Shown here one piece after another: positions 1-64,000 of a DNA stretch of 64,000 bases (position 1 is its first letter; each line of letters starts with the position of its first letter). Source of the stretch: a virus. The notes beneath the pieces were generated by a model that saw nothing but the letters and a program-made list of their open reading frames with translations, ran no database searches and was not told where the DNA came from. Where the stretch lies: the IMG/VR virus record IMGVR_UViG_3300036852_000742, positions 1 through 64,000 of that record, one strand, 5' to 3'. Made by a program: the position numbers and the translations under genes.

Positions 1-831
1 TCATGCGAACTTCTTGGCGCAGACCGGACCGATGCCAGCCTCGATCGACTTCTCATCGGTGAGGGTCCGTGCGCAGTTGCAGCACACGCCGTAGACCGCG
101 CCGAACTCTTTGGCCTGCTCCAGGGTCATCCGGTGCTCGGCGGCCAGGGTCGAGATGGCGTTGGGGGCGTAGCCGAAGGTGCGGGTTGTCGGGTCGAGCC
201 GCTTGGCGTACATGCGGCCGGATCCGTGGATCGCCTTCTGGACCTTGTAGACGACGCCGTCGAGGAGGTAAATGCCGGACTCCAGTTCGACCTTCGCGGC
301 GGGGCGCGGCTTGAACGGGGAGGCGAACAGGATGTCCAGGGCGGCGTGCGCGGCTTTGAAGGTGACCGTGTCGGACGCGGCCAGCTCGACCAGCATGTCG
401 GCCATGTCCGGGGGGGTGACCTCGCGGCGGAGGACCTCGCGGCGCAGGTTGGTCAACTGGGAGTCGGTGGCCATGCGCTCGGTCAGGCCCTCGCGCATCG
501 GGCAGGCCAGCAGCCGGTCGATCAGGTCCCGGGCGCCCCGGAGGGACATCTTCTCGACGTTCTCCGAGCCGGGAAGCCGGACCAGGCCGGTGGTGTCGCG
601 CTCGACGAGGAGGCGCTTGATGTAGCGGACCTGCGCGGGGGACAGGACGCGGACGACGCCGGTGCCGCAGGACTGGCCCGGCTTGGCGTAGCGGGTGCGC
701 TCGCTGTCGACGTGCTCGACAGGGAAGGTGTCCGGGTTTTGGCCGTTCGCCGCGATCGCGGCGTCCATGTCGGCCATCATGCAGCGGGTGCATAGGCAGT
801 CGGTGGCGTGGCCGGCGATTGTGGCGTTCAT
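1..831 (-). CDS. DUF6011-type zinc-finger protein
   Basis: A 276-aa protein whose last 30 residues carry a cysteine pattern (CCNCARTLTDEKS then GIGPVC) typical of the DUF6011 domain found in many actinophage proteins; this is probably a small zinc-binding fold. A second cysteine pair (CLCTRC) lies near the N-terminus. The ATG at 831 is chosen because GAGGAG sits 6 nt upstream; the frame stays open further upstream but without a ribosome site. The stop codon is the first three bases of the window, so the gene is complete. It is the first gene after promoter P1. Biochemical role unknown. Confidence 0.8.
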   Translation of the reverse strand: MNATIAGHATDCLCTRCMMADMDAAIAANGQNPDTFPVEHVDSERTRYAKPGQSCGTGVVRVLSPAQVRYIKRLLVERDTTGLVRLPGSENVEKMSLRGARDLIDRLLACPMREGLTERMATDSQLTNLRREVLRREVTPPDMADMLVELAASDTVTFKAAHAALDILFASPFKPRPAAKVELESGIYLLDGVVYKVQKAIHGSGRMYAKRLDPTTRTFGYAPNAISTLAAEHRMTLEQAKEFGAVYGVCCNCARTLTDEKSIEAGIGPVCAKKFA

Positions 832-881
832 GGTGGCTCCTCGGGTCCTGTTCGGGGGTCCAGCTCCCCCTGCCACCCCCT

Positions 882-910
882 ATACTACCCGCACGGGGCA
901 CGCGGGGCAA
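882..910 (-). promoter_or_regulatory. Leftward phage promoter P1
   Basis: On the minus strand TTGCCC (905-910), a 17-bp spacer and TAGTAT (882-887). The spacer begins CCCGC and ends GCGGG, giving inverted arms. The start point is expected near 875, followed by a stem-loop GGGG-AGCTGGA-CCCC. It drives the gene at 1-831. The plus strand at 923-937 matches 14 of 15 bases of the start of the rightward promoter at 32.6 kb, but no -10 follows, so it looks like a decayed mirror copy. Confidence 0.75.
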
Positions 911-945
911 ATACGTACGTGCGACGTACTGCCCCGCAATCCCGC

Positions 946-1359
946 TCACCCCCGGCTACGTGGCCAGCGTTGTATGGGAGGCGGGAAGCCGCCGGTCGGC
1001 ATGTCCGCAGCGCCGGGCGGCTTCATCCGCAACCCATCCGCCCGGTCGGCGGTGAAGTCCCGTGACGCGTCGACCAGGATCGACTGGGTGAGCGACCCGC
1101 CGATGGTGGCCCAGTCGGACCTGGTGCCGCCTGTGGACTCCCACATGCCGTCGTCTTGCCGGAGTAGATATTTGGTGCCGGCGTACAGGCGGGTCACATC
1201 GGACGGCGGAGGTGGCCCGCCGGCCATGAACACCCGGGGCCGCTCCAGGCCCTCGGTCTCGCTCGCATCTTCCATCCGTCGGGCTCCTTCGCTGTCGGGG
1301 CGCGTCATACGGGCTGGCCGCCACTTGATCCGGTCGTTACTGGTCCGCCGCGACCCCAT
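946..1359 (-). CDS. Hypothetical protein, 137 aa
   Basis: No family recognised. The protein has a basic, serine-rich N-terminus and a middle portion (MAGGPPPPSDVTRLYAGTKY, then DDGMWES) that reads as a folded domain. The ATG at 1359 has GAGGAG 8 nt upstream and overlaps the end of the preceding gene by 23 nt; an internal ATG at 1308 lacks a better site. The gene ends just upstream of promoter P1. Confidence 0.55.
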   Translation of the reverse strand: MGSRRTSNDRIKWRPARMTRPDSEGARRMEDASETEGLERPRVFMAGGPPPPSDVTRLYAGTKYLLRQDDGMWESTGGTRSDWATIGGSLTQSILVDASRDFTADRADGLRMKPPGAADMPTGGFPPPIQRWPRSRG

Positions 1360-1576
1360 CGTTGGTCTCCTCTCTGGTCTGGGCTGCCATCTTCACCAGC
1401 GCGAACAGAAGGTCGACGATCGCTAGCCGGTGGAGGCCGGGCAGCTCGTGAGTGTTCGCCGCAGTCGCCATGGTGCTGGCGGCCCTGGTGAGGTGCTCGT
1501 CTGGAGTTCGGGCCAGGATCCGCTCGGTGCGCTTCCCGTGTTCCCTGGCGCTGTCGCTGTCGCTTGGTTGGGTCAT
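1337..1576 (-). CDS. Small helical hypothetical protein
   Basis: A 79-aa, mostly helical acidic protein of unknown function. Its middle (ILARTPDEHLTRAASTMATA) resembles in layout the 80-aa protein at 12797-13039 (ILAMTPAQHLKESAMLLATP), and both end in an alanine-rich helix. The two are probably diverged paralogues, which suggests that small early genes have duplicated in this genome. It lies between two unknown leftward genes. Confidence 0.6.
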   Translation of the reverse strand: MTQPSDSDSAREHGKRTERILARTPDEHLTRAASTMATAANTHELPGLHRLAIVDLLFALVKMAAQTREETNDGVAADQ

Positions 1577-1581
1577 GCTGC

Positions 1582-2445
1582 TCAGTGCTCCTCATCCTCT
1601 TGAGTTGGGTCGGTAAACCCGCTGATCGCAGGGGCCACCGTCGGGCACGGCCACGCCACCATCTGCTCGGTGGTGATGGCCTTGGCGTGTTTGGTGCATG
1701 CACCGCAGACGGTGTTGCGCCCGAAGTCGATGAGCGGGAACCGGGCGGGCCAGTGGTCGTCGAACAGGTGGTGCAGGTCCGGGCGCGTCGGGGCGGTGGG
1801 CGCCGCCGGCACCGTGGTCACGGTCGCCACGTGGGTGAGGGTGGCCCTCATGCGGGACTCCCCGGTGGATGGCTGGCCCATCGCTATCGCCAACTGCGCC
1901 AGGGCGGTTGGGGCCTCGTACACCAGCACCAGGCGGGTGGCTCGCTGCTCCACCCTCATTTCGTGGCAGCCGCTGGCGTCGTCAACACCCTGGTCACGTA
2001 GCCACGCCGCTACCGCTTCGGTCTCGGAGGTCGGGGCGTAGATGGCGTGGTAGGCGGGCAGGGTCCACACCGTGGGGCCGGGTTTGTCGTCGCCGAGGCG
2101 GCGGCGGACCAACTGTTCCTGCTCGGCGGTGTCCCGGGCGTCGCGGGCGGCCTGCTCGGCTTCGGCCTCGGCGGCTGCTTGCGCGTTGATCCGGTCGTAC
2201 AGGTCAGGGTCGGTGGCGTACTCCCGGACCTGCACCTGCTCGGCGGCCTCCCTGGTCGGATGGCGGAACGAGTAGCCGGCCGGGCCGTACGACGCCCACC
2301 GCTGCCCGTCCGGGACGTCACCAGCGCTGCACCAGTACGCGCCGCCGATCCGCCGGCCGTCGACCAGGATCACAGAGTCTTCGATGCCGCCCTCGTAGCC
2401 GGCGTGGGCCCATGCCCTTTCAACGGTGAACGCTGCGGTAGCCAT
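1582..2445 (-). CDS. Hypothetical protein, 287 aa
   Basis: No recognised family. About residues 1-70 look like a folded domain with several aromatic residues. A strongly charged helical stretch rich in Ala, Glu and Arg follows at about 75-115 and is likely coiled coil. The C-terminal third carries a CGAC motif and a later single Cys in WPCP, so metal binding is possible but unproven. The ATG at 2445 lies 1 nt from the stop of the upstream gene, as expected in an operon. Confidence 0.65.
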   Translation of the reverse strand: MATAAFTVERAWAHAGYEGGIEDSVILVDGRRIGGAYWCSAGDVPDGQRWASYGPAGYSFRHPTREAAEQVQVREYATDPDLYDRINAQAAAEAEAEQAARDARDTAEQEQLVRRRLGDDKPGPTVWTLPAYHAIYAPTSETEAVAAWLRDQGVDDASGCHEMRVEQRATRLVLVYEAPTALAQLAIAMGQPSTGESRMRATLTHVATVTTVPAAPTAPTRPDLHHLFDDHWPARFPLIDFGRNTVCGACTKHAKAITTEQMVAWPCPTVAPAISGFTDPTQEDEEH

Positions 2446-2446
2446 G

Positions 2447-3178
2447 TCAGCGCCCCAGGGTGTCGAGCCAGTGGCGGACGGCCGCGTGACCGGTGGTGAA
2501 CCCGTGGCCTCGGGCCTCCTCGCGGCGGGTCCACGTCAGGCACTCGTCGACCGTCCACGCCGGGAAGGCAGCCAATTCGGCGCGGATGGTGTTTTCGCTG
2601 ACGGCCAGTGCTCCTGCTCCTGGCAGGATCTCGACGGCCTTCAACCAGCGGATGACCCGGCCGACGGTGACAGCAGTACCCCTGCCCGACGCGAGGGTGA
2701 ACCGGCCGGCGGGCCCGTCCGCAGTGAACCGCCACTCCCTGTCTGGCTCGGCGGCGTGCGTCCAACGCTCCACAGTGATCGCCGCCCGGCCGGGGTCGAC
2801 CGCCCGCCAGCGCAGGATCCCCGAGTCCGGGGTGTAGGTGTCCCGGTCGCGGCGGAACCGCAGGCCGATGTCGTGCAGGTTCGCCACCAGCTCGAACACG
2901 AGCCGGCGATCATGGGCCTGCACCAGCGCGGTCAGCATCCGGTACGCCTCGGCGGGGGTCGTCGCGACCCACGCCGCACCCTCCTCGGCAGGACGCGGCA
3001 CGAACTGTCTCCCCCCGAGTGTTGCCGGCGGGCCCCCGTAGGTGACCGACCAGGGCAGCAACAGGAACCCCGGGTCCTGCCGCACGCGGCGGCTGTCTCG
3101 GAACCTCCACCACCAGACGGCCAGGGCGACGGCGACGGCACCCAGGCCAATGACGGCTCCCAGCCAGTGCGACCTCAT
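2447..3178 (-). CDS. Membrane-anchored hypothetical protein
   Basis: A 243-aa protein with one N-terminal membrane segment (LGAVIGLGAVAVALAVWWW, residues 5-23) and then a soluble, Arg- and Trp-rich domain expected on the cytoplasmic or outer face. The ATG at 3178 has AGGAGG 8 nt upstream; the open frame extends further but only through sequence used by the next gene. Function unknown. It may place a phage activity at the host membrane. Confidence 0.7.
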   Translation of the reverse strand: MRSHWLGAVIGLGAVAVALAVWWWRFRDSRRVRQDPGFLLLPWSVTYGGPPATLGGRQFVPRPAEEGAAWVATTPAEAYRMLTALVQAHDRRLVFELVANLHDIGLRFRRDRDTYTPDSGILRWRAVDPGRAAITVERWTHAAEPDREWRFTADGPAGRFTLASGRGTAVTVGRVIRWLKAVEILPGAGALAVSENTIRAELAAFPAWTVDECLTWTRREEARGHGFTTGHAAVRHWLDTLGR

Positions 3179-3182
3179 GTCA

Positions 3183-3542
3183 CTACCTCCTGTTTCGGCG
3201 TGCGGCGACGTTGCGGGGGTGGTTACGGCCAGTGCCGGCACGCGACGCGGCGGACGTGGCCTCGCTGATCTCGTCTTCGCTCTTGCCCTCGGTGCGTAGT
3301 TGGATGGCCAACCGGGCGGCGCGCAGGTTCCAGACCATCGCGACGAGTGCCTGGTTGGGATCTTCGATGCGATCGTCAACGGTGGTCTCCCACACGAACC
3401 AGGGGGCGGCGAGGTTGTCGGCCTCAACCCGGAAGTACCGGCCGGCCAGTTCGGCATAGCGGGTCCGGTACGGGTTGGTCAGCCGGGGATTCCACGGCGC
3501 GGTCTGGGAGAGGCGGATCGTCTTGGGAGGCATCGTGGTCAC
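3183..3542 (-). CDS. Hypothetical protein, 119 aa
   Basis: An unknown basic protein with a conserved-looking N-terminal half rich in aromatic residues and a very basic tail after residue 95. It overlaps the upstream gene by 4 nt (ATGA), so translation is probably coupled. Nucleic-acid binding would fit the basic tail, but no motif is visible. Confidence 0.6.
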   Translation of the reverse strand: MTTMPPKTIRLSQTAPWNPRLTNPYRTRYAELAGRYFRVEADNLAAPWFVWETTVDDRIEDPNQALVAMVWNLRAARLAIQLRTEGKSEDEISEATSAASRAGTGRNHPRNVAARRNRR

Positions 3543-3850
3543 CGGGCCGCAGGTACGGGTTGGGGGGCGTGGCAGCCGGGGCCGTAGTCCTTGGTTTTGA
3601 CGTTGCAGTGCTGGCCCCAGGTGGTGGTGTAGACCTCGCGGGCGATGCCGTCGACCGAGATGACCCAGTAGGCGATGCGCTTAGCGGTACGGGTGTCGGT
3701 GTCGACGTCGAGGAGGAGGCCGGTCTTGGTGGCTGCGAGGAAGTCGAGCATCGGGCCAGGGCCGTCGATCTCGGTGTGCCAGCCATCGGCGCGCGAGTCG
3801 GTGTCGAGCCAGTTGTGCCTCGCGTCGAATGCCTGGACCAAGTACCGCAT
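3539..3850 (-). CDS. Hypothetical protein, 103 aa
   Basis: An unknown 103-aa protein. The ATG at 3850 is preceded by GGAGGAGATTGAG, a strong ribosome site, and is the first start after promoter P2, so the long N-terminal extension of the open frame is rejected. The sequence alternates short strands (MRYLVQAFDARH, TGLLLDVDTDTRTA) and holds two cysteines near the end. Confidence 0.65.
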   Translation of the reverse strand: MRYLVQAFDARHNWLDTDSRADGWHTEIDGPGPMLDFLAATKTGLLLDVDTDTRTAKRIAYWVISVDGIAREVYTTTWGQHCNVKTKDYGPGCHAPQPVPAAR

Positions 3851-3896
3851 CTCAATCTCCTCCGGCGGGGGCCTCCAGCGGGCCCCTTCACTGACT

Positions 3897-3925
3897 ACAT
3901 TACCCGTGATCGCTTCGCGGGGCAA
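3897..3925 (-). promoter_or_regulatory. Leftward phage promoter P2
   Basis: Minus-strand TTGCCC (3920-3925), a 17-bp spacer and TAATGT (3897-3902). The 5' untranslated stem-loop here has a longer stem, GGGGCC/GGCCCC, around the same CTGGA loop as the other copies, which supports RNA pairing rather than chance. It drives the gene at 3539-3850. Confidence 0.75.
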
Positions 3926-4238
3926 TACCGTCGCCGGTTTCGGCCTCACGTACCCGCGCCTCGTGCTCGGCGACCGCCCGAGCCCACTCCTCCCGGCGGA
4001 TCCGCCCGTACCGGCGGGACGCGGCGACCCACCCACCCAGCACAGCCGCGAACACTCCCCACGCCGCCGCCGGCAGCGACGCCCCGACCCCGCCGAACCC
4101 GCACGTCACAGCCGCCGCGAACAGCCCGGTGATCACTGTCGTTATGGCCGCACAACCCGACACCTCTCTCGCCAGGCTGCCCTTCCGTGTCTGGGTCACG
4201 TCAACCACCACCCCTGCCAACGGTCGCCGCCACCCCAA
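3900..4238 (-). CDS. Small two-helix membrane protein
   Basis: A protein of up to 112 aa with two hydrophobic segments (about residues 30-50 and 55-75) and a basic, charged C-terminus, expected to span the membrane twice. Its first codons overlap the upstream gene by 38 nt; a GTG start inside the frame near 4208 is an alternative. Its last codons run through promoter P2, so regulatory and coding sequence overlap here. Function unknown. Confidence 0.5.
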   Translation of the reverse strand: MGWRRPLAGVVVDVTQTRKGSLAREVSGCAAITTVITGLFAAAVTCGFGGVGASLPAAAWGVFAAVLGGWVAASRRYGRIRREEWARAVAEHEARVREAETGDGIAPRSDHG

Positions 4239-4902
4239 GACCGGCCCGGCGGCCGGCAGGCCGCCACACCAACCGGGAGTGGCGGCGGGGCCAGAAGCCC
4301 AGCCACTGGTCAGGCCAGAGCCCGAGCCCTGACGAGGTTTCCGCCGACCAGCGGGCCGGCGGGGTGTCCCCCACGATGCGGCGAATGTCGGTGGCGGTCA
4401 GCGCCCGGCGTGAACGGTGCAGGGCGTCGGTGACCGCCTGGACGGCAGCCCAGTTGCCGGCGATGCGCCGCACAGCCTGGCTCCAGGCAACCTCTGCGAT
4501 GTGGAGCACGGTCCAGTCCCGGTCGACCACCGGGACCAGGGCGTCGCCGTCCTGCGCGCGGTGCCATGCGTACCGGGCACCCGCACGCATGATCCGCAGG
4601 TCGTCCCGTCCGCCGTCGACAATATGGGCACGGAACTGGCCGCCGAAGGACTGCCACAGGTGCAGGTCCTCGGCGACCATGCCGGCCGCGCCCACCACCA
4701 GCTCCGGCATCCACCGGCCAGCGCACTGCAACGCCCAGCTAGCCCCAGGTGTGGGCATGATCTGCCCGCCGAACCCGCCGCGCGGGCGGAGGGTCACATA
4801 CCGGTACGGCCAGCCCACGGCGAGCGCGGCCACAGCGTGACCGGCCTCGTGGGCGGCGACCGACCGGTCCCACACGGCTTGGTGGCTCGCTGACAGTCTC
4901 AT
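4201..4902 (-). CDS. HEAGH metallopeptidase-like protein (FtsH/M41-like)
   Basis: A 233-aa protein with HEAGHAV at residues 18-24, the zinc-binding HEXXH form used by M41 (FtsH) peptidases, in the context ASHQAVWDRSVAAHEAGHAV that matches FtsH-type peptidase domains. The AAA ATPase half of FtsH is absent, so it would be a stand-alone protease domain. A third zinc ligand is not obvious; ED at about residue 81 (MVAEDLHLW) is a candidate. The ATG at 4902 is chosen; a GTG at 4926 would add eight residues. It could degrade host or phage proteins, but this is inference. Confidence 0.65.
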   Translation of the reverse strand: MRLSASHQAVWDRSVAAHEAGHAVAALAVGWPYRYVTLRPRGGFGGQIMPTPGASWALQCAGRWMPELVVGAAGMVAEDLHLWQSFGGQFRAHIVDGGRDDLRIMRAGARYAWHRAQDGDALVPVVDRDWTVLHIAEVAWSQAVRRIAGNWAAVQAVTDALHRSRRALTATDIRRIVGDTPPARWSAETSSGLGLWPDQWLGFWPRRHSRLVWRPAGRRAGLGVAATVGRGGG

Positions 4903-5090
4903 TGCCCGCCGCCCGCCCTCCTGCACCTGCGCCTACTTCTTGCCAGCAGTCCCCAGCCGATCGCGGCGACAGCGAAGCATGCGGCCGTGACCGTCTTGTC
5001 GTTGAAGGCCGCGAGTAGGGCCGCGATCCCACAGCCGGCGGAGAGTGCCGCGAACGTTTCAGGCGGCCAGGTCAGTGGTCGTATCATCAT
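4899..5090 (-). CDS. Very small membrane protein, 63 aa
   Basis: Two hydrophobic stretches (about residues 12-28 and 34-50) separated by a short polar turn, ending in a cluster of arginines that should stay in the cytoplasm. It overlaps both neighbours by 4 nt. Unknown function; small early membrane proteins of this size are common in actinophages. Confidence 0.55.
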   Translation of the reverse strand: MMIRPLTWPPETFAALSAGCGIAALLAAFNDKTVTAACFAVAAIGWGLLARSRRRCRRAGGGQ

Positions 5091-5806
5091 CGGTCAGCCC
5101 CGCCACCGACGCGCAGGATCTCGGCGCTGGCCACCAGTTCCTCATCGATCTTCCAGTCGCCGAAGTAGCCGCCGTTCGTGCCGCGCCACTGCGCCGTCGC
5201 GGTCGGGTGGTCCTTGATGTAGGCGACGGTGGCCGACGCGACCACGGACCCCGCTGGCAGGTCGGCGGCATTCCGTACCTCATCCGGTGCCTCACCCAGG
5301 TCGACCGGCGCGGGGACGACCGACATGTAGGGCGGCGGGTCTTCGAGGTGGCGGTGTGGGGGCAGGTCCCTCACCTCCAGCACGGTGCCGGGCTCAGGCT
5401 CCAGGCGCACGTTGACCCTTGATCCGCCGGAGTCGGGGAAACCCCCGGCAATGAGGATGACATCGTCACCGAGGCGTACCGGCACATCGCGGCCAGACCG
5501 GTAGGCGACGCGCCGGCCAGCGAACCACAACGCGTCGTCGGGGTAATCCCACCCTGTGCCGGTAAGGCTCACCTGGACCGTGGTGGGTGTGTACGCGCTG
5601 CCGTCGGAGCCGTACACGTCGCGGCACAGGGCCTTGACGCGGGCCAGGTCGCGGCGGTCGAACGTCCACCCTCCGGAGCTGAACTTGCCGCCGATCCTCT
5701 TGGCTGCGGGCCCGAAGTCCGGGTGGTAACTGGCCACGATGGTGACGGTGTGCTCGGTCATGGACAGGTCGACCGGGTTCCTGAACGGAATCGGTGGCAT
5801 GGTCAT
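5087..5806 (-). CDS. Hypothetical protein, 239 aa
   Basis: No family identified with certainty. Residues about 20-60 (VTIVASYHPDFGPAAKRIGG then WTFDRRDLARVKALCRDVYG) resemble the compact sensing or DNA-associated domain seen at the start of DUF3560-type phage proteins. The rest is beta-rich with many Pro-Asp turns. The ATG at 5806 has AAGGAGG 6 nt upstream. It sits in a tight operon with a small winged-helix-like gene upstream. Confidence 0.65.
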   Translation of the reverse strand: MTMPPIPFRNPVDLSMTEHTVTIVASYHPDFGPAAKRIGGKFSSGGWTFDRRDLARVKALCRDVYGSDGSAYTPTTVQVSLTGTGWDYPDDALWFAGRRVAYRSGRDVPVRLGDDVILIAGGFPDSGGSRVNVRLEPEPGTVLEVRDLPPHRHLEDPPPYMSVVPAPVDLGEAPDEVRNAADLPAGSVVASATVAYIKDHPTATAQWRGTNGGYFGDWKIDEELVASAEILRVGGGADR

Positions 5807-6036
5807 GCCTCCTTCGGTGGGTACAGGCAGTACCAACCCGCGTGGTTCGGGTCGGCCGTGGCGACGATCAGCCCGGCGTTGATTGCCCGCTCCACGATGC
5901 GCGAGCCGTAGGCGTTGGAGCCGTGCGGGCCGACCGCCAGGGAGACCTCCAGCTTGGTGCAGCCCGGGTTGTCGGTGACGTACTGGGCGGCCAAAGCCAT
6001 CCGGAAGCCGATCCGCTTGGCTTTAGTGGTGGTCAT
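5803..6036 (-). CDS. Small winged-helix-like DNA-binding protein
   Basis: 77 aa. Residues 15-60 (AAQYVTDNPGCTKLEVSLAV then GSNAYGSRIVERAINAGL) look like a helix-turn-helix and wing of the kind found in small phage regulators, followed by a short beta hairpin. The start has AAGGAG 8 nt upstream. Likely binds DNA; target unknown. It is translationally coupled to the gene downstream. Confidence 0.6.
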   Translation of the reverse strand: MTTTKAKRIGFRMALAAQYVTDNPGCTKLEVSLAVGPHGSNAYGSRIVERAINAGLIVATADPNHAGWYCLYPPKEA

Positions 6037-6287
6037 GACGTGGTCTCCTTCGGTTTGTGCTTGCGGACCACGCCGACGGCCTGGGTGCCGGGCGCGCGGC
6101 GGCGCGCGGCTTCGCGGCGGAGACGACGGGCGACGGTGGCAAGTGCAGTCAAGTTCTCGCCGTCGTCGTCAGGGTCGCCCTCGTACGCCTCCAGCCACTC
6201 CGCTGCGAACTCCAGGTCATCGGTGGTGGTGCGGCGCCGGGCAGTGACCTCCCCGGCGTCTGACAGCGCCCTGACAGTGGCGTGCAT
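6033..6287 (-). CDS. Small charged hypothetical protein
   Basis: 84 aa, helical, strongly charged, with acidic residues clustered in the middle (EAYEGDPDDDGENLTALATV) and Arg/Lys at both ends. No recognisable family. It overlaps the next gene by 4 nt. Confidence 0.55.
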   Translation of the reverse strand: MHATVRALSDAGEVTARRRTTTDDLEFAAEWLEAYEGDPDDDGENLTALATVARRLRREAARRRAPGTQAVGVVRKHKPKETTS

Positions 6288-6335
6288 GGGGGTCTTCCTC
6301 CTCAGTCAAGAAAGGAACAACGGCAGTGGAAGCGG

Positions 6336-6821
6336 TCAGAGCGGGCTGGCCGGGTTGTCCACCCAGATGTCGACGACGGCCCCGCCGATGGTGAGCGGGC
6401 CCGGCAGGGAGACTCCGGGGCTACACGGGCACATGTCGCAGCCGGCGCTGAGGTTGAACCGGGCGTTCTCGACCGCGTCGTTCAGGTCACCCTCGACCAG
6501 GTCGGCGAGCAGAGGCAGCACCGCCCGTGCGATGGCCAGGCAGGTGAGCATGTAGCGGGCGTTCATCTCGACGTACAGGGCGTCGACCTCCGGGTGGTCG
6601 CCGCCGTGCGCCACGTCCACGCAGTTGCGCAGCTCGCCGAGTTCAGACTCACGGCGGCACAGGTCGGCGTACGTGGTGTCTTCGCGCTCCGCCAAGCCGC
6701 CGTCGACGAACATGGCGGTCAGGATGCCCTCGGGCTCGCGGCGCGGGCGGATCCGCACGGCGAAACGGTCGGTGGTGACCGTGTACAGGCCGGTTTCGTC
6801 CGGGCCGGTGGTGGTGGTCAT
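6336..6821 (-). CDS. Hypothetical protein, 161 aa
   Basis: An unknown protein with a beta-rich N-terminus, a helical middle (MLTCLAIARAVLPLLADLVE, about residues 90-109) and a cysteine cluster (CDMCPC) that could bind metal. ATG at 6821. Free-standing in the leftward operon. Confidence 0.6.
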   Translation of the reverse strand: MTTTTGPDETGLYTVTTDRFAVRIRPRREPEGILTAMFVDGGLAEREDTTYADLCRRESELGELRNCVDVAHGGDHPEVDALYVEMNARYMLTCLAIARAVLPLLADLVEGDLNDAVENARFNLSAGCDMCPCSPGVSLPGPLTIGGAVVDIWVDNPASPL

Positions 6822-6856
6822 GGTGTCCGTCTCCCTGGGGTCGGGTGGGGTGCGGG

Positions 6857-7261
6857 TCAGTGCTCGTAGCGGTCGTGGATCGCCACGGCGCCGTACATCT
6901 CGGTCAGGGAGCTGTACCCGCCGGTGTCGGCGGCGGCGTAGTTCCCGCCGGCCATTCCCCTGCGGCCGGCGAGGTACGCGGCTGCGGGTACCAGGTTCAC
7001 GATGCGACCGAGGTTGCCCACCCTGCGGATGATCAGCAGGACGGCGGGCTGGTCGTCGGATGGTGCGGCGACCTGGCTGGCCAAGGGCAGCGGGACTACG
7101 ACCCTGGTGAATACCGAGGTGCCTCGCTCGTCGACGACCCCGACCAGGGTCAGGATGTTGTGGGCTGAGCTGACGCCGCCGAGGGTTGAGTCACCGCGCC
7201 GCGCCGGCCGGAGCACATCGAGGCGGATGCCTCTGGCGGTGGTCGGGTCGAAGTCGTCCAT
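6857..7261 (-). CDS. Hypothetical protein, 134 aa
   Basis: The ATG at 7261 lies 6 nt after AAGGAG and is preferred to the in-frame ATG at 7267, which touches the ribosome site. The protein is beta-rich and mildly hydrophobic (ILTLVGVVDERGTSVF, AVLLIIRRVGNLGRIVNLV) with a Gly/Tyr-rich C-terminus. Unknown function. First gene after promoter P3. Confidence 0.65.
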   Translation of the reverse strand: MDDFDPTTARGIRLDVLRPARRGDSTLGGVSSAHNILTLVGVVDERGTSVFTRVVVPLPLASQVAAPSDDQPAVLLIIRRVGNLGRIVNLVPAAAYLAGRRGMAGGNYAAADTGGYSSLTEMYGAVAIHDRYEH

Positions 7262-7310
7262 GTCCATCTCCTTGGTTGGTTCGGGGGTCCAGCACCCCCT
7301 GCCACTCCCT

Positions 7311-7339
7311 ACACTACCCGCGCGCCACGCGCGGGGCAA
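7311..7339 (-). promoter_or_regulatory. Leftward phage promoter P3
   Basis: Minus-strand TTGCCC (7334-7339), 17 bp, TAGTGT (7311-7316). The CCCGC and GCGGG arms are extended by further complementary bases. A stem-loop GGGGG-TGCTGGA-CCCCC begins a few nucleotides after the expected start point. Confidence 0.75.
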
Positions 7340-7352
7340 TACGTAGGCGTGA

Positions 7353-7409
7353 GAAAAAGGGGTGCGGGGCTGCCCTCCCCTCCGCCACAGAGAGAGAACA
7401 GCCCCGCAC
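7353..7409 (-). terminator. Rho-independent terminator
   Basis: On the minus strand an 11-bp perfect stem (GTGCGGGGCTG at 7399-7409 with its complement at 7362-7372) is followed by CCC and a run of five T (7354-7358). It ends the transcript of the genes at 7430-7944 just before promoter P3 starts the next one. The loop is long (26 nt), but the stem and T-run together make this convincing. Confidence 0.75.
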
Positions 7410-7429
7410 CAACTGGAGGGAGGAAAGTC

Positions 7430-7696
7430 TCAGGCCGCTTCCACAAGCCGCGTCAAATGCCCGACGTAGATCGTGAGGGGGTACGCCACCCGGTCGGCAT
7501 TGAGCAGGAGCATCACCCACTGACGTACCGGGTCGTACGTCAGGTCAGCCAGCTTCCCGGACACGGTCTGAGGGCCGCTGGAGCGACCGGTGCGGTACGT
7601 CACGGTGACCCGTTGGCCGACGAAGTGGCGGGCGTACTGAGCGCGCCTGTCGACCGGGACACCGCTGATCGCGCGGAGCTTCGGGGCTGTGCTCAT
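7430..7696 (-). CDS. Hypothetical protein, 88 aa
   Basis: A basic N-terminus, then a small beta-barrel-like pattern (VGQRVTVTYRTGRSSG, KLADLTYDPVRQWVMLLLNA) like short phage proteins with an SH3- or OB-type fold. Function unknown. It ends shortly before the terminator at 7353-7409 and overlaps the next gene by 4 nt. Confidence 0.6.
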   Translation of the reverse strand: MSTAPKLRAISGVPVDRRAQYARHFVGQRVTVTYRTGRSSGPQTVSGKLADLTYDPVRQWVMLLLNADRVAYPLTIYVGHLTRLVEAA

Positions 7697-7944
7697 CGCT
7701 GCGCTCCGAAGTGTTGACGGATCTTCGCCGATGCGCGCGCTTCGGTTTGCGGTAGCGAGAACTGCAAGGTTCCGCGCGTCTGCACCCAGGTCGGTTCGAT
7801 GTCACCGGGAGCGACGCCCCAGATGAACAGACCCCCGCCGCAGCCGTCGGTGCGGTACCGCGTGACCGTGCCGTCCTCCCGCCTGATCTCCCACTCCCAC
7901 GCACCGGACTCGCGGCGCGAAAGCGATACCAGTCGTCGACTCAT
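7693..7944 (-). CDS. Hypothetical protein, 83 aa
   Basis: A small protein with strand-turn repeats (WEWEIRREDGTVTRYRTDGC) and a helical, Ala/Arg-rich end. No known family. Translationally coupled to the 88-aa protein downstream. The 67 bp before the next gene (7945-8011) show no promoter of the repeated type. Confidence 0.55.
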   Translation of the reverse strand: MSRRLVSLSRRESGAWEWEIRREDGTVTRYRTDGCGGGLFIWGVAPGDIEPTWVQTRGTLQFSLPQTEARASAKIRQHFGAQR

Positions 7945-8011
7945 TTCCGTGGTCCCTTCTCCTCCAGTGGCGCTCGGCTGGAGGGCCGACAGCCCCCCAG
8001 CCCGTGCTGGG

Positions 8012-8716
8012 CTACTTCTTCGGGGGTTGGTGCTTGCGGATCCTGCCGGCCTGGGTGACGGTCTGGGATTCGCCGCAGCCGCTGCACTTGCCGTAGTAGT
8101 TCATGCCCACCCGCCACGCTGCGGCTGTAGGGGCCTTGGTGGAGCCGGGGCAGTGGTCGATGGCCGGCTTGCCGACGGTCCACTCGACCGGGGCTGTCGG
8201 GAAGCACACGGTGCACATGTGCGGGCCCAGCTCGGCGACCGCTTCGGCTTCGGTCTTGCCCGACAACTTCGGGTTCCAGCCATGGTCTGTGGTGGGCTGG
8301 CGGGAGCAGCGGCGGCTGGAGATGTCGCAGTGGATGTGCCCGCCGGGGACCACGAAGAACCGTGACCAGCCGCCGCGCCGGGTGAACTCGGCGTCTAGGA
8401 CGGCCTGCTCGGCGGCGAGGGCAGCCAGTGTGGTCGTGGCGGTGTCGAAGGCGGCGACGGCTTTGGCCGGGTCGGCCATGTCCCACGGCTTGACCTGGTG
8501 CCCGGCGGCGACTCGGTCGCGGCACTTGGCGATGGCCTGGTCGTCTGTGGTGGGCCAGGTGGGCCGGTTCCGGGAGGCGTGCTGGCGGTGCTCACCGAGC
8601 GCGCGGTGCGCGCCTGCGGCTGCGATTTCCTTGGCCCGCTCGGCCTGGGCCTCTTGGCGGTACAGGTCGGCGAGCTTCTCGTCGATCTCTCGCGGGGTGG
8701 CGGTTGCGAGGTTCAT
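8012..8716 (-). CDS. Zinc-binding hypothetical protein, 234 aa
   Basis: An N-terminal coiled-coil-like stretch (IDEKLADLYRQEAQAERAKE, about residues 10-30) precedes a domain with HIHCDISSRRCSR and a later CTVCFP, then a closing CSGCGE motif. The Cys/His pairs suggest one or two zinc sites. This layout recurs in actinophage proteins of unknown role. The ATG at 8716 has AAGGAG 9 nt upstream and is the first start after promoter P4. Confidence 0.7.
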   Translation of the reverse strand: MNLATATPREIDEKLADLYRQEAQAERAKEIAAAGAHRALGEHRQHASRNRPTWPTTDDQAIAKCRDRVAAGHQVKPWDMADPAKAVAAFDTATTTLAALAAEQAVLDAEFTRRGGWSRFFVVPGGHIHCDISSRRCSRQPTTDHGWNPKLSGKTEAEAVAELGPHMCTVCFPTAPVEWTVGKPAIDHCPGSTKAPTAAAWRVGMNYYGKCSGCGESQTVTQAGRIRKHQPPKK

Positions 8717-9383
8717 GGGTTCTGCTCCTTGGGTTGGGGTCCAGCTCCCCTTCACCTCCTACCTTACCCGCACATGGTGCGCGGGGCAATACGCCAGCCT
8801 CAGGGATTCCCGCCGCGCGGCGGGGCGCTTCGGGGACCTGCGCTAGCGAGACGCCCAGTGGCAGCGGCCCGGAGGAGGCGGAGCCACGAAGTCGGGTTCG
8901 CGGGCGGCGGGCGCACCCGTCCGCGTGGCCGTCCTCGTTGTCGCGCGGGTGCCCGTTGTACGGGCCCCGGTCCGTGATGTGCTGGCCGCACCCGAGCAGG
9001 CCGCCGCACCGCCAGTACACCCGGGCGTCCGAGAACGTCCCGGGCTCGATGCCCGCGACCAGTTGGTACGCCCGCTCCGGCCGCACATACTCCTCAGACC
9101 AGGGGATCTCCAGGAGATCGGCGATCTCCGGCCACGAGGAACCCTCGCCACGCAGTGCGGCGGCGAACTTGTACGCCTGGTCTTGGGCCATGCGGGCTAC
9201 GGTCAGCGCGGCGCGCAGCCCGGCGAGGGGCCGGGGTTCGGGCCAACCGAAGTCCGACTCGGGGCGTATCTTGCGCTCGAACATCTGACCTGCGGGCACA
9301 GCGGCCCTCACAGCCCGGTCGACGACTGTACGGACCTGGGCGAGGTCCACGTCAGGGTCGGCACGCCGGTCGGCGGCGGTCAT
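8592..9383 (-). CDS. HTH-containing protein, uncertain C-terminus
   Basis: Residues 1-160 look normal: a helical N-terminus, a likely helix-turn-helix (GSSWPEIADLLEIPW, about residues 81-95) and a segment CGGLLGCGQHITD suggesting zinc binding, ending HADGCARR. After this the frame becomes low-complexity Arg/Pro, passes through promoter P4 and runs 125 nt into the next gene. In another frame the same stretch reads EPDFVAPPPPGRCHWASR and stops at 8843, a more natural ending. A one-base indel near 8905 or programmed frameshifting is therefore possible; take the last 100 codons with caution. Confidence 0.5.
   Translation of the reverse strand: MTAADRRADPDVDLAQVRTVVDRAVRAAVPAGQMFERKIRPESDFGWPEPRPLAGLRAALTVARMAQDQAYKFAAALRGEGSSWPEIADLLEIPWSEEYVRPERAYQLVAGIEPGTFSDARVYWRCGGLLGCGQHITDRGPYNGHPRDNEDGHADGCARRPRTRLRGSASSGPLPLGVSLAQVPEAPRRAAGIPEAGVLPRAPCAGKVGGEGELDPNPRSRTHEPRNRHPARDRREARRPVPPRGPGRAGQGNRSRRRAPRAR
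8761..8789 (-). promoter_or_regulatory. Leftward phage promoter P4
   Basis: Minus-strand TTGCCC (8784-8789), 17 bp, TAAGGT (8761-8766). The CCCGC/GCGGG arms are joined by an inner GCAC/GTGC pair. The 5' stem-loop GGGG-AGCTGGA-CCCC is at 8736-8750, within a few nucleotides of the expected RNA 5' end. Drives 8012-8716. Confidence 0.78.
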
Positions 9384-9386
9384 GGG

Positions 9387-9671
9387 TCAGAGCCTCTGGC
9401 CGTAGACCACGACGTCGCCGCTAACCAGCCGAGCGGGCTGGCGTTTCTCTCCCAGCACCCACACTCGGGCGGTCGCGTTCGCAACGCTGACCACCTTGAC
9501 GCGGTCGATGATCGGCCCGAGCGGGTCGCCAAGGTAATAGCCGGTGAACTCGCCAAGACGATGAGCGGGCACCTCGAAACGTTCTCGTGGCGCCCGCGAG
9601 CAGTAGTCCGCGTGGCGGGTGTCGGTGGTGCCGCACTCCGGGCAGCCGTTGTCAGGGGCCAGATTCGACAT
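9387..9671 (-). CDS. Zinc-ribbon hypothetical protein, 94 aa
   Basis: Begins with a compact zinc-ribbon pattern (CPECGTTDTRHADYC, residues 10-24), followed by a beta-rich domain. The ATG at 9671 has AAGGAG 7 nt upstream; the longer open frame upstream is out of register with good start signals. Unknown function. It ends 3 nt before the HTH-containing gene begins. Confidence 0.65.
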   Translation of the reverse strand: MSNLAPDNGCPECGTTDTRHADYCSRAPRERFEVPAHRLGEFTGYYLGDPLGPIIDRVKVVSVANATARVWVLGEKRQPARLVSGDVVVYGQRL

Positions 9672-9712
9672 GGCGATCTCCTTCGGTCGGTTCGGTGGGG
9701 GATAGGTGACGT

Positions 9713-10240
9713 TCATCCGGTCTGGGGTGGACGTGGATGCCGAATCCGGCGGCAATTCCGGTCCACGTACCCGTGACCCGCGCGGCCGGCCAGGGTCCAC
9801 CGCTCGTAGCGCACCCATATCCCGGCTTCCGGGTTGCAGGCGCACCAGTCGCTGACATCAGCGGGCCCGCCGTCTGCCGTGAGGATGGTGTGCTCCCGGG
9901 GGCCGAGTGCGGCCATCCACTCGTCACTACCGCGCTCGGCGGCGGCGGCGTCAGCGCGGTCAGTGGTCTCTTTGGACCAGCCACCACCATGGACGGTCAG
10001 AGACTCGTCGACGGTGCTGCCCGTGTCGATGGTGCTGCCGGCGGGGGTGTTGGCGATGGTCCGGGCTCGGGCGATGTACTCCGGCTCCCACCCGCCGTCA
10101 GCGGTGCGGACCTCGATGGTGTGCAGGTTGCGACAACGGCCGGTGGTCTCGATCATGGCCAACCATCGGCGGGCCTGACCCTCGATCATGGCATTGGATG
10201 TGTAGTCCGCGCACACGACGCGGTGTGTCTTGGTGGCCAT
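9713..10240 (-). CDS. Hypothetical protein, 175 aa
   Basis: A mixed alpha/beta protein that starts MATKTHRVVCADYTSN, with AAAGGA 8 nt upstream. It contains ARTIANTPAGSTIDTGSTVD in the middle and a CACN motif near residue 145. No family assigned. Confidence 0.6.
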   Translation of the reverse strand: MATKTHRVVCADYTSNAMIEGQARRWLAMIETTGRCRNLHTIEVRTADGGWEPEYIARARTIANTPAGSTIDTGSTVDESLTVHGGGWSKETTDRADAAAAERGSDEWMAALGPREHTILTADGGPADVSDWCACNPEAGIWVRYERWTLAGRAGHGYVDRNCRRIRHPRPPQTG

Positions 10241-10281
10241 GGCCAGTCCTTTCCAAACGTTGAAGCGCTTCGTGGCTGGCG

Positions 10282-10722
10282 TTAGAGATTGGCTGTGTCG
10301 CTGGCCGCCTGCCGGCACTCTAGGTCGGCGGTGTGCGCTCGGGCATCGGGTAGCGTTGCGGCGCAGCGATGGCACCGAGAGTCGAGGTGCCCGCCCCGTT
10401 TGGTCAGTTGGACCACGACATCTGGGTCTGGGGCATTTGGGTTGCGGATGAGGTGATACGTCGGGGGGAGCTGTGGGGCCCATGAGTCGATGGAGCGGAT
10501 TCGGCGCAGCGCGACTGCGTACATGCGGCCCAGGACATCGATCACGATGGCCTCATACGCCTGCTTGCCGTCCACGCGGCGAGCGAGCCCGACCAGGTCA
10601 CCGACCAGTACCTGATCAATGTCGAGTTGTTCGTTGGCCATGACGACCAAGCGGACCCTGCTGTTAAGGCTCGACTTGACGTCGGCGACCTGAATTGGCC
10701 GCTGACGGGTGGCGACGGTCAT
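10282..10722 (-). CDS. Hypothetical protein, 146 aa
   Basis: The start overlaps the stop of the upstream gene (ATGA). An internal ATG at 10641 (MANEQLDIDQ) is an alternative. The centre (VGDLVGLARRVDGKQAYEAI) resembles small SH3-like barrels, and the C-terminal half has a CHRC pair and a later Cys, so a zinc site is possible. Function unknown. Confidence 0.55.
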   Translation of the reverse strand: MTVATRQRPIQVADVKSSLNSRVRLVVMANEQLDIDQVLVGDLVGLARRVDGKQAYEAIVIDVLGRMYAVALRRIRSIDSWAPQLPPTYHLIRNPNAPDPDVVVQLTKRGGHLDSRCHRCAATLPDARAHTADLECRQAASDTANL

Positions 10723-10967
10723 CAGCGCATTCCCTCTGTGAGTAGGTGCAGTTCACCCATGTCCCGGGCGCGCTGGCGGGCAAGTCTGCGGCAGGTCCGC
10801 ACGCTATACCGGTCTCCGTTGATCCCCCGCGTCGTGGCGATCTCCTGAAACAGCAGGTCGGTTACCTCGTTGGCGCAGCCTTCGGTGCGGGCTTTGCGGA
10901 CGAACACGAATGCAGCGATCACCAGCTCGTCGGCAATCTCTGCCCGGGTTCGGCTCGTGCGGATCAT
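10722..10967 (-). CDS. Small basic hypothetical protein, 81 aa
   Basis: A helical, Arg-rich protein (RRLARQRARD) that could bind nucleic acid. The ATG at 10967 has GAGGAG 8 nt upstream and is the first start after promoter P5, which makes it the first gene of that transcript. Confidence 0.6.
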   Translation of the reverse strand: MIRTSRTRAEIADELVIAAFVFVRKARTEGCANEVTDLLFQEIATTRGINGDRYSVRTCRRLARQRARDMGELHLLTEGMR

Positions 10968-11009
10968 TTGGGGCTCCTCGGGTGTGGGGTCCAGCTCCCC
11001 TCAACCACT

Positions 11010-11038
11010 ACCTTACCCGCTAGACCGTTGCGGGGCAA
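11010..11038 (-). promoter_or_regulatory. Leftward phage promoter P5
   Basis: Minus-strand TTGCCC (11033-11038), 17 bp, TAAGGT (11010-11015), with CCCGC and GCGGG arms separated by 9 bp. The 5' stem-loop GGGG-AGCTGGA-CCCC follows. Drives the genes at 10722-10967 and 10282-10722. Confidence 0.78.
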
Positions 11039-11069
11039 TACCAGGTGACGGCCCAGCAGGTGCGTTCGC

Positions 11070-11414
11070 TCATAGCAGGGCGTCGGGTACACCTCGGCCG
11101 AGTACCGCCAGGCGTACCTCATCGAGAGCGGCCCGTGCGGCCTCCGGGTGGTCCAGTGCCCACCCGAGCAGGCGGGCTCCGGTAGCCAGGTCGTCGCTCA
11201 GGCCCCCGTTCTCGGACAAGGTCACGTCGTTGTCGCGTAGGAACAGGTCGCTGAACGGGTCCCTGCCCTCCTCCAGCGCGGCGCCCGCCAGGCGCAGCAG
11301 CTCACGGCGGCGGCGTACGGTGCCGGCCTTTCTCATCTTCTTCGTCGCGGCGGCCTTCGCTGAGGTTGCGTCGGGGGCCTGGACACTGGTGACCCACAGC
11401 CCGGGGTGGATCAC
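11070..11414 (-). CDS. Hypothetical protein, 114 aa
   Basis: The GTG at 11414 overlaps the TGA of the upstream gene (GTGA) and is preferred to an ATG at 11468 that lacks a ribosome site. The protein has a basic helical centre (KKMRKAGTVRRRRELLRLAG) and an acidic helical C-terminus. Unknown function. Confidence 0.55.
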   Translation of the reverse strand: MIHPGLWVTSVQAPDATSAKAAATKKMRKAGTVRRRRELLRLAGAALEEGRDPFSDLFLRDNDVTLSENGGLSDDLATGARLLGWALDHPEAARAALDEVRLAVLGRGVPDALL

Positions 11415-11956
11415 GTCGTCCAGGTCGGTACGGCCTGCTCCGGCTCCGTCAGTCCCGCCGCCGCCCATGTCGGTTGCACGACCCGGCCGTAGCCGCTGGC
11501 ATACCAAAGGCACGCCGGTTCGGGGCAGGAGCAGAACACGTTGCCGTGATCGGGGCAGCCGGCGTGGTAGCGGGCGACCGCCGCCACCAGGCTGGGATGC
11601 GCCGGGCGGCGCAGACCGACACTGCCGGTCATGCACCGGTCGCCGTTCCAGGTGTCGTGGTGCGCGTACCCAAGGCCGGACAGTTCGTCGGCCAGCGCAC
11701 GCAGCTCCCCCCGCCGGAGTCCGTTGGTGAGGTTCCCGTCGCTGTCCCACTCGGCGCCGCCTGGCACGTCGATCACGACCACCGGCAGGCCTCTGGCGCC
11801 CACGGGGACGAACCGGTACACGCGCCCGTCGACCTGCGGTGAACTGACCCCGTGGTGCTGCATGACCGCCCCGTCCGGCTGCTCGGTGTCGAACATCCAG
11901 CGAAGGCCGGCGCGGAGGACGTCCGTGCGGGTGAGGGCGGGAGGGTTGTCAGCCAC
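11411..11956 (-). CDS. Hypothetical protein, 181 aa
   Basis: GTG start at 11956 after a purine-rich GAGGGGGCG, overlapping the upstream gene by 8 nt. The first 25 residues look like a helix, followed by beta strands and then a histidine- and cysteine-rich stretch (YHAGCPDHGNVFCSCPEPAC) that probably binds zinc. No family known to me. Confidence 0.6.
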   Translation of the reverse strand: MADNPPALTRTDVLRAGLRWMFDTEQPDGAVMQHHGVSSPQVDGRVYRFVPVGARGLPVVVIDVPGGAEWDSDGNLTNGLRRGELRALADELSGLGYAHHDTWNGDRCMTGSVGLRRPAHPSLVAAVARYHAGCPDHGNVFCSCPEPACLWYASGYGRVVQPTWAAAGLTEPEQAVPTWTT

Positions 11957-12800
11957 GGGTCGCCCCCTCGTTGGCAGAGAAAGCCCGCGACACCAGGTCG
12001 ATGAAGCGCTCCCCGAGCCGCCCGTAGAACGACGCTGCGGCGGCCAGGTGCTCGGCGGCGGCGCGCAACGACGTGCTGCGGTGCCGGTTGGCGAACTGAA
12101 CGGCGGTCGCGGCGTCGTTGCCGTCGGTGTCGACGCTGGCGCGGGCGGTCCCAGCGGCGGCCCAGGCGGCGGTGGAGCCGGCGCCGAAGGAGTCGGCAAC
12201 GGCATTGGCAGCGGTCGAGGCGGAGTCCCACTCCTTGTAGGTCACCGTTTCACCGGCCAGTCTACGGGCGAGCAACTCAGCCACCGTCTCAACGACTGCG
12301 CGCGATCCGGAGCCTGGTTTCGTACGGCACAGCACACCAAGCTCCGGATCGACCAGTAGATCCAACATCAGCCTGGGTGTTACGAGTGACAGGTCAGCAC
12401 CGACCTGAATGGCCTCGGTCACTCGCACCGCGAAGTCCGGGGCGGCGGCAGCGTGCACGCCCTCGAAGATGCAGTCCACGAGCTGTGCGACCTGGGACGG
12501 GATACCCAGCAGGCGCTCGCAGTCAGCGTGCAGGTCCCGGGTCTCGATGAACGCGAACGCCCCCCGCGACCTCTTCGCCGCCTTGTCGATGCCGGCTTCG
12601 GCGAGAACACGATCCGCGACGACGCATCCGATCGCGCAGCCCCGGAACCCTGACGCAAGCTCGGGGTGAGGGCTGAAGTAGGTGCCCTGGATGATCGAGT
12701 CCTCGGCATGGTGGGCGTACAGCCCGGCGAGAACCTCAGCCTTGAGTGCGGGATCCCCGTGCCAGGCGAGGACAGGTCCGGGGCTGGTCCGGGCGATCAC
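11949..12800 (-). CDS. Hypothetical protein, 283 aa
   Basis: A well-formed protein with GFRGCAIGCVVAD at about residues 52-64, reminiscent of actinophage proteins that carry a conserved CAIGC segment. A helical, Ala-rich second half follows. The sequence is coherent from its ATG at 12800 to the stop, and it overlaps the next gene upstream by 4 nt. Function unknown. Confidence 0.65.
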   Translation of the reverse strand: MIARTSPGPVLAWHGDPALKAEVLAGLYAHHAEDSIIQGTYFSPHPELASGFRGCAIGCVVADRVLAEAGIDKAAKRSRGAFAFIETRDLHADCERLLGIPSQVAQLVDCIFEGVHAAAAPDFAVRVTEAIQVGADLSLVTPRLMLDLLVDPELGVLCRTKPGSGSRAVVETVAELLARRLAGETVTYKEWDSASTAANAVADSFGAGSTAAWAAAGTARASVDTDGNDAATAVQFANRHRSTSLRAAAEHLAAAASFYGRLGERFIDLVSRAFSANEGATRG

Positions 12801-13039
12801 TGCCCGACCCCCGGCTGCCCGGTCGCCGCTTTCGCGGTGGCGAGCTGAGCGTGGAGGAGCGCGTTCAGGAACTGGTTGGTCCAGTTCTCGCTGCTGACTG
12901 GTGTGGCCAGCAGCATGGCGGACTCTTTGAGGTGCTGGGCCGGTGTCATGGCCAGGATCTGGGCGGCCTCGGCGCGGATCTTTCGGTTCTGGTCGGCTTT
13001 GCGCGCTGCCTGGAGCGCGTCGTAGTCAGGGCGGGTCAT
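12797..13039 (-). CDS. Small helical hypothetical protein, 80 aa
   Basis: Helical and Ala/Gln-rich. Its core LAMTPAQHLKESAMLLATP parallels the 79-aa protein at 1337-1576, suggesting paralogy. Overlaps both neighbours by 4 nt, so it belongs to the same operon. Unknown role. Confidence 0.6.
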   Translation of the reverse strand: MTRPDYDALQAARKADQNRKIRAEAAQILAMTPAQHLKESAMLLATPVSSENWTNQFLNALLHAQLATAKAATGQPGVGQ

Positions 13040-13383
13040 CGGTGTACCTCCAGTGCTGTGCTACGGGCGGTCAGGGCGAGTGCGGTGGTAGTGGTGGTCA
13101 CGGGTTGGGCTGGTCGCGGCCGGGAGTCGATGCGGGCCCACGGCTGCCTGGACCGGTACGGGCGGGGCCGACGCACCTCGTCCCAACAAACCCACCCAAC
13201 TACGGACAGGACGAACCCGACTGGGAGCGCCCACCCAAGGACGACCACGATCGGGGTTGGCAGGGGCGGGCCGATGGCCAGGGCGACAACGATCGGCACC
13301 CAGAACAGTGCCTGCCCGACGCCGATGGTAGCGAGGAAAAACCGCACAAACGGCCGGCGTAGGGCGCCATCAGAGGACGGCAT
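13036..13383 (-). CDS. Two-helix membrane protein, 115 aa
   Basis: Two membrane segments (about residues 15-35, FFLATIGVGQALFWVPIVVA, and 42-62, TPIVVVLGWALPVGFVLSVV) followed by a basic, Thr-rich tail likely in the cytoplasm. The ATG at 13383 has GGAGG 6 nt upstream. Unknown function. Confidence 0.6.
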   Translation of the reverse strand: MPSSDGALRRPFVRFFLATIGVGQALFWVPIVVALAIGPPLPTPIVVVLGWALPVGFVLSVVGWVCWDEVRRPRPYRSRQPWARIDSRPRPAQPVTTTTTALALTARSTALEVHR

Positions 13384-13494
13384 TGGTGCCTCCGGTTCTT
13401 TGGGGAACGCGTTAGGGTAGGGCACCCCTTGACCCCCGCAGGATGACCGGCTCGCCCGAGCAGGTCTCGTCACCCCGCAGGGGATTCGGGGCCC

Positions 13495-13533
13495 CCTCGG
13501 GTCGGGCCTGATATGTGCGGGCCCGACCCGAGG
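13495..13533 (-). terminator. Strong intergenic hairpin, terminator-like
   Basis: A perfect 14-bp inverted repeat (13495-13508 with 13520-13533) around an 11-nt loop, placed 16 bp after the stop of the DUF932 gene. No T-run follows on the minus strand, as is common for GC-rich actinobacterial hairpin terminators; four A follow on the plus strand. The rest of 13384-13548 holds no gene. Confidence 0.55.
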
Positions 13534-13548
13534 AAAACTGTGGAGTTG

Positions 13549-14652
13549 TCAGGCGGCCAGGAGCAGGTGCGCGGCGCGGACCTTGATCTGCTCGCCGATT
13601 CCCCCGTCGATCATCTGGGCCAGGCGGGATGCCTGGTTGCGCGCCGGCCGGCTGTGGTCTGCCCACTCGGCGACGGCCTGGTACGCGGCGTAGGCGGTGC
13701 CCCGCCCGACGGTGTTGTTCTCGCCCTCTCGGGCGAGGTTGGCGACCTGGTTGCGACGCATCTGCCATGACCGTTCGCCGGTTTCGGTGCGGGCGGTGCG
13801 AGGTGTTGGCATCAACGACTCCAGGAACCCGTCAAGGTCACTACCGACCAGGGGGGTTGCCAGGAGCTGTTCGGAAGCCTTGAGCCACTGCTCCGTCCAC
13901 GTGCCGGTGATCGCCAACGCCTTGCCGACCTCGTCACTGCGTCCCCGCCAGTTGGCGGTGTGGCGGATGGAGAACCGGTTCGACAGCTTCCCGAACGTGG
14001 CTGCGACCTGGTTGGTGCAGTCCAACCTGATCGGGGCGACGCAGCCCCACAGGCCGGTGTCCCCGCCGAAACTGTTGCCGATCGTCAGGTACAGGTCATG
14101 GGGGTCGATCCCGCCGACCTTGATCCCCTCGGGCAGCCGAAGGGCCATGTACATGCGGGAACCGGTCGGGTCGCCGTAGGCGCCGACCGCGACGACGCTG
14201 CCGCCGGACTCTTCGATGATCTGCTGACCGAACTCGGCCGCCTCTGTGGGCTGCACCAGCTCGTAGCGTCGCCCGACGACACCGAGGAGCCGGCGCGGTG
14301 GGCGGGTGCCGTCCTTGCCGGGCGGCAAGGACGCGACCGTCGCCCGGAACTTGCCCGTGGCCTTGACGGTTTCCACGCCGTGGTCGTCGACGACTGGTAC
14401 CGACAGGTCGTCGTGCAACGACACGGTGAAGTCGAGGCCGGCGGCCTCCAGCGCCCGGTCGACGGTCATGCCGTCGTTGTTCTCGGCGTAGACGCCGCCG
14501 GTGGCTTTCGCCAGAGCGACGAACGCCGGGAACCGGCCTTGCTTGGGCATGAAGTGGGTGCGGTGGTCGCCGACCCGGTTCATGTCGGCGACGGTGGTGC
14601 CGTCGTCGTACAGCGTGCCCTCGTTGAGCGGGTTGTTGGCTGTGTAGCTCAT
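13549..14652 (-). CDS. DUF932 family phage/plasmid protein
   Basis: A 367-aa protein with the layout of the DUF932 / phage-plasmid-like family (TIGR03299): an N-terminal acidic region, LLGVVGRRYELVQPTEAAEF at about residues 123-142, a central domain with LDCTNQVAATF, and a helical C-terminus. Members are common on phages and plasmids; the biochemical role is not established. The ATG at 14652 follows AAGGGGGG and is the first start after promoter P6, suggesting high early expression. Length is typical of the family. Confidence 0.82.
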   Translation of the reverse strand: MSYTANNPLNEGTLYDDGTTVADMNRVGDHRTHFMPKQGRFPAFVALAKATGGVYAENNDGMTVDRALEAAGLDFTVSLHDDLSVPVVDDHGVETVKATGKFRATVASLPPGKDGTRPPRRLLGVVGRRYELVQPTEAAEFGQQIIEESGGSVVAVGAYGDPTGSRMYMALRLPEGIKVGGIDPHDLYLTIGNSFGGDTGLWGCVAPIRLDCTNQVAATFGKLSNRFSIRHTANWRGRSDEVGKALAITGTWTEQWLKASEQLLATPLVGSDLDGFLESLMPTPRTARTETGERSWQMRRNQVANLAREGENNTVGRGTAYAAYQAVAEWADHSRPARNQASRLAQMIDGGIGEQIKVRAAHLLLAA

Positions 14653-14709
14653 GGGACGTGCCCCCCTTTGGGGTGGGTTGTGTGGGGTCCAGCTCCCCAC
14701 CTAACCGCT

Positions 14710-14738
14710 AGCTTACCCGCTAGATGGTTGCGGGGCAA
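14710..14738 (-). promoter_or_regulatory. Leftward phage promoter P6
   Basis: Minus-strand TTGCCC (14733-14738), 17 bp, TAAGCT (14710-14715), arms CCCGC/GCGGG. The 5' stem-loop GGGG-AGCTGGA-CCCC follows. It overlaps the last codons of the upstream gene at 14713-14934. Drives the DUF932 gene. Confidence 0.78.
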
Positions 14739-14934
14739 TACGCCGTAGGCCGCGAACCGGTCGAACAACCCGCGACCCGTCCGCCCGCTCCACCAGCACA
14801 TTCCTGGGACAACCCCCACCCCTCTCTGGCCTCAGCGACGGCAACAGATCCCACTGCCCCAGTCGTGGTGGTGCGGCCCACTGCACCCGCACCACCACCG
14901 GCTCACCCCGCAGCAGGTAGCGGCGGCCAACCAT
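14713..14934 (-). CDS. Small conserved-type phage protein, 73 aa
   Basis: Starts MVGRRYLLRGEPVVVRVQW and ends with RNVLVERADGSRVVRPVRGL, a pattern of two strands, a loop and two more strands seen in short actinophage proteins thought to form a small barrel. The ATG at 14934 is preferred to the longer frame. The last codons lie inside promoter P6. Unknown function. Confidence 0.55.
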   Translation of the reverse strand: MVGRRYLLRGEPVVVRVQWAAPPRLGQWDLLPSLRPERGGGCPRNVLVERADGSRVVRPVRGLRRIAPQPSSG

Positions 14935-14936
14935 GC

Positions 14937-15194
14937 TCACCGCGTGTCCCTCCCGCCGCGACGGGTCTCGCCGTACATCAGCAGCCACTCCGCCGCCCGC
15001 CTAGCGAGGACAGCCACCCCGCAGGCGGCGACAACGTGGGCGAAGTCCACTAGGCCGGCCACGGACTGCGCAGGGCACGTCCCGGCCGCGTACTCCACAT
15101 AAGGGCAACTAGGCGGGTACTGCACCAGCCACAGCGCCACGTACACCGCAAACCCCACCACGACGAAAACCACGTCACCAACGACTCTCCTCAT
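14937..15194 (-). CDS. Small membrane protein, 85 aa
   Basis: Two hydrophobic segments (about residues 7-25 and 47-65) flank a loop with two cysteines (CPYVEYAAGTC) that could form a disulfide outside the membrane. Basic C-terminus. Unknown function. Confidence 0.55.
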   Translation of the reverse strand: MRRVVGDVVFVVVGFAVYVALWLVQYPPSCPYVEYAAGTCPAQSVAGLVDFAHVVAACGVAVLARRAAEWLLMYGETRRGGRDTR

Positions 15195-15200
15195 GAAATG

Positions 15201-15599
15201 TCACCGCCCCGCTTTGCTGCGGGCGTACTCAGCCGCCTTCGCCGCACGGCACACCGGGCACCGGCAGCCGGAGTCTTTGTACCCGCTGATCCCGTGTGTG
15301 ATCCCGGGCGCCACGTACGGGCCGGGCGAGGCGGCCCGGAGCTGCGCGGCCTCGGCGCGTTGGGCCCGCATGTGGGCCGCCTTCGCCGCCCGGCACACCT
15401 CGCACGTGCACGGATGGCCCCGGGAGCTGTACCGGCGCAGCCCGTGGCTGTTCGGGTCGAACGGCTCCCGCTGTGACGGGAACTGGTCAAGCGTCCCGGC
15501 GGTCCAGTGGCGGTAGTAGCACCTGGAACACAGCTCCCTGCCGGTCAGGGGCCCGACCGCCGGGCAGCCCTTGCAGCGCCCGGTCGCGCGCCGAGTCAT
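15201..15599 (-). CDS. Cysteine-rich protein with duplicated zinc motif
   Basis: 132 aa. An N-terminal zinc finger (CKGCPAVG then LCSRC) is followed by two copies of a short module: HGLRRYSSRGHPCTCEVCRA and HGISGYKDSGCRCPVCRA, each ending AAKAA. This HG-x-Y-x-C-x-C-x2-C-RAAK module is widespread in actinophage proteins and probably binds zinc and nucleic acid. The ATG at 15599 follows GGAGGGG and is chosen over the ATG at 15620. Confidence 0.65.
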   Translation of the reverse strand: MTRRATGRCKGCPAVGPLTGRELCSRCYYRHWTAGTLDQFPSQREPFDPNSHGLRRYSSRGHPCTCEVCRAAKAAHMRAQRAEAAQLRAASPGPYVAPGITHGISGYKDSGCRCPVCRAAKAAEYARSKAGR

Positions 15600-15616
15600 C
15601 CTCGCCCCTCCCTGCG

Positions 15617-16126
15617 TCATGGCAGCGCCGCCTCCTCGGTTTGGGCCGCGATAGCAGCCTGTGCCGCGTCCGACAGGGTCCACAGGATCGGTACTACCTG
15701 GCCCCGGTGCGGCACCGGCTCGCGCAGAGGCCACACCGAGGTCAGGTCCCAGTGGTGCACGGTGACCCGCCGGCCCCGGGTGGTGTAGGAACGGTCACCC
15801 CACGCGCAGCAGGACCCTGTGTCCGGGTGGGAACCGGTGAGGATTGCTGTGCCGATGACCGCGCCGATGGTGCATACCGACGGGTCGCCCTCCACCACGG
15901 CGAGGGCGCTGTCCAGCCGGCCGGCTGCCTTGGCGGCGATCGCGGTGAGGAGGATGCGCGGGTCGGTGTCCCCATTCGGGTGCCACTTCTTGCCGGCGTG
16001 GATGCCGATCCGCTGCCCGATCACCTGGGGCGGCACCGGACGGGGCCGGTTCTCAGGGTTCTTGCTGCCGAAGACGATTGCCCACGCGTACGGTTGGCGC
16101 ACTGTCAACGCCAGGCGCACGTTCAC
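15617..16126 (-). CDS. ASCH-domain protein
   Basis: 169 aa. The N-terminus (LALTVRQPYAWAIVFGSKNP, then ENRPRP and GIHAGKKW) carries the hallmark ASCH/PUA-like pattern: a strand, RQPxAWAI, ENR and a lysine after the HAG turn. ASCH proteins bind RNA or modified nucleosides; some are amidohydrolases acting on N4-acetylcytidine. Whether this one is an enzyme cannot be told. The GTG at 16126 overlaps the TGA of the preceding gene. Confidence 0.75.
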   Translation of the reverse strand: MNVRLALTVRQPYAWAIVFGSKNPENRPRPVPPQVIGQRIGIHAGKKWHPNGDTDPRILLTAIAAKAAGRLDSALAVVEGDPSVCTIGAVIGTAILTGSHPDTGSCCAWGDRSYTTRGRRVTVHHWDLTSVWPLREPVPHRGQVVPILWTLSDAAQAAIAAQTEEAALP

Positions 16127-16455
16127 CGCCCCGCCTCGCGGATCCGCTCCGAACGGCGGGTGAGGTGTTCGGCGGCGGTCACCCCGTTGTGCTCCACCTT
16201 GGGAGCCAGGCGCACCGCTACCGCCACCGCCGTTTCCCACGGCGTCCAGTGCCGGGCCCGCCACTGGACACCAGGGTCGGAGCCCTGCGACCAGATCCCG
16301 TCGACGTCGGCGAACTCGCGCCACCCCCGGCGGGAAACGACCCACCGGTTCCCGGGCCGCCGCTCCAGGTGGATCTCGAAGTGGCGGCGTTCGAAATCAT
16401 CGCCCGGTAGGGCACACACCGTGTACACGGTGGGCACCGGTTGCAGTTCAGGCAC
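16123..16455 (-). CDS. Hypothetical protein, 110 aa
   Basis: GTG start at 16455 with a full AGGAGG 6 nt upstream. A beta-rich first half (VYTVCALPGDD, RHFEIHLERR, RWVVSRRGWRE) and a helical end suggest a small alpha/beta domain. Unknown. Coupled to the ASCH gene by a 4-nt overlap. Confidence 0.6.
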   Translation of the reverse strand: MPELQPVPTVYTVCALPGDDFERRHFEIHLERRPGNRWVVSRRGWREFADVDGIWSQGSDPGVQWRARHWTPWETAVAVAVRLAPKVEHNGVTAAEHLTRRSERIREAGR

Positions 16456-16810
16456 TTGTGACCTCCTCGGCTGGGGCACTACCCGCGTGCGTCCGGCGCC
16501 GGTCAATTGCCTCAATCCACTGCACGGCAACTGCGGCGACCTGGATCAACTCCTTGCGCAGTAAGGCCGGATCGCCCTCGGCAAGCGCCTCGTAAACCTC
16601 CTCCAGCAAGATGAGCCGCCAGGTCGTTCGGCCCTCGTCCGCTGCCCGTTGGCAGGCTCCCCGGTGCTGCCTGGCCAACTCCTCGGCGAGGCCTCCGCCG
16701 GTCCCGTTGGGGTGGTTCTGCTCACCCCACTTCACATCCTGTCGGTCGCGCTCCCTGGCAATCGCCGAGTAGATCGAGCTGTATGCGGTGTCCGGGTTGA
16801 TCGTGCTCAT
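16448..16810 (-). CDS. MazG-like nucleotide pyrophosphohydrolase
   Basis: 120 aa. Residues about 15-36 (ARERDRQDVKWGEQNHPNG) match the opening of phage MazG-like proteins, and LLEEVYEALAEGD (about residues 71-83) carries the EExxE acidic motif that binds magnesium in this all-alpha NTP pyrophosphohydrolase fold. Such enzymes remove damaged or excess dNTPs or alarmones. The ATG at 16810 has AAGGGTGG upstream and overlaps the stop of the DUF5131 gene by one base. Confidence 0.75.
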   Translation of the reverse strand: MSTINPDTAYSSIYSAIARERDRQDVKWGEQNHPNGTGGGLAEELARQHRGACQRAADEGRTTWRLILLEEVYEALAEGDPALLRKELIQVAAVAVQWIEAIDRRRTHAGSAPAEEVTSA

Positions 16811-17793
16811 CACGCCACCCTTTCTGATTGGTTGATGTGCGGGTACTCCCGAACCCGGAACTCGGCCGGCCACTCATCCCAGTCGCCGCCCTTACGGTGC
16901 TTGGCGCCGACCCGCCTGGCCCACGGCTCGCCGAGCTGCTTCACGAACACCGGTACGCTGGCGGCCCGGCACTGCGCGATCAGGGAGCGCACCCATTCCA
17001 GGTCCATGTCGCGCAGCCCCGGCGCTGGCCGGGTGTCCAGCTCGGTGGCCTTCGCTGGCGGGCCGGACTCCCCACCAATCACCACCCAGTCGATCGTTGG
17101 GTCGCAGACGGTCGCACCACGTTCACAGCCGCAGTCAAGGCCAGGGACCAGGAACGGGTGGAGGATGTCGAGCGGGCCGAGTAGCGGCTCGCAGGACACC
17201 CACCGGACGGCGGCGGGGGTGTCACACAGCGCCGGAAGTCTCAGCAGCGCCGTCGCGTCATCCTCGGCGCTGGCACCCATCCACACGTTGGACAAGGGCC
17301 ACGTCAACGTACAGGCGGCCGCGTTCGCGAGTACTCGCCGCCGCTGCGGGCGGGTCAACGGCGTCGACTCGTCGCGGGCCAGCGCGTGCGCGGCGTCCTC
17401 AACCTGCTGGCGGAAGTCCGGCCGACTGAATAGGGAGCGCATCCGGGCGTGGCGTTTGCTCAGCGGTTGGAAGATGTGCCACTGGGCTATCGCCATGACC
17501 GCGAACGCCTTGATGATGATCTCGTCGGGTACGGCCGGGTGAAGCCAGTCCGATAGCGAGTTGGGGAAGATCATGCGGGATCGGTTCAAACGCAACGGCA
17601 ACGTCAACTGGTGCTCAAGGATCCGCAGCCCCGTTGTGCCACCGATGCCGGCCTTGTCGAAGCGCATCCCGGCGATCCGGAACGGGATGGTGCGCTCGAT
17701 GTAGCAGTTGAGGCAACCCTCAGAGACTTTGGTGCAGCCGTGGATGAAGTTCCACGTCCGGTCCGTCCACTCGATCTTGCTGTCGTCACCCAC
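16810..17793 (-). CDS. DUF5131 (phage Gp37/Gp68-like) protein
   Basis: 327 aa. The N-terminus KIEWTDRTWNFIHGCTKVSE with C20, C27 and C30 is the defining feature of this family, and later WVSCEPLLGPLDI and WVVIGGESG are its conserved core. The cysteine spacing resembles iron-sulfur sites and the fold is TIM-barrel-like, but no reaction has been shown. It occurs widely in phages and mobile elements. GTG start at 17793, overlapping the upstream gene by 8 nt. Length is typical. Confidence 0.85.
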   Translation of the reverse strand: MGDDSKIEWTDRTWNFIHGCTKVSEGCLNCYIERTIPFRIAGMRFDKAGIGGTTGLRILEHQLTLPLRLNRSRMIFPNSLSDWLHPAVPDEIIIKAFAVMAIAQWHIFQPLSKRHARMRSLFSRPDFRQQVEDAAHALARDESTPLTRPQRRRVLANAAACTLTWPLSNVWMGASAEDDATALLRLPALCDTPAAVRWVSCEPLLGPLDILHPFLVPGLDCGCERGATVCDPTIDWVVIGGESGPPAKATELDTRPAPGLRDMDLEWVRSLIAQCRAASVPVFVKQLGEPWARRVGAKHRKGGDWDEWPAEFRVREYPHINQSERVA

Positions 17794-18718
17794 TCCTACC
17801 GCCCGACCCGCCGTGACGTTCTAACGGTTCGTCATCCTGTACATCGGCTTGCGCGACGGCGCCTACCCGGCCAGCCTTGTAAGCCAACGGCCAGATAGCT
17901 TTCACGAACAACGCCACCACTGGGGCGACGAACTCCAACGGAACCAAGTCGGCGTAATCACTATTGACCAGTGCCAGTGCGGCGGCATCCATGGCCTCTT
18001 TGAGCGGCATCGGTGATCCAGTGTTGGCCGCTGCGCTCAGGGGTTCGTGACGTTCTGCCGGGCCGCGCAGCTCAGCGACGGTGATCCCGAGTCGCCCAGC
18101 GATGGTCGGGGTGATGAGGTTCCCGTCGTTGTCGAAGTGGTGATCGCGGAGCGCGAACACGGTTGGCGTGTCGTCGGCGACCCATGCGGTGGCCGTTCTG
18201 TTGACCATGACTAGTGCGGACGGGTCTGGTGCGTTCTTGAGGTCGTCTTCGGTGATGGCGACAGGCCCCACCTTGGCCAGTAGTGCGGTGACGAGTCGCT
18301 CGTAAAGCTCACCGGGTGTCGGGTCGTCTTCGTCGAACTGGTCCCGTAGTCGCTCGATCATCCTGATCAGCCGGCGCGCGATAGTTCCCAGCTCGATAGC
18401 TGAATCCGAGAACTGGGATTTGGGTTGGCGGCCGAGGAGCCGGGTGTACTCCCGGAGTACCCCCTTGGCCGATTCCAGATCGATCGGGGGACGGACCCGG
18501 CGTGGGGAGCTACTGCCGGGCATAGGTGTGCCGTCGACGCGGGCCTGCAACTGTTCGGCGGTTTCGATCAGCCTGAGCGTCATGGCCCCGGTCGCCTCGG
18601 CGGCGATGCCGAACGCGGACAGGTCCTCGGGCTCGGGTAGCAGCCCGAGGAATCGGTTGAGGACTGCCCGTGCGGCATTCAGGTCGACGAGGCGTCGCGC
18701 TGGGGGACTGTTGGGCAT
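17786..18718 (-). CDS. Hypothetical protein with internal duplication
   Basis: 310 aa. Residues about 10-60 and 78-130 are related: VDLNAARAVLNRFLGLLPEP aligns with IDLESAKGVLREYTRLLGRQ and both continue into an IA..LI..AE/IERL helix. Two helical repeats are followed by a domain with TATAWVADDTPTVFALRDHH and a hydrophobic end (FVAPVVALFVKAIWPLAYKA), which may be membrane-associated. Unknown function. Confidence 0.6.
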   Translation of the reverse strand: MPNSPPARRLVDLNAARAVLNRFLGLLPEPEDLSAFGIAAEATGAMTLRLIETAEQLQARVDGTPMPGSSSPRRVRPPIDLESAKGVLREYTRLLGRQPKSQFSDSAIELGTIARRLIRMIERLRDQFDEDDPTPGELYERLVTALLAKVGPVAITEDDLKNAPDPSALVMVNRTATAWVADDTPTVFALRDHHFDNDGNLITPTIAGRLGITVAELRGPAERHEPLSAAANTGSPMPLKEAMDAAALALVNSDYADLVPLEFVAPVVALFVKAIWPLAYKAGRVGAVAQADVQDDEPLERHGGSGGRSG

Positions 18719-18738
18719 GGGGAACGCATCTCCTCTGG

Positions 18739-19083
18739 TTAGTGGGGCAGGAGCCCCGGTCGGAACTCCACCTGGCGGGCGGCGTCGGGGCCCAGGCGGG
18801 CCAGGACCCACATGAACACGGCGATCAGCGTTTCGGGGGCGGCGAGCAGCGCCGGCCGGCCGTCGAGGATCACCAGGTAGTGCAGTCCGCCCCGGTCGGG
18901 CAGGGTCAGGGTTGGGTACATGTGCCCGTGGCTCGCTACTACCGAGGCGTCGTCGAGGTCGACGGGCCAGCGGTACTCCAGCACGCCGAGCCCAGCGGCG
19001 ATCTGGAGCGCCTGGATCTGTTGCTGTGGTTTCGGCTTGCTCGTGTCGATTCCTGGGGTTTCAGGGGTTTCAGGGTCTGTCAT
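18739..19083 (-). CDS. Hypothetical protein, 114 aa
   Basis: The ATG at 19083 has GGGAG upstream and follows promoter P7. The N-terminus is low-complexity (Thr, Pro, Lys, Gln); the rest alternates strands and one helix (PETLIAVFMWVLARLG). Unknown role. Confidence 0.6.
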   Translation of the reverse strand: MTDPETPETPGIDTSKPKPQQQIQALQIAAGLGVLEYRWPVDLDDASVVASHGHMYPTLTLPDRGGLHYLVILDGRPALLAAPETLIAVFMWVLARLGPDAARQVEFRPGLLPH

Positions 19084-19123
19084 TGGGTCTCCCGTTCGGG
19101 GGGTGGTCACGTCTCAACGTCTC

Positions 19124-19152
19124 ATGTTACCCGCGTCATGGATGCGGGGCAA
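19124..19152 (-). promoter_or_regulatory. Leftward phage promoter P7
   Basis: Minus-strand TTGCCC (19147-19152), 17 bp, TAACAT (19124-19129), arms CCCGC/GCGGG separated by 9 bp. Unlike most copies, it lacks the CTGGA stem-loop downstream. Drives 18739-19083 and probably the long operon below it. Confidence 0.75.
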
Positions 19153-19211
19153 TGCGTGGGGTCTGGCGTGTCGCGCCGTGCGGTCGGCCCGTCAGTGAAA
19201 CACTGCATGTT

Positions 19212-19916
19212 GTGAGCACCCCACCCCGGGTCACCGCCGAGCAGGCCGCCGACGCCGTCGCCCGGATCCACGCACGCCGGCACGCCGTGGACGACCCCAA
19301 CGCGCACCGCCTCGACGACGACGCGCTTCAAACCCTGCTCTACCTGCGCCAGCACAGCGACGGGATCCCCGACACTGTCCGCCAGGCCGACATTGCCGAT
19401 GCCCTGCTGCTTCGGGTGCATCTGTGGTGGGAAGCGGAGTCGCTGGAGCTGTGGCTGCTCAAAATGGCTGCGCAGCTCGGGATCCCACACCGCCAGGTCG
19501 GCCGGGTGCTCGGCATCCGCACCAGGCAGGGTGTGCGTGACCGCCGTGACCGCAAGGAAGCGCTGCTCGGCCCGGCCGGGGTGCCCGATGAGAAGCTGAC
19601 CCGTGCCGGCCGCCGGCCCGCGACCGACGCTGACACCTGGCTCTCCCATAACGGCCCGCAGGTCCGGGCGCTCGCGTCGACGCTGCTGGCCAACCAGTCC
19701 CGGCTGCCCGACAGTGACTACTTCGAGGACCTGGCCGTTGTACTGCCCGGCCCTCACGAATCTGCCCAGGTGGGTGCCAAAGTGATGGCCGTGCTTCGGC
19801 TGCTCATCGCCGAGTTGAGGTCGGAGACCGGATGCCTACCCGGCGACCTTAAGGAAACCCTCGCCTGGGGTACGGAGCTGGTCACCGAACACCGCAAGCT
19901 GCTCGGCCCGGCGTAG
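19212..19916 (+). CDS. Putative HTH regulator on the opposite strand
   Basis: A 234-aa protein and the only rightward gene in the first 32 kb. After a helical N-terminus, residues about 90-120 (AAQLGIPHRQVGRVLGIRTR then QGVRDRRDRKE) read as a helix-turn-helix with a basic recognition helix. GTG start at 19212. It lies back to back with promoter P7 and reads away from the early operons, a common place for a phage regulator, so it is a candidate controller of the repeated promoters. Direct evidence is lacking; it could also be a host-like accessory regulator. Confidence 0.55.
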   Translation: MSTPPRVTAEQAADAVARIHARRHAVDDPNAHRLDDDALQTLLYLRQHSDGIPDTVRQADIADALLLRVHLWWEAESLELWLLKMAAQLGIPHRQVGRVLGIRTRQGVRDRRDRKEALLGPAGVPDEKLTRAGRRPATDADTWLSHNGPQVRALASTLLANQSRLPDSDYFEDLAVVLPGPHESAQVGAKVMAVLRLLIAELRSETGCLPGDLKETLAWGTELVTEHRKLLGPA

Positions 19917-19926
19917 AGCCTGACCG

Positions 19927-20157
19927 TCAGTGTGGGCGTTTGGCTGCCAGGTCGGTGCGGGCGCCTTGGCCCGCCCGGCCCGCCATGAACGCGTCGACGG
20001 TGTCCGGGTACCACCACGGGACGCGGTCGGCGAACTCCCCATCGCGCGGGCAGCGGGCGCTGCGCCACGCGTCTCGGGTCATGCCGGCACGGGCAGCAGC
20101 CTGTGCTCCGAGCAGGACCAGGCGCCCGTCGACGGTGATGACCATTCCGGTGACCAT
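19927..20157 (-). CDS. Excisionase/AlpA-like small HTH protein
   Basis: 76 aa with AARAGMTRDAWRSARCPRDG followed by WWYPDTVDAFMAGRAGQG. This is the layout of the MerR-like helix-turn-helix domain in actinobacterial excisionase or AlpA-type proteins, where the residue after the recognition helix leads to an aromatic pair and a Trp/Arg-containing tail. It could direct excision or transcription. No integrase is in the window, so pairing with one cannot be judged. It lies 6 nt after the HNH gene. Confidence 0.55.
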   Translation of the reverse strand: MVTGMVITVDGRLVLLGAQAAARAGMTRDAWRSARCPRDGEFADRVPWWYPDTVDAFMAGRAGQGARTDLAAKRPH

Positions 20158-20163
20158 TCCGGT

Positions 20164-20493
20164 TCACGCTCCAACTGTGATGGTGACGCTGATCGTGAGG
20201 GTCCACGACGCGTTGTTGCTGCGGGCCTTGTTGCAGTGTGCGCAACTGGGCTGGACGTTCTCGTGGCGGTAACTTCCGCCCGGGACGATCCGGTCGGCTT
20301 CGAGCGTCTCGTAGGTCAACACGGCCGTGCAGTGCACGCATGCGCAGGTCTCGCCGTTGCCGTAGGTGCGCAGGAGCCAGAGCTTGCGGTTCTTGCGGTC
20401 CTGGTTGTTGCCGCGCTTCTCGCCGCCGGGGCGACGGGTGGTGGTGCAGGTCTTCGTGGTCCTCGTGCTCCGGGGGGTTGCGGTCCGTGTCAT
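20164..20493 (-). CDS. HNH endonuclease
   Basis: 109 aa. A basic N-terminus precedes a compact HNH core: CVHC at about residues 52-55, then LEADRIVPGGSYRHENVQPS and CAHCNKARSN. Two CxxC pairs hold zinc, and the D-R-I-V/H-E-N residues form the metal-binding ββα nuclease site; the first HNH histidine appears as Asp (EADRI), a known variant. It may nick DNA for packaging or homing. The ATG lies at the predicted transcription start of the promoter at 20500-20528, so the mRNA may be leaderless. Confidence 0.8.
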   Translation of the reverse strand: MTRTATPRSTRTTKTCTTTRRPGGEKRGNNQDRKNRKLWLLRTYGNGETCACVHCTAVLTYETLEADRIVPGGSYRHENVQPSCAHCNKARSNNASWTLTISVTITVGA

Positions 20494-20499
20494 ACCCCA

Positions 20500-20528
20500 A
20501 CTTTAACACGGTACCGTGTGGAAGTCTA
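20500..20528 (-). promoter_or_regulatory. HNH gene promoter with palindromic operator
   Basis: Minus strand: TAGACT (20523-20528), a 17-bp spacer and TAAAGT (20500-20505), with the ATG 7 nt further on. The spacer contains a perfect 14-bp palindrome, ACACGGTACCGTGT (20506-20519), flanked by a partly matching outer ACTT/AAGT. A protein bound there would block this promoter. Sequence differs from the TTGCCC promoter family. Confidence 0.55.
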
Positions 20529-20544
20529 TGGGGTCTGTGTCTTA

Positions 20545-21573
20545 TCACGCCGATTTCGCCGCCGAGAACATGGCGTGCCGACTGCGACTGGGGACTGCCG
20601 AGACAACGCGGACAGGGTCCACGGCATCATCCCCAACCTGCTCAGAGCGACACGGACCACAGCTCCCCTCGAACTGCCCGCGATGGCCACGCCTGCACGG
20701 AGCCCGCGCCGGGGCAGGCACATCCGGCGCAGGGAGCGTGCCCAGGTTCTCAGGCTGTAGCCGCCACCGAGCCGCGCCGAACACCGTCGACGCCGAGTCG
20801 TACCGCTCGCCGAGGATCCCGGCCAACAGCTTCGGCGACCAACCAGCGTCCAGTGCGTTCACAACCAGCCCAGCCAACTCGGCAGCGTTCGCCCCCCGTG
20901 GTTGGCGGGCCTTCGGCACCGACGCCAGCCGGTACGCGTCCGCAAGGACGATCTCTGCCGTCTCGGTTTGCTCCAGGGTTGGCACCACCACCTCCACCGG
21001 TTCGATTGGTGGTTGGTCGGTGAGCGTCTCTGGCTGTGGTGGTGGTGGTTCTAGGTCTTGGTTCTTCTCAACTACTAGTTCTTCTTCTCTATGTGGTGCG
21101 GATGAGCCATTTATGGGTGAGCCGTCGACGGATGAGCCATGGATGGCTGATCCGTGTATGGTTCCGTCCCAATCGTCTGTTTCGTTACCACCCCCCTGTA
21201 ACTGGGGCATGGTCTGACCTGCGAAAACGGGCCGGAAGCTGACGTCCCACCGCCAGACGAACTTGCCAGTCTCAGGATCGTTGGTTCGGGTCTGTCGTAA
21301 ATGTCCACGATTGCGTAGGCCGCGCAGCACCGTATCGACTGCTGCCCTCCCCAACTCCGGGGCGAGCCTGTCAATCCGCTGCCGGGAGCACCTGTACCCC
21401 GACTTCATCGTCAGCAGCGCCGCGAGCAGCGCCCGCTCACGCAGCGTCATCCCTTGGAAGCTGACACCAAGAGCCTTGTCGTCGTCGCCACGGTGGAGAG
21501 CGTTCGGCGAGATCAGGTACCTGTCGGCGAGGGACTCGGCAAACACCGCAATCTCGATGTCGCCGCCGCTCAC
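20545..21573 (-). CDS. Winged-helix replication-initiator-like protein
   Basis: 342 aa. The first 110 residues (MTLRERALLAALLTMKSGYR then RIDRLAPELGRAAVDTVLRG and LRNRGHLRQTR) form a winged-helix domain as in phage replisome organisers and plasmid Rep-type proteins. A flexible linker follows, with repeated HGSS/NGSS units and Pro/Glu stretches (about 135-190). A C-terminal helical domain ends with CRRGHRGQFEGSCGPC, a possible zinc finger. Role in replication is inferred from domain order only. GTG start at 21573. Confidence 0.6.
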   Translation of the reverse strand: MSGGDIEIAVFAESLADRYLISPNALHRGDDDKALGVSFQGMTLRERALLAALLTMKSGYRCSRQRIDRLAPELGRAAVDTVLRGLRNRGHLRQTRTNDPETGKFVWRWDVSFRPVFAGQTMPQLQGGGNETDDWDGTIHGSAIHGSSVDGSPINGSSAPHREEELVVEKNQDLEPPPPQPETLTDQPPIEPVEVVVPTLEQTETAEIVLADAYRLASVPKARQPRGANAAELAGLVVNALDAGWSPKLLAGILGERYDSASTVFGAARWRLQPENLGTLPAPDVPAPARAPCRRGHRGQFEGSCGPCRSEQVGDDAVDPVRVVSAVPSRSRHAMFSAAKSA

Positions 21574-21716
21574 GATGCCCCTGCCCAGCTACGGCAAGGG
21601 GAACTCGGTGTAGTCATCTGCGCGACTCCCTTATCGATGGGGTCGCGTGCGAGAAAATCACCAAGTACACTGAAGGTGGACTTGGGTTCCCCCCCACGCA
21701 TGGCTGCGAGGTCCAT

Positions 21717-21755
21717 GCTCTCGCCGGATGCGGATCCGGCGAGAGCAGTTTTTTT
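21717..21755 (+). terminator. Rightward rho-independent terminator without a gene
   Basis: A 13-bp perfect stem (21717-21729 with 21734-21746), a 4-nt loop and a run of seven T (21749-21755) on the plus strand: a textbook terminator for rightward transcription. No rightward coding gene lies upstream within about 1.8 kb. Either a small rightward RNA starts in 21574-21716, or it blocks antisense transcription into the ribbon-helix-helix gene. Confidence 0.75.
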
Positions 21756-21768
21756 GCCTACGCGCAGG

Positions 21769-22002
21769 CTATGCCGCGTCGACCTGGTTGGTGGTCTGTT
21801 CGCCGGGATCGGCGATCCCGAGCCGGTCCAGCTCGGCAAGGAGTAGGTCCCGCAGGAGCCCCGAGCGGCTGACCCGGCCACCTTCACACACGACGTCCAT
21901 CCGGCGTAGCTCATCGTCGTGGAGGGTTAGACCGACCTGATTGGTGCGTCTGGGCATGGTGCTTCGGCGTGGTCCTCTACGCCTGGCCGGGTCTTCATGC
22001 AT
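21769..22002 (-). CDS. Ribbon-helix-helix DNA-binding protein
   Basis: 77 aa. Residues about 20-65 (TNQVGLTLHDDELRRMDVVC then SRSGLLRDLLLAELDRLG) match the Arc/CopG ribbon-helix-helix fold: a beta strand followed by two helices with an RSGLLRDLL second helix. Such dimers bind palindromic operators and often repress their own gene. The ATG at 22002 has GGAGG 9 nt upstream. A partial palindrome lies in the upstream region (CAACG at 22036 and CGTTG at 22050). Confidence 0.75.
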   Translation of the reverse strand: MHEDPARRRGPRRSTMPRRTNQVGLTLHDDELRRMDVVCEGGRVSRSGLLRDLLLAELDRLGIADPGEQTTNQVDAA

Positions 22003-22435
22003 GGGCGACCTCCTCCATGATCTTCGGTCTTGTCAACGATATACTACCGTTGGTGGTTGCGGGACCCCCGAACCGGACACGCCGGCCGACACCATCCCAG
22101 TTCCCCGGATGTCGCTCTGGGCGTTCCTGTACCCTGGCCCGTGTTCCCCTGCGCGTCCGGGGGGCCGATGGCAGGGGCCGCTGCGTACAACACGACCCTG
22201 CTGGTGGCGGCGCTACCCGGCTGGCCGTCACCTGACCGGACCCCACGCGCAGAATCCGCCCCACCGCCCAGACGGGCGGTGGGGCGGATCTGGTTTTGCG
22301 GCCGGTACAGCAGACAAGGGCAGGGCCCCGACGGGTCGCCGTGCAGGCACCGTGTGCGTACCCGCTCACCACGGCGGGTGCCGATGTGATGGACGGCCCG
22401 AAGGTGCCCACACACGCACAGCGGGTACGGGCCGG
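22003..22435 (-). other. 433-bp gene-free control region
   Basis: No convincing gene on either strand. Near the ribbon-helix-helix gene there is TAGTAT on the minus strand inside a CAACG-N9-CGTTG inverted repeat (22036-22054), a candidate promoter and operator for that gene. Further right is the strong hairpin at 22254-22289. The remainder, GC-rich with many short open frames, shows no feature I can name. Confidence 0.5.
22254..22289 (+). terminator. Strong hairpin, likely bidirectional terminator
   Basis: A perfect 16-bp stem (22254-22269 with 22274-22289) and AGAC loop, followed on the plus strand by CTGGTTTT. It lies 146 bp past the end of the leftward double-HTH gene, so it can end that transcript, but the T-run favours the rightward direction as well. 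Confidence 0.65.
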
Positions 22436-22957
22436 TCACAGCTCGACCAGGTTCAGGTCCAGCCGGGTGGGGACACCGGCGGCGAGCCCCACAGCCCGGC
22501 ACACCCGTTGCAAGGTGGACAGCAGCGGGTTCGCAGCCACCTCCACAAGGGCTATCGCGTTGCCGGTGACCCCGGCGTGGACGGCGACCGCCGGGCGGGA
22601 CAAACCCCACGCCCGCCGGGCGGCCTCAAGCTGTGCCACCACCAACCACAAGTGGTGCCCGTCGGTGGGGGTCATCGCCGACAGCATCGCCACCGTCGGG
22701 TTCTTGGACAGGTCCGGGAACCCGACGGGGGTCAGCGCCAGCCGTCGGCCAACATCAGCGCAGTAGTTCTGCACTGTGCTGGCGAGCCAGTGCATGGTGG
22801 TCGACGTTTCGAAGTCGAACAGGACGGTCGGGTGCACCCCGCGCCGGGCGGCCATGGCGTCACGGGTCATCAGGTCCCGGCGGGCCGCCACCAGGCAGTC
22901 CCGTAGCTGCCGGCGGGCGTCCGTGTCCGCCGGGTCAATGTCGGGGGTGCGAGTCAC
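22436..22957 (-). CDS. Double XRE-type HTH protein
   Basis: 173 aa with two helix-turn-helix units. The second is clear (LEAARRAWGLSRPAVAVHAG then NAIALVEVAANPLLSTLQRV, about residues 112-155), with the layout of XRE/Cro regulators; the first (LVAARRDLMTRDAMAARRGV, about residues 21-40) is similar but weaker. A repressor-like role is possible and it is a candidate lysis-lysogeny or early regulator; there is no direct evidence for its target. It overlaps the next gene by 4 nt. Confidence 0.65.
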   Translation of the reverse strand: MTRTPDIDPADTDARRQLRDCLVAARRDLMTRDAMAARRGVHPTVLFDFETSTTMHWLASTVQNYCADVGRRLALTPVGFPDLSKNPTVAMLSAMTPTDGHHLWLVVAQLEAARRAWGLSRPAVAVHAGVTGNAIALVEVAANPLLSTLQRVCRAVGLAAGVPTRLDLNLVEL

Positions 22958-23394
22958 AGAGCTGCCGCCACGGTGACGTGGGTGATCTGCACGGGGTCCC
23001 AGATGACCGCTGCGACCCCACCGCCGGGGGTGCCGGTGAGCGTGTAGTTCGCGGCTGTCACCCGCGTAGAGGCGCGCTCCTCCGGCCAGGTAGCGAGGGC
23101 GTAGTCGGCGCAGTCCGGGTGGTACGGGGCCGACCCGGTCACGATCGCCACCTCCGCCGCGACCACCTCCACCGGGCGGGGGACCACGAACACCGCCGGC
23201 CCGTCAGCACGGGTCCCGCACAGTTGGCACCGCCGCCGGGCCATGCAGTCGTTGACCCTCGACTTGATGATCTCGCCGAACAGGGGAGTCCCGTCGGCGT
23301 CGATCACGGTCACGTACGGCACGACCAGCCCGTTGTGCGACGGCCGGCCGTCGCACAACGGGGGGATGCCAGGACCGGTCGCTGTCACACTCAC
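22954..23394 (-). CDS. Zinc-ribbon hypothetical protein, 146 aa
   Basis: N-terminal half with strands (HNGLVVPYVTVIDADGTPLF), then RRRCQLCGTRADGPAVFVV and HPDCADYALATWP, a Cys/His arrangement that resembles actinobacterial phage and cell-associated proteins of unknown role. ATG at 23394. Likely zinc-binding. Confidence 0.6.
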   Translation of the reverse strand: MSVTATGPGIPPLCDGRPSHNGLVVPYVTVIDADGTPLFGEIIKSRVNDCMARRRCQLCGTRADGPAVFVVPRPVEVVAAEVAIVTGSAPYHPDCADYALATWPEERASTRVTAANYTLTGTPGGGVAAVIWDPVQITHVTVAAAL

Positions 23395-23407
23395 GTGCCT
23401 CTCCTCC

Positions 23408-23920
23408 CTACAACGACCGGGTGTTGACGGTGGTCAACGCAGTCCGGACCCGGTTGACCGGCCAGTACGTCGCCTGCCCAACCAACCGCCGGCAGTGGGC
23501 TTCCGTTGCGGCGTGCTCCGGGCCGGTCCAGGTCCGGCACGCCCGGCAGGTGCGACGCCCGGCGACAGTCAACGCCCCGACGTCCTGGGCCAGGTCCTCG
23601 GTCTCAACCATGAGACGGAGCTGCTCGTTCACCCACGCCCGGTGGGTCTGCACGTGGGCGTCGGCCAGCGTCCCCCGGTATGAGGACCCAATATCGGGGT
23701 CCCGCACAAGGTCCCAATCGACCTCGTGCGGGGCGCGCGTCGAGCTGTGCCAGCTCGCGGCTGTGTCGTTGTCGTCGATGTAATCGTGCGGCTCAGCCGC
23801 AACGAGACGCACCGCCTCCGCCTCGTCAGGGTCCCCTGCCGCGACCCACACCACATGCACGGTGGTCACTTCAACCATGACCGGGTACTCGTCCAGCTCG
23901 TGTGGCACCTGGGCAGGCAT
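23408..23920 (-). CDS. Hypothetical protein, 170 aa
   Basis: The ATG at 23920 has GGAGG 6 nt upstream. An N-terminal strand-helix region is followed by an acidic, polar middle and a CRACRTW segment. The Cys pair and HCRRLVGQ suggest a metal site. No family recognised. Confidence 0.6.
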   Translation of the reverse strand: MPAQVPHELDEYPVMVEVTTVHVVWVAAGDPDEAEAVRLVAAEPHDYIDDNDTAASWHSSTRAPHEVDWDLVRDPDIGSSYRGTLADAHVQTHRAWVNEQLRLMVETEDLAQDVGALTVAGRRTCRACRTWTGPEHAATEAHCRRLVGQATYWPVNRVRTALTTVNTRSL

Positions 23921-23960
23921 GGGCCACCTCCGGTCGGTTGTTGTGGTGTGTTCTCCGGGT

Positions 23961-24710
23961 TCATCCCGCATCGGTCACACCCCCGTTTCCGTACAACTCG
24001 TGCAGCCGGGCAAGGTAGCGACGCTCGGCCTCGGCCGGTCCCCAGCCCTCAACCTTGACGCCCAGCGGGGGCACGTCCTCGACTGCGGCCCACGGCAACG
24101 GCGGCGGCGCCATGAGCGCGTCGCGCTCGTCATGGAGGATTCGGTTGTCGGCCTCCTTGACTTCGACCGGGCAGGTGTGATCGAGACCGAACCGGTCGCA
24201 GATGACAACCATCAACCGGTCCTCAGCCGCCTGGTACGCCGGCATTGCAGCTTTGAGTGGCCGGATCATGTCGCCCATGTACGCCTCGGTCGCGTCATGC
24301 AGGAGCGCCCACAGCGCGTGCTCAGGTGCGACTGCGTAGCTCATCAGCACGCAGTGCTCGGCCACCGAGTAGAAGCGACTGACGTGCCCGCCGTAGCGGC
24401 ACAGCAGCGACAAGGCGTGCGCGATGTCCACGGGATCGACGTCGTTCACGTTTGGCGCGAGCGGATAGAAGGCACGCCCGGTGAAGGTCTGCATCCATGC
24501 CTGCATCCCAGTGGGGTCGGTGGCACGTAGCGCGGCGAGGATGTGCCCGAGGTGTGTGGGGGTGCCCCGAACATGGAAGGTGACCACGCCTGTGCGCGGG
24601 TCCTGGTGGGCAACAGCGTGCGGCTTCAGGCCGGGGCCTGCCCACTCGTCGACCAGCGCCTCGGCGTCGGCGGCGGTCGCGACCAGAAGCCGGTCTGATG
24701 ACTCAGTCAT
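23961..24710 (-). CDS. HD-domain phosphohydrolase (5'-nucleotidase-like)
   Basis: 249 aa. Residues 97-150 hold AHALSLLCRYGGHVSRFYSV, AEH (H119) and LLHDATEAYMGD (H138, D139), the metal-binding residues of HD-domain nucleotide phosphohydrolases such as YfbR. Phages use these to shape the dNTP pool. The N-terminal 70 residues are an extra, uncharacterised domain. The start overlaps the preceding gene by 8 nt. Assignment to dNMP hydrolysis is inferred from the family. Confidence 0.8.
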   Translation of the reverse strand: MTESSDRLLVATAADAEALVDEWAGPGLKPHAVAHQDPRTGVVTFHVRGTPTHLGHILAALRATDPTGMQAWMQTFTGRAFYPLAPNVNDVDPVDIAHALSLLCRYGGHVSRFYSVAEHCVLMSYAVAPEHALWALLHDATEAYMGDMIRPLKAAMPAYQAAEDRLMVVICDRFGLDHTCPVEVKEADNRILHDERDALMAPPPLPWAAVEDVPPLGVKVEGWGPAEAERRYLARLHELYGNGGVTDAG

Positions 24711-25473
24711 TGGCCGCTGCCGATTCGACGTGTGGGCATCGGTAGCCCGACATCATCATCGGACACACGTCGGCCACGTACCGGTCGTGCGGCATGTGTT
24801 CGGCGGTGACACCCCTGGCCCGCCAGGCGGCGGCGTCGGAGTGGCCGTACATCTCTACCCAGGCATCGTCTTCCGTTTCGGCCTGGGAGCCTTCGAGCAC
24901 CCCAAGCGGGCAGCCGCACGCCTCGCGGAACACCCACTGGGTACGCGTACGGCCACCGGGAACTGCCTCGGCCGCCGCGTGCGCCGCAACCTGCCGGTCG
25001 ACGATCGCCAACAGGTGCTCGCCGTACTCGGTGTACACCTGCTTCACCTCATCGCTGTCTTCGGTGATCCGGATTGCGCCGGGGACACCACCGGGCCGCA
25101 CCTTCAACCCTGGGATCACCTGCCCGGTTTTCGGGTCGGTGACCGACCCGTCAGCGCGGCGCTGGCCCCGCCCCAGCAACGCCTTCACGAACCTTTCCCG
25201 GACCTGGGTCACCTCCTGGACCTCGTCCGGGTACTCCACCGCCACCCACCACGCCAACGCCTGTGGGTCGGCAACGAACGCGGCCTCTTTGGATACCGGC
25301 AGGACCACTGAGCCCAAGCCGGGCAGCTTCCACGACGGTGCGGTTCCCTGCTCGACCAGCTCGCGGGTGGCCTCCTCGTCCAGTGCGCGGCGAAACACCC
25401 CGGCCTGGCGCAGTGCTGCCGAAGCCAACGCCTGCAACCGCAGCACCTGCTCGATGCGCTCGCGGCGGTTCAT
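24703..25473 (-). CDS. Hypothetical protein next to RecA-like ATPase
   Basis: 256 aa. The N-terminal third (LVEQGTAPSWKLPGLGSVVL, then VSKEAAFVADPQALAWWVAV) and middle (VRPGGVPGAIRI) are typical of actinophage proteins encoded beside Sak4-like ATPases, suggesting a linked role in recombination or replication, but no domain is recognised. The C-terminus has CGCP and a closing CPMMMSGYRCPH cysteine pair. Overlaps the ATPase by 4 nt. Confidence 0.6.
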   Translation of the reverse strand: MNRRERIEQVLRLQALASAALRQAGVFRRALDEEATRELVEQGTAPSWKLPGLGSVVLPVSKEAAFVADPQALAWWVAVEYPDEVQEVTQVRERFVKALLGRGQRRADGSVTDPKTGQVIPGLKVRPGGVPGAIRITEDSDEVKQVYTEYGEHLLAIVDRQVAAHAAAEAVPGGRTRTQWVFREACGCPLGVLEGSQAETEDDAWVEMYGHSDAAAWRARGVTAEHMPHDRYVADVCPMMMSGYRCPHVESAAAND

Positions 25474-26384
25474 GCCGCAGCGTCCGCAACAGCGTGGGAC
25501 AGCGTCGCTGCCGTGGTGCGACGCAGGAACGCGGCCCGCTCGCGCAGCAGGGCCTCAAGGCTGGTCAGTTGCCCATCAGGGCCGTAGACAACAGCGCTGG
25601 CCTGGCCGACAGCGTCCAGCTCCCGGAACTTGGCACCCAACTCCGGCGGGGTCCGGCCGTCTTCGAGGGCCCAATCCCGCACGGTGATCGGGTTGAGTGG
25701 TTGGCCGACAGCGTCGCGCTCCAACCACCGCAGGACGATCTCGCCGACTTCTTCGGTGGGCTTGTCGAAGGTCTTGTCCCGCAGCTCCGGGCAGATGCTC
25801 TTGGAGATCCGGGCAACGGCGTTGTCCATGTCGAGAATGACGTCGAACTCACTCTCGATGTTGTCGCGCTGCTCGGGTTTGAGACCGATCTTCCGTGGGG
25901 CCATCTTCCCGGCGGTGTTCAACTCCACCACGTACTCGGTTTTCACCCTCATAGTGACGATGAGGTGCCCCGGGTACCCCAGGACGGCGTCCATCATCTG
26001 CCGTTCGACCGGTCGCATCCGCTTCCAGCCCTCGAACGAGCTTGCGGCGGCGCCGACCTTGTCGAGCATGCCGTCTTCGCCGCCCCAGAACGGGGACAGC
26101 GTGTCGATGATCAACGGGTTGATGCCTTGTTCTGCGGCGGCGATCGTTGCGCGCGTCAGGTCCTCAGGGTCGAACGTGGCCATTGGTAGATGCCGGAAGG
26201 TGAACAGGTCGGCGTACTTCCGGGCACGGTGCCTGTCGGTGTCGATCAGGCCCGGGTTGTCGCCAAGTGCACGAGCGAGCGTCAGTGCGCTGAATGTCTT
26301 ACCCGATCCTGATACGCCGGTCAGCGCCAAGCGGGCCCAGCTACCAGTCTTCACAGCCTGGACGAACTGGAACGGTGTGGTCAT
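25470..26384 (-). CDS. RecA-like AAA ATPase, Sak4-type recombinase candidate
   Basis: 304 aa. Walker A GVSGSGKT at residues 23-30 follows a short N-terminal lead; LIIDTLSPFW (about 90-99) supplies Walker B, and VTMRVKTEYV follows as the next core strand. This compact RecA-fold layout matches phage AAA_24 / Sak4 single-strand annealing proteins. It probably works in phage recombination and replication with the neighbouring 256-aa protein. A specific recombinase role is inferred. The 155 bp upstream (26385-26539) hold no gene but contain several GTTGCAG-like elements. Confidence 0.75.
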   Translation of the reverse strand: MTTPFQFVQAVKTGSWARLALTGVSGSGKTFSALTLARALGDNPGLIDTDRHRARKYADLFTFRHLPMATFDPEDLTRATIAAAEQGINPLIIDTLSPFWGGEDGMLDKVGAAASSFEGWKRMRPVERQMMDAVLGYPGHLIVTMRVKTEYVVELNTAGKMAPRKIGLKPEQRDNIESEFDVILDMDNAVARISKSICPELRDKTFDKPTEEVGEIVLRWLERDAVGQPLNPITVRDWALEDGRTPPELGAKFRELDAVGQASAVVYGPDGQLTSLEALLRERAAFLRRTTAATLSHAVADAAA

Positions 26385-26539
26385 TGGGGTCAGATCTCCT
26401 CAGTTGTAGTGGGTGACCGCCCCTGTTACCGTTGCAGAACGGTGCAGCCCCCCGGTTGTATCCGTCTCCGCGCAGCCCCCAGTCCTGCAACGCTCAGGGT
26501 TCCAGCCCCTGTTGCAGCGGTCCGGGGGTTGCGTGTTTT

Positions 26540-26956
26540 CTACCCCTTGGGCTTGAGTGGCCCACCCCCGCCTGGCGGTAGGGCTGGGGTCAGCGCCTTC
26601 CCGTCCCACTGGATCCGCCCACCTTGCAGCAGCCAAGGGATGATCGTTGACAGCCGCCAGTAGATGACCCGCTGCCTGCCGATCGCCCTACCGTATGCGT
26701 CCGGTTTGGGCAGCTTCGTTGTCCCTGCCGTTGCCGGCAGGTTCCAGGCGTAGACGGTGTTGGGCTGACGTCCAGTCAGCTCGGCCACTCCGTCCACGCC
26801 GATCAGGGTCGTGTCCGAGATCAGCGCGCCGTACTTCGCGTCGCCATCCAGGCCAGGGTCGGCGAGGACGGCGCGGATCTTGGCCAGGGCGAGGTCGTTC
26901 ACCGTGGCCGGGTCGAGGACCTCGTCGTCGACCACGTTGGACTCCATCGTGCTCAT
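26540..26956 (-). CDS. HTH DNA-binding protein, 138 aa
   Basis: Residues about 50-110 (IGVDGVAELTGRQPNTVYAW then GRAIGRQRVIYWRLSTIIPW) look like a MerR/AlpA-type helix-turn-helix with a wing, as in many small phage DNA-binding proteins. Start: ATG at 26956, 14 nt after AAGGAGG; a GTG four codons upstream is also possible. First gene after promoter P8 and directly before the ATPase, so it may regulate or assist replication. Confidence 0.65.
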   Translation of the reverse strand: MSTMESNVVDDEVLDPATVNDLALAKIRAVLADPGLDGDAKYGALISDTTLIGVDGVAELTGRQPNTVYAWNLPATAGTTKLPKPDAYGRAIGRQRVIYWRLSTIIPWLLQGGRIQWDGKALTPALPPGGGGPLKPKG

Positions 26957-27006
26957 GAGGGGTAGCACCTCCTTCTCTGTGTGTTGGGGCTGGCCAAGCC
27001 GTCCCT

Positions 27007-27035
27007 ATTCTATCCGGCCGTGGAACGCGGGGCAA
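27007..27035 (-). promoter_or_regulatory. Leftward phage promoter P8
   Basis: Minus-strand TTGCCC (27030-27035), 17 bp, TAGAAT (27007-27012). The spacer keeps CCCGC but the downstream arm is altered (CCGGA), so this is the least symmetrical copy. It overlaps the last codons of the WhiB gene. Drives the 138-aa HTH protein and the ATPase genes. Confidence 0.65.
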
Positions 27036-27489
27036 TACGCGCGCGTGATCTCGGGGTCTTCGCTGCTCGCCGGGACTTTTTGCGGGTCTCACTGGCACAT
27101 TGCTTGCACTGACTCGCGCGCCCGTCGAGAAGCCCCTTGGCCGGGTAGAACTCGTCGAGGGGCTTCACCGCCCGGCAGCCCCGGCACGCTTTGAAGCCGT
27201 CGGGAGCCGCCGGCAACGGATCCGGGGCCGGCCCAGCAGCAGCACGTTGCCGCTTGAGTTTGCGGCGCTCACCCTCGGTGAGTCCTCCCCAGATACCAGA
27301 CGGGGCGTCGATCTTTATGGCCCAGTCCAGGCACTCTGCCTGGACTTCGCAACCTCGGCAGATCCGTTTCGCGACGTTGGTCTCCCAGGACGTTCCGGCG
27401 CCATGCTCAGGGAAGAAGGCCTCCGCGTCGGTCTCAAGGCATGCCGCGAGGTCTGTCCAGTCCTGCCCGGCGAGTTGGAAGGCTGTCAC
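27010..27489 (-). CDS. WhiB-family regulator fused to a zinc ribbon
   Basis: 159 aa. C17, C44, C47 and C53 (ICRGCEVQAEC) are the four cysteines that hold the 4Fe-4S cluster in WhiB proteins, followed by GIWGGLTEGERR (65-76), the WhiB signature that contacts the sigma factor, and a basic KRQR stretch. After residue 98 comes an unusual addition, CRGC...CKQC (102-131), a four-cysteine zinc ribbon of the type found at the start of phage HNH proteins, and a very basic tail. WhiB-like phage proteins can repress host cell-division genes and cause superinfection exclusion (as in mycobacteriophage TM4). Confidence 0.85.
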   Translation of the reverse strand: MTAFQLAGQDWTDLAACLETDAEAFFPEHGAGTSWETNVAKRICRGCEVQAECLDWAIKIDAPSGIWGGLTEGERRKLKRQRAAAGPAPDPLPAAPDGFKACRGCRAVKPLDEFYPAKGLLDGRASQCKQCASETRKKSRRAAKTPRSRARIAPRSTAG

Positions 27490-27845
27490 GACTGACCGTG
27501 CCCATCGTCGTCGTGGGCAGGGTGGAACCGGCCGTGGTCGGCCACGGGCTGGGTCCAGGTGGTGCCGGTGTCGAGGTCGGAGCCGTGGGCCACCCGGAAG
27601 TGGTCCCCGAACTGACCACCCACCAGCTCATGATCGGCGTTGTAGTGTTCCGGGTATTCGTCCAGGGTGTCGATCCGTTGGTGGTGGCCGTCGGCGGTCA
27701 GGAAGACGTCGCCCTCATGCAGGGTCACCCCCTCCACGGTGTCGCCGGGGTCGGCTGGGCGGCCCACGGGCGACAAGTTGTGCATGGCAGGGGGCGGCGA
27801 TTCGCCGCGCCCGATGGCGCCCAGCACATCGTCAATGATGGTCAT
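27486..27845 (-). CDS. Acidic, histidine-rich hypothetical protein
   Basis: 119 aa. The C-terminal half is rich in His and Asp (ADGHHQRIDTLDEYPEHYNA, PAHDDDGHGQS), which could bind metal. First gene after promoter P9, so it may be expressed early. Unknown function. It overlaps the WhiB gene by 4 nt. Confidence 0.6.
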   Translation of the reverse strand: MTIIDDVLGAIGRGESPPPAMHNLSPVGRPADPGDTVEGVTLHEGDVFLTADGHHQRIDTLDEYPEHYNADHELVGGQFGDHFRVAHGSDLDTGTTWTQPVADHGRFHPAHDDDGHGQS

Positions 27846-27897
27846 GGTGGGGGCCTCCCTGGTCTCCGTCTCGGTGGAGGGGCTTGTCCAGCACCCC

Positions 27898-28395
27898 TTA
27901 ACTCTCTACATTACCCGCTACTGGTGGGCGGGGCAATACGCCGTCGGTGGTGAGCCACCCCAACCGACCCCGATACAGCACCGGCCAATCCGCCGGCACC
28001 TGCCACTCCTCCAACTGCCAACCCACCCCCGGGGCTTTGGCCTGCGCCGGATTGGCATGGCACCACGTGTGACACGCCCGGCAGGCGTGCAGCACGTTGA
28101 CCAACTGGTTGTTCAGCTCTTTCGCCGCCCCGTGCCGCCCGCCGTCCTTGCGGCCCTTGCGGTGCGCCGGGTCAACCGCCCGCTCCGTGCATCCATCCCG
28201 CGCGATCTCACACCGGCCGCCGGACCGGGCTGCCAGCCCCCGCATCGCCACCGCCGGCAACGCCGCCTGCACCCGATGCCGCTTGACCGTCCGCGCCGCC
28301 CGCAACGCCACCGTCCGGACCAGCCCGCCCGTACGCGCCAGCGGTTTCCCCGCCGCGAGCGGACCTCCGCGCTTCAACGGCCCGCCCCGCTTCAC
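27898..28395 (-). CDS. HNH endonuclease, 165 aa
   Basis: A basic, repetitive N-terminus (RGGPLKRGGPLAAGKPLART) precedes the nuclease: CEIARDGC, then VDPAHRKGRKDGG (DPAHR is the metal-binding HNH strand-turn), LNNQLVNVLHACRACHTWCH and a C-terminal tail. This matches the HNH signature H-N-H with CxxC zinc support. GTG start at 28395 coupled (GTGA) to the upstream gene. The last codons run into promoter P9. May act in DNA replication, packaging or as a homing enzyme. Confidence 0.78.
   Translation of the reverse strand: MKRGGPLKRGGPLAAGKPLARTGGLVRTVALRAARTVKRHRVQAALPAVAMRGLAARSGGRCEIARDGCTERAVDPAHRKGRKDGGRHGAAKELNNQLVNVLHACRACHTWCHANPAQAKAPGVGWQLEEWQVPADWPVLYRGRLGWLTTDGVLPRPPVAGNVES
27908..27936 (-). 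promoter_or_regulatory. Leftward phage promoter P9
   Basis: Minus-strand TTGCCC (27931-27936), 17 bp, TAATGT (27908-27913), arms CCCGC/GCGGG. A stem-loop GGGG-TGCTGGACAAG-CCCC follows, with the same CTGGA loop. It lies within the 3' end of the HNH gene. Confidence 0.75.
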
Positions 28396-28721
28396 CGGTG
28401 ATCGCCGTACATGCGGCCCACACCGGGGTACAGGCAGTGGACCGACACCGGTGCTGCTGGCGCCTCGGGGAAACCGAGACGCCGCACGGTCACCATCTCG
28501 CCCTCGACGGCCAGCACCACGTACTCCCATTGCGGGCCGTCGATGAACCTGACCACGTCCCTCGGGCGCGGGTCGAACGACACGAACACCTTCGCCAAAC
28601 ACTTCGGGCAGTGGTACACCCAGTCGCAGCTATCAGCACCGTGCCCGCCCATTGACCGTGAGTCGTGCCCGAGGAACTGGCCGTTGCACATGCCGCACAT
28701 GCGCCAGAGGGCGCTAGCCAC
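28392..28721 (-). CDS. Zinc-ribbon hypothetical protein, 109 aa
   Basis: Cysteine pairs CGMC (about residues 9-12) and CPKC (about 38-41) form a likely zinc ribbon. A beta-rich domain with DVVRFIDGPQWEYVVLAVEG follows. Overlaps both neighbours. No family assigned. Confidence 0.6.
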   Translation of the reverse strand: MASALWRMCGMCNGQFLGHDSRSMGGHGADSCDWVYHCPKCLAKVFVSFDPRPRDVVRFIDGPQWEYVVLAVEGEMVTVRRLGFPEAPAAPVSVHCLYPGVGRMYGDHR

Positions 28722-29376
28722 GGGGCACCTCCACCAGCGGGACGGCGGGCGGGGCCGGGAGGTCAGCCGGCCACAGCACCGTCACACCGATCCCCCGAAC
28801 GACGATCACGTCCATGACCAGGGCCAGCGCCGTAAAGGTGCCGTCCTCGTCCCGGGCCTGGTTGGTGGCCCAGTACTCGACGGCCCGGGTGGCAACCCGG
28901 GCCACGGACGCAGCTTCACGGGGCGACAGGGCCACCGCAGACCGGTCCTCTGTGGCGGCGGCCCGGCGAATGACCTGCCTGGCCGCGATCACATCCCGGG
29001 TTGCCCGGACAACCACAGTCCTGGACGTGGTGGAGTTGACGGGCCGGTCGGCGGCCAACTCCGTGACCAGGTCACACGCGGCGATCAGAGCCTGCCCGGC
29101 GACCGGCCACAGGGCCCGCCCGACCCGGTCACCCAGGTGCAGCATGACCGGCCCGGGGCAGTCGGGGAGCTTCCCCAACCCGGGATGGTTGTTGCCGCCG
29201 GTGCCGTTCGGGTAGGTCCACCGCTGCCACCACGCACCCCGGTCACCCTGCACGTTCTCCACGTCGATCCCGCAGTACAGGCAGTCCCGCCAGTGGTCGC
29301 GGTCCTTATGCCACGAGTGACGGCGCAGGGCCGGGTTGTACACCGTCACGCGCCGGTTGGGGTTGGTGCGCTTCAC
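28714..29376 (-). CDS. Hypothetical protein with CLYC motif, 220 aa
   Basis: GTG at 29376 overlapping the previous TGA. The N-terminus has HSWHKDRDHWRDCLYCG, a Cys/His cluster. The rest is mostly helical (LIAACDLVTELAADRPV, REAASVARVATRAVEYWATN) and ends in a hydrophobic stretch. Function unknown. Confidence 0.6.
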   Translation of the reverse strand: MKRTNPNRRVTVYNPALRRHSWHKDRDHWRDCLYCGIDVENVQGDRGAWWQRWTYPNGTGGNNHPGLGKLPDCPGPVMLHLGDRVGRALWPVAGQALIAACDLVTELAADRPVNSTTSRTVVVRATRDVIAARQVIRRAAATEDRSAVALSPREAASVARVATRAVEYWATNQARDEDGTFTALALVMDVIVVRGIGVTVLWPADLPAPPAVPLVEVPRG

Positions 29377-29573
29377 GGCGGCGGCCCCGGCCTGCGGGGC
29401 TTCGCTGCTGGCACCTCGGCGGGCCACGCGGTCACCACCGCCCGGCCGACCTTGCCCAACGTGGCGTTGAGGGCCCACGCCACGGCGACCACCACCGCCC
29501 CGGCCAGGCGCTCAACCACAGGTTCGGTCCAGGTGGCCCCAACCCGCCGCAACGACACCCTGTGCCCGGTCAT
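29373..29573 (-). CDS. Small hypothetical protein, 66 aa
   Basis: ATGA overlap at both ends. A hydrophobic helix (LAGAVVVAVAWALNATLG) in the middle could be a membrane segment; the tail is Pro/Arg-rich. Unknown. Confidence 0.55.
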   Translation of the reverse strand: MTGHRVSLRRVGATWTEPVVERLAGAVVVAVAWALNATLGKVGRAVVTAWPAEVPAAKPRRPGPPP

Positions 29574-30010
29574 GACGGCACCGGCAGGTGTGTCACCACA
29601 GGCCAGTCGACGACTGTGTAGCTGTCCACGACCCGGCCCGCGTCCGGACCAACAACCCGGCTGCACCCCGCGTAGATGCACCACACCTCGTCCGTGGGGG
29701 AGGTCGGGGTCCGGTCGTCCCACGTCTCGCCGCACACCGCCATCGCCAAGCCGTCCGGGGATCGCCGGACCTGCCCGAGCAGCGGGGTCCACATCGGACC
29801 GAGCCCGTCGATGACCGTGCACAGCCGGCACCGGTCGGGCTCGTCGGCGGCGGTGTTGAGCCGGTCGACAAACACGTAGCCGTGCGGGGGCATGTGGCAC
29901 ACCAGCTCCACGACGCTGTCGTTCTGCGTGACGGCGCGTACCCGGTGCTGGCGGCCCCATCCCGTCGGCGTCCACAACCCCGGCGCCAACCCGACCTGCC
30001 CGGCGCTCAT
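29570..30010 (-). CDS. Hypothetical protein, 146 aa
   Basis: ATG at 30010 overlapping the upstream stop (ATGA). Contains CHMPPHGYVF, CRLC and two later cysteines (VCGETWDD, WCIYAGCS). The pattern suggests a small zinc-binding domain. Its role is unknown. Confidence 0.55.
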   Translation of the reverse strand: MSAGQVGLAPGLWTPTGWGRQHRVRAVTQNDSVVELVCHMPPHGYVFVDRLNTAADEPDRCRLCTVIDGLGPMWTPLLGQVRRSPDGLAMAVCGETWDDRTPTSPTDEVWCIYAGCSRVVGPDAGRVVDSYTVVDWPVVTHLPVPS

Positions 30011-30243
30011 CGGGGACCACCGCCCTCGTCCCGCCCGCCACGGTGAGCAGGGCAGAAATCTGGGGCGGAACGGCTCCCCTTCCCTTTGAACGGGCGGGTC
30101 AGCCAGCCGGCCTTCTGGGCAGCCAAGCGGGCGTTGTTCTCGGAGAGCTTGTCCCACCGTCCGCCACCACGGAAGGTCGTGGCGCACCCGTACCGGTCGC
30201 AATGCACTTCCCATACCGGGTCCACGACCCGTCGGGCGCTCAT
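30007..30243 (-). CDS. Small zinc-finger-like protein, 78 aa
   Basis: Cysteines CDRYGC and a later CPAH suggest a zinc finger (WEVHCDRYGC...DFCPAH). This layout (a Cys pair, 40 residues, then CPxH) is typical of short actinophage proteins of unknown role. Start at 30243 by ATGA overlap with the DUF3560 gene. Confidence 0.6.
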   Translation of the reverse strand: MSARRVVDPVWEVHCDRYGCATTFRGGGRWDKLSENNARLAAQKAGWLTRPFKGKGSRSAPDFCPAHRGGRDEGGGPR

Positions 30244-31730
30244 CGGGGGCCGCCTGTCGGCCACGCCGCGAACCAGATGTGGGTCGGGTACTCGTGTTCA
30301 GCCCCGTCGTCCAGGCGGATGGTCACCCAGTCGCCGCGCTCGCCGCGCCTGTCCACGGGGGAGCAGTACGCGACCGGGCCGGCGAAGTTTCGGATGAGGT
30401 GCCGACCGTTGAAGCCCCGGTCCCAGACGCCTTTGACGATGTCACCTACCTCGATCCGGTCGACCCGGATGTCTTCGGGGTCACCGGGTGGGAACTCCCA
30501 CGCGGGGGTGCCGACGACCGGGGTCAGCGACGCGGCGATGTCCGGGACCGGTTCGCCGGCCTCAAGCCGGTCGTACACGTCCAGGTAGGCGGCGCTCAGC
30601 GCCCGGGTCGCGGCAACGTCGGCGCCGGGGGCGGGTTGGCGTACCGCTACCTCAACGTCGGCAGCACCCAGGTCAAGCCCATGTACCAGTCGCTGCGCCC
30701 ATTCGACGTGCCTGGCGAGCTGGCGTGACGCGTCGTCGTACCGGCCGCCGGTGCGCCTCCACAGTTGCTGCCAGCGGTCAACCTTGGAGGCGAGCGCCGC
30801 CGACCATGGGGTGCTGGCCGGGGTGTCCCACTGCATCCCGTCCCGGCGCCGGCCGGTGACCCCGTCGTACTTGACGGTCTTCGGCCAACTGCTGCTGGCC
30901 AGGGAGACACTCTTCGGGTTGATCCGGGTGACCTTGTACCAGCCGTGCCCCCCGACCCGAGCCCAGTCACCTTTGGCGAAGTCTTCCGGCGCCCCAGCAA
31001 CGAACTCACCGGACGCGGCCAGCTCTTCGAGCACCTTCCGCCAGTGGCGGATCTCTTCTGCGAGCCGGTCGACCTCGCGTTGCGACTTCTCTCCGGTTCC
31101 GCCGCTGGTCAGGGAGTCATCCCGGCGCCGCTCCCACTGCCGCACCTCGGCCGACAAGGTGTCGATCCGGCGCATCGTGACCCTCGGGTTGTGCCGGGCC
31201 TTCTGGTTGGCTGCTACACCGTCGGCCCGGTCGGCGAGGTCCCGGGCGTAGCGGCGTTCGTCGGCGGCGTGCTCCTGGCTGCGGCTGGCCCGCTCCCGAC
31301 GGTTCCGGTCAGCCGGGTAGGAGTAATGGTCGACTAGCAACGGCTGCCCGAACGGGATCGAGTCGTGGACCCGGTCGGCGGCGGCCTGGTGGCCGGCGGC
31401 GCGGGTAGCGGCGAGGCCTGCGCGTTCGTCGAGCCGGTCGGCGCGGACCTCAGCCCGGTCGGTCCGGGCAGCCTCCCGTACGGCGGTGGGCCGCCACCGG
31501 TTGTCGATCTGGACGGTGACCACGTGGTCGGCGTCGCGCAGCGCCTGCGCAGCGCGATCGGTCTTCTCCTGCTGGCCGTCCTTGTCGCGGCTGTTTTTGA
31601 TGTAGATGCCGACGGTACGACCCCACGTGAAGCCGTGCCGGCTGACGATCTCCAACACGCCGTCGCCCTTGTGGGAGCCAGTTAACAGGGTCCCGTCGGC
31701 GTGGGTGTGGCTGATAAGGATTGCGGTCAT
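30240..31730 (-). CDS. DUF3560-domain protein
   Basis: 496 aa. Residues 1-170 match DUF3560: ILISHTHADGTLLTGSHKGD, then GFTWGRTVGIYIKNSRDK, a variable segment, RADRLDERAGLAATRAAGHQ and SIPFGQPLLVDHYS, which is the family signature. A long helical region with DR/EA repeats follows (RRYARDLADRADGV and further), then WARVGGHGWYKVTRINPKSV, and a C-terminal SH3-like domain. DUF3560 proteins occur on plasmids and phages; no activity is proven. The ATG at 31730 has AAGGAG 8 nt upstream. Confidence 0.8.
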   Translation of the reverse strand: MTAILISHTHADGTLLTGSHKGDGVLEIVSRHGFTWGRTVGIYIKNSRDKDGQQEKTDRAAQALRDADHVVTVQIDNRWRPTAVREAARTDRAEVRADRLDERAGLAATRAAGHQAAADRVHDSIPFGQPLLVDHYSYPADRNRRERASRSQEHAADERRYARDLADRADGVAANQKARHNPRVTMRRIDTLSAEVRQWERRRDDSLTSGGTGEKSQREVDRLAEEIRHWRKVLEELAASGEFVAGAPEDFAKGDWARVGGHGWYKVTRINPKSVSLASSSWPKTVKYDGVTGRRRDGMQWDTPASTPWSAALASKVDRWQQLWRRTGGRYDDASRQLARHVEWAQRLVHGLDLGAADVEVAVRQPAPGADVAATRALSAAYLDVYDRLEAGEPVPDIAASLTPVVGTPAWEFPPGDPEDIRVDRIEVGDIVKGVWDRGFNGRHLIRNFAGPVAYCSPVDRRGERGDWVTIRLDDGAEHEYPTHIWFAAWPTGGPR

Positions 31731-32197
31731 CGTGGTGCTCCTTGGGGAACGGTGAGCAGGATGGCCAGCGCCGCATGGGCGGCGGCGACCCGGATGGTGC
31801 TGTGCGCGGCGTCGCGGCGGCGGTGCTCTTCGCGTTCGGCGGCGCTCACCGAGTGACCGAAGACGACCATCCCGCCGATGCCGCCCCCGTCGGTGACCAC
31901 GCGGTGTGCGATACCGACCAGGTCGGCATGCGCAGCAGGTGTGCCGATCCACCGGCGGGCCTGGGGCAAGCTCGCGAACTGGACCTCCAGCTCGGGCAGG
32001 AGCGCGGCCAACTCGACGAGCGGCAGGTAGATCGCCCCCCACGGTGTGCCGGGGGTTTCGAGGCGTTCCACGGCCCATTGCCCGTCCGTCGACTGGGCTG
32101 CCCACACCTCCGGGCGGGTGCGCCCGGAGGTGGGGCCGCCGAGGAACGTGACCCGGCTGCTGGTGGTGACACCCGTCACCGGGGTCACGCCGTTCAC
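31727..32197 (-). CDS. Hypothetical protein, 156 aa
   Basis: GTG at 32197 (GTGA overlap). Strand-rich first half (SRVTFLGGPTSGRT, QWAVERLETPGTPWGAIYLP), then helices (LVELAALLPELEVQFASL). Its end overlaps the DUF3560 start by 4 nt. Unknown function. Confidence 0.6.
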   Translation of the reverse strand: MNGVTPVTGVTTSSRVTFLGGPTSGRTRPEVWAAQSTDGQWAVERLETPGTPWGAIYLPLVELAALLPELEVQFASLPQARRWIGTPAAHADLVGIAHRVVTDGGGIGGMVVFGHSVSAAEREEHRRRDAAHSTIRVAAAHAALAILLTVPQGAPR

Positions 32198-32505
32198 AGC
32201 GCGTCCTCTTCTTGGCAGCAGCCGCAGCAGAACCGGTGCCCGGTGTTGCACGGGCCAACACCCAGTTGGTGCGGTTCGTGGCAGTGCTGGTGGTCGCAGT
32301 CGACCGGCTCCGGGTCGGCGCAGGTTTTGTGGGGCTGGAGCGCCCGGCATTGCTGGTCGGTGGGGGTGTCGGCGCATTCGGCGCAGGCGTCGGCGTGGAC
32401 CCATCGGCCGGCGGTGTAGGCGAGGAGCCCACCGCAGGTGCACTGGGCGATGGCGGTGCGCAGTGCGGGTTGGGTGGTGACAAGGGTCAGGGCCGGTGCG
32501 GGCAT
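32194..32505 (-). CDS. Cysteine-rich zinc-binding protein, 103 aa
   Basis: Eleven or more cysteines in short spacing (CTCGG, CAEC, CRALQPHKTC, CDHQHC, CNTGHRFCCGCC), implying several zinc sites. Common in actinophages as a short gene first in the early operon; role unknown. ATG at 32505; weak ribosome site GACGGAAA. First gene of the leftward transcript from the divergent promoter pair. Confidence 0.6.
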   Translation of the reverse strand: MPAPALTLVTTQPALRTAIAQCTCGGLLAYTAGRWVHADACAECADTPTDQQCRALQPHKTCADPEPVDCDHQHCHEPHQLGVGPCNTGHRFCCGCCQEEDAL

Positions 32506-32560
32506 GGTCGGGTTTCCGTCTCTGTGTGGGTGGGGGTTTCCAGCTCCCCTTCCGGTGTCC

Positions 32561-32589
32561 ATATTACCCGACGTGGTAGCGCGGGGCAA
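32561..32589 (-). promoter_or_regulatory. Leftward promoter P10L of the divergent pair
   Basis: Minus-strand TTGCCC (32584-32589), 17 bp, TAATAT (32561-32566). The arms are CCCGC and TCGGG. It is divided from the rightward copy P10R by only 17 bp between the two -35 boxes, so a single bound protein could act on both. Confidence 0.75.
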
Positions 32590-32606
32590 TATCTGGGGTC
32601 GACGTA

Positions 32607-32635
32607 TTGCCCCGCGCTAGGGCATGGGGTAGCAT
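32607..32635 (+). promoter_or_regulatory. Rightward promoter P10R, the only plus-strand copy
   Basis: Plus-strand TTGCCC (32607-32612), 17 bp, TAGCAT (32630-32635). A stem-loop GGGG-AGCTGGAA-CCCC starts a few nucleotides after the expected start point, as in the leftward copies. It drives the operon from the ArdC-like gene to cas12m and perhaps the CRISPR array. Confidence 0.78.
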
Positions 32636-32685
32636 AGTGGTTGTGAGGGGAGCTGGAACCCCTCCAACTGAGACGGAGAACCGCC

Positions 32686-33186
32686 ATGGCCACCACGAAG
32701 ACCGGACGTAAGACCCCCCGTCGGCGGTCCACTCAGGAGCGCCACGACGAGTACGTACACCTCACCGCGCTCGTCGAGCAGTTCGACCTCGCCGGGGACA
32801 CGGACGGTGCGCTCGCAGCTCGCTTCGCCCACTTCTGCACCATCTACAGCGAGCGCAACGCAATCCTGATCCTGGCCCAGAAGCCGGACGCGATCGAGGT
32901 CCACGGCTACGTCGACTGGCAGAAGCTGGGCCGGCAGGTGCGCCACGGCCAGACCGGAATCCGCATCATCGCCTACACGGGCTCCCGTCCGAACAAAGGC
33001 AAAGGCGACCTCAGCGAGACAGACCCTGCTGTGATCGACCCGACCACGGGAAAGCCCACCCGTCGCGACTTCAACCCGGTGTCCGTCTTTGACATCACCC
33101 AGACCGACCCGATGGGGCAAGACGCCGAAGCGCTCGCCGCCGTGGCCCGGTTCGAGGCCAACCAGGCAGCCAAGGCCGCGTCATGA
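32686..33186 (+). CDS. ArdC-like antirestriction protein
   Basis: 166 aa. YSERNAILILAQKPDAIEVH, VDWQKLGRQVRHGQTGIRII and, later, RDFNPVSVFDITQTDP match the N-terminal DUF1738 (ArdC) domain, which binds single-stranded DNA and shields incoming plasmid or phage DNA from host restriction. The C-terminal metallopeptidase half of full ArdC proteins is absent. First gene of the rightward operon: early antirestriction fits. Starts at ATG 32686 after GGAG. The specific protective role is inferred. Confidence 0.75.
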   Translation: MATTKTGRKTPRRRSTQERHDEYVHLTALVEQFDLAGDTDGALAARFAHFCTIYSERNAILILAQKPDAIEVHGYVDWQKLGRQVRHGQTGIRIIAYTGSRPNKGKGDLSETDPAVIDPTTGKPTRRDFNPVSVFDITQTDPMGQDAEALAAVARFEANQAAKAAS

Positions 33187-33581
33187 CCGTGCGGACTGGG
33201 TCGGCGTACAAGGCGTGGACGCCCCGGCAGGCCGGCTACGACCTGCCGGCCACGGTCGTCACCACCAGCCACGGCGACGGGGGCTTTACTCAGCACTACG
33301 TGCCCACTCGCCACGGCGCCGTCTGCCGGACGTGGACCGCCCCATCCATGACCGAGGTGGCCCTGTGCCGCACCAGCAACACCGGCGCGACGTTCCAGGG
33401 CGAGGTCAAACACTTCTCGTACGGCGGTTGGATCGCCTACGACCACAACGGCCAGCAGGTCTGCGACCCGTTCGCCGACTACCTCGACGCCGAGGCGACC
33501 CTGTTGCGCTTGCGCGGCGGACGCCGCTGCCAGGCCACCTACCGCTGGAACGTTCTCCCCGTTAGGAGCACCCGGTCATGA
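33183..33581 (+). CDS. Hypothetical protein, 132 aa
   Basis: Beta-rich protein (YDLPATVVTTSHGDGGFTQH, ATFQGEVKHFSYGGWIAYDH) with a basic end. No family. ATGA overlap at both ends couples it to the ArdC-like and methyltransferase-like genes, so it belongs to the same defence-related operon. Confidence 0.6.
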   Translation: MTVRTGSAYKAWTPRQAGYDLPATVVTTSHGDGGFTQHYVPTRHGAVCRTWTAPSMTEVALCRTSNTGATFQGEVKHFSYGGWIAYDHNGQQVCDPFADYLDAEATLLRLRGGRRCQATYRWNVLPVRSTRS

Positions 33582-34228
33582 ATCTGAACCTGCGAGAGCT
33601 GATGACGGTCGACGTCCCAGCGGGTGACGTGCGGGGGTTGCGGGTGGAGCGGTTCACCGTGGACAGCACTTCACCCGGTCATCTGCGCGAGGTGCTGCGC
33701 GGACGGGGAACCCGACCGGGTACGTACACCCGGCTGCTCGCCGGGCACCGGCTGTGGATGACCGACACCGACGCCGAGCGGCAGGATCACATGCCGGCTG
33801 CGCGCCGCATCGCCCAGACCGGCACCCGCCGGGTACTGATCAACGGCCTCGGGTTGGGCATGGTGCTGCGCGTCGCCCTCGCCATGGACCACGTCGAGCA
33901 CGTTGACGTGGTCGAGATCGACGACCGGGTGATCGAGCTGGTCGGGGCGCACTACACCGACCCCCGGCTGACCCTGCACCACGCCGACGCCTACGACCAG
34001 GCCCGCCGCTGGCCGGCCGGCTCCCGCTGGGACGTGGTCTGGCACGACATCTGGCCGGACCTGTGCACCGACAACCTGGACGGGATGGCCCGGCTGCACC
34101 GCTCCTACGGCCGCCGCGCCGGGTGGCAGGGCTCCTGGGGCAAAACCCTCCTGGAGGGCAAAGCTCGCGCTGACCGCAAGCAGGACCGGGAATGGGCGCG
34201 TGCACGGGCGTGGGTGGCGTCGCGATGA
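33578..34228 (+). CDS. Class I methyltransferase-fold protein
   Basis: 216 aa. VLINGLGLGMVLRVALAM is the glycine-rich SAM-binding loop, HVDVVEIDDRVIELV provides the acidic end of strand 2, LTLHHADAYDQA the next, and WDVVWHDIWPDL the motif IV-like strand, in the order of spermidine-synthase-type SAM enzymes. The start MNLNLRELM is chosen by ATGA overlap. The substrate is unknown; DNA base methylation is not indicated because no NPPY/DPPY motif is present. Confidence 0.7.
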   Translation: MNLNLRELMTVDVPAGDVRGLRVERFTVDSTSPGHLREVLRGRGTRPGTYTRLLAGHRLWMTDTDAERQDHMPAARRIAQTGTRRVLINGLGLGMVLRVALAMDHVEHVDVVEIDDRVIELVGAHYTDPRLTLHHADAYDQARRWPAGSRWDVVWHDIWPDLCTDNLDGMARLHRSYGRRAGWQGSWGKTLLEGKARADRKQDREWARARAWVASR

Positions 34229-34872
34229 ACACCCGGCCGCGTGACTCGCAACGCTCCCGCCTGTACAAAGCGGAGCATGTCCTGCTCATGTACGGGGAGA
34301 ACGCGTTCGGCAGCAACACCGACACCCAACGGTGGGTGGACCGGGTACTCGGGGAGCGCTGGTTCCGGTCCCGCTGGCAACTCCCCACCCTTCCGGTGAC
34401 TCCCGGTCGGGGCGGCACCGCCACCTCATGGGGCGGGCGGATCACCGTCGGGCCCACGGCACGCAACCCGGGCATCGTCCTCCACGAGATCGCCCACGAG
34501 ATCATCCGCGTGACCCCTCGCGGCCCATACGCCTCCCACGGCCCTGAGTTCGCATCGGTGCTGTTGTTCCTGGTGCGGCAGGTGATGGGCCCCGCCCAGG
34601 CCAACGAGCTGCGGTTGGCGTTCGTCCGCGAGCGGGTCCGGCACCGTGCCGGCTGGGTGGTCCCAGCACCCCGCTATGACGTACCCACCCAGTCGACGGT
34701 GCAGGCCGCCGCCCGTAGGGAAGCCGCCCGCCCGGTCACACGCGCCGAGGCGCTAGCGGCGGATGACGTCTTGCGCCGGCTGGTCCGGGCCGGCAAGTTC
34801 GGCCCTGCGGGCTCCGCCACCCGCAACCACGCCCTCGAAACCGCCCGCACCCTCACCCGGGAGACGCTATGA
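34225..34872 (+). CDS. HEXXH metallopeptidase-like protein
   Basis: 215 aa. NPGIVLHEIAHEII (HEIAH at 87-91) followed by SHGPEFASVLLFLV with H105 gives the zinc ligands of the HEXXH-17-aa-H type, close to a family of actinobacterial putative metallohydrolases (TIGR04338-like). The N-terminus (SRLYKAEHVLLMYGEN) also matches that family. Possible roles are proteolysis of host regulators or a structural metal protein. ATG at 34225 overlaps the stop of the methyltransferase-like gene. Confidence 0.7.
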   Translation: MNTRPRDSQRSRLYKAEHVLLMYGENAFGSNTDTQRWVDRVLGERWFRSRWQLPTLPVTPGRGGTATSWGGRITVGPTARNPGIVLHEIAHEIIRVTPRGPYASHGPEFASVLLFLVRQVMGPAQANELRLAFVRERVRHRAGWVVPAPRYDVPTQSTVQAAARREAARPVTRAEALAADDVLRRLVRAGKFGPAGSATRNHALETARTLTRETL

Positions 34873-35522
34873 CCGACATCATCTTCGCCGAGCCCTCAGG
34901 TGACGTACTTCAACGATGGGACAACGCGGATCGGGTCCCCTCCCAGGGCGACCTGGTGTCGCTGCACGCGGGTGACCGTATGTATGCGGGTCCCGCCGGG
35001 CGGCGGGTCACCTGGCAGGTCCAGGGCCGGGAGTGGTTACACGCCGAAGTGATCCAACTGACCATGGTTGACACCGCTGCCGACACCAAAGCCCGCCGCA
35101 CCGGCGAGGCAGACGTGGGTTGGCTGGCGATCGATTACAACTACAACCTGCCCGCGTTGATCGACTGGGTGCTCAGCGACCCGGAAGCGATCGACATGGG
35201 GTCCTTTAACCGCACATCACCGACGTTCTTCGCCGACCTGGCGGACGTGGTCGCCGCACTCACCGCCGACGGCGGGCTGTGGCGCCTGGCCGACGGTGTT
35301 GAGGGGGTGCGCGTCGTGACGTTGGCCGGCGGTTACGAAGACCTCGACCAGGGCATGGTGCGCGTCGACCTGTCCAACGGGCTGCGCCTGGTGTCCGCCC
35401 CGTTCTCGGCCAGAGAAATGGGCCCCGAGCGGGGCTTCCCAACAACCGTTGGGGCGCTGAAGACGGTGGCGCAACACGCCAACCGGGAGTACTCCCGCTA
35501 CCGAAGGCTGACCCGTTTGTGA
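34869..35522 (+). CDS. Hypothetical protein, 217 aa
   Basis: Mixed alpha/beta protein (YNYNLPALIDWVLSDPEAID, FADLADVVAALTADGGLWRL). No family. It ends just before the terminator at 35529-35580, and the next genes begin after a short leader. Confidence 0.55.
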   Translation: MTDIIFAEPSGDVLQRWDNADRVPSQGDLVSLHAGDRMYAGPAGRRVTWQVQGREWLHAEVIQLTMVDTAADTKARRTGEADVGWLAIDYNYNLPALIDWVLSDPEAIDMGSFNRTSPTFFADLADVVAALTADGGLWRLADGVEGVRVVTLAGGYEDLDQGMVRVDLSNGLRLVSAPFSAREMGPERGFPTTVGALKTVAQHANREYSRYRRLTRL

Positions 35523-35528
35523 CGTTTC

Positions 35529-35580
35529 GCGGGGTCGCACCCGTGGCTTGGCTTGGCCACCGCCGGGTGCGACCCCGCTT
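35529..35580 (+). terminator. Operon-internal hairpin terminator
   Basis: A 15-bp inverted repeat (35529-35543 with 35564-35578) with a 20-nt loop, then TT. It lies 7 bp after a stop codon. With no strong T-run it may be leaky, letting part of the transcription continue to cas12m; it would set lower expression of the downstream half. Confidence 0.65.
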
Positions 35581-35626
35581 AGCGTGCGTTCCCCAAAGAA
35601 CTACGACGCACCAGGAAGGTTACGCC

Positions 35627-35692
35627 ATGTTCTACAGTGATCGCCGCACAGGCGGACCACTCTCGCACCGCACCAGGCCGGTGACCCCGTGA
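35627..35692 (+). CDS. 21-aa leader peptide
   Basis: A short frame with start ATG at 35627 after AGGAAGG, ending at a TGA that overlaps the GTG start of the membrane-protein gene (GTGA). Its peptide begins MFYSDRRTGG. It probably couples translation into the downstream gene after the hairpin; it could also be an attenuator. Too short for other proof. Confidence 0.45.
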   Translation: MFYSDRRTGGPLSHRTRPVTP

Positions 35693-36126
35693 ACTGGCTC
35701 GGGCCGATCCTGGTCAAAGAGTTCATCCAGACGGTCCTCCTGTGGATCCTGTTCACCCACGTGCAGCAGCAGTTGGCAATGTCCACGGCCCGCCAGATGG
35801 CCCTCGCCGTCGCCGTCGGGGCTGCCGTCGGTGCCGCGCTCGCCGCCGTGAGCCACTGGACCACCCGCCCGATGGTTCACTCCGTGTTGTACCAGTCCCT
35901 CGGCCGGCTCGCCGTGTGGGTAGCCCTCGCCGCGACTGTGGGTGTTGTCCTGTCCCGCAACGTGTGGGCCGGCGGCGCCGGGGTCGCCCTCCTGGTGTGC
36001 GCCGGGGCTGTCCCCGCATGGCGGGTGGCCCGCGCTGGGGCGCACCGGTGGCGACCCGGCCCAACCTCAGGCCCGTGGCTGCGCGCCCAGGTTGTCACCC
36101 AGTCGAAACTGGGGCAGTCCCCTTGA
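35689..36126 (+). CDS. Membrane protein, 145 aa
   Basis: Hydrophobic segments at about residues 15-30, 40-57, 70-88 and 93-110 (VGAAVGAALAAVSH, LAVWVALAATVGVVLS, AGGAGVALLVCAGAVPA), so probably four membrane passes, then a basic cytoplasmic tail. Unknown function. GTG start overlapping the 21-aa leader. Confidence 0.6.
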   Translation: MNWLGPILVKEFIQTVLLWILFTHVQQQLAMSTARQMALAVAVGAAVGAALAAVSHWTTRPMVHSVLYQSLGRLAVWVALAATVGVVLSRNVWAGGAGVALLVCAGAVPAWRVARAGAHRWRPGPTSGPWLRAQVVTQSKLGQSP

Positions 36127-37004
36127 TGGGGCCCTCCCACGCGATCAGCGGCGGCGCGGTGTGGTTGGCCGGCTGCGCCGCCGCGACCACCACCCTTGGG
36201 GCTGACCTGTCGTGGCAGGCGGTGGTGGTCGGGGCGGTGGTGTGCGCCGGGTGGGCGCTCGCCTCCGACCTTGACCACCCTGATTCCACCGTCGCCAACT
36301 ATGCCGGGCCGGTTTCAAGGCTGGCTGCGCACGGCATCGCCTGGGCAGGGGTGCGCATCCACGCCGCTACCCGCACCCGCTGGGACCGCCCAGACGAAGA
36401 TGGTCACCGGACCTTCAGCCACACCGCCGTGTACGCCGTTGTGATGGGTGTCGCGGCGGCGGCCGGTGGGCGCTACGGCGGGCCGTGGGTCGCGGCCGTC
36501 CTGGTGGCCCTCGCCGCCGACCTGGCCGGCGACGCGGCCCTGCCCGGCCGCTGGTGGGACATCCCGATCAAAACCGGTTTCAGAATCCGGTTCATGCGCC
36601 GCCCGTGGGCCAAAGGCCTGTTCGGGCGCACCGGGCAACGGTGGGCCCGCAACTGCCGCCGGGTGAACATCCCCACCTCAACCCTGCTCGCCGCCGCACT
36701 CGGATGGGCCGCGTACCAGCTCACCCCCGCCGACGCGTGGTGGCTGGGGCTCGCAGTCGGTACCGGGGTACTCGTGCACTGCGCGGGTGACATGCTCACC
36801 GACTCCGCGTGCCCGGTCGCGTGGCCGCTGCCCTTGGGCCCTCCCGGCCAGCGGCGGCGCTGGTACCCGCTCGGCCCGCCCCGCTGGATGCGCTTCCACA
36901 CCGACGGCCTTGTCGAGCGCTGGCTGGTCCGCCCCGCCCTCGTAGCGGGCGCCGCCGCGTCCACCACTGTCCTGCTGTTCCCGCTGATACAGGAGAAAAC
37001 CTGA
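36126..37004 (+). CDS. YdjM/DUF457-like membrane metal hydrolase
   Basis: 292 aa. SHAISGGAVWLAG at the N-terminus, SDLDHPDSTVANYAG, HRTFSHTAVYAVV and HCAGDMLTDSACPVAWPL provide the paired His/Asp residues that mark the metal-dependent YdjM / DUF457 membrane family; the family's biochemical role is still poorly known. Four or more membrane segments. The start (TGATG) overlaps the previous stop. Whether it acts on host membrane lipids is unknown. Confidence 0.72.
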   Translation: MGPSHAISGGAVWLAGCAAATTTLGADLSWQAVVVGAVVCAGWALASDLDHPDSTVANYAGPVSRLAAHGIAWAGVRIHAATRTRWDRPDEDGHRTFSHTAVYAVVMGVAAAAGGRYGGPWVAAVLVALAADLAGDAALPGRWWDIPIKTGFRIRFMRRPWAKGLFGRTGQRWARNCRRVNIPTSTLLAAALGWAAYQLTPADAWWLGLAVGTGVLVHCAGDMLTDSACPVAWPLPLGPPGQRRRWYPLGPPRWMRFHTDGLVERWLVRPALVAGAAASTTVLLFPLIQEKT

Positions 37005-37543
37005 TGCCCGAATCTGGACCTAACCCGTTCGTCTACCTCCTCTGGTCGAACTCCGCCAACGCGTGGTGGGCAGCCGGCACGGGTGCCGGCCACACCAAAG
37101 ATGTGTGGCAGGCGGGCCGTTTCGACAAGGACGCGGCGGCCAGCACGTGCGCCGCGTTTACCCCGGCCGTTGTGGTGATGGTGCTGGCCCCGGAGTACCA
37201 CCACGCACCGTTCACCGCAGCACAGCTACGGGAGGAGGTACCGGACATGATGCAGCGCCGGGTCCGCGACGCCACCGACCGGGCTGTTGCCGACGCGTAC
37301 GCCGCCCGCCAGCCGGGGTACCCGCCGGTGCACGTCTACTTCCTGCACGACACGCTCACACCCCGCACCGTCCGGGCCGTCCGGGACCTTGCCGCCGCGC
37401 CGGCCGTGGGAGACGTGTTCGACTTCCCGCACGCCGGCTACGAGGGCGCCGCCGTGACGTGGCGGGTGACCAGGGTCGAGATCACCGAGCAGGGTGGCAG
37501 CGCGACGGCGTACATGACCGACGCCGGGGAGGGACACCAGTGA
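37004..37543 (+). CDS. Hypothetical protein, 179 aa
   Basis: N-terminus beginning PNPFVYLLWSNSANAWWAAG with aromatic residues; the second half is beta-rich (VHVYFLHDTLTPRTV, FPHAGYEGAAVTWRVTRVEI). Unknown family. ATG overlaps the previous stop by 1 nt. Confidence 0.6.
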   Translation: MPESGPNPFVYLLWSNSANAWWAAGTGAGHTKDVWQAGRFDKDAAASTCAAFTPAVVVMVLAPEYHHAPFTAAQLREEVPDMMQRRVRDATDRAVADAYAARQPGYPPVHVYFLHDTLTPRTVRAVRDLAAAPAVGDVFDFPHAGYEGAAVTWRVTRVEITEQGGSATAYMTDAGEGHQ

Positions 37544-38358
37544 GCCGCGCCGCCCAGGTGCGGGCCTTCGCCCGTGACCTGTCCGAGCGGACCGGGGTAA
37601 GCATTGAGGTGTCCTATGACAGCGGGCCCCGCTGGCATCTTGAGTGGAGCGACGGGCCTTCCCGCGACGCGGTCATCAAGGCGGCCACAAAGACGGACCT
37701 GGCCGGCGCCGTGATCGTGACGCACCGGCATTACTCCACCCGCGCTGTCGCCCTCGGCTCGATACGCCTGGCAGCCTCAACCACCACCTACGGGCACTCC
37801 ACGGCGGAGACAAGGACCTGGCGGATCGAGGAGACGCTGGAGGAAGTCGACTATCCCGACCGGGCCGCCGACGCCCGCGAAGAGCACATGGTCAACCGGG
37901 TGTTGGTTGAGGCGACACCGGAAGGGTGGAAGTGGACTGACCGGGATCTCGTTGTTGCCTTGATTGGGCGGAAGGGGCTGGGGTGGTTACTCGCCGACGC
38001 AGACCCAGGTGTGGCAAGCCCCGCAGAGATCCTGACCGCCCGCTACGCCACGACGGGCGCTGAGGTTATCCAGTGGAATCGACACGCCCACCCGATGCCG
38101 GCGGCCGACGCGGTCCGGGCCGCGCTCGCCGACCCGGACCTGGGCGCCGTTGGCTCGGTGGCGTTGCTGAGGCTGCTCCGCCAGCTAAGGGAAGACCGGC
38201 AGCGGGCCGAAGACTTGGCGGTAGCTGTCGCCCAACGGGCCGGTGTGCCTTTGTGGGAGATCGCCGACGCGCTCGGGGTTGACAAGGTGCGTGTTTCCGG
38301 TGCCCAACACCAGGACACTGAACACACTCTCACCGGTACGAGGAAGGATGACGGCTGA
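37540..38358 (+). CDS. Hypothetical protein with C-terminal HTH
   Basis: 272 aa. GTG at 37540 (GTGA overlap). Central region with VDYPDRAADAREEHMVNRVL; the end, LRQLREDRQRAEDLAVAVAQ then RAGVPLWEIADALGVDKVRV, is a helix-turn-helix likely to bind DNA. It lies two genes before cas12m in a tightly coupled operon, so it might regulate the cassette, but no direct sign shows this. Confidence 0.6.
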   Translation: MSRAAQVRAFARDLSERTGVSIEVSYDSGPRWHLEWSDGPSRDAVIKAATKTDLAGAVIVTHRHYSTRAVALGSIRLAASTTTYGHSTAETRTWRIEETLEEVDYPDRAADAREEHMVNRVLVEATPEGWKWTDRDLVVALIGRKGLGWLLADADPGVASPAEILTARYATTGAEVIQWNRHAHPMPAADAVRAALADPDLGAVGSVALLRLLRQLREDRQRAEDLAVAVAQRAGVPLWEIADALGVDKVRVSGAQHQDTEHTLTGTRKDDG

Positions 38359-38585
38359 TGCCCACTACAGAGAATGAGCTGCCCACCGTTGTGGAGATGT
38401 TCGTCCGCGCGGACACCCTGATGGACACCGCGCACCGGGCGCTTGCCGACGCGGCCGACTGGCTGCGCTCGGACTGGCAGCCCCTCGGGGCTAGCTTGAC
38501 CGACGCGCAGGCGGCCCGCCGCAGCAAGATGTTCGCCGAGATCGAGGCTGCGATGGCCGCAATCGAAAGGGCCAGGCGCTCATGA
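38358..38585 (+). CDS. Small helical protein before cas12m, 75 aa
   Basis: Helical throughout (VEMFVRADTLMDTAHRALAD, AQAARRSKMFAEIEAAMAAI). Starts with ATG overlapping the previous stop, and its stop overlaps the cas12m start by 4 nt, so the two are translated together. No known family; it could be an accessory partner of the effector, which is an inference from position only. Confidence 0.6.
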   Translation: MPTTENELPTVVEMFVRADTLMDTAHRALADAADWLRSDWQPLGASLTDAQAARRSKMFAEIEAAMAAIERARRS

Positions 38586-40633
38586 TCACAGTTGTGTATC
38601 GGTACGGTGTCGCGTCCTGGTGGCGGGCACCAGAGTGGATCAGCGAGCAACTTCGGCTAGGGCACAACCTCGACAACGACCTTGTCTCGGTTGCCTACGA
38701 GCACGAGGAGGCCAAGGCCGCGCATTGGACGGCGTTCCCGCAGATCGCCGTTCACGAGGCCGCCCTAGCAACAGCCGAGACTGAGGCTGTGGATCTCTTC
38801 GCGCACGTCAAGCAGGTGCGCGGATGGCTGGGCAAGGCCAAACACGACAAGGACAAGCTCCGGGCCGCCGAGCTACGGGTGGACCTTGCCGCTGCGCAGG
38901 CCGATCTGAGGGCCGTCAAGGCCGGCATCGCCGCTCTGAAGTTGGAGCGGCGGACGTCGATCGCCGACGTGTACGAGCAGTCCACGGAGGCCCTGGCCGC
39001 GCTGTCGGACGACCGCAAGGCAAAGATCGGAGCCTTGTACGGGCGGTACTGCGGCAGCGACGGCGCTGAGGACGGCAGCGAGGATGCGGACGTGCTGCAC
39101 TGGGCCAGCTTCAACGCCGCCGTCAAGCACCACGAAACCGCCCGCCAGCGGATGTTGAAGGCGCGTGGTGCCGGGCAGGCCGCCCAGCTCCACTACCACC
39201 GGTGGGACGGCACAGGTGCGGTCACCGTGCAGTTGATGCGCCATGCCTGGTCGCATGGGTGCGCACCGTCGGGTCCTCCGTGGCCGTGCAACCCGGACAA
39301 GCCGCGCCCAAAGGCCGTTGACTGCCCGAACCGGCAGGCCAAAGACCCGGCCCGGTCACCGCAACTCCTCGCTGCCGGCGGCGGGAAATGGGCCAACGTG
39401 TTCCAGCTCAGCCCGTGGTCGCGGGACCCTGTGGCGTGGAAACGCCAGCCCCGTACCGCGCGGCGCGGCACAGCAACCCTGACCCTCAGCGGCGGCCGGC
39501 GCCTTGAGGTCCCCGTCCTCGTTGACCGGGTCCTGCCCGCAACTGCTGACGTACCGCAGGCGCAGCTCGTGCGGTCTGAGGTAGCCGGCCGGATGGTGTG
39601 GCACCTGTGCGTGACGGCGATCCTGCCCGACCCGGAGCCGGTGACCACCGGCCCGACCGTGGCGGTACACCTGGGGTGGCGGCGCCGCCCGGACGGGCAT
39701 GTCCGTGCCGGGGTTGTCCTACCCGACGGGCCACTCCCCCCACCACCCGCCGACCTGCTGCGGGCCGCGTCGTCGAGCCCCGGCCGCACCGGCACCGCCC
39801 CAACCCATGTCCCGCATCACCGCCCGTTCTTGGAACGCCACGACGGCTGGTGGGAAGTTGTCATCCCCGGCCCGATGTGGGACATCGTCGGCCGCCCGTC
39901 GGCAATCCGGGCACGCCGGGATCTCGCCTTCAACGAGATCCGGGACGTGCTGGTCAGGTGGTTGGATGAGCACCCGGAGCACGCCGACCCGCTGGGGCTC
40001 GACCTGGCCCGGGTCAAACTGTGGCGGGTGCCACGGGCACTGGCCGGCCTGGTACGACGGTGGGCCAGCGACGCGCAACTACCGGCCCTGTTCGCCGCGC
40101 AGTTGCTCCCCGACCTGGTCGCCTGGTGGCGACGGGACCTGCACCTGTACCGGTACGAAGTCGGCGAACGCCACGACCTGGCCGCCCGCCGTGACGACGT
40201 GTGGGGACAGATCGGGGCATGGCTCGGCCGGTCAGCCGGCCGGGTCCTCGTCGGGGACGAGGACTACCGGGCGCTGCGCCGACGCACCAGCATCGTCGAC
40301 GACGACATGAGCGCACCGACCGAAAGGGTCGATGAGGCGGTCCGTGCCCGCGCGGCCTTCGCCGTACCGGGGCTGCTACGCGCAGCGCTGACCAACGGCG
40401 CGAGCCGGCGCGGCGTGACCGTGGCGAAAGTCCCGGCAGCGTGGGCCACCCGGGAACACCACGAATGCGGCCATGTCGCGACCGGTGACGACGACCAGTA
40501 CAGGGAGCGGATCGTGGTGACCTGCCCTGGTTGCCAGGTTGCCTACGACCAGGACCGCAACGCGGTGCTGGTGATGCTGGAACGCGAGCGGGCCGGTAGC
40601 ACGGGGGCGAAGGGGGACCGCTCGCAGCCCTGA
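38582..40633 (+). CDS. cas12m: Cas12m (type V-M CRISPR effector)
   Basis: 683 aa. The N-terminus EQLRLGHNLDNDLV and GQAAQLHYHRWDGTG (198-212) match, from memory, Cas12m (C2c4/V-U1) proteins of mycobacteria. RuvC-I reads TVAVHLGW (359-366), with His in place of the usual catalytic Asp; this is a shared Cas12m hallmark. RuvC-II is VGDED (557-561, Asp not Glu). A zinc finger ECGH...CPGC (628-651) precedes RuvC-III YDQD (655-658). Cas12m is known to bind DNA at a TTN PAM and block transcription without cutting it. Length is slightly above the family norm, with a Cys-bearing insert near 221-250. Last gene of the rightward operon, with an array 128 bp downstream. Confidence 0.9.
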   Translation: MITVVYRYGVASWWRAPEWISEQLRLGHNLDNDLVSVAYEHEEAKAAHWTAFPQIAVHEAALATAETEAVDLFAHVKQVRGWLGKAKHDKDKLRAAELRVDLAAAQADLRAVKAGIAALKLERRTSIADVYEQSTEALAALSDDRKAKIGALYGRYCGSDGAEDGSEDADVLHWASFNAAVKHHETARQRMLKARGAGQAAQLHYHRWDGTGAVTVQLMRHAWSHGCAPSGPPWPCNPDKPRPKAVDCPNRQAKDPARSPQLLAAGGGKWANVFQLSPWSRDPVAWKRQPRTARRGTATLTLSGGRRLEVPVLVDRVLPATADVPQAQLVRSEVAGRMVWHLCVTAILPDPEPVTTGPTVAVHLGWRRRPDGHVRAGVVLPDGPLPPPPADLLRAASSSPGRTGTAPTHVPHHRPFLERHDGWWEVVIPGPMWDIVGRPSAIRARRDLAFNEIRDVLVRWLDEHPEHADPLGLDLARVKLWRVPRALAGLVRRWASDAQLPALFAAQLLPDLVAWWRRDLHLYRYEVGERHDLAARRDDVWGQIGAWLGRSAGRVLVGDEDYRALRRRTSIVDDDMSAPTERVDEAVRARAAFAVPGLLRAALTNGASRRGVTVAKVPAAWATREHHECGHVATGDDDQYRERIVVTCPGCQVAYDQDRNAVLVMLERERAGSTGAKGDRSQP

Positions 40634-40761
40634 CCGCGCAGGCCAAGGGTTAGTGTCAGCACCGAGAACGGGGCCATAACTCCACAGTGGACAAGTGTCC
40701 AGGGGAGCACTCGCGACGATCTACGTTTGCGCTGCTCAACCTGCGGCTTTTTCCCCAAGCC
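40634..40761 (+). other. Leader-like segment between cas12m and array
   Basis: 128 bp without a gene. It is less GC-rich than its surroundings towards the array, with a T-run (CTTTTTCC at about 40747-40754) just before repeat 1, and no clear promoter of the phage TTGCCC family. The array may be read through from the cas12m operon or from an unseen promoter here. Confidence 0.45.
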
Positions 40762-42615
40762 GTGGCAATGGCGATCGCAGCGCCCTTTCTCTGCGAGCCA
40801 CATGGTGAGCTTGCACGGCCAGACAATGATCTCGTGGCAATGGCGATCGCAGCGCCCTTTCTCTGCGAGGCGTCAGGACGTCAGCTACTACAGGTCTCCG
40901 TCCGAGTGACAACGGCGAGCGCAGCGCCTCGAACTCTGCGAGCGGCCATGTCTACAGAGGCCGGCGCATCGTCGGTTCGACGCGACAATGGCGAGCGCAG
41001 CGCCTCTTTCTCTGCGAGTGCGCCATGGGTTTACGCGGACTCCTGGCGAGGTACGTGACGACGGCGAGCGCAGCGCCTCAAATCTGCGAGGTCCGGGCTG
41101 TCGCGTTCGTCATGGGTGACGAACGCGATCGCAGCGATCCTTCTCTGCGAGTACGTCGACGACTCCGGCGCCGAGGCGAGGCGGTTCAAGTGGCAATGGC
41201 GATCGCAGCGCCCAAAGACTGCGAGCTTAGCTCCTCGTCGTAGTACCCCTGCACTGCAAGGTGGCAATGGCGAGCGCAGCGCCTGAAATCTGCGAGCCGG
41301 TGATTCGGTGCGGCCGGCGTTGGGTGGTACCTGCATGTGACCATGGCGAGCGCAGCGCCTCAACTCTGCGAGAAGGGGCAGGGCCTGTCGCGCGTACCAG
41401 GCCCGCGCGGTGACCATGGCGAGCGCAGCGCCTCAACTCTGCGAGTCCCGCCAGCTTGACTACCCGCTAGCCTGGATCAGGCCGGTGACCATGGCGAGCG
41501 CAGCGCCTCAACTCTGCGAGTCTCCACCGGCGTCATGCTCACTTCGCGCAACCCCAAGGTGACCATGGCGAGCGCAGCGCCTCAACTCTGCGAGGAGGGT
41601 CTCCCGTAGCAGCTCGGTGCAGCGTGACAACGGCGAGCGCAGCGCCTGAAATCTGCGACGCTATATCGTGAAGCAGGCGCACCATTATGAGCGTGGTGAC
41701 AATGGCGAGCGCAGCGCCCCTCTTTCTGCGAGTACCTGAACCACGCCCGAGCGGCTTCCGTTGCCTGCGGCGTAGCAACGGCGAGCGCAGCGCCCTTTTT
41801 CTGCGAGTGCGTGTGCGGCGAGGCCGCAGTACTGACGCGACAGTGGCGAGCGCAGCGCCTAAAACCTGCGACTTGGTATCCCGATCCAGGCGGCCCGTGA
41901 GACCGCGTAAGTGACAACGGCGACCGCAGCGCCCTTTCTCTGCGAGGCTGCAATGAGTAACTACATGGATGTCCGGCGCAGGTAACGATGGTGATCGCAG
42001 CACCTCAAAACTGCGAGTGGATGGTCCCGATGTTGGTCGTGATCGAGGGCGCCGCGCGTGACAATGGTGATCGCAGCACCTCAAACTGCGAGGTCGTCAG
42101 CCGCACGGACGCGGCAAGGTTTGAGACCATGAGCGACAATGGCGATCACAGCGCCTCAAAACCTGCGAGCTGGATGCGGCGGCGGAGCATCTCCGCGTCG
42201 CGCGTACCGGCGACAATGGCGATCACAGCGACCACAAACTGTGAGATCCTCTCAACCGGTGCTAGCTTGCGCGCGACCGGTTGCGTGACGATGGTGATCG
42301 CAGCGCCCAAAACCTGCGAGCACGGCAGCGCCTCCAGCCCGACCGGTTGCGCGACGACGGTGAGCGCAGCACCCAAGAAGACACTGCGAGTTCGAGTACG
42401 TGTCGGCTCCTCCAAGGGCGACATGGGCGACGATGGTGAGCGCAGCGCCCAAAGTCTGCGAGTGATGGGGTGGCGCGAGCAGTACGACCGCATGCAGGTG
42501 GCAATGGCAATGGCGATCGCAGCGCCCAAAACCTGCGAGTCCATAGCTTGGATGGGTTACCACTCCGCGCTACGGCGCGACAACGGTGATCGCAGCGCCC
42601 CAACGATCCTGCGAG
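40762..42615 (+). CRISPR. CRISPR array with 26 degenerate repeats, 25 spacers
   Basis: Repeats are usually 36 nt (range 35-42), begin G(T/C)GRCAATGGCGA-like and end CTGCGAG; spacers are 25-40 nt, mostly 35-40. Repeat starts: 40762, 40834, 40906, 40982, 41055, 41116, 41190, 41261, 41337, 41410, 41485, 41559, 41624, 41696, 41772, 41837, 41911, 41982, 42058, 42133, 42210, 42285, 42351, 42427, 42498, 42577. Repeats 1 and 2 are identical and repeats 9-12 are identical; others vary. Each holds CGCAG and CTGCG (stem) around a variable loop. Same direction as cas12m. Repeats 13 and 16 end CTGCGAC. Confidence 0.9.
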
Positions 42616-42637
42616 TACTGCTCCGGGTGCGAAGAAT

Positions 42638-42674
42638 GCCCCGCCCCAAACGCCAGCGGCGTCGGGGGCGGGGC
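42638..42674. terminator. Hairpin ending the CRISPR region
   Basis: A 10-bp stem (GCCCCGCCCC at 42638-42647 with 42665-42674) holding an inner CGCC/GGCG pair. It lies 22 bp after the last repeat and 18 bp before the stop of the convergent leftward gene, so it may end transcripts from both sides. Confidence 0.65.
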
Positions 42675-42692
42675 AACGTGCGCGGGGAGAAG

Positions 42693-42962
42693 CTAGGCCA
42701 CGGTGACGTGCACCCCGTCCGCCAGGTCCACTGCACCTCCGGCGCGGGCCACCCGGTGCGCAGCTTCGGCGGTGAGCCCGGCGGCGACCAGGCGCAGCAT
42801 CATCGCCGCCACTTTGGGTTCGGTGGCCGGCCAGCGGCGGGGTACACCCGATCCGGGGGCGGGGTCGACAGGTTGGAGGTAGCCGCGCCGGGTCCACACA
42901 TCGGCCCGGCGGGGGGTGAGCCCGACAGCGAGCATGTCCTGGTAGCCGGCGTCGTTGTTCAC
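42693..42962 (-). CDS. MerR-like small HTH protein, 89 aa
   Basis: GTG at 42962 overlaps the upstream TGA. The core (LAVGLTPRRADVWTRRGYLQ then RRWPATEPKVAAMMLRLVAA) has the MerR-like winged-helix layout common in short actinophage regulators, with a final domain HRVARAGGAVDLADGVHV. Its target is unknown; it is the nearest leftward gene to the CRISPR array. Confidence 0.65.
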   Translation of the reverse strand: MNNDAGYQDMLAVGLTPRRADVWTRRGYLQPVDPAPGSGVPRRWPATEPKVAAMMLRLVAAGLTAEAAHRVARAGGAVDLADGVHVTVA

Positions 42963-43282
42963 CGCCGTGTCGGCGGTGTTGTCGGGTTGTACTGGGGCTG
43001 CCCGGTGGACACACCCAACGACAACAGGACCCGGGCGGCGCGGTGCGCGAACCCGGCGCCGCGCCGGGTATCGGGCCAGCGTTCCAACCACCGCCCCAAC
43101 TCCCACACCGCCCCGGCGAGCACAAACCCGATGACCTCGAAGAGCACTGCCTCACCAACATGAACGCCCAACGGCTCCAACTTCACCAGCGCCGGTTGCG
43201 CCCACACCACCAGCACAGCGGCGACGTGTCCGAGCAGGATCGGCCACCAGGTCCGCAGCCGCGCGGCAAGCTCATCGGACAT
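42959..43282 (-). CDS. Membrane protein, 107 aa
   Basis: The ATG at 43282 has GGAGG 6 nt upstream. Two hydrophobic segments (ILLGHVAAVLVVWA, LFEVIGFVLAGAVW). Followed by the MerR-like gene in the same operon. Its upstream side was interrupted by the insertion element, so its original promoter may have been lost or moved. Confidence 0.6.
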   Translation of the reverse strand: MSDELAARLRTWWPILLGHVAAVLVVWAQPALVKLEPLGVHVGEAVLFEVIGFVLAGAVWELGRWLERWPDTRRGAGFAHRAARVLLSLGVSTGQPQYNPTTPPTRR

Positions 43283-43339
43283 GCCTGCCTCCACGCGTAG
43301 CCTTGGGCCGGTGACAGACAAAGCCAACGGGTTGATCTG

Positions 43340-43480
43340 TTGACATCCTCCCCCGTCTAAGGGCGGGGGATTCCAACTGCAAGCGGTTGAGGTTCACGGG
43401 CGCTCAACGCCTTGCGGCGTGTCGCCCCTCCGGCACGAGACGGTTGTCTCGGGACTGGTGTGCAGTCCTGTCCTGCCGCG
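43340..43480 (-). ncRNA. Putative omega RNA (reRNA) of tnpB
   Basis: In this family a guide RNA is made from the 3' end of tnpB through the hairpin end, with a guide taken from the sequence just outside the element (here about 43320-43339). Only the hairpin and gene order support this; the start of the RNA is unknown. Confidence 0.4.
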
Positions 43481-44580
43481 ATGTTGATGCTGGCGTTGTG
43501 GTCGGCGTTGCAGGTAAAGCCGCAGGCGGTGCAACAGAATCGGGCTTGGCTCTCGCGCGAGTTCTTGTCGATCCATCCGCAGGCACTGCAACGCAGGCTG
43601 GTGTAGGCGGCTTTGACTTTCTGGACGCGGCCGGGGGCTTTGTCTTCGGTGCGCCGGGCGAGCATGCCCCACCCGGACGCGAGGATGGCCCGGTTCAGGC
43701 CGGCCTTCTGCCGGACGTTGCGGCCGGGGCTATCGACGGTGCCCCTTGCGGTCGCGGTCATGTTCTTGATCCGCAGGTCTTCGAGGCGGATCACGTCGAA
43801 CCGGCGGGCGAATGCGGTGCTGGTTTTCTCGGTCCAGTCCTTGCGGATGTCCGCCTCGCGTGCCTTGAGCCGTGCGATCCGCTGACGCTCAACCTGCACT
43901 ACCTCGGACCGCTTCGGTGCCCGAGCCTTGCGCCGTTCTGCCTTACGCAGTCGGGCCCGCTCTTTGCTGGACAGGCGAGGGCAGGCCAGTGTTTCGCCCG
44001 TGCTCAACGCGGCCGTGATGGTCACGCCCCGGTCGACGCCGACAACCGTTCCGTTTCCGGGAGACTCGATCGGGTCGGGGATGACCGCGAACGCGACGTG
44101 CCAACGCCCGGAGCGGTCACAGGTGATGCGGTACGACTTGCATGCCGCAACGGATCGCGACCAGCGGAACCGAACCCAGCCAACCTTGGGAACCTTGACC
44201 TGACCCCAGTGTCGGTTCAGCCGTTGGACATGGAGTCCGAAGGTGAAGTCGGTGATCCGGAAGCCTTCGTGGACGTACTTGCTGCGCCACGTCGGCCGCA
44301 TGTGGGCGCCCGTAAAGAAGTTGGCCATGGCTTGGGCGTAGTCGCGCAGAGCCTGTTGCTGGACGTTAACCGAACCGGCGGCGAGCCACGGCTCGGCGGT
44401 GCGCGCTTCGGTGAGTTGGCGGCACTGGACGACGAAGCTGGGGGCCGACCGACGGGCACGCGCGGGCGTCCACCACGCTCCCTGTTCAACGGCCAGATTC
44501 CAGACGTACCGGGCGTCACCGCAGTGCGACAGAAGGGTCGCCTCCTGCGCCACGGTCGGGTACAGCCGATACCTGGACAT
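43357..44580 (-). CDS. tnpB: TnpB RNA-guided nuclease
   Basis: 407 aa. VGVDRG (D183), RLEDL (E267) and CNADHNA (D360) are the three RuvC catalytic residues, all intact. The zinc ribbon CSAC...CTAC (C331, C334, C350, C353) sits between the last two, and the C-terminal residues are coded inside the hairpin end, as is usual. The ATG at 44580 matches MSRYRLYPT, the common TnpB start. It probably makes an active RNA-guided nuclease for element retention. Cas12 effectors derive from TnpB, and a Cas12m gene lies about 3 kb away. Confidence 0.9.
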   Translation of the reverse strand: MSRYRLYPTVAQEATLLSHCGDARYVWNLAVEQGAWWTPARARRSAPSFVVQCRQLTEARTAEPWLAAGSVNVQQQALRDYAQAMANFFTGAHMRPTWRSKYVHEGFRITDFTFGLHVQRLNRHWGQVKVPKVGWVRFRWSRSVAACKSYRITCDRSGRWHVAFAVIPDPIESPGNGTVVGVDRGVTITAALSTGETLACPRLSSKERARLRKAERRKARAPKRSEVVQVERQRIARLKAREADIRKDWTEKTSTAFARRFDVIRLEDLRIKNMTATARGTVDSPGRNVRQKAGLNRAILASGWGMLARRTEDKAPGRVQKVKAAYTSLRCSACGWIDKNSRESQARFCCTACGFTCNADHNASINIAAGQDCTPVPRQPSRAGGATRRKALSAREPQPLAVGIPRP

Positions 44581-44608
44581 GGAACCATAATAGCACCATG
44601 ATGGTCCC

Positions 44609-44758
44609 ATGAAGCATGTGAACCTGCGCCTACCCGACGACGTCCACGAGGCAGTCAAAGCAGCCGCCGAACACGACCGACGTTCCCTCAACAGCATGCT
44701 GATCGTCCTCATCGAGCGAGCCCTCACGGCAGACCGTCCAACCTCACCCCCGCCCTGA
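44609..44758 (+). CDS. Arc-type ribbon-helix-helix protein of the IS
   Basis: 49 aa, too short for most gene finders: MKHVNLRLPDDVHEAVKAAA then HDRRSLNSMLIVLIERAL. A textbook Arc/RHH unit. Its ATG is only 28 bp from the divergent tnpB start, the standard arrangement in actinobacterial TnpB elements; it probably represses tnpB. Its last codons overlap the end hairpin of the element. Confidence 0.75.
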   Translation: MKHVNLRLPDDVHEAVKAAAEHDRRSLNSMLIVLIERALTADRPTSPPP

Positions 44759-44842
44759 AGGACGAGGCACCCGCCGGACAAGGGTCGGTGGCTGCCGGAT
44801 CCGCACCGCCGCCCCGGTGAATCGACGGCCCGGGTGCGCGGT

Positions 44843-45280
44843 TCAGAGTTTGAGGATGATCGCAAGGATCGAGCCTGCGAGGATCGCCGCCCCGCACAGG
44901 TACGCCCAGCCCAGATTCAGCCCGGTCGAGCGGCCTTCGGTCTTGTCGATCCTGGACGCCAACTCACGTATCCGCTCACCGGTACCGGCGCGCTGTGCCT
45001 CAAACTCGACGCGCGACACGAACGTGGCCGTCTGATCAGACAGGGTCTGACGAAACTCGTTGACCCCTTCGAAGCGTTTCTCCGTGGCCACTTCAGCCTT
45101 CGTGACGGCTTTCTCCGCCGCGATCAGCGCCGCCCCGATGGCCTTCTCGGCCGCGAGGAGGGCCGCGTCGATTGCTTTTGTCTGGGCGTCGAAACGCTGC
45201 TGGTAGCGCAGATCAGTTTCGACGAACAAGGCCCGGACATGCTCCAGGAGTGTGATACGTGAAGACCTCACACCCCACAC
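44843..45280 (-). CDS. Coiled-coil membrane protein, holin candidate
   Basis: 145 aa. A long helical part rich in AAEKA repeats (AALLAAEKAIGAALIAAEKA, residues about 38-58) and one C-terminal membrane segment (WAYLCGAAILAGSILAIILK, 125-144). This layout is common for proteins near actinophage endolysins and may form the holin or a holin-like membrane anchor. Start GTG at 45280, coded 11 bp from the endolysin stop. Confidence 0.6.
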   Translation of the reverse strand: MWGVRSSRITLLEHVRALFVETDLRYQQRFDAQTKAIDAALLAAEKAIGAALIAAEKAVTKAEVATEKRFEGVNEFRQTLSDQTATFVSRVEFEAQRAGTGERIRELASRIDKTEGRSTGLNLGWAYLCGAAILAGSILAIILKL

Positions 45281-45291
45281 CCCTTTTTTGG

Positions 45292-46176
45292 TTAGGCGCC
45301 GAACGCGTCGCCGGCAGCGGACAGTCTGGTAGCGAGGTCGACGACCGCTGTTGTGAGCCCGGCCAGTGAGGCGCCTACGGCGGCCGACACGGATGCGGTG
45401 ATCGCGGCGAGTTGCGCATCGGTCAGCTCGATGGGCGGTGCCGACGCGGCGGCCTCGATCCGGTCGAGCTGCTTGCCCCGCGCGCCCTTATCGGGTCCGT
45501 ACGCGCCAGCGCTGGTCTGTTCGCCGGCCCACAAATCGGCCAGCAGAACAGCCGCCGTCCGGCTGCCCACAGATTCGGGTTTGCCCCATTCGCCGTAGTC
45601 GAGATCCGTCATTGGGTCCTCCATGAACGTCGCGATATCGGCGAGCAGCACGTCCCACGGGAACTCAGGCCCAGGGTCGGTGTGGTCGCCGCCGTCCTCA
45701 GGCCAGCCGATCGTCCAGTCGTAGTGCCCGCAGATCCCGCGCGCGGCCGGGTCGCGCACGCCTCGGCCCACGACGCGCACCGCCGGGATGCCCCACTTGG
45801 CCATGTCGCGGGCGGCCTGGCGGGCGGCGTTGCGGATCGTCGCCCGGCTCACCGGATCCAGCCACTGCGCCCGCGTCTGGACGGTGCCGGCCAGCTCGTA
45901 GTGGATGCCGAACGCGTTGCCGTGCCACAGCGCGGTGTGGCTGCGATCCGTCGTCCGTACACAGTGGACGACCGAGTCGCTGTCGACGTGATAGTGGGCA
46001 CTGGTCCCGTCGGTGCGCCTCTGGTCGTACGCCGCGCCGCTCTCGCCCGCGTCCGGGCCTTCATGGCCGGCGGTGTAGTGGATCGTCACAAAGCGGGGTG
46101 GGCCGTCCGGGCGACCACGCGAAAACGAGCGCGGGGGCACCCACGCCAGATCCGGATATTCGGGAGACTGCGCCAT
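45292..46176 (-). CDS. N-acetylmuramoyl-L-alanine amidase endolysin
   Basis: 294 aa. IHYTAGHE (H33 zinc ligand), GIHYELAGTVQTR and GHYDWTIGW (H151) with DHTDPGPEFPWD (H165, T166, D167) form an Amidase_2 zinc site that cuts the peptide stem of peptidoglycan. A C-terminal region (about 200-294) with Ala-rich helices may bind the cell wall. The ATG at 46176 has AAAGGGGG upstream. Lies next to a likely holin, forming the lysis cassette. Confidence 0.88.
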   Translation of the reverse strand: MAQSPEYPDLAWVPPRSFSRGRPDGPPRFVTIHYTAGHEGPDAGESGAAYDQRRTDGTSAHYHVDSDSVVHCVRTTDRSHTALWHGNAFGIHYELAGTVQTRAQWLDPVSRATIRNAARQAARDMAKWGIPAVRVVGRGVRDPAARGICGHYDWTIGWPEDGGDHTDPGPEFPWDVLLADIATFMEDPMTDLDYGEWGKPESVGSRTAAVLLADLWAGEQTSAGAYGPDKGARGKQLDRIEAAASAPPIELTDAQLAAITASVSAAVGASLAGLTTAVVDLATRLSAAGDAFGA

Positions 46177-46220
46177 CACTGCGCCCCCTTTCGCCGCGTC
46201 GAAGGGGGACACTGGGCGCC

Positions 46221-46985
46221 GTGAACATTCCGATGAGCAGGGCCCTGTCGGTAGTTGCGGCGCTGGCTGTGGTTGTGGTGGGCGGTGCCGGACCGTCATC
46301 CACTCGCGCGGCGGCACTCCCGGCGGAGTTAGTGATCATGACCATGGGTGACTCGATCACCCTGGCTGCCGAGTCGGGCGGGGAAAGCTACCGCGCTGAG
46401 TTGGGGCGGCTCCTCGACCAGGCCGGCGTCGCGCACCGGTTCGTGATCGCCGCGCACGGCGGTTGGGGCTGCCGCGACTGGGTCCCGCTGGCGCAGAACC
46501 TCGTTGCGACGGAGCGGCCTGATGTTGTGCTGCTGAACTGCGGAACCAACGACGGCGGCCTGCCCGACTTCGAAGGGCAATACTACTGGCTGATCAACAA
46601 CCTGTTAAGCGGCAACGGGTGGGGCACTCGGGTGATGCCCAGTTGGGTCATGTACTCGGCTGTGCCACCGGGAGCGGCCTGGTTGCGGGACAGTGAGCCC
46701 AGGGCCAACGACGCGATCTACCGGGTGATCGTGCCGTCGGTCTGGAAAGCCCAGGGCCGGGTGGTCAACTTCGCCAACACCGGGGCCATCCCCGAGGCTT
46801 ATTTGGACTCTGGCGGTGTCCACCCAACAACGGCCGGCTACACGGCGATGGGCAGGCTCTGGTTCGAGGCGTTGCGCCCGGTGTACGGGCTGCCGGACAT
46901 CGCACCGAAAACGTGCGGGCTGACTGGGAGAAGACCGGGTGGCCTGACCCCGGCCTACCTTCCATGTACGGTCCTGGCTGGGTAG
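46221..46985 (+). CDS. Secreted SGNH/GDSL hydrolase
   Basis: 254 aa. A hydrophobic signal peptide (ALSVVAALAVVVVGG, residues 8-22) ends near ARA. MGDSIT (42-47) carries the nucleophile Ser in GDS, NCGTND gives the block III residues, and DSGGVHPTTAGY has the catalytic Asp-x2-His. SGNH enzymes hydrolyse esters; acting outside the cell it might deacylate cell-wall glycans. The GTG at 46221 is chosen. It reads rightward among leftward lysis and tail genes, so it looks like a separately expressed moron. Confidence 0.8.
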   Translation: MNIPMSRALSVVAALAVVVVGGAGPSSTRAAALPAELVIMTMGDSITLAAESGGESYRAELGRLLDQAGVAHRFVIAAHGGWGCRDWVPLAQNLVATERPDVVLLNCGTNDGGLPDFEGQYYWLINNLLSGNGWGTRVMPSWVMYSAVPPGAAWLRDSEPRANDAIYRVIVPSVWKAQGRVVNFANTGAIPEAYLDSGGVHPTTAGYTAMGRLWFEALRPVYGLPDIAPKTCGLTGRRPGGLTPAYLPCTVLAG

Positions 46986-46991
46986 CCGGGT

Positions 46992-47600
46992 CTAGGCCTG
47001 GTAGCAGAGGAGGGCGAAGATCTGGTCGTTGGTCGCCCACGCCGTCCCCGGGCCGGCGGAGCCCAGCGCGGTGCCGATGCCCTGCTGGAAGATCTCGATG
47101 TTGGTTGAGTTGAGCCCTCTGGCGACGTCGCAGTAAAAGCCGGAGCCGGAGTCTTGAATGAAGACCACACCGGCGCACCGGCTCTGCGCTGCCGTGCTGG
47201 CGGCGACCGGGATGCTGAAACGGTAGGCGCCCGACCCGGCGGAGTAGGTGGACCCGATGGTGACCGCGAAGGCAAAGAACACGGTCTTGCCGATCTGGAC
47301 CCACTCGGCGGCGTAGGTGCTGTTTCCCTTGGTGGGGTTGGTTGTGACGGCGGTGATCGCGAAGGTGGCCGAGTAGTCGGTCCAGGCCCCCAGCGGGAGA
47401 CCGTTGAGCCAGGCGGCCCCGCTGTAGCCGTCGTACCGGTCGCTGTCAGCCAGGTACGACAGCATTCCCTCAACCGGTGCGGTGACCGCCGAGGTGCGGG
47501 CGGCCTCCGTGGCGAACGGGGTGACGACCTGGTCGCGGATGTTGGCGTTGGCCCACGCGGCGGTGATGGTCGTGCCGGCGACGTTCGTGGTGTAGGGCAC
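46992..47600 (-). CDS. Tail tip / minor tail protein
   Basis: 202 aa. N-terminus VPYTTNVAGTTITAAWANAN is the typical attachment segment of actinophage minor tail or fibre proteins, followed by a beta-rich knob (WVQIGKTVFFAFAVTIGSTY). Probably recognises the host surface. The GTG at 47600 has GGAGGAG 6 nt upstream. First gene of the tail-end group. Confidence 0.7.
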   Translation of the reverse strand: MPYTTNVAGTTITAAWANANIRDQVVTPFATEAARTSAVTAPVEGMLSYLADSDRYDGYSGAAWLNGLPLGAWTDYSATFAITAVTTNPTKGNSTYAAEWVQIGKTVFFAFAVTIGSTYSAGSGAYRFSIPVAASTAAQSRCAGVVFIQDSGSGFYCDVARGLNSTNIEIFQQGIGTALGSAGPGTAWATNDQIFALLCYQA

Positions 47601-47602
47601 CC

Positions 47603-48004
47603 CTACTCCTCCTCCCCACGCCAAACGCCCAACGGTCGGTGGTCGGCCTCGGCCGGGATCGGGTCGTAGCCCAGGCGCAGGACGCCGTAGCGGGCCGGCG
47701 CGCCCATCAGCCGCAGCGCCTTGCACACCGTGGAGCCGTGCGATTCGCCCTCGACCGCCGCTGTCGACTCATCGGCGGCGTGCCCAGCCCCGGCGCAGTA
47801 GTCCAAATTGGACGGTGCGACCCCGCCGACCATCACCGCCCACCGGTAGCCGGCGGGGATCGTCGGATGCACGCCCACATCAATCGGGTGGATCACGACC
47901 GTCACTTCGGGCACCAGCACAGGCCCTGGCGGGCCGGCGGGCACCACCCGCGCCACAAGGTCGGTCTCCGCCTTGGCCATGTAGTCGCTCAGGACTGCCG
48001 TCAC
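47603..48004 (-). CDS. Tail-region hypothetical protein, 133 aa
   Basis: Mixed protein with VPEVTVVIHPIDVGVHPTIP and AGHAADESTAAVEGESHGST. It sits between two tail proteins and is likely a structural or assembly component. No recognised domain. Confidence 0.6.
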   Translation of the reverse strand: MTAVLSDYMAKAETDLVARVVPAGPPGPVLVPEVTVVIHPIDVGVHPTIPAGYRWAVMVGGVAPSNLDYCAGAGHAADESTAAVEGESHGSTVCKALRLMGAPARYGVLRLGYDPIPAEADHRPLGVWRGEEE

Positions 48005-48022
48005 CCGCGCTCCTCGCTGCTG

Positions 48023-49291
48023 CTAGTAGAAGAACAGCGACGAATCCCAGGTCGCGGCGTCCCACAGACTGGTGGCGTAGATGGTGTACGGGGAGGCTGA
48101 CCACAGCTCGAAGGCCGTCACCCAGGTGCCGCCGGTGATGGTGTGGGTGATACCGGAGACGAACACGTCACGGGTGATGGTGTGGTCGCCCGGGGGGCGG
48201 CGCACCACCCGCATGAGGTCTCTCACCTGCCGGCCCAGCACCTGCGGGAACAGCAACGCGGGCCGGTTACGCGGCCTGACGGTGATCCCTTCGACCCGCA
48301 GTTCTGGGTCCTTGTACCGCTGCACATGCCACGTCGCCAACGCCAAGGCCTGGGCGTCGGTTTCGCAGATCAGGTCGGTGCGGACCTCTGTCCGGTCGCC
48401 GTACAAAGCGCGGGAGGTGTTGTCCGTAGCGATCTGCGCGGTGGACCCGACAGCCGCGAACGAGGCGATGTTGGCGACCAGGTCCCCGTCGTAGGACACC
48501 ACCGGTTCGTCGTAGGCCAACTCTCCGGGCCCGTCACCCCACGTCGCCTGGACTGTGTTCGACCGCGTGTTCTCCATCAACGCGTACTGGTTTTCGAAGA
48601 CCACCGTCCCGTCGGCGGCGATGTACAGCGCCCCGCCTTCGCTGTCGGCGGTTAGCTTCAGCTCGGTGGTGGTGTTCGCGGCCAGGGTGGTGGCCTGCAT
48701 TGTTTGCCGACCGGGGTCCACAGCGCGGTTCCCGGTGTGCCCGGCGGTGTTGAGGATCCGGTGGATGCGTTGCCCCGCTGTTTCCCCGCCGCCGGCCGGG
48801 GGCTGTTCGTACCCGTCGTAGCCGGACAGCCGGGCCAGCTCGTCAGCGCATGGCACCGTCACAACCGCGTCGCCGGTGCGGTCGGTGCCGCCGCCGCCTT
48901 CCCAGGACTCCTGCCACGCCAGGGCGTACCCGCTGAACACGTCGTAGGTGATGCTGTTGTAGGTGGCCCGGACCCGGACCGGGCGCCACGGGCGGATCCC
49001 GGTGACACCGCTGGTGACGTACGGGCCGGTCAGGTTCGCTGGGGAGAACCGCCCATCAGAGTTGGCCAGGACGATCGTGGCGGCGCCGGCCTCCCACGCC
49101 GCCACGTCCCGGCTGAACCCGCGCGAGGTGAGCACGGACCGAACCCACTCGCTGATGTCGGTCCAGACAACGTCAGGGCCGAACGTCGCGGTGTTGAACA
49201 GGGCGCTGTCCCACGCCCCGTAGCTGCCGGTGGCGGCCGACAACGCCGCCTCCACCGTCAACGTCACACCGTCGAACAGGGTGATGGACAC
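48023..49291 (-). CDS. Minor tail protein (tail hub or distal tail)
   Basis: 422 aa, beta-rich, with WTDISEWVRSVLTSRGFSRD near the N-terminus (tail hub-like first domain), then NSDGRFSPANLTGPYV, and a long second half. Starts MSITLFDGVTLTVEAAL. Position right after the tape measure fits a distal tail or hub protein, but exact identity is not certain. Confidence 0.72.
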   Translation of the reverse strand: MSITLFDGVTLTVEAALSAATGSYGAWDSALFNTATFGPDVVWTDISEWVRSVLTSRGFSRDVAAWEAGAATIVLANSDGRFSPANLTGPYVTSGVTGIRPWRPVRVRATYNSITYDVFSGYALAWQESWEGGGGTDRTGDAVVTVPCADELARLSGYDGYEQPPAGGGETAGQRIHRILNTAGHTGNRAVDPGRQTMQATTLAANTTTELKLTADSEGGALYIAADGTVVFENQYALMENTRSNTVQATWGDGPGELAYDEPVVSYDGDLVANIASFAAVGSTAQIATDNTSRALYGDRTEVRTDLICETDAQALALATWHVQRYKDPELRVEGITVRPRNRPALLFPQVLGRQVRDLMRVVRRPPGDHTITRDVFVSGITHTITGGTWVTAFELWSASPYTIYATSLWDAATWDSSLFFY

Positions 49292-49294
49292 AGG

Positions 49295-52084
49295 TCATGC
49301 CCTCCACCCCGCCCCGTTGGCCTTCTCGTACTGGCGGATCTTCGACACGACCACCGCGCCGACTTCCGCCCCGGTCCCGGGCACCCCGTTCACGGTGATG
49401 TTGTACGAGTTCCCGCCCCCACCGCCGCCGCCCGGCGTGACGGACGCCCCGTACCAGGACGCCGCCCTGCCCAAGATGTTCATGGACCGGCCGTAGTTGC
49501 CTCGCTTCGGCACGAACGCCTCACCGCCGGTGGCGGGTTCGGCGAACGCGTAGCGCGGGCGCGACCCGGCCGAATAGACACTGGCCTCACGTAGCAGACC
49601 GCTGGCGGCGTACTCGGTGATGCCACCCCACCGGTTGTACTTGCGGCTTGATCCGGTGTACTGGCCGGAGTCGTCGTAGGTCTGGATGTGATCGCTGTAG
49701 ATCTTGACGTGGGCCACCGACCCGTCAAGCCGGGTGATGTCCCGCAGCACGCCGTACAGCTTCCTTTCCGCTTCGGCGAGGCCAGCCATGTCGATCCTCG
49801 TGGAGACCACCGGCGGCATGGTGAACAGGTCGGCGACCAGCTTGTTGATCTGCTCGTCGGTGAACCCTGCCTGACGCATCGTCGAGCGCAACTGGGCAAC
49901 GTAGCCGTCCCACACGGCGGCCGCCTCGGTGACGGATCCGGTCTCCTCGTACTTGGCCTGCGCGGATTTGATCGCCGCCTCACGCAGCGACAGGATCGTC
50001 TTCTGGTTCTCGCGGCCCTGGGCGGAGTTCAAATCGAGGGTGGCGCCGTTCTCACCGAACGCCTCCGTCAACGCAATCACAGCTTCACGCGCGGCGATGT
50101 CAGCCCCGATGAAACCGGCCAGGCCACCAGAAAGCTGGTTGAGGACGTCAAGCAGGGTCTGGCCCTTTTCGATTGCCCCTTGCATCCCGTCGCCGAGCAG
50201 CAACGCGTTCGCGCTCGCGTCGCCGAACCCTTTCGCCGCACCTGAGGACGCCAAGGCCGCTCCGCCAGCGGCCACCGAGTACTCCGGGAACAATGCGGTC
50301 AGGTCCCCGAGCGCACGACCGTCGGCGATCCACGCGGCTTCGATCGCCCGGTACGCCATGGCGGCCTGTGTGGCATGTCCCGACTTGGTCATCCCGGCCA
50401 GCGCCGTGTCGGCAACCTTGAAGTCCGCCGCCGCCTGCGCGGCGGCCTTACCCAAGGCCTCGAAGTCACCGGACGGAAGGGTCCGGCCTACGGCAGCACC
50501 TGCCGCGTCCTTCACCGACTTCAGCGCCGAGCTGTACTTGTTGATCGCGTCGGCGGCAGCGCCCATCTTCTTCAGATCCATGCCGAACATCACGTCAAGC
50601 GGTTTGGACGTGTTGCCGGAACGACCCAAGGTGTCCAACGCCCGCGAGACTTCGTCGATGTCCCGGGCCGCTGGCCCGGCCTTCTTGTTGATCGTGCTGA
50701 GGAGGCCATCGACGACGATGTACGCGGCGTAGATGGCCAGCGCCCACGGGATCGCAGCGTGGATCGCGGCGCCGAGGAAGCGGATGCCGATCGCGGCGTA
50801 CGTCCCGGCTGTACCCATCCCGGCCAGCGCCACCATGGCGGCGCTGGCCATCGCAGACAGCCTCATAAACCCGGCGGCAGCAAGTAGCGAAATGCCCGCC
50901 AGCCCAGCAACAACAGTGATGGTGGAGGTGATCGGGGTTGGGATTGACGAGATCAGGTTGACGAGCGCTTCCAACGACTTCGTGAGGATCCGCAGCCCGC
51001 TGGTGACCCCACCACCGGACGAAATCATCAAAGTGTCGATGGACCCTTTCAGGTGCTCGACGTCACCGGCCAGGTTGTCCATCTTCGTGGCGGCGGTCTT
51101 CGCGGCCGACCCGGACTGGTTGATCGCGTCGGTGTAGGTCGTGACCCCAGACGCGCCAAGGTCGTACAGGACCGAGGCGCCCCGGATCGCGTCCGTCCCG
51201 AAGATCGTGGCCATCGCCGCGTTGCGTTCGGCATCGGTCAGCTCGCTCATGGTGTCGCGTAGCCGCCCGGCCATTGTCGCCGCGTCGACCATTTTCCCGC
51301 TGGAGTCGTACACGCTCAAACCCAGTTCTTTCATGACCCCGGCGGCCTTCGTCGACGGGGAGAACAGGTGGATGAGCATGGTTTTGAGTGAGGTGCCGGC
51401 GTCGGCGGAGCGCAGACCCCGGTCGGCGAACGCGGCCAGGACAGCGGTGGTTTCCTCAATGGACCACCCGGCCTGGGCCGCGACCATGCCACCCTGGCGC
51501 AGCGCCAAGGTCAGGTCGTGCATTGACGCGGCTGACTTGTTCGCGGCCCCGGCGAACAGGTCAGCGACGTGGCTGACTTGGCTGCCGGACAGGTGGAACA
51601 TGTTCATGGCCTGCGCGGCGATGACCGCAGCGTCGGCCAGCTCCATCTGCCCGGCGGCGGCCAGGTTGACCGTCCCGACCAGGGCCCCGCCCAGAATGTC
51701 GGCGGTGCTCAGGCCTGCTTTCGCCAGCTCCGCCTCGGCCTGCGCGGCCTGGGTGGCGGTGAATGCGGTGGTCCGGCCGGTGTCCAACGCAAGCTCGCGC
51801 AGCCGGGCCAGTTCGTCGGCGGTGGAGTTCGTGACAGCTTTCACCTCGGACATGGCCTTGTCGAACGCCATCTGGACCTTGATGGCGTACCCGGGCAGGA
51901 GGAGCAGGCCTGCGCCGAGCACCGCAGCGGCGCGGGTGATCTCACCGAGGCGGGCCGGTGAGGTGCGTCCCAGGTCGTCCAGTTCCCCACCGAAGCGCCT
52001 GGTGGCGGCCCCGGCCGCCCGCAGGCCGGCAAGGTACCCGGCGATCTCCGCCCGCAAAACGACGGACACGGAACGGACAGTCAC
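49295..52084 (-). CDS. Tail tape measure protein
   Basis: 929 aa. The N-terminal region (YLAGLRAAGAATRRFGGELD and FDKAMSEVKAVTNSTADELA) matches the TIGR01760 core of tape measure proteins, followed by a hydrophobic helical middle (VVAGLAGISLLAAAGFMRLS) and a C-terminal beta region. The length sets tail length, about 140 nm if the usual 1.5 Angstrom per residue holds. GTG start at 52084; lies just downstream of the frameshifted chaperones. Confidence 0.88.
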   Translation of the reverse strand: MTVRSVSVVLRAEIAGYLAGLRAAGAATRRFGGELDDLGRTSPARLGEITRAAAVLGAGLLLLPGYAIKVQMAFDKAMSEVKAVTNSTADELARLRELALDTGRTTAFTATQAAQAEAELAKAGLSTADILGGALVGTVNLAAAGQMELADAAVIAAQAMNMFHLSGSQVSHVADLFAGAANKSAASMHDLTLALRQGGMVAAQAGWSIEETTAVLAAFADRGLRSADAGTSLKTMLIHLFSPSTKAAGVMKELGLSVYDSSGKMVDAATMAGRLRDTMSELTDAERNAAMATIFGTDAIRGASVLYDLGASGVTTYTDAINQSGSAAKTAATKMDNLAGDVEHLKGSIDTLMISSGGGVTSGLRILTKSLEALVNLISSIPTPITSTITVVAGLAGISLLAAAGFMRLSAMASAAMVALAGMGTAGTYAAIGIRFLGAAIHAAIPWALAIYAAYIVVDGLLSTINKKAGPAARDIDEVSRALDTLGRSGNTSKPLDVMFGMDLKKMGAAADAINKYSSALKSVKDAAGAAVGRTLPSGDFEALGKAAAQAAADFKVADTALAGMTKSGHATQAAMAYRAIEAAWIADGRALGDLTALFPEYSVAAGGAALASSGAAKGFGDASANALLLGDGMQGAIEKGQTLLDVLNQLSGGLAGFIGADIAAREAVIALTEAFGENGATLDLNSAQGRENQKTILSLREAAIKSAQAKYEETGSVTEAAAVWDGYVAQLRSTMRQAGFTDEQINKLVADLFTMPPVVSTRIDMAGLAEAERKLYGVLRDITRLDGSVAHVKIYSDHIQTYDDSGQYTGSSRKYNRWGGITEYAASGLLREASVYSAGSRPRYAFAEPATGGEAFVPKRGNYGRSMNILGRAASWYGASVTPGGGGGGGNSYNITVNGVPGTGAEVGAVVVSKIRQYEKANGAGWRA

Positions 52085-52111
52085 CCCGCCACCCCCGCAC
52101 CGTTGCGCCGT

Positions 52112-52516
52112 TCAGCGTCGTTCCGCCCGCCACCGGGTGGCCTGCATGTGTTTGTGGTCCTGGGCGTGGCGCTCCATCGCCATCGCCACAGCGGTGCACG
52201 CCCCGCAGCGGTGCGGCGGGGGTACCCGGTACAGCTCGGCGTCGGCGTCGGTGGTGGTGTCCGGCAACCACCCGCCGCACCCGTCGCACGTCATCGTGCG
52301 GTACAGGCGCAGCGCAAGGGCATGCGCCTGCTGCTGTTCGTCCCACTCCACGTCGCGGGTCGTGACCGCCGTGGCGAGGCGCCCATCCGGCCCGTAGGTG
52401 TACTCGGTCGTGTCGGTGGGTTCCCACCCGTCGAACCGTTTCAGGCTGATACCCAGCCCGGTGGCTGCCTCTACTCGCCCACGAAGGTCTTCAGAATCGC
52501 GGAGGCGGTGGGCGAG
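52112..52516 (-). CDS. Tail assembly chaperone, T part by -1 frameshift
   Basis: Read by -1 frameshifting from the G gene at CCCTTTC (52516-52522). The frame begins LAHRLRDSEDLRGRVEAATG and GISLKRFDGWEPTD, then enters a region ending CDGCGGWLPDTTTDADAELY and CGACTAVAMAMERHAQDH. This order (helical lead, GWEP, two CxxC pairs) is typical of actinophage GT fusions. The fusion protein is about 295 aa and is needed to fold the tape measure protein. Confidence 0.78.
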   Translation of the reverse strand, partial: LAHRLRDSEDLRGRVEAATGLGISLKRFDGWEPTDTTEYTYGPDGRLATAVTTRDVEWDEQQQAHALALRLYRTMTCDGCGGWLPDTTTDADAELYRVPPPHRCGACTAVAMAMERHAQDHKHMQATRWRAERR

Positions 52517-52998
52517 AAAGGGATATCAACACCGCGCCGGTTCAGCGACCACACCGCGTCAGCCAGTGTCTGGTACTGGAGGTTGGTCAGTTTCTCATCC
52601 AGCAACACTGTCCATTGTGCTTCGGTGAGCACCGGCTCCACGGTGCACTCGCGGATGAGTGCACCGAAGAACGAGTCTTCGTTGACGCCGATCAGCTTGT
52701 CGCCGTTGTTGTCCGGGCGGGGCGGGTGCGCAACAAGCAGCTCAGACCACCGGATCCGGGTCAGTGCCCGCATCCGGAACTCGACGGCACCGGCGCGCAT
52801 CTCTTCCCGCAGCGCCTCGATCCGTTCGGCGATGGCCCGGCGCTGCCCACCGGAGGACAGGGAGTCCGCCGGCCGGTCGAGCATCTCCAGCTCCCGTTCG
52901 GCGACCTCCACCTGGGCAACCAGGTCCCCACGCAGGGACAGCGGAACGCTGCGTTCGGGGAGCTGCGCGGCGGCGAGCGCGGCGTCAATGTCGAGCAT
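52471..52998 (-). CDS. Tail assembly chaperone G
   Basis: 175 aa helical protein starting MLDIDAALAAAQLPERSVPL. As the G product of the G/GT pair it coats the tape measure during tail assembly. The stop at 52471 lies 45 bp beyond the slippery site, so most ribosomes make G and a minority make the GT fusion. Confidence 0.8.
   Translation of the reverse strand: MLDIDAALAAAQLPERSVPLSLRGDLVAQVEVAERELEMLDRPADSLSSGGQRRAIAERIEALREEMRAGAVEFRMRALTRIRWSELLVAHPPRPDNNGDKLIGVNEDSFFGALIRECTVEPVLTEAQWTVLLDEKLTNLQYQTLADAVWSLNRRGVDIPFSPTASAILKTFVGE
52516..52522 (-). promoter_or_regulatory. -1 frameshift slippery site CCCTTTC
   Basis: A canonical X-XXY-YYZ heptamer read C CCT TTC in the G frame, just before the end of G. 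After it the -1 frame is open for 402 bases and codes a coherent T segment. The site lies 45 bp before the G stop, the usual spacing. Confidence 0.75.
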
Positions 52999-53039
52999 GT
53001 TGCGTTTACCTGTGTGCCTTGCCTTGTAGGGTTGCGGTG

Positions 53040-53078
53040 GTGCGGGACGGCCTGCGGGGGAGCGGGACCGTCCCGCAC
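53040..53078 (-). terminator. Hairpin between tail tube and chaperone genes
   Basis: An 11-bp inverted repeat (53040-53050 with 53068-53078) in the 94-bp gap after the tail tube gene. Such hairpins often cut transcription after the highly expressed tail tube gene while letting some RNA continue. Confidence 0.65.
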
Positions 53079-53092
53079 TGTCACGAGCGGGG

Positions 53093-53572
53093 TTAGGCGA
53101 CGGCAGACCGCAAATCCGGCGCCGAGGTGATCATGGTGGGGACTTCCCACCGGGCCACCGTGTTCGCCTCCGGGGTGAGGCGTTTGGTCTGCCCGCAGAT
53201 CACCGGGAACACCTGGATGGCCTGTGCCGACGTCCACGCCGTGGTCTCCAGCACGTCACGGCGGATCACGATGTACCCGGTGGCGCCCCGGATGAGGGTG
53301 GTGTATGCGGTGTCGGTGCCGGACTGCTTTTTCAACCGCAGCATCGTCCCGCTGAAGTCATCCCGGCCGATTGTCTTGGTGTTGAACGTCGACGACAGGG
53401 CGGTGGTGTCCACTTCGGACGTTGACGCCTCAAACCCGATCAGCCCGTCGGCGGTGATGACCGACTGGAGGGTGGTGCCCGCGTTCAGCTCGGTCGTGGT
53501 CGGGGCGGCGATGTTGGAGATGGTCGGCACCCACGACACGCGGGTGTAGCCATCGACGAGGATGTCAGCCAT
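53093..53572 (-). CDS. Major tail tube protein
   Basis: 159 aa. ADILVDGYTRVSWVPTISNI, the Ala/Thr-rich loop TTELNAG, and FEASTSEVDTTALSSTFNTK and VIRRDVLETTAWTSAQAIQV are the signature of siphovirus tail tube proteins in actinophages, which stack as hexamers to build the tail. Ends in front of a strong hairpin and before the chaperone genes, as is standard. Confidence 0.85.
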   Translation of the reverse strand: MADILVDGYTRVSWVPTISNIAAPTTTELNAGTTLQSVITADGLIGFEASTSEVDTTALSSTFNTKTIGRDDFSGTMLRLKKQSGTDTAYTTLIRGATGYIVIRRDVLETTAWTSAQAIQVFPVICGQTKRLTPEANTVARWEVPTMITSAPDLRSAVA

Positions 53573-53843
53573 CGGTCAGGTCTCCGGTCGCGTTGGGGTG
53601 CGGGGCGGCCTTGGCGGCCTTGGGCTTGGAGTCGGCCGGGGTCAAAGCCGCGACCGTGGCGGGGGGTGCTTTGCGGGTGCCCGGGTTGTCCAGCGACGGG
53701 TCGCGGGTCGGGTCCGGCTCGGGCGGCGCGTCGCACAACTCCCACCCCGCGTGCTGCCACAGTTCGACCGCACCGGCCGCGAACCGGCCCTTGCCTTTGT
53801 GCTCGCGGTGCTGCATCCAGACGAAGTCGGTCACGATGGCCAC
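53565..53843 (-). CDS. Small head-tail protein, 92 aa
   Basis: Starts VTDFVWMQHREHKGKGRFAA and has a Pro/Ala-rich tail. It overlaps the tail tube start by 8 nt. Unknown function, but conserved-looking order suggests a connector or assembly role. Confidence 0.55.
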   Translation of the reverse strand: MAIVTDFVWMQHREHKGKGRFAAGAVELWQHAGWELCDAPPEPDPTRDPSLDNPGTRKAPPATVAALTPADSKPKAAKAAPHPNATGDLTDG

Positions 53844-53851
53844 TGCCCGCC

Positions 53852-54187
53852 TCAGAACTTGTAGGCCTCGGCGGTGACCGAGGTCGTGAAGGAGTGGGAG
53901 ACCGTGGCGACGCCCGTGGTCTGGTTCACGTTGGCCGGCCCGATGTACATGCGTTTGCGTGCACCGGCGGCGACAGCCACAGTCGCCGCGACACCGGCGT
54001 TGCCGGCGGCGGTGGTGCCCGGGTCGGAGATCGTGACGGTGTCGGTGGAGCCGCCCGCGTTGGACACCTCGTAGATCAGCCCACGGGTGCCCACGTCGGC
54101 GGTGGCGATCGTGTCGGATGCGGCCACGGCGGTCAGGGATACCGCCGCCCCGGCAGCGACCACTGTTGCGACAGTCAAAAGCGCCAT
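53852..54187 (-). CDS. Structural protein, 111 aa
   Basis: Begins ALLTVATVVAAGAAVSLTAV, then TIATADVGTRGLIYEVSNAG and GARKRMYIGPANVNQTTGVA, a beta-rich, Ala/Thr-rich protein like small head or decoration proteins. The ATG at 54187 has AGGAGG upstream. Confidence 0.6.
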   Translation of the reverse strand: MALLTVATVVAAGAAVSLTAVAASDTIATADVGTRGLIYEVSNAGGSTDTVTISDPGTTAAGNAGVAATVAVAAGARKRMYIGPANVNQTTGVATVSHSFTTSVTAEAYKF

Positions 54188-54250
54188 GCGGCGTCCCTCC
54201 TGGGGTGATTGGGGTTTCCGCCGCACGGGCGGGGCAGCAAAAAAGAGCGG

Positions 54251-54691
54251 TCAGGCCAGGTAGGACATGACCGCGAACTGGTTGATGGCGTAGAACAAGG
54301 GCCGCCCGGTGGCCGGGTCACGCGCGGCGGGGTCTTGGGCCACCGACACACTCGTGATCACCTCAGTGACCATGCCGACGGTGCGCCCGGTCACCACAGG
54401 ACGCTGGTCAACAGCGGCGGCCCTAGCCCGGTCGATCGCGGCGCAGGTTTCCATCCAGTCCCGGCCGACAGCGGTGATCTGCCACCGGAACGTGAACTCA
54501 CCGGACGTACCAGCCAGGGTGTTCGTGGCTGTGGCACCGGGGGTCGGGTACAGGACCAGGTACGGGTAGGTCAGGCCGGCGCCGTCGTCGGTGACCTCCA
54601 CCTCGTACACCGGGTAACCGGCGTTGCGGTGCAACGCGGCCACGGCGGTGGTGTGGTGCTGGGAGATGTCGAGCAGGTCCAGCCAGCCCAT
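54251..54691 (-). CDS. Tail terminator-like protein
   Basis: 146 aa. LDISQHHTTAVAALHRNAGY, then YPVYEVEVTDDGAGLTYPYL and LVLYPTPGATAT, resemble actinophage tail terminator proteins that close the tail tube and join the head. ATG at 54691. Next to the connector genes. The identity is by position and layout. Confidence 0.65.
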   Translation of the reverse strand: MGWLDLLDISQHHTTAVAALHRNAGYPVYEVEVTDDGAGLTYPYLVLYPTPGATATNTLAGTSGEFTFRWQITAVGRDWMETCAAIDRARAAAVDQRPVVTGRTVGMVTEVITSVSVAQDPAARDPATGRPLFYAINQFAVMSYLA

Positions 54692-54760
54692 GCCCGCCCC
54701 CCCTTGTTTTCCGGGCGGGTTGACGGCTAGGAGTGCCCGACTCACCGTAGAATTACTTGC

Positions 54761-55651
54761 ATGAGGCCATCCCGTGACGCCCTGGAAGACCTGTACGTCA
54801 AGCAACGTAAGACCATGCGGCAGATCGGGCTGGTGTACGAGGTGTCGAAAACGTCGGTGCGGCGTTGGCTTGCCTTTTACGAGATCCCGTGTCGCACAGC
54901 CGACCGAGGGCTGCTCAACCGGGGGATACCCGAGCCCACGGCTGCACAGCTACATGGCCTGGTGCACAACCAACACCTGGGGTACCGGGAGATTGCCGAC
55001 ATGTACGGGGTGGACCCCTCGGCCGTTGGCCACTGGGTTACCCGCCTCGGGATTGTGAGGCCAACGATCTGGGGTACACGCCGTAAGGGTGTGCCGATGC
55101 CGTACCCGCCGCCCGAGGAGGTCCGGACCCGCTACGGCGAGGGCGAACCTCTGGAAAGCATCGCCAAGGGCTGCGGCGTGTCCCGCAGCGCGTTACGGGA
55201 CTACTGCCAACGGAACGGCATCGAGATTCGCCCTGACGGGTGGATCGCCGGCCGGCGATGGATGTGCGCGGACGGCCACGCTGTCCGATCGAGCTTCGAA
55301 CAGCGAGTTGACGACTGGCTCGGCGACAACGGACTCGACCACGAGTTAGAGCCACGGCTTCCGTTCGACCGGCGGTCCCAAGGGGACTTCCTGGTAGCGG
55401 GCCGCATCTATGTGGAGGTGTGGGGTGTAGTTGGATCCGTGCAGTACGAGGAACGCCGAAAGCGAAAGGCGGGGCTGTACCGGGCACACGGCTTGCCACT
55501 GGTTGAGCTACCGGTATGGACCTTTGCTCGTGGTGCGTGGGCGCGCAGGCTCAGCGCCGCGCTGTTACCCGGGCATGACCGCCCCCGCTCACAGGGGTGG
55601 CGCGGCGGCGATGGTCAGGGCGGTCAGGAAGTCCCCGGAGTGCCTGTCTAG
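54761..55651 (+). CDS. Freestanding homing endonuclease (PD-(D/E)XK/EDxHD-type)
   Basis: 296 aa. Three helix-turn-helix-like units occupy the first 160 residues (TMRQIGLVYEVSKTSVRRWL, YREIADMYGVDPSAVGHWVT, LESIAKGCGVSRSALRDYCQ). The C-terminus has SSFEQRVDDWL, GDFLVAGRIYVEVWG and KAGLYRAHGLPLVEL, the order of the nuclease core in phage homing endonucleases of the PD-(D/E)XK/EDxHD superfamily. It is coded in the opposite direction inside the structural genes; the -10-like TAGAAT (54748-54753) is 7 nt from ATG, suggesting a leaderless mRNA. Overlaps the next gene by 63 bp tail to tail. Confidence 0.78.
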   Translation: MRPSRDALEDLYVKQRKTMRQIGLVYEVSKTSVRRWLAFYEIPCRTADRGLLNRGIPEPTAAQLHGLVHNQHLGYREIADMYGVDPSAVGHWVTRLGIVRPTIWGTRRKGVPMPYPPPEEVRTRYGEGEPLESIAKGCGVSRSALRDYCQRNGIEIRPDGWIAGRRWMCADGHAVRSSFEQRVDDWLGDNGLDHELEPRLPFDRRSQGDFLVAGRIYVEVWGVVGSVQYEERRKRKAGLYRAHGLPLVELPVWTFARGAWARRLSAALLPGHDRPRSQGWRGGDGQGGQEVPGVPV

Positions 55652-55948
55652 TGCTGGACCCATAAACGCATGGGGCGCCATCCGGCTTGTTCCCCATTCC
55701 ACGAACGCAGCGTAGGACGCCTCGGGGCCGATGGTGGCTTCCAGGCCGGCGGGCATCATCGTTGTGGTGATGGAGTTGCGCAGGTTCCCGGTGCGCACCG
55801 GGGCGAGCTGTTTGGCGGTGGACTCAATGTCGAACGCCGTTTTCTGCACGACTCGCATGACCCGCCCGGTGGCGGAGAACCCGATCCTCCCCAGGTCGGC
55901 CGCGACCGTGTTCAGTTCGTTGATCCCGTCGAACCACACACTGACCAC
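55589..55948 (-). CDS. HK97 gp10-like head-tail protein
   Basis: 119 aa. LAPVRTGNLRNSI, then YAAFVEWGTSRMAPHAFMGP with the final helical end, is the well-known signature of HK97 gp10 family proteins, which join head and tail. The 3' end overlaps the homing endonuclease gene tail to tail. Confidence 0.85.
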   Translation of the reverse strand: MVSVWFDGINELNTVAADLGRIGFSATGRVMRVVQKTAFDIESTAKQLAPVRTGNLRNSITTTMMPAGLEATIGPEASYAAFVEWGTSRMAPHAFMGPALDRHSGDFLTALTIAAAPPL

Positions 55949-55961
55949 AGGGCACCTCCGG

Positions 55962-56402
55962 TTAGCGGGTGGTGGCCTCGTGGACCTCGCAGATCAGGTC
56001 CTGCTGCCACAGCAGTGACCCGGTGCGGGTGCCGATGACCCGGAGCCGGGTGTCGACCAGGGATGTGTCGGTGGCGGTGTCAACGTCGACCAGGTCGTTG
56101 ACCTGGACCGGGTCCGCGTCCAGCGGCAACGACACCACGTACCGGCGCAGCGCTGTCTGTTTCTCCCCGATTGACTGGCCGCCGCCGGCTGAGGTGACGT
56201 CGGCGCGCTGCACCCGGCACGCCCCGGTGAACACATCGGTGGGGGTGGGGTATGTGGAGGACCCGGTGGCCTGGTTGTAGTACGGGCCGGTACCCGACGC
56301 CGGGCGGGTGATGGTGCAGGTGGCGGTCATGACGTTTTCGGCGACCGGTGTGTGGTGCGCTTCCCACCCGGTAGGGATGACCCGTGACCCTGGGCGGGGC
56401 AT
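55962..56402 (-). CDS. DUF6093-type head closure protein
   Basis: 146 aa. YNQATGSSTYPTPTDVFTGA and CRVQRADVTSAG, then LRRYVVSLPLDADPVQVNDL, match the DUF6093 family of actinophage head-closure or head-tail proteins. It lies beside the gp10 gene, as usual. Confidence 0.78.
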   Translation of the reverse strand: MPRPGSRVIPTGWEAHHTPVAENVMTATCTITRPASGTGPYYNQATGSSTYPTPTDVFTGACRVQRADVTSAGGGQSIGEKQTALRRYVVSLPLDADPVQVNDLVDVDTATDTSLVDTRLRVIGTRTGSLLWQQDLICEVHEATTR

Positions 56403-57049
56403 CAGGACTCCTCAACCAGCAGCCAGTCGGTCGGATCCCAGTCGACAACGTCCATGACGAACGCGGTCCCCGTTGTGTCGGACCCGGTGGCCTGCTCGCG
56501 GAGCAGCGCCGCGCGGGCGCGCAGCTCGGCGGCGACTTTCGTGCCGTCGGTGGACAGGTCGTTGGTGCGGATCACCTTGGACACCATGGCCTCGTTGGAG
56601 GCTAGGGTTTCCAGGGCGACCGCCGCCGCCAGGCGCGCGTTGGTGGATTCCAGGGTGAGGAATGCGGTGATCTCGGTGTCGGTGAACACCGGGTCGGCCT
56701 CGGTGGTGTCGGAGATCAGCAACCGGACGAGGCCGATGCTGGTGGTCGGATCAACGGTGATGGGGGTGGCCCCGGTGAGGGAGCGCCGCACGATGACGGT
56801 GCCCTCTTCGGCCGAGTCGGCCGCCCCGGTCGCGGTCAGCCGCCAGGCGTGCAGCCCGGCGGTGGTCGGGTCGTAGGTGGCCCGGTACCGGTCGGTCAGC
56901 TCACTGACAGACATCGCGGCGGTGGTCCCGGCTGGGAGGGTCACTGTCCCGGCCACCGTCGCGGCCGGGACGAACAGCCCGGTGGTGGGGTTTTCCAACA
57001 CCCAGTCCACAACCAGCGTTTTGCTGATCCAGTACGGTTCGGTGCTCAC
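56402..57049 (-). CDS. Head-tail connector/adaptor protein
   Basis: 215 aa. The N-terminal half is Ig-like and beta-rich (VLENPTTGLFVPAATVAGTV, YRATYDPTTAGLHAWRLTAT), then IGLVRLLISDTTEADPVFTD begins an alpha-helical gp6/gp15-type connector domain ending KVAAELRARAALLREQ. The GTG at 57049 overlaps the TGA of the next gene upstream. Confidence 0.72.
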   Translation of the reverse strand: MSTEPYWISKTLVVDWVLENPTTGLFVPAATVAGTVTLPAGTTAAMSVSELTDRYRATYDPTTAGLHAWRLTATGAADSAEEGTVIVRRSLTGATPITVDPTTSIGLVRLLISDTTEADPVFTDTEITAFLTLESTNARLAAAVALETLASNEAMVSKVIRTNDLSTDGTKVAAELRARAALLREQATGSDTTGTAFVMDVVDWDPTDWLLVEES

Positions 57050-59184
57050 CTCACGCTCACCTCCGACGCCGGGGCGAGCCCGGCCGTGCTGCGCCGGGGA
57101 TAGCTGACACCGCCGCTGTACGTGGCCACCGTGGCGCCGCCTCGTCCGGGCGGGGCAATGTCTTCGGCGGTGACGGTTGGGCTTGGCACCGTGGCCAACG
57201 CCGCAACGGTGGTCCCGCTGATGGTCACTGACACCAGTACGGTCACCGCAGGGACCGCAGCCACTGCCATGACAGCGCCTGGGGTGGCCCCTGCCCCTGC
57301 CCCCGGGGTGGGTGCGGGGATGGTCGCGTTCGCCGCGACGGATGCCGGGGTGATGTCCGCCCCGGCACCCACTACCGGGGCGGGTACAGCAGCACTCCCG
57401 GCCACGGTGCCCGGGGTGGCGGTGGAGCCGGTGGCCAGTGTTGGTGAGGGAACCGCCGCCACGGCGGTGACCACGCTGGCGGTGACGGTGACCTCGGCCG
57501 TCACCGTGCCGTCTGGGACGGTGGCCAGGACGGCGACCGCCGCCGGGGCCACAGTGGACCCGGCGGTAACGGCCGGTGTGGGTACGGTCCCGGTTGCGGT
57601 GACGGTCGACGCGACGACGGTTGATCCGGTGGACCACGCTGGTGCAGCAGCCGTGGTGGTGGCTGCGACTACGGCTGGGGTCACGGTGGACCCGGTGGAC
57701 ACATCCGGTGTGGGGATGGTTGTGAGCGTGGCTACCGGTGACGGAACCACGGTCGCGTTGCCGCCGGCTGTGATGATCGGTGCTGGTACAGCCGCGACGC
57801 TGGCCACAGTGGACGGTGTGACGGTTGAGCCGGTCGCAATCGTGACTGCTGGCACCGTTGTGAGCGCTGCCACGGTTGCGGGGATGACTGTTGAGCCGGT
57901 AGTGACAGTGGCCGCCGGGGTGGCGGCAACGCCCACAACCACGCCTGGGGTGAGGGTTGACCCCGTTGACAGGGCGGGTGCCGGTACAGCCGCGACCGCA
58001 CCAACCGTGGCCGGGTCGACGTTGGTGACCGCAACTACCGTCGCCGCCGACACCGCCGCAACGGCTGCGACTACACCGGGGCTGACCGTGGAGCCGGTAG
58101 CCAGCGCAGGGCCCGCTATGGCCGCCGCCCCGGCGACCGTGGCCGGGGTGACGGTGGAGCCGGTCGCCACAGCCGGACCAGGTACCGCAGCCACCGCAGC
58201 CACAGCCGCTGGGGTGATCGTGACACCGGTGGATGGGCTTGCCGTGGGGACAGCCGCGACACCGCCCACAGTGGACGGTGCAACAGTCGAGCCGGTGGCG
58301 ACCGCAGGGGCGGGTACAGCAGCCGTCGCCGTAACCGCCGCCGGGGCAACGGTGGTAACCGCCGTGACCACAACGGCCCCGACCGCTGCGACACCGGCCA
58401 CAGCCGCCGGGGTGACAGTCGAACCCGTCTTGACCGAGGCGGTTGGTGCGGCCACCACAGCCGCGACGGCAGCGGGTAGGACGGTTGAGCCGGTGGCGAC
58501 GGTGGCCGAAGCGACCGACGCCACCGTCGCGACAGTTGACGGGGTGACGGTTGCGCCGCTACCGCTGGCCGGGGCGAGCGCCAGCAGGAAGCCGGCGATG
58601 TCCTGTGTGGACCCGCTGACGGTCAGGGTGCGGGTCTGCCCCACCCCGCTGCCGCCCGACAGCAGCTCATCGGAGATGCACCTGTGCATCGTCGAGTCGA
58701 GCTGGTCGAGGCGCTCGTTCGGAGCGCCGCTCTGCGTCCAGGTGCGGGCGGCGCCGGTCGCGTCCGTGGCGGCGAAAGCCACGAGCATGCAGTCGTTGAC
58801 CGTGGGGGTGATCGCCCCGAGGGCGATCGCGTTGATCCCGGTGCCCTGCTCGCCGATATCGACGTTGACCGGGGTCGTGGCGTCGACACCGGAGTAGCTG
58901 ACGACGTCAACAGTCCAGCCACCGGACGCGCTCAGCGTCCACGTCGGAGCGGGCTCGCTGGTCGCCCATGGCTTGCTGTAGCACCAGGTGGAGAAGTCCG
59001 CCGGGGCCGGGTCGTCCTCTTGCAGCGTCCACCCGTCCGGCACGGCGGACACCGTCGTGCTGGAACTCACACTGCACACGAATGCGACCATGAAATCGCC
59101 GGTGGTCGTGCCGGAGGGGATCGTGCCCTCCGCCGAGGCATCCGAACCGGTGCCCGTCGAGAGGGCGCGGAAGGCGACGGCCAC
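57046..59184 (-). CDS. 22-aa repeat structural protein, fibre-like
   Basis: 712 aa. An N-terminal jelly-roll-like domain (1-210, with LSASGGWTVDVVSYSGVDAT) is followed by about 20 tandem repeats of about 22 residues (core TGSTVTPATVAAVAAVPAPA), ending near residue 665, and a short C-terminal domain. The repeats should form an extended beta fibre, perhaps a head fibre or decoration. Repeat number may vary by recombination. The antisense frame over the repeats is only a shadow. A head location fits the neighbours. Confidence 0.7.
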   Translation of the reverse strand: MAVAFRALSTGTGSDASAEGTIPSGTTTGDFMVAFVCSVSSSTTVSAVPDGWTLQEDDPAPADFSTWCYSKPWATSEPAPTWTLSASGGWTVDVVSYSGVDATTPVNVDIGEQGTGINAIALGAITPTVNDCMLVAFAATDATGAARTWTQSGAPNERLDQLDSTMHRCISDELLSGGSGVGQTRTLTVSGSTQDIAGFLLALAPASGSGATVTPSTVATVASVASATVATGSTVLPAAVAAVVAAPTASVKTGSTVTPAAVAGVAAVGAVVVTAVTTVAPAAVTATAAVPAPAVATGSTVAPSTVGGVAAVPTASPSTGVTITPAAVAAVAAVPGPAVATGSTVTPATVAGAAAIAGPALATGSTVSPGVVAAVAAVSAATVVAVTNVDPATVGAVAAVPAPALSTGSTLTPGVVVGVAATPAATVTTGSTVIPATVAALTTVPAVTIATGSTVTPSTVASVAAVPAPIITAGGNATVVPSPVATLTTIPTPDVSTGSTVTPAVVAATTTAAAPAWSTGSTVVASTVTATGTVPTPAVTAGSTVAPAAVAVLATVPDGTVTAEVTVTASVVTAVAAVPSPTLATGSTATPGTVAGSAAVPAPVVGAGADITPASVAANATIPAPTPGAGAGATPGAVMAVAAVPAVTVLVSVTISGTTVAALATVPSPTVTAEDIAPPGRGGATVATYSGGVSYPRRSTAGLAPASEVSVR

Positions 59185-59210
59185 GGCTCACCGCCCCTAC
59201 GGGGTGAAGA

Positions 59211-59660
59211 TCACGGGGTGAGGTCCAGGGTGAAGATCCCGCTCGCGTTCCAGGTGATCGCGAACGTACCGGCCACTGTGGAGTAGTCCGCACCGAAGTT
59301 GACCAACACGATGGCGTTGTTGCCGGCCAGCACGTCGGCGTACAGCAGATAGCAGCGGGCGTTGGTGATCGTTGTGGTCGCCACGGACACATCGGTGGCG
59401 TCGAACGTTGCGGTACCCGATGCGCCGGTGAACGTGGTGCCCGTGAGGGCGACCCCGCCGGCTGCCCAGTTGGTGCCGGTGACCTCGTTCGCGTCGTACG
59501 GGGCGACACCGAAGGCGGTGTCGGTCGTGAAGTTCGGGGTGATCGTGTTGGAGAACAGGGCACCCTTGTGGGTTTCCAGGTCCAGGTCGATCGCGAGCTG
59601 GGTGGTGTCCAGCACATCGACAAACGTCGCGACGTACAGTCCGGATGCGGTGACAGCCAC
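59211..59660 (-). CDS. Structural protein, decoration-like, 149 aa
   Basis: Beta-rich (LYVATFVDVLDTTQLAIDLD, KGALFSNTITPNFTTDT, GGVALTGTTFTGASGTATFD). Probably forms part of the capsid surface or the fibre base. Neighbour of the repeat protein. No family recognised. Confidence 0.6.
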   Translation of the reverse strand: MAVTASGLYVATFVDVLDTTQLAIDLDLETHKGALFSNTITPNFTTDTAFGVAPYDANEVTGTNWAAGGVALTGTTFTGASGTATFDATDVSVATTTITNARCYLLYADVLAGNNAIVLVNFGADYSTVAGTFAITWNASGIFTLDLTP

Positions 59661-59663
59661 AGA

Positions 59664-59915
59664 TCAGCCCTCGTTCTGCTCGGGCGACACGAACGCGTCG
59701 CCGCCAACAAGGTCGGTGCGGGTTGCGCGCAGCAAAGCCCTGTGGGCCTGGATGTTCGCTACCGCAGCGGCCTTGGCCTGCCTGGTGGTGTCGGTGGGCG
59801 ACTTCCGGTGGGCGTCCTTGGCCTGGACCAGCTCGGCGATGAGGGTGGCCTCGAAGTCGGCGAGCGCCTCGTCCGCTGCTCGCTTCGCGGCCAGAAGGTC
59901 GTTGAACTGGCTCAT
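59664..59915 (-). CDS. Small helical structural protein, 83 aa
   Basis: Mostly alpha-helical (LLAAKRAADEALADFEATLI). Possibly an assembly or coiled-coil linker. It overlaps the next gene by 4 nt. Confidence 0.55.
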   Translation of the reverse strand: MSQFNDLLAAKRAADEALADFEATLIAELVQAKDAHRKSPTDTTRQAKAAAVANIQAHRALLRATRTDLVGGDAFVSPEQNEG

Positions 59916-60142
59916 CGGCGGATCTCCTCAGCCCGAACGTGGATGGTGGAGGGGCGCACGTGGACGTCTTGCCGGTCGCCTTTGGCGTGTTCGGTGACGG
60001 TGGTGCCGAGTTCGTCTGTGGTCGCTTTGGTGCGGACCCCGTCGGGGCGGCGGCCTTCCGCGACGTGGTTGCGGGTGCGGCCCCGGCTCAGGTAGCCGAG
60101 GCTGCGCAGCTTGTCCAGGTCGATCGGGGTGCCCTCAGGCAT
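59912..60142 (-). CDS. Small structural-region protein, 76 aa
   Basis: The ATG at 60142 has GAGGAGG upstream. LDKLRSLGYLSRGRTRNHVA followed by DGVRTKATTDELGTTVTEHA. Unknown function, but located in the head genes. Confidence 0.55.
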   Translation of the reverse strand: MPEGTPIDLDKLRSLGYLSRGRTRNHVAEGRRPDGVRTKATTDELGTTVTEHAKGDRQDVHVRPSTIHVRAEEIRR

Positions 60143-60223
60143 CGGCCCTCCTCGGTGATGAACCGGTTGTGGCGCCCCACGCACATGGGGCCCCACAACC
60201 GGGGCTGAAGGGGGGAAGTCCGT

Positions 60224-60646
60224 CTACGGGATGAGGACGACACCCGCCGAGTAGGTGATCGAGTCGGTGTCGGCGTGGGTGAACGTGACCCGGAACAGCC
60301 CAGGGAGCACCTGCGACACGGCGACGTTGGTGACCGGTGTGGCACCGGGGTAGACGGTGAGGACGGTGGTGCCTGTGCCGGTGATCGCCGCGCCGGTGAG
60401 CAGCGGGTAGTAGACCCCACTGAGCGGGTCTTTGCCCTCCACAACCGGCACAACCGACGGTGTGGCCGCGCTGGCGGTGACGTTGATGACGATGTGCCCG
60501 CCCCGAAACCCTGGGTTGGCCACGTCGTCGGTGGACAACGCGACGGCTGCGGTTCGCGCGGCCGACGCCAGCAGTGTTGCTTTGCCCGTGGCCACGGCGC
60601 TGGTGCCCAGCGCCCCGGCGTCAACGGTCGGAGTGATGGTTGCCAT
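60224..60646 (-). CDS. Capsid decoration-like protein, 140 aa
   Basis: Beta-rich (GGHIVINVTASAATPSVVPV, TVLTVYPGATPVTNVAVSQV, LPGLFRVTFTHADTDSITYS) with the strand pattern of phage head decoration proteins. Unknown family. Confidence 0.6.
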   Translation of the reverse strand: MATITPTVDAGALGTSAVATGKATLLASAARTAAVALSTDDVANPGFRGGHIVINVTASAATPSVVPVVEGKDPLSGVYYPLLTGAAITGTGTTVLTVYPGATPVTNVAVSQVLPGLFRVTFTHADTDSITYSAGVVLIP

Positions 60647-60676
60647 TGGCCCCCCTGCTGTTTACGGAACCGGGGG

Positions 60677-61192
60677 TCAGGTGGCGATGGCCTGTGAGGT
60701 GCGCAGCGACGCCAGCAGGTTGTTGGTCTTGGTGCGTGCCGTGCCGACGTCGGTGACCAGCGCCGCGACCGGGGTACGTACCGCCACCACGTCCACCACC
60801 GACGCGGCGATGGGTGTGCGCATCGCGGCGATGTCCGTCACGAGTTTGACGACTTCGGCGCGTACGGCGGTGAGGTCGGTGACCAGCTTGACGACCTCCG
60901 CGCGTACGGCGGTGAGGTCAGCGGTGGTCTGGTTGTGCTCGGCCTCAGTTGGGGACTCACCGCCCGTGATCGTCGCCGATGTCATCGCGGCGGGGGCAAC
61001 GGCGGTCAACGCCGCAGGGTTCGCCGCCGTGAGCGCAGCAGGTGCCGCCGCCGTGAGCGCGGCCGGGGCGGCAGCGGTCAACGCGCCGAGGTCGGCAACC
61101 GCCGCACCCTGGTTCATGTCACCGGCGGCGATCTGACCGTCGGCGTCGAGCGTGGCCAGCCCGTTGGGCTGGCCCTTAGCGGTCAGTGCCAT
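60677..61192 (-). CDS. Head fibre-like coiled-coil protein
   Basis: 171 aa. LTAKGQPNGLATLDADGQIA at the start is a motif of phi29 gp8.5-type head fibres; then Ala/Pro repeats (AAPAALTAAAPAALTAANPA) and repeated heptads LTAVRAEVVKLVTD form a coiled coil. Probably protrudes as a fibre from the capsid. Overlaps the next gene by 17 nt. Confidence 0.7.
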   Translation of the reverse strand: MALTAKGQPNGLATLDADGQIAAGDMNQGAAVADLGALTAAAPAALTAAAPAALTAANPAALTAVAPAAMTSATITGGESPTEAEHNQTTADLTAVRAEVVKLVTDLTAVRAEVVKLVTDIAAMRTPIAASVVDVVAVRTPVAALVTDVGTARTKTNNLLASLRTSQAIAT

Positions 61193-61475
61193 GTCGGGTC
61201 TTCTCCTTCGAGCTAGGGCGGCGGGCGGCGGTCGTGGGGGGTGGCCTGCGCCGTTGGGGTGCCGGTTCGGCCAGGTCCGCCACCGAACCGGCCCCCGTTG
61301 GGGTGGGGGCCGGTTCGGTGAGACGGATGGGGGTGGTGGCTGGGTCCGGCTGCTCGTCTTGGGGGGTGGGCAGCCGGTCGCGAATGTCAGCGAGCACCAG
61401 GCGCTGCGTTTCCAGCTCGCGCAGGATCAGCGCCAGGTACTCATCGCCGGTGGTGATGGGGTTGGGCCAGGCCAT
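61176..61475 (-). CDS. Head-region hypothetical protein, 99 aa
   Basis: ATG at 61475. The N-terminus is helical (PITTGDEYLALILRELETQR) and the C-terminus Pro/Arg-rich. It follows the capsid gene by 8 bp and could aid the fibre or fold. Weak ribosome site. Confidence 0.55.
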   Translation of the reverse strand: MAWPNPITTGDEYLALILRELETQRLVLADIRDRLPTPQDEQPDPATTPIRLTEPAPTPTGAGSVADLAEPAPQRRRPPPTTAARRPSSKEKTRHGTDR

Positions 61476-61483
61476 GCGCTGTA

Positions 61484-62680
61484 CTACGAACCGGTCCCGT
61501 TGGACGCCACGGCCGACTTCGGGTCCATCAAAGTGCCGCCGAAAACGTGCCTTATCTTCCATTCGACACTATCTGTGCCGAAATCGCCCTCTTCGGGCGC
61601 GAGGAGGCCGCCGCCGACGCGGACCGCGTTGGCGAGCTTCTGGAACAACTCGGGCTGCTCGTGGCCGATGAGGAAACCGACCTCGGCGGCCGGCCGTCCG
61701 GTGGACGGGTTCGCGAACAGGTACCAGGACGTGCCGCCGTTGGTGGTGGAGATGATCGGCAGCCACGGGTTGACGACCACGGATACCCGGTTCCGCATCC
61801 AGTTGATGGCGCGGAGCTGGTCGTTGCCGGTGCCGTCGCCGCCGCCGGTCCCGGCCAGGATCTCGGTCGCGTTGATGATGTTGTTGGCGGTGACTTCCAG
61901 GGCCGGTGGGACCACAAGGACGGTTCCGTCGATGTAGATGGGGGAGCTGTCGGTGTCGAGCTGCGCGGCGAGGACCGTGTACGCGGTCTGGAGCGCCTGG
62001 ATCGACAGGGCCGGGTTGGAGGTGACGATGTTGGCGTTGCCGGATGCGAAGAAGGTGCCGTCCGGGCCGGTTGTTCCGGCGTACAGGTCGGTGGCGAAGC
62101 GTTCCTCCGACCGGCGGGCGGCGTTGCCGAGGCGGTCGGGCAGGTCCCGGAACGCGTCCAGGTCGTCGTTGATCAACGTTTCCCAGGACAGGTGCAGGCG
62201 CCGGCCGCGCTTGGTGACCGCGTAGCTGTACTCGGCGTCGGTCAGGCTGGCAGCCGGGTACTCGGCCTGCTGCGCGACGGCGTCCAGTACCGCCTCACCC
62301 CCGTCGAGGGTGAAACGCTTCACGGTGCGGAAGTCGCGCACCCGACCGCGCTTGGCGACCCGGTCCCACTGGATCGGGGCCTGGTTGTAGGCCGCCAGTA
62401 GCTGCCGGTCGAGGATGTCGCCGAACAGGTTCGTGAAGTCCGACGTGGTCATTGCCTCGATGAAGTCCAAACCGGCGCGCTGGTTGCCGGCGAGTACCCG
62501 CTTGTACAGGTGCGCCGCCTCCAGGAGACGGCGCCGGTACTCGGGGTTGCCGGTGCGGCGCCCGCCGCGCAGGCGCGCGGACAGACTGGTGCCTTCACCG
62601 GCGTAGATGGTGGCGGTGGACGCCTGGGACGCATCCCAGGTACCGACGTCGGGCAGGACGTCGAGAACGTTGCTGCTCAT
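61484..62680 (-). CDS. Major capsid protein (Mu gpT-like)
   Basis: 398 aa. MTTSDFTNLFGDILDRQLLA, YAVTKRGRRLHLSWETLIND and DDLDAFRDLPDRLGNAAR are the Mu gpT-like head protein core, with an HK97-type fold, followed by GTTGPDGTFFASGNAN and NRVSVVVNPWLPII. The prime structural protein of the capsid. The repeat-free sequence and good length support function. Confidence 0.88.
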   Translation of the reverse strand: MSSNVLDVLPDVGTWDASQASTATIYAGEGTSLSARLRGGRRTGNPEYRRRLLEAAHLYKRVLAGNQRAGLDFIEAMTTSDFTNLFGDILDRQLLAAYNQAPIQWDRVAKRGRVRDFRTVKRFTLDGGEAVLDAVAQQAEYPAASLTDAEYSYAVTKRGRRLHLSWETLINDDLDAFRDLPDRLGNAARRSEERFATDLYAGTTGPDGTFFASGNANIVTSNPALSIQALQTAYTVLAAQLDTDSSPIYIDGTVLVVPPALEVTANNIINATEILAGTGGGDGTGNDQLRAINWMRNRVSVVVNPWLPIISTTNGGTSWYLFANPSTGRPAAEVGFLIGHEQPELFQKLANAVRVGGGLLAPEEGDFGTDSVEWKIRHVFGGTLMDPKSAVASNGTGS

Positions 62681-62699
62681 GGTTTGTAGGCCCCCGCCC

Positions 62700-63056
62700 C
62701 TAGTAGCCGAGCTTGACTTGGATGGTGGCGGTGGCTGCTGAGGTGACGGCTTCGAGCGCGTAGCCGAAACGGACCCCGCTGGTGGCTTTCTTGCTCAGCT
62801 TCGGCGTGTCGCCGGTCTGGTAGTAGATGATGTCGCCGGCCGCCACAGCGCTGTTGCCGGACGAGTCGACAGCCTTGACGGACAGGTCGTAGACACCCTT
62901 GGTGGTGATGGTTGTCAGACCGTCGGCCGTTTCGGCGATCAGCGCGACACCGGGGATCTGCCCGCACAGGACCGGCCCGCCGGAGGCGGGGGTGGTCGGG
63001 TCGGTGCAGACCAAGGACAGGTTGTCCCCGTCCTCGTAGACCTCGTTGGTAGCCAT
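62700..63056 (-). CDS. DUF2190-type capsid decoration protein
   Basis: 118 aa. GDNLSLVCTDPTTPASGGPV, then GVALIAETADGLTTITTKGV and FGYALEAVTSAATATIQVKL match the DUF2190 family, capsid-stabilising proteins between scaffold and capsid genes. Confidence 0.8.
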   Translation of the reverse strand: MATNEVYEDGDNLSLVCTDPTTPASGGPVLCGQIPGVALIAETADGLTTITTKGVYDLSVKAVDSSGNSAVAAGDIIYYQTGDTPKLSKKATSGVRFGYALEAVTSAATATIQVKLGY

Positions 63057-63062
63057 CTGCGG

Positions 63063-64000
63063 TTACCGCCCCTTCGCGGCGAGCTTGGCCCCGGCGGTGT
63101 TCATGCCGACGGACTCGAAAATGTCGGTGAGTGCGGCTTCCAACGCGGCCTCGTCAGTTGGGGCGGCGGTGGCCGGCGCGGTGGTTTCGCCGAGCCCGCG
63201 TACGCGTCCGGCACCTCGCGCCTCGTCGTAGGCGGTGAGGTAGGCGCGCTCTGCGGTGATCGCCGCGCTGATCGCGGCGGCCAGTGCGACACCGTCGAGC
63301 TGCCCGGCCTCGTCCAGCCAGGTGTCGATGCCGGCGGTGACGGTGTCGGCGACGCGGGTGTGCGCGACGGCCGGCAGCGGGTCGGACGTGTCAGCGGCGA
63401 GGGCGTCGCCGATGCGGGCCCGTACGGTTTCCCCGGCGCGCAGCCGGTACGTCTCCCGCTCGGCAACGGCACGTGCTGCTGCCGCCTCGGTCGCGGTGGC
63501 CTGCGCGGTGCGGAGCTGCTCGGCGAGGGTCGTTTCGCGGGTTGCCGCTTCGGCGAGCTGGCGGGCCAGCTCGTGTTCGCGTACAGCGGCCTCAACCGCT
63601 GCGGTGGTGGCGTTGCCGCCTGTGTCGGGCGGGGCGGCGCCGGCCTGCTCGGCCATTGGCTGTCCTTCCTCGGGGTTGGCCGGCGGTGCGCCCGGCGCGT
63701 CTGTGATGGGGGTGTCGTCGGACGGTTCGGTGGCTTCAGCGGCGGCGTACGGCTCCGCCTGGGGTGGGCTCGTTGGGGGGTCGCCCCACCGGTCGCGGGT
63801 GTAGAGCTGCGGGGCGTCGGCCTCCACGCGCTGCACGAACGCGTCGAGGGCGTCACCGATCGCCGAGGAAAGGGAGATCCGCTCGGCGCGGGTCAAATGA
63901 CCGGCGGCGTACATGTCGTCGTAGGCCTGCGTCGCGGCGGTGTGCAGGTGCGCCTCGGCGCACGCACCGATCGACCCGGACTCCCGCAGCCGGGTACGGG
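63063..64000 (-). CDS. Capsid maturation protease-scaffold, partial
   Basis: The gene runs off the right edge; 312 codons and two bases are visible with no start. The frame continues upstream of the ATG at 63914 through ESGSIGACAEAHLHTAATQA and on into LTRAERISLSSAIGDALDAF, a segment found in actinophage capsid maturation proteases. After a Pro-rich linker a helical coil (AAVREHELARQLAEAATRET) forms the scaffold part. The ATG at 63914 is thus probably internal. Catalytic residues are outside the window. Confidence 0.7.
   Translation of the reverse strand, partial: RTRLRESGSIGACAEAHLHTAATQAYDDMYAAGHLTRAERISLSSAIGDALDAFVQRVEADAPQLYTRDRWGDPPTSPPQAEPYAAAEATEPSDDTPITDAPGAPPANPEEGQPMAEQAGAAPPDTGGNATTAAVEAAVREHELARQLAEAATRETTLAEQLRTAQATATEAAAARAVAERETYRLRAGETVRARIGDALAADTSDPLPAVAHTRVADTVTAGIDTWLDEAGQLDGVALAAAISAAITAERAYLTAYDEARGAGRVRGLGETTAPATAAPTDEAALEAALTDIFESVGMNTAGAKLAAKGR

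Follow-up and report, generated by a model that had tools for sequence, protein, structure and literature searches.

Recurrent hairpins with a constant GCUGGA loop point to a possible common RNA signal for joint control of a dozen early gene groups in a novel actinobacterial phage

Cluster K mycobacteriophages carry start-associated sequences, SAS and ESAS (Pope et al. 2011, PMC3203893; PMC11373665). SAS have a GGG-N7-CCC outline and occur in many copies before non-structural genes (PMC3203893), and in ESAS an imperfect inverted repeat overlaps a SigA-like promoter (PMC11373665). The SAS of actinobacteriophages have been known since 2011, and their function is not established (PMC3203893); a DUF3310 protein has been proposed for SAS (PMC11373665). 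In M. smegmatis, a stem-loop placed directly after the start point raises reporter output threefold, and in DrrS at least two extra 5' nucleotides already disturb stabilisation by the stem-loop (PMC5360333). SAS and the hairpin described here have a common 5'-GGG-N7-CCC outline.

The DNA analysed here (the window, 64,000 nucleotides) is the part from position 1 to 64000 of a virus record 81,120 bases long. The genome has 69% GC and many small genes. The tail, head, and terminase genes of the record are kin to those of actinobacteriophages, and the source is a novel actinobacterial phage. The window also contains an apparent phage-encoded type V-M CRISPR system (38582-42612), with a 683 amino acid Cas12m-like protein (Cas12m2, PDB 8hhl, E 3.7e-73; Cas12u1 in PADLOC, E 7e-103). 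Directly after this gene is a 26-unit array whose repeats of ~37 nt are unusually divergent among themselves and whose spacers, also ~37 nt, are mostly unique; among phage records, blastn with the array revealed no convincing target for any spacer. A TnpB / IS605 OrfB-like gene (43357-44580) is close to the array.

Hairpin copies and the promoter family

The record contains 14 nearly identical promoters with a -35 box TTGCCC, a spacing of exactly 17 bp, and a -10 box TANNNT, found with the pattern TTGCCCCGC-N-GGGTA; the hairpin was not used in the query. The cassette consensus is TTGCCCCGC-N9-GCGGGTANNNT. A CCCGC/GCGGG dyad overlaps the -35 and -10 boxes, with five of five pairs in 9 of the 14 copies, and at the 72905 promoter (plus strand) both half-sites have changed together. 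The dyad is probably a repressor operator. The product of 22436-22957 has a weak helix-turn-helix match.

In 11 of the 14 promoters, GCTGG[A/G] (GCTGGG once) begins 15-18 nt past the end of the -10 box (binomial P ~2e-18, with a chance of 0.015 per placement window), and its flanks form complementary arms, mostly GGGG/CCCC. The constant loop and its linkage to promoters, both claimed in the first-pass annotation, are thus upheld, and the copies named there are present. Among them, GGGG-AGCTGGA-CCCC is found on the minus strand at 8736-8750 just as described; it lies 20 nt upstream of the gene start (8716) and is served by a TTGCCC-17-TAAGGT promoter with the CCCGC/GCGGG dyad (8761-8789, minus strand). 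The gene behind it (8012-8716, minus strand) encodes a 234 amino acid product homologous to Cluster K phage CrimD gp38 and Fionnbharth gp91 (44% identity), and Microbacterium phage NarutoRun also has a homologue.

Other minus-strand hairpins, given with the -10 box and position of the adjoining TTGCCC-17 promoter, are GGGGG-AGCTGGA-CCCCC at 854-870 (TAGTAT, 882-910), GGGGCC-CGCTGGA-GGCCCC at 3868-3886 (TAATGT, 3897-3925), GGGGG-TGCTGGA-CCCCC at 7283-7299 (TAGTGT, 7311-7339), GGGG-AGCTGGA-CCCC at 10986-11000 (TAAGGT, 11010-11038), GTGGGG-AGCTGGA-CCCCAC at 14682-14700 (TAAGCT, 14710-14738), AGGGG-TGCTGGACAAG-CCCCT with an enlarged loop at 27878-27898 (TAATGT, 27908-27936), and GGGG-AGCTGGAAA-CCCC at 32533-32549 (TAATAT, 32561-32589). 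The last promoter is divergent from a plus-strand one at 32607-32635 (TAGCAT), which is followed by GAGGGG-AGCTGGAA-CCCCTC at 32645-32664 (plus strand). Three further plus-strand hairpins are found beyond the window, near 72178, 72567, and 72946; the 72178 copy has only three Watson-Crick pairs. A covariance model built on 12 copies (the 11 linked to promoters and the 72567 copy) recovers those 12, including each match listed here, at E values between 8e-8 and 0.003 and gives no 13th match (next best E=0.45). The 10-mer GCTGGACCCC occurs five times in the window against 0.40 expected, a count that none of 100 shuffles reach.

All 12 hairpins are intergenic, sense to the next gene, and ~18-33 nt upstream of its start codon. 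Downstream of the hairpin, an A/C-rich linker leads to an open Shine-Dalgarno sequence and then to the start codon. Only non-structural genes have a hairpin in front of them; the structural genes at 45-70 kb have none. Measured against the downstream start codon, the loop is in frame 0, 1, or 2 depending on the copy, so the element is not coding. GTG or TTG is often found at the predicted start point; a coding leader peptide or leaderless start was rejected, given that the frame varies relative to the gene and no peptide is common to the copies.

Hairpin and promoter also occur apart. The pattern search gave one site on the plus strand (72551) that has a -35-like box and no -10 box. This 72551-72584 cassette combines the box with a perfect hairpin (72567), sits within an operon, and looks like a deletion of the -10 region; since hairpin and loop persist there in the absence of a -10 box, the element is separable from the promoter. 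Conversely, promoters of the TTGCCC family are found without a hairpin at 19124-19152 (minus strand) and without a GCTGGA hairpin at 27007-27035 (minus strand) and at record position 74381 (plus strand, outside the window). The 74381 promoter and the minus-strand promoter at 11038 have most of their spacer in common and only the latter has the hairpin, which also marks the hairpin as a separable module. An intergenic hairpin at 26472-26511 (minus strand), CTGCAA-CAGGG-GCTGGAA-CCCTG-agcg-TTGCAG, contains GCTGGA and has no promoter cassette; further short repeats surround it.

The plain kinship of some cassettes, such as the two with similar spacers, and the absence of the hairpin from 3 of the 14 promoters would fit a sequence with no function of its own that was copied along with the promoter cassette. 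Between copies, however, GCTGGA is 97% identical, the 9-nt promoter spacer 29%, and the 12 nt of linker after the hairpin 36%. With spacer and linker diverged to near randomness, recent duplication does not explain the fixed loop, which argues that the loop is under selection. Simple copying appears already disfavoured by this pattern, and we consider it very improbable.

Searches of IMG/VR, GTDB genome contigs, and phage and plasmid records found no second genome with the cassette. Among IMG/VR viral contigs, the promoter-plus-hairpin pattern gave one chance match only, in an unrelated contig, and the promoter pattern alone gave none; the prokaryotic GTDB genome contigs gave two chance matches only. 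By blastn against phages and plasmids, the cassette at 8789 had weak unrelated matches only, one of them to a palindrome of a Streptomyces plasmid. The closest relative by terminase (74%) lacks the promoter cassette, and three early proteins searched against viral contigs had no relatives there. NarutoRun has its own repeated promoter family (GTAGCGAA...CTGCAT...GTATAGT), in some cases followed by unrelated hairpins that have no common loop.

Stem pairing and position in the leader

The earlier claim was that the stems change together while the loop stays, so that RNA structure is selected, and a covariation test on all copies was proposed. We ran this test on 12 copies from one genome, the sample behind all statistics here. 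In an alignment fitted to the structure, which favours a positive outcome, 72.9% of cells are paired; the figure for shuffles is 63.7%, and none of 500 attains the observed value. The covariation score is 0.134 against 0.050 (reached by 9 of 500). The true register is the best among slides of -3 to +3. An arm-swap test between copies gave P 0.05 by pair count and 0.10 by energy; exchanging arms lowers pairing only slightly because most copies have the same GGGG/CCCC.

The clearest compensating change is at 3868-3886, where CC and GG were gained on opposite arms, making two extra complementary pairs beside the loop. Outer pairs were added at 14682 (GT/AC), 32645 (GA/TC), and 27878 (A/T), and there are extra G-C pairs at 854, 7283, and 72567. 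Joint change of the stems therefore holds for these few copies, but the GGG/CCC core hardly varies. The stems of P1 and P6, at 5 and 6 bp, are longer than the GGGG/CCCC given in the first-pass annotation. Loop size is 7-11 nt, with enlargement on the 3' side. A third of this GC-rich genome's intergenic 26-mers match or exceed several 4-bp copies in stability, and for some copies, including the one at 8736-8750, the complete predicted leader has a fold of lower energy than the hairpin. The covariation is real yet modest, and we conclude with moderate confidence that the structure is selected.

The near-invariance of the GGG/CCC core, the tight promoter spacing, and the weak arm-swap result would also suit an element acting as DNA. 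In that case the GGGGNGCTGGA block near +5 to +15 would bind a DNA-binding regulator or tune promoter escape, and complementarity of the arms would be a by-product of a partly palindromic site. The half-sites, however, are 7, 8, 9, or 11 nt apart, a variation more easily reconciled with an RNA loop than with a site for a DNA dimer, and the loop itself is asymmetric; additions are paired on both arms, and the covariation score exceeds that of the shuffles. We regard action at the DNA level as rather improbable.

The 5'-terminal position of the hairpin is predicted from the -10 box. With a start 6-8 nt past this box, the stem would be at about +3 to +7, after an unpaired leader of ~2-6 nt. The gap between -10 box and stem is 9-12 nt (the stem begins 10-13 nt after the box, by copy), so the leader would differ in length from copy to copy. 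A short leader is what one would expect if the hairpin were only a 5'-terminal stabiliser, whose stem shields the 5' end against pyrophosphohydrolase and RNase E/J and whose loop has no partner, and M. tuberculosis offers a precedent in a 5-bp GC-rich 5' stem-loop with long RNA life (PMC5360333). However, the range of gaps here is at odds with the sensitivity of DrrS to two extra 5' nucleotides (PMC5360333), four-bp copies are not unusually stable, the 72567 copy is internal to an operon and has no -10 box, and a stabiliser does not require a constant loop. Together, the variable leader, weak 4-bp copies, internal copy, and constant loop argue for more than end protection, which we think unlikely as the sole role.

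Candidate mechanisms and search for a partner

The loop is in tight register with the promoter, 15-18 nt after the -10 box, and stands before multigene operons. This arrangement is compatible with a nascent-RNA signal to RNA polymerase, acting soon after initiation against pausing or termination, much as HK022 put or lambda nut does, and put RNA works just past its promoter with no dedicated protein (PMC9378689). A single hairpin of 4-6 bp is nevertheless far from the ~70-nt, two-stem put; Rfam 15 gave no matches above gathering score in the window, and one copy is internal. Long read-through also seems less needed where each unit has its own promoter. A polymerase signal is in our judgement improbable.

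The explanation we prefer, held tentatively and at a little less than an even chance, is that the element is a cis-acting leader RNA operator whose loop is read by a trans factor. The fixed loop sequence, which simple protection does not need, indicates such a factor. We infer both action as RNA and recognition of the loop by a phage or host factor from patterns in the DNA. About 12 transcription units would carry the element in their 5' leader, nearly all starting at one type of cassette, and the GCUGGA loop would be displayed on a 4-6 bp hairpin located in about the first 5-20 nt of the RNA. A phage or host factor may bind this loop and so co-regulate translation or stability of non-structural genes, with some added stability from the structured 5' end as a likely side benefit.

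A broader version, which is possible but doubtful, is a phage RNA regulon: a phage-encoded or captured host RNA-binding factor would recognise the GCUGGA hairpin and switch non-structural operons post-transcriptionally as a set, atop the common promoter and operator. Pfam scans of most early proteins found no RNA-binding family or candidate partner; the DUF3310 protein was not among the early proteins scanned. CsrA/RsmA sites likewise present GGA in a hairpin loop near the Shine-Dalgarno sequence, but their loop is ANGGA and here it is GCUGGA, with the Shine-Dalgarno sequence left uncovered by the hairpin. CsrA (PF02599) is absent from the virus record and present in 3 of 14 control genomes. 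A CsrA regulon was rejected on the lack of CsrA in the record.

Comparison with known leader elements

The 5' stabilising stem-loops of E. coli ompA/papA and M. tuberculosis DrrS (PMC5360333) likewise have a short GC-rich stem near the predicted 5' end. They are single-gene elements with no loop common to different transcripts, whereas here one loop recurs in 12 copies after a predicted leader of variable length. HK022 putL and lambda nut are, like this hairpin, promoter-proximal phage RNA structures before early genes; in place of the two stems of put, we see one short hairpin followed by the A/C-rich linker and no two-stem unit.

The closest parallel is with SAS and ESAS. Both SAS and the phage hairpin are multicopy, limited to the non-structural part of the genome, upstream of start codons, and in one orientation relative to transcription (all 12 hairpins are sense). 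The TTGCCC-17-TANNNT promoter with its CCCGC/GCGGG dyad has the organisation of ESAS, in a sequence unrelated to the Cluster K consensus. The 13-bp SAS consensus is GGGATAGGAGCCC, whereas the 12 copies here read GGG(G)-NGCTGG(A/G)-(C)CCC. SAS contains the Shine-Dalgarno sequence (AGGAG) a few nt from the start codon; here the Shine-Dalgarno sequence is separate and the hairpin ~18-33 nt away. Of 44 SAS sites in three Cluster K genomes, 38 have one and the same sequence, and the others have no compensating arm changes. SAS arms are thus nearly invariant, in contrast to the promoter-proximal hairpin here, with stems of 4-6 bp and its GCTGGA loop. The genes for CrimD gp38 and Fionnbharth gp91, homologues of the gene at 8012-8716, sit behind SAS, with TTGACA promoter-like ESAS upstream.

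The element parallels SAS/ESAS in architecture but not in sequence, and it is not a SAS member. Under the regulon reading, Cluster K SAS may have arisen by convergence as a similar element. If an RNA-binding phage protein does read the hairpin, phages would have, as far as we know, a new way of controlling early genes globally. The GCUGGA family offers 12 natural variants in which the loop is invariant, the hairpin clear, and the Shine-Dalgarno sequence separate. The roles of loop, stem, promoter, and ribosome binding, which are fused in SAS, are separated here, making the question directly testable with reporters.

What the first reader, a model, noticed from the sequence alone, without database searches (positions are those of the whole stretch)
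38582..42615. Complete phage-borne type V-M (Cas12m) CRISPR system
A 683-aa protein with the Cas12m-type N-terminus, altered RuvC-I (VHLGW), zinc finger and YDQD motif is followed 128 bp later by a 26-repeat array in the same orientation, inside an evident phage genome with capsid and tail genes. Cas12m is known to silence targets by binding DNA without cutting. A phage that carries it could silence host defence genes or rival phages while leaving DNA intact. I know of no description of Cas12m with its own array on an actinophage; that novelty needs a literature check.
Basis: partly seen in the sequence, partly recalled or inferred. Interest (0 to 1): 0.97.

Follow-up and report, generated by a model that had tools for sequence, protein, structure and literature searches.

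The report
Phage-borne Cas12m with drifting guide array
A bacterial virus carries its own compact RNA-guided DNA-binding protein (Cas12m) and 25 guides in a row; such virus-borne systems are already known, but here almost every guide scaffold has a different sequence while keeping the same RNA fold, and one of the protein's three active-site residues is lost.

Summary
The 683-aa ORF at 38582-40633 is a Cas12m by profile, sequence and predicted fold. Its 26-repeat array starts 128 bp downstream, in an 81,120-bp tailed-phage record.

The novelty claim fails. A review says V-M is encoded by some prophages, and I found 13 other IMG/VR contigs with a Cas12m relative beside repeats.

Two things are less ordinary. 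(1) The RuvC triad is His-Gly-Asp: the position of MmCas12m2 Asp485 is Gly558, the only Gly among 20 aligned sequences. Cleavage is unlikely; binding-only silencing is the best reading. (2) The 26 repeats come in 22 sequences, the most divergent of 13 V-M arrays compared. They keep the V-M crRNA pseudoknot (98% of pair cells), with a few compensatory changes. I read this as an old array, with no Cas1 in the record, whose scaffolds drift under selection for fold.

No target was found for any of the 25 spacers. The host is probably an actinobacterium.

The parts
38358..38585 (+). 75-aa ORF overlapping the cas12m start by 4 nt (translational coupling, inferred); no family match
38582..40633 (+). 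cas12m, 683 aa, RuvC triad H363-G558-D658
   Evidence: PADLOC Cas12u1 E 6.8e-103; PDB Cas12m2 8hhl 3.7e-73 and GoCas12m 8pm4 1.2e-70; fold Z 23.8 to 8pm4; triad
40634..40761 (+). 128-bp gap or leader between cas12m and the first repeat; no sigma-70-like promoter found; a weak terminator-like site at 40731-40747
40762..42615 (+). CRISPR array: 26 repeats (22 distinct, 35-40 nt), 25 spacers (25-41 nt)
42637..42675 (+). Terminator-like GC hairpin just after the last repeat (no T tract)
   Evidence: z -5.39, 0 of 200 shuffles as good, for 42616-42690

Best explanation
This is a phage-encoded subtype V-M CRISPR system. Shown: a Cas12m-type effector with an H-G-D pseudo-active site, followed on the same strand by an array whose 26 repeats nearly all keep the V-M crRNA pseudoknot, with no Cas1 found in the record and no anti-repeat found near the locus. 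Inferred: the array is transcribed up to the terminal hairpin, Cas12m takes part in processing it into about 25 crRNAs, and the complexes bind PAM-flanked DNA and block transcription or replication without cutting. Inferred: spacers were gained at the leader end in the past, with host machinery or genes since lost. The older repeats then drifted mostly in unpaired positions while selection kept the fold, so the array has been in use for a long time. Which genomes it silences is not known.
For: Effector family. Triad: MmCas12m2 His317, Asp485 and Asp579 (PMC10442227, section 9) align with H363, G558 and D658; counting along the 596-residue chain printed fixes the register. Pseudoknot: GGCG/CGCC stem plus CGCAG/CUGCG, with G or U (21 of 22 distinct repeats; C in one) facing A(-2), the same positions as the published MmCas12m2 crRNA (PK C-22..C-17 with G-8..G-3). 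Across 22 distinct repeats 98.0% of 198 cells pair; 4 cells change on both sides (shuffle mean 1.0, 0 of 500 as high), and no slid register exceeds 58.6%. Mean minor-letter share is 0.018 and 0.009 in PK columns, 0.08 and 0.068 in the stem, 0.176 in the 5' tail, 0.25 in the linker, 0.045 in the last two bases. Relatives share the scheme: one repeat from each of 13 arrays pairs in 13 of 13 at eight of nine positions (those repeats were picked for pairing). No Cas1 at E <= 1 in the record. Best anti-repeat in the flanks is 22 of 36, equal to the best of 30 shuffles. Terminal hairpin. Neighbouring repeats are more alike than chance: p 0.00045, or 0.037 with identical runs collapsed. Repeats 18-26 differ from consensus by 3-5 changes, repeats 1-5 by 1-2.
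Against: No expression data; no spacer has a target. In MmCas12m2, D485A (H-A-D) lowers DNA binding and silencing (PMC10442227), so Gly there may mean a weakened protein. The repeats were collected with a pattern that fixes most pseudoknot letters; as no place in the array was skipped this hides no inner repeat, but one beyond the ends could be missed. Of five covariation measures two do not beat shuffles: pairs with both sides changed 39/500, further pair types 491/500. The 4 doubly changed cells may be only about three events, since repeats 18 and 19 are neighbours. Repeat 6 lacks two stem pairs, repeats 20 and 21 one pair each; repeat 6 is also the furthest from consensus (6 changes) and breaks the polarity. 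Three repeats folded alone do not beat shuffles (z 0.44, -0.97, -1.20; pseudoknots are not modelled). No promoter-like site was found, and the one terminator-like site found lies just before repeat 1 (40731-40747; fewer than shuffles give, mean 2.2).
Confidence: 0.8

Rival explanations
1. The locus is a relic: an array no longer in use, with repeats and the RuvC site decaying together.
For: Degenerate repeats; H-G-D triad; no targets found; three repeats with broken pairs.
Against: The 683-aa frame is intact with the codon bias of the phage's other genes. Changes avoid paired columns and some are compensatory. Four of the five pseudoknot pairs never vary among the 22 distinct repeats, though the collecting pattern favours this.
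Confidence: 0.12
2. Cas12m and the array act mainly on the host's own V-M system, as decoy guides or a competing effector, rather than on DNA targets.
For: Single repeats and an inactivated Cas9 are described as phage inhibitors of host CRISPR (PMC11656645, passages).
Against: 25 different spacers of guide length would not be needed for a decoy. The exact repeat pattern was found in 0 of 396 actinobacterial genomes, which are a thin sample without the known host.
Confidence: 0.05
3. The effector still cuts DNA, with Asp559 or a neighbour standing in for the lost RuvC-II residue.
For: D559 and D561 lie next to G558. Some viral Cas12m relatives have a D-E-D triad (L247, L248, L251).
Against: His at RuvC-I as in the non-cutting Cas12m2. 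D559 aligns with the residue after the catalytic one. Changing HDD to DED did not bring cleavage back in MmCas12m2 (PMC10442227, section 12).
Confidence: 0.03

Closest known systems
MmCas12m2 (Mycolicibacterium mucogenicum V-M, PDB 8hhl/8hhm/8hio)
   Same: Fold (Z 22.5-23.6, 36-37% identity over 486-546 aligned residues); His in RuvC-I, Asp in RuvC-III; same crRNA pseudoknot positions
   Different: RuvC-II Asp485 is Gly558 here; 683 against 596 aa, with an insert around residues 222-250 (that alignment holds other Cas12m, not this one)
GoCas12m (Gordonia otitidis, PDB 8pm4; L010)
   Same: Best structural match (Z 23.8, 538 residues, 36% identity); protects E. coli from phages and plasmids by binding (PMC11013384, abstract and passages)
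   Different: H-D-D triad; 6 repeats, all identical
MsCas12m plasmid locus (Allomeiothermus silvanus, L005)
   Same: V-M whose 7 recovered repeats are all different (mean identity 0.80)
   Different: D-E-D triad and 26% identity; on a plasmid
IMG/VR V-M loci L242/L250, L243 and L244
   Same: 38-42% identity over aligned residues, array downstream
   Different: H-D-D; L242 carries cas4, cas1 and cas2 and 31 recovered, nearly uniform repeats; terminase not found in these four contigs

Membership tests
Subtype V-M (Cas12m / C2c4 / V-U1) | Effector matches Cas12m better than other Cas12 or TnpB families | tested here: met
   Cas12u1 343 bits; next a whole-length PADLOC profile labelled Cas12f, 330 bits; TnpB 24 bits; the top five PDB sequences are Cas12m entries (8pm4 is labelled 'Transposase', its title says Cas12m)
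Subtype V-M (Cas12m / C2c4 / V-U1) | Fold of solved Cas12m | tested here: met
   Top 4 rows are Cas12m, Z 22.5-23.8; next TnpB 14.6; model pLDDT 72.9, pTM 0.54
Subtype V-M (Cas12m / C2c4 / V-U1) | Adjacent array whose repeats form stem plus pseudoknot | tested here: met
   sequence evidence only
Subtype V-M (Cas12m / C2c4 / V-U1) | No tracrRNA | tested here: met
   No anti-repeat above shuffled controls in 37501-40700 and 42651-44500 (best 22 of 36, control best 22); Rfam none
Subtype V-M (Cas12m / C2c4 / V-U1) | No adaptation genes (typical, not strict) | tested here: met
   No Cas1 in the 81,120-bp record, which may be incomplete; Cas2 and Cas4 not sought in it
Subtype V-M (Cas12m / C2c4 / V-U1) | RNA-guided, PAM-dependent DNA binding without cleavage | not testable with these tools
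   Needs biochemistry
Cas12m clade 2 (HDD triad) | His-Asp-Asp in RuvC-I, -II, -III | tested here: not met
   H363-G558-D658; clades as listed in PMC10442227 section 12: HEK/HQK; HDD; DED/NED; DED/DND/NED
TnpB (IS605/IS607) | Match above the curated TnpB cut-off | tested here: not met
   23.7 bits against cut-off 100

The most novel reading that the evidence does not exclude
A phage uses a Cas12m that lacks two of the three canonical (D-E-D) catalytic residues as a standing multiplex gene silencer, not as adaptive immunity. Its 25 guides have been kept for a long time, each scaffold under its own selection. Scaffold divergence may also protect the array from spacer loss by recombination between identical repeats.
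Probability: 0.25. Interest if true: 0.75.

Novelty: new member of a known kind. Interest (0 to 1): 0.5.

Why it matters
If expressed, this is a natural library of up to 22 crRNA scaffolds for one small DNA-binding effector, with the repeat already varied by evolution. That would be useful for multiplex repression, where identical repeats can recombine. It also tests whether the RuvC-II Asp, important for binding in MmCas12m2, can be dispensed with. The viral V-M loci gathered here, with and without cas1, bear on how arrays age when acquisition stops.

Tried and rejected
Spacer targets. The whole array was compared with phages (1 record, E 0.6), plasmids (4 records, best E 0.04), 396 Actinomycetota genomes (5 of 396 with E <= 1e-4, best 2.1e-5), 186 genomes of one family (2 of 186, best 2.4e-5), and five records or genomes behind loci (4 of 5 at E <= 1, best 0.0016). 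In some searches the tool scored two candidates per genome. Against 249 loci in hand the best real spacer reached 42 bits, shuffles 38, but the top hits lie in loci fetched because they matched the array, so this is biased. Against the phage itself 5 of 25 spacers beat all five of their shuffles, by 1-2 matches, about what five controls each would give. All judged background. No composition control was run for the genome searches, so a weak true target is not excluded.

Spacer 6 recurs as a 20-25 nt match in several genomes. It reads like common high-GC coding sequence; I do not count it as a target, and did not test that reading.

Host. The portal protein is up to 66% like IMG/VR relatives (131 found, best 80 kept) and 43-46% like Brevibacterium, Glutamicibacter and Microcystis phage portals. 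It occurs in 2 of 396 Actinomycetota genomes at E <= 1e-20. An actinobacterial host is probable; no genus is named.

Close kin of the phage. No megablast match for 30000-54000. One neighbour gene found no relative in IMG/VR. Of 38 virus records searched (35 of the 80 portal relatives, plus L007-L009) only L007-L009 hold a Cas12m match.

The first scans with the single protein found no relative in IMG/VR or in genome contigs; alignments were needed. The repeat pattern scan of IMG/VR gave 6 contigs. Four carry a like sequence that Rfam calls Proteo-phage-1 RNA in the two tested (L044, L155); none of the four holds a Cas12m match; the other two share another sequence.

A claim that uniform repeats go with cas1 was considered and dropped: L007 has uniform repeats and no Cas1 in its record; L010 has uniform repeats but its genome was not searched.
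Full report
What is there. ORF 38582-40633 (+) encodes 683 aa. PADLOC's Cas12u1 profile covers residues 3-670 with E 6.8e-103. The best solved structures by sequence are Cas12m2 (8hhl, 3.7e-73; 8hio, 3.8e-73) and GoCas12m (8pm4, 1.2e-70). Pfam sees only the Cas12f1-like TNB domain, and NCBIfam's TnpB model scores 23.7 bits against a cut-off of 100. An AlphaFold2 model from nine sequences (pLDDT 72.9, pTM 0.54) aligns best to the four Cas12m entries (Z 22.5-23.8), well above TnpB at 14.6. Residues 221-297 of the model are not reliable.

The array. A pattern scan gives 26 repeats and 25 spacers. With 36-nt repeats the array is 40762-42615, 128 bp after the cas12m stop. Spacers are 25-41 nt. A GC hairpin at 42637-42675 follows it; the stretch 42616-42690 folds at -51.7 kcal/mol against -33.9 for shuffles, z -5.39. 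In 38200-42800 no sigma-70-like promoter was found; one terminator-like site (shuffles give 2.2) lies just before repeat 1. No anti-repeat exceeds shuffled controls in the flanks. Rfam has no match in the window at gathering score.

Repeat drift under a kept fold. The 26 repeats are 22 different sequences. By eye nearly every one reads as stem GGCG/CGCC plus pseudoknot CGCAG/CUGCG, then A and G or C, then the spacer. This is the register published for the MmCas12m2 crRNA (PMC10442227, passages). The repeats were collected with a pattern that fixes most pseudoknot letters, but no place in the array was skipped. On the alignment 98.0% of 198 cells pair. One stem pair goes from C-G to U-A in 3 distinct repeats (18, 19, 23) and to U-G in 3. 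One pseudoknot pair goes from G-C to A-U in repeat 21, while its neighbour repeat 20 has the half-changed, unpaired state. Against 500 shuffles the paired share, the number of doubly changed cells and the covariation score were never reached; two other measures were not unusual (39/500 and 491/500). Sliding the partner by 1-3 columns drops pairing to 18.8-58.6%. The tool warns that such counts are not probabilities and that a structure taken from the sequences themselves is favoured. Adjacent repeats are more alike than in random order (p 0.00045; 0.037 when identical runs are collapsed). Repeats at the far end differ more from the consensus than those near cas12m, with repeat 6 as the exception. 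That polarity fits ordinary ageing of an array that once grew at its leader end, and so speaks somewhat against a guide bank that was never adaptive.

Comparison with other V-M arrays. Over 13 arrays (this and 12 other loci) mean pairwise repeat identity is lowest here: 0.728 over the 25 repeats that this ungapped count recovered of 26. L244, with only 2 repeats recovered, is 0.75; the A. silvanus plasmid is 0.804 (7 of 7 distinct); L243 is 0.830 (10 of 11 distinct); the rest run from 0.909 to 1.0. Left out of this count were L248, L250 (nearly the same as L242), L251 and the mycobacterial loci. Ungapped counting lowers identity where loops differ in length. So drifting repeats are a trait of several V-M arrays, and this is the extreme case seen. 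One repeat from each of 13 arrays shows the same pairing plan, paired in 13 of 13 at all five pseudoknot and three of four stem positions (7 of 13 at the outermost stem position), with two or more pair types at seven of these eight positions. Those repeats were picked for pairing, by scan or by eye.

Active site. Counting along the chain printed sets Asp485 of MmCas12m2 against Gly558 here; His317 is H363 and Asp579 is D658. Among 20 sequences aligned, this one included, the RuvC-II residue is Asp in 11, Glu in 4, Met in 3 (L249, L008, L009), Ser in 1 (L246) and Gly only here. In one search L008 and L009 place Ala in this column, so those rows are uncertain by a residue. PMC10442227 (sections 9 and 12) lists the triads HEK/HQK, HDD, DED/NED and DED/DND/NED, says that D485A lowers DNA binding and silencing, and that changing HDD to DED did not restore cutting. 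PMC11013384 (section 36) adds N-D-D variants. H-G-D is on neither list. I take it as a further step away from cleavage, with the caution that it may also cost affinity.

The carrier. The window is bases 1-64000 of an IMG/VR virus record of 81,120 bp. PHROGs finds terminase, portal (1e-114), head protease, head morphogenesis, tape measure and endolysin. The + strand block before cas12m holds an ArdC-N anti-restriction domain (32686-33186) and a methyltransferase-like protein (33578-34228). A 75-aa ORF overlaps the cas12m start by 4 nt, so cas12m probably sits in a phage operon (inferred). Of 76 named phage records with a portal relative, 69 are phages of actinobacterial genera by first word of the name (the genera's phylum is recalled).

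How new. [quoted passage not shown] PMC12607003 (passages) reports virally encoded type V effectors near viral arrays, some clustering with Cas12m or V-U1. A scan with a nine-row alignment found 13 IMG/VR contigs with a relative (L242 and L250 are nearly the same locus), with repeat clusters beside the gene in 13 of 13 (L244 weakly). A terminase match was found in 6 of the 13; for the other 7, L242/L250 among them, the phage status rests on IMG/VR's class. My paper searches, judged by titles and abstract starts, showed no paper on V-M repeat drift with kept pseudoknot or on an H-G-D Cas12m. They cover only the open library, and the founding paper (Wu et al. 2022) was seen only as a citation.

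Mechanism and limits. The steps shown are the gene, the array, the kept fold, the missing RuvC-II residue and the absence of Cas1 in this record. Transcription, processing, binding and silencing are inferred from MmCas12m2 and GoCas12m; GoCas12m protected E. coli from phages by binding (PMC11013384, abstract and passages). Targets are unknown after searches of 50,697 phage records, 72,556 plasmids and 396 + 186 genomes, at least one of them in both groups.

Noticed in passing
L242:3241-9653 and L250 (IMG/VR 3300012532_000100 and 3300012204_000085): A V-M locus with its own adaptation genes. In L242: cas12m (H-D-D), Cas4 (1.5e-12), Cas1 (1.6e-78), Cas2 (6.1e-19) and 31 recovered, nearly uniform repeats; Cas4 and Cas1 overlap in two frames. 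In L250 Cas1 was confirmed too. V-U systems are described as typically lacking such genes. The two arrays differ by 2 bases over the 2.5 kb compared. No terminase in either contig.
   Followed up: partly
window:43357-44865 (-): A TnpB (215 bits to the TnpB model) lies 741 bp beyond the last repeat; neither a TnpA nor its guide RNA was sought.
   Followed up: no
L044:419-497, L155:8075-8153 (also L113, L153): The 5' part of Proteo-phage-1 RNA (RF03044, function unknown to me) fits the Cas12m repeat pattern with the same stem and pseudoknot pairing. No Cas12m match in these four contigs; may be chance, and Rfam's own structure differs.
   Followed up: partly
window:38582-40630, residues 222-250: An insert absent from the eight relatives aligned holds three cysteines (227, 236, 248). 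L242's protein also has Cys-rich stretches in its N-terminal half. Possibly an extra metal site.
   Followed up: no
L006:14372-15877 (-): The phage carries a phosphoadenosine phosphosulfate reductase-like gene (1.7e-77).
   Followed up: no
window:32686-33186 (+): ArdC-N anti-restriction domain protein on the same strand about 5.4 kb upstream of cas12m, suggesting a counter-defence stretch.
   Followed up: no
L245, L246 loci: Viral cas12m-like frames with no RuvC-III block in the alignment, next to arrays with 9 and 8 recovered repeats; truncated or frameshifted.
   Followed up: no
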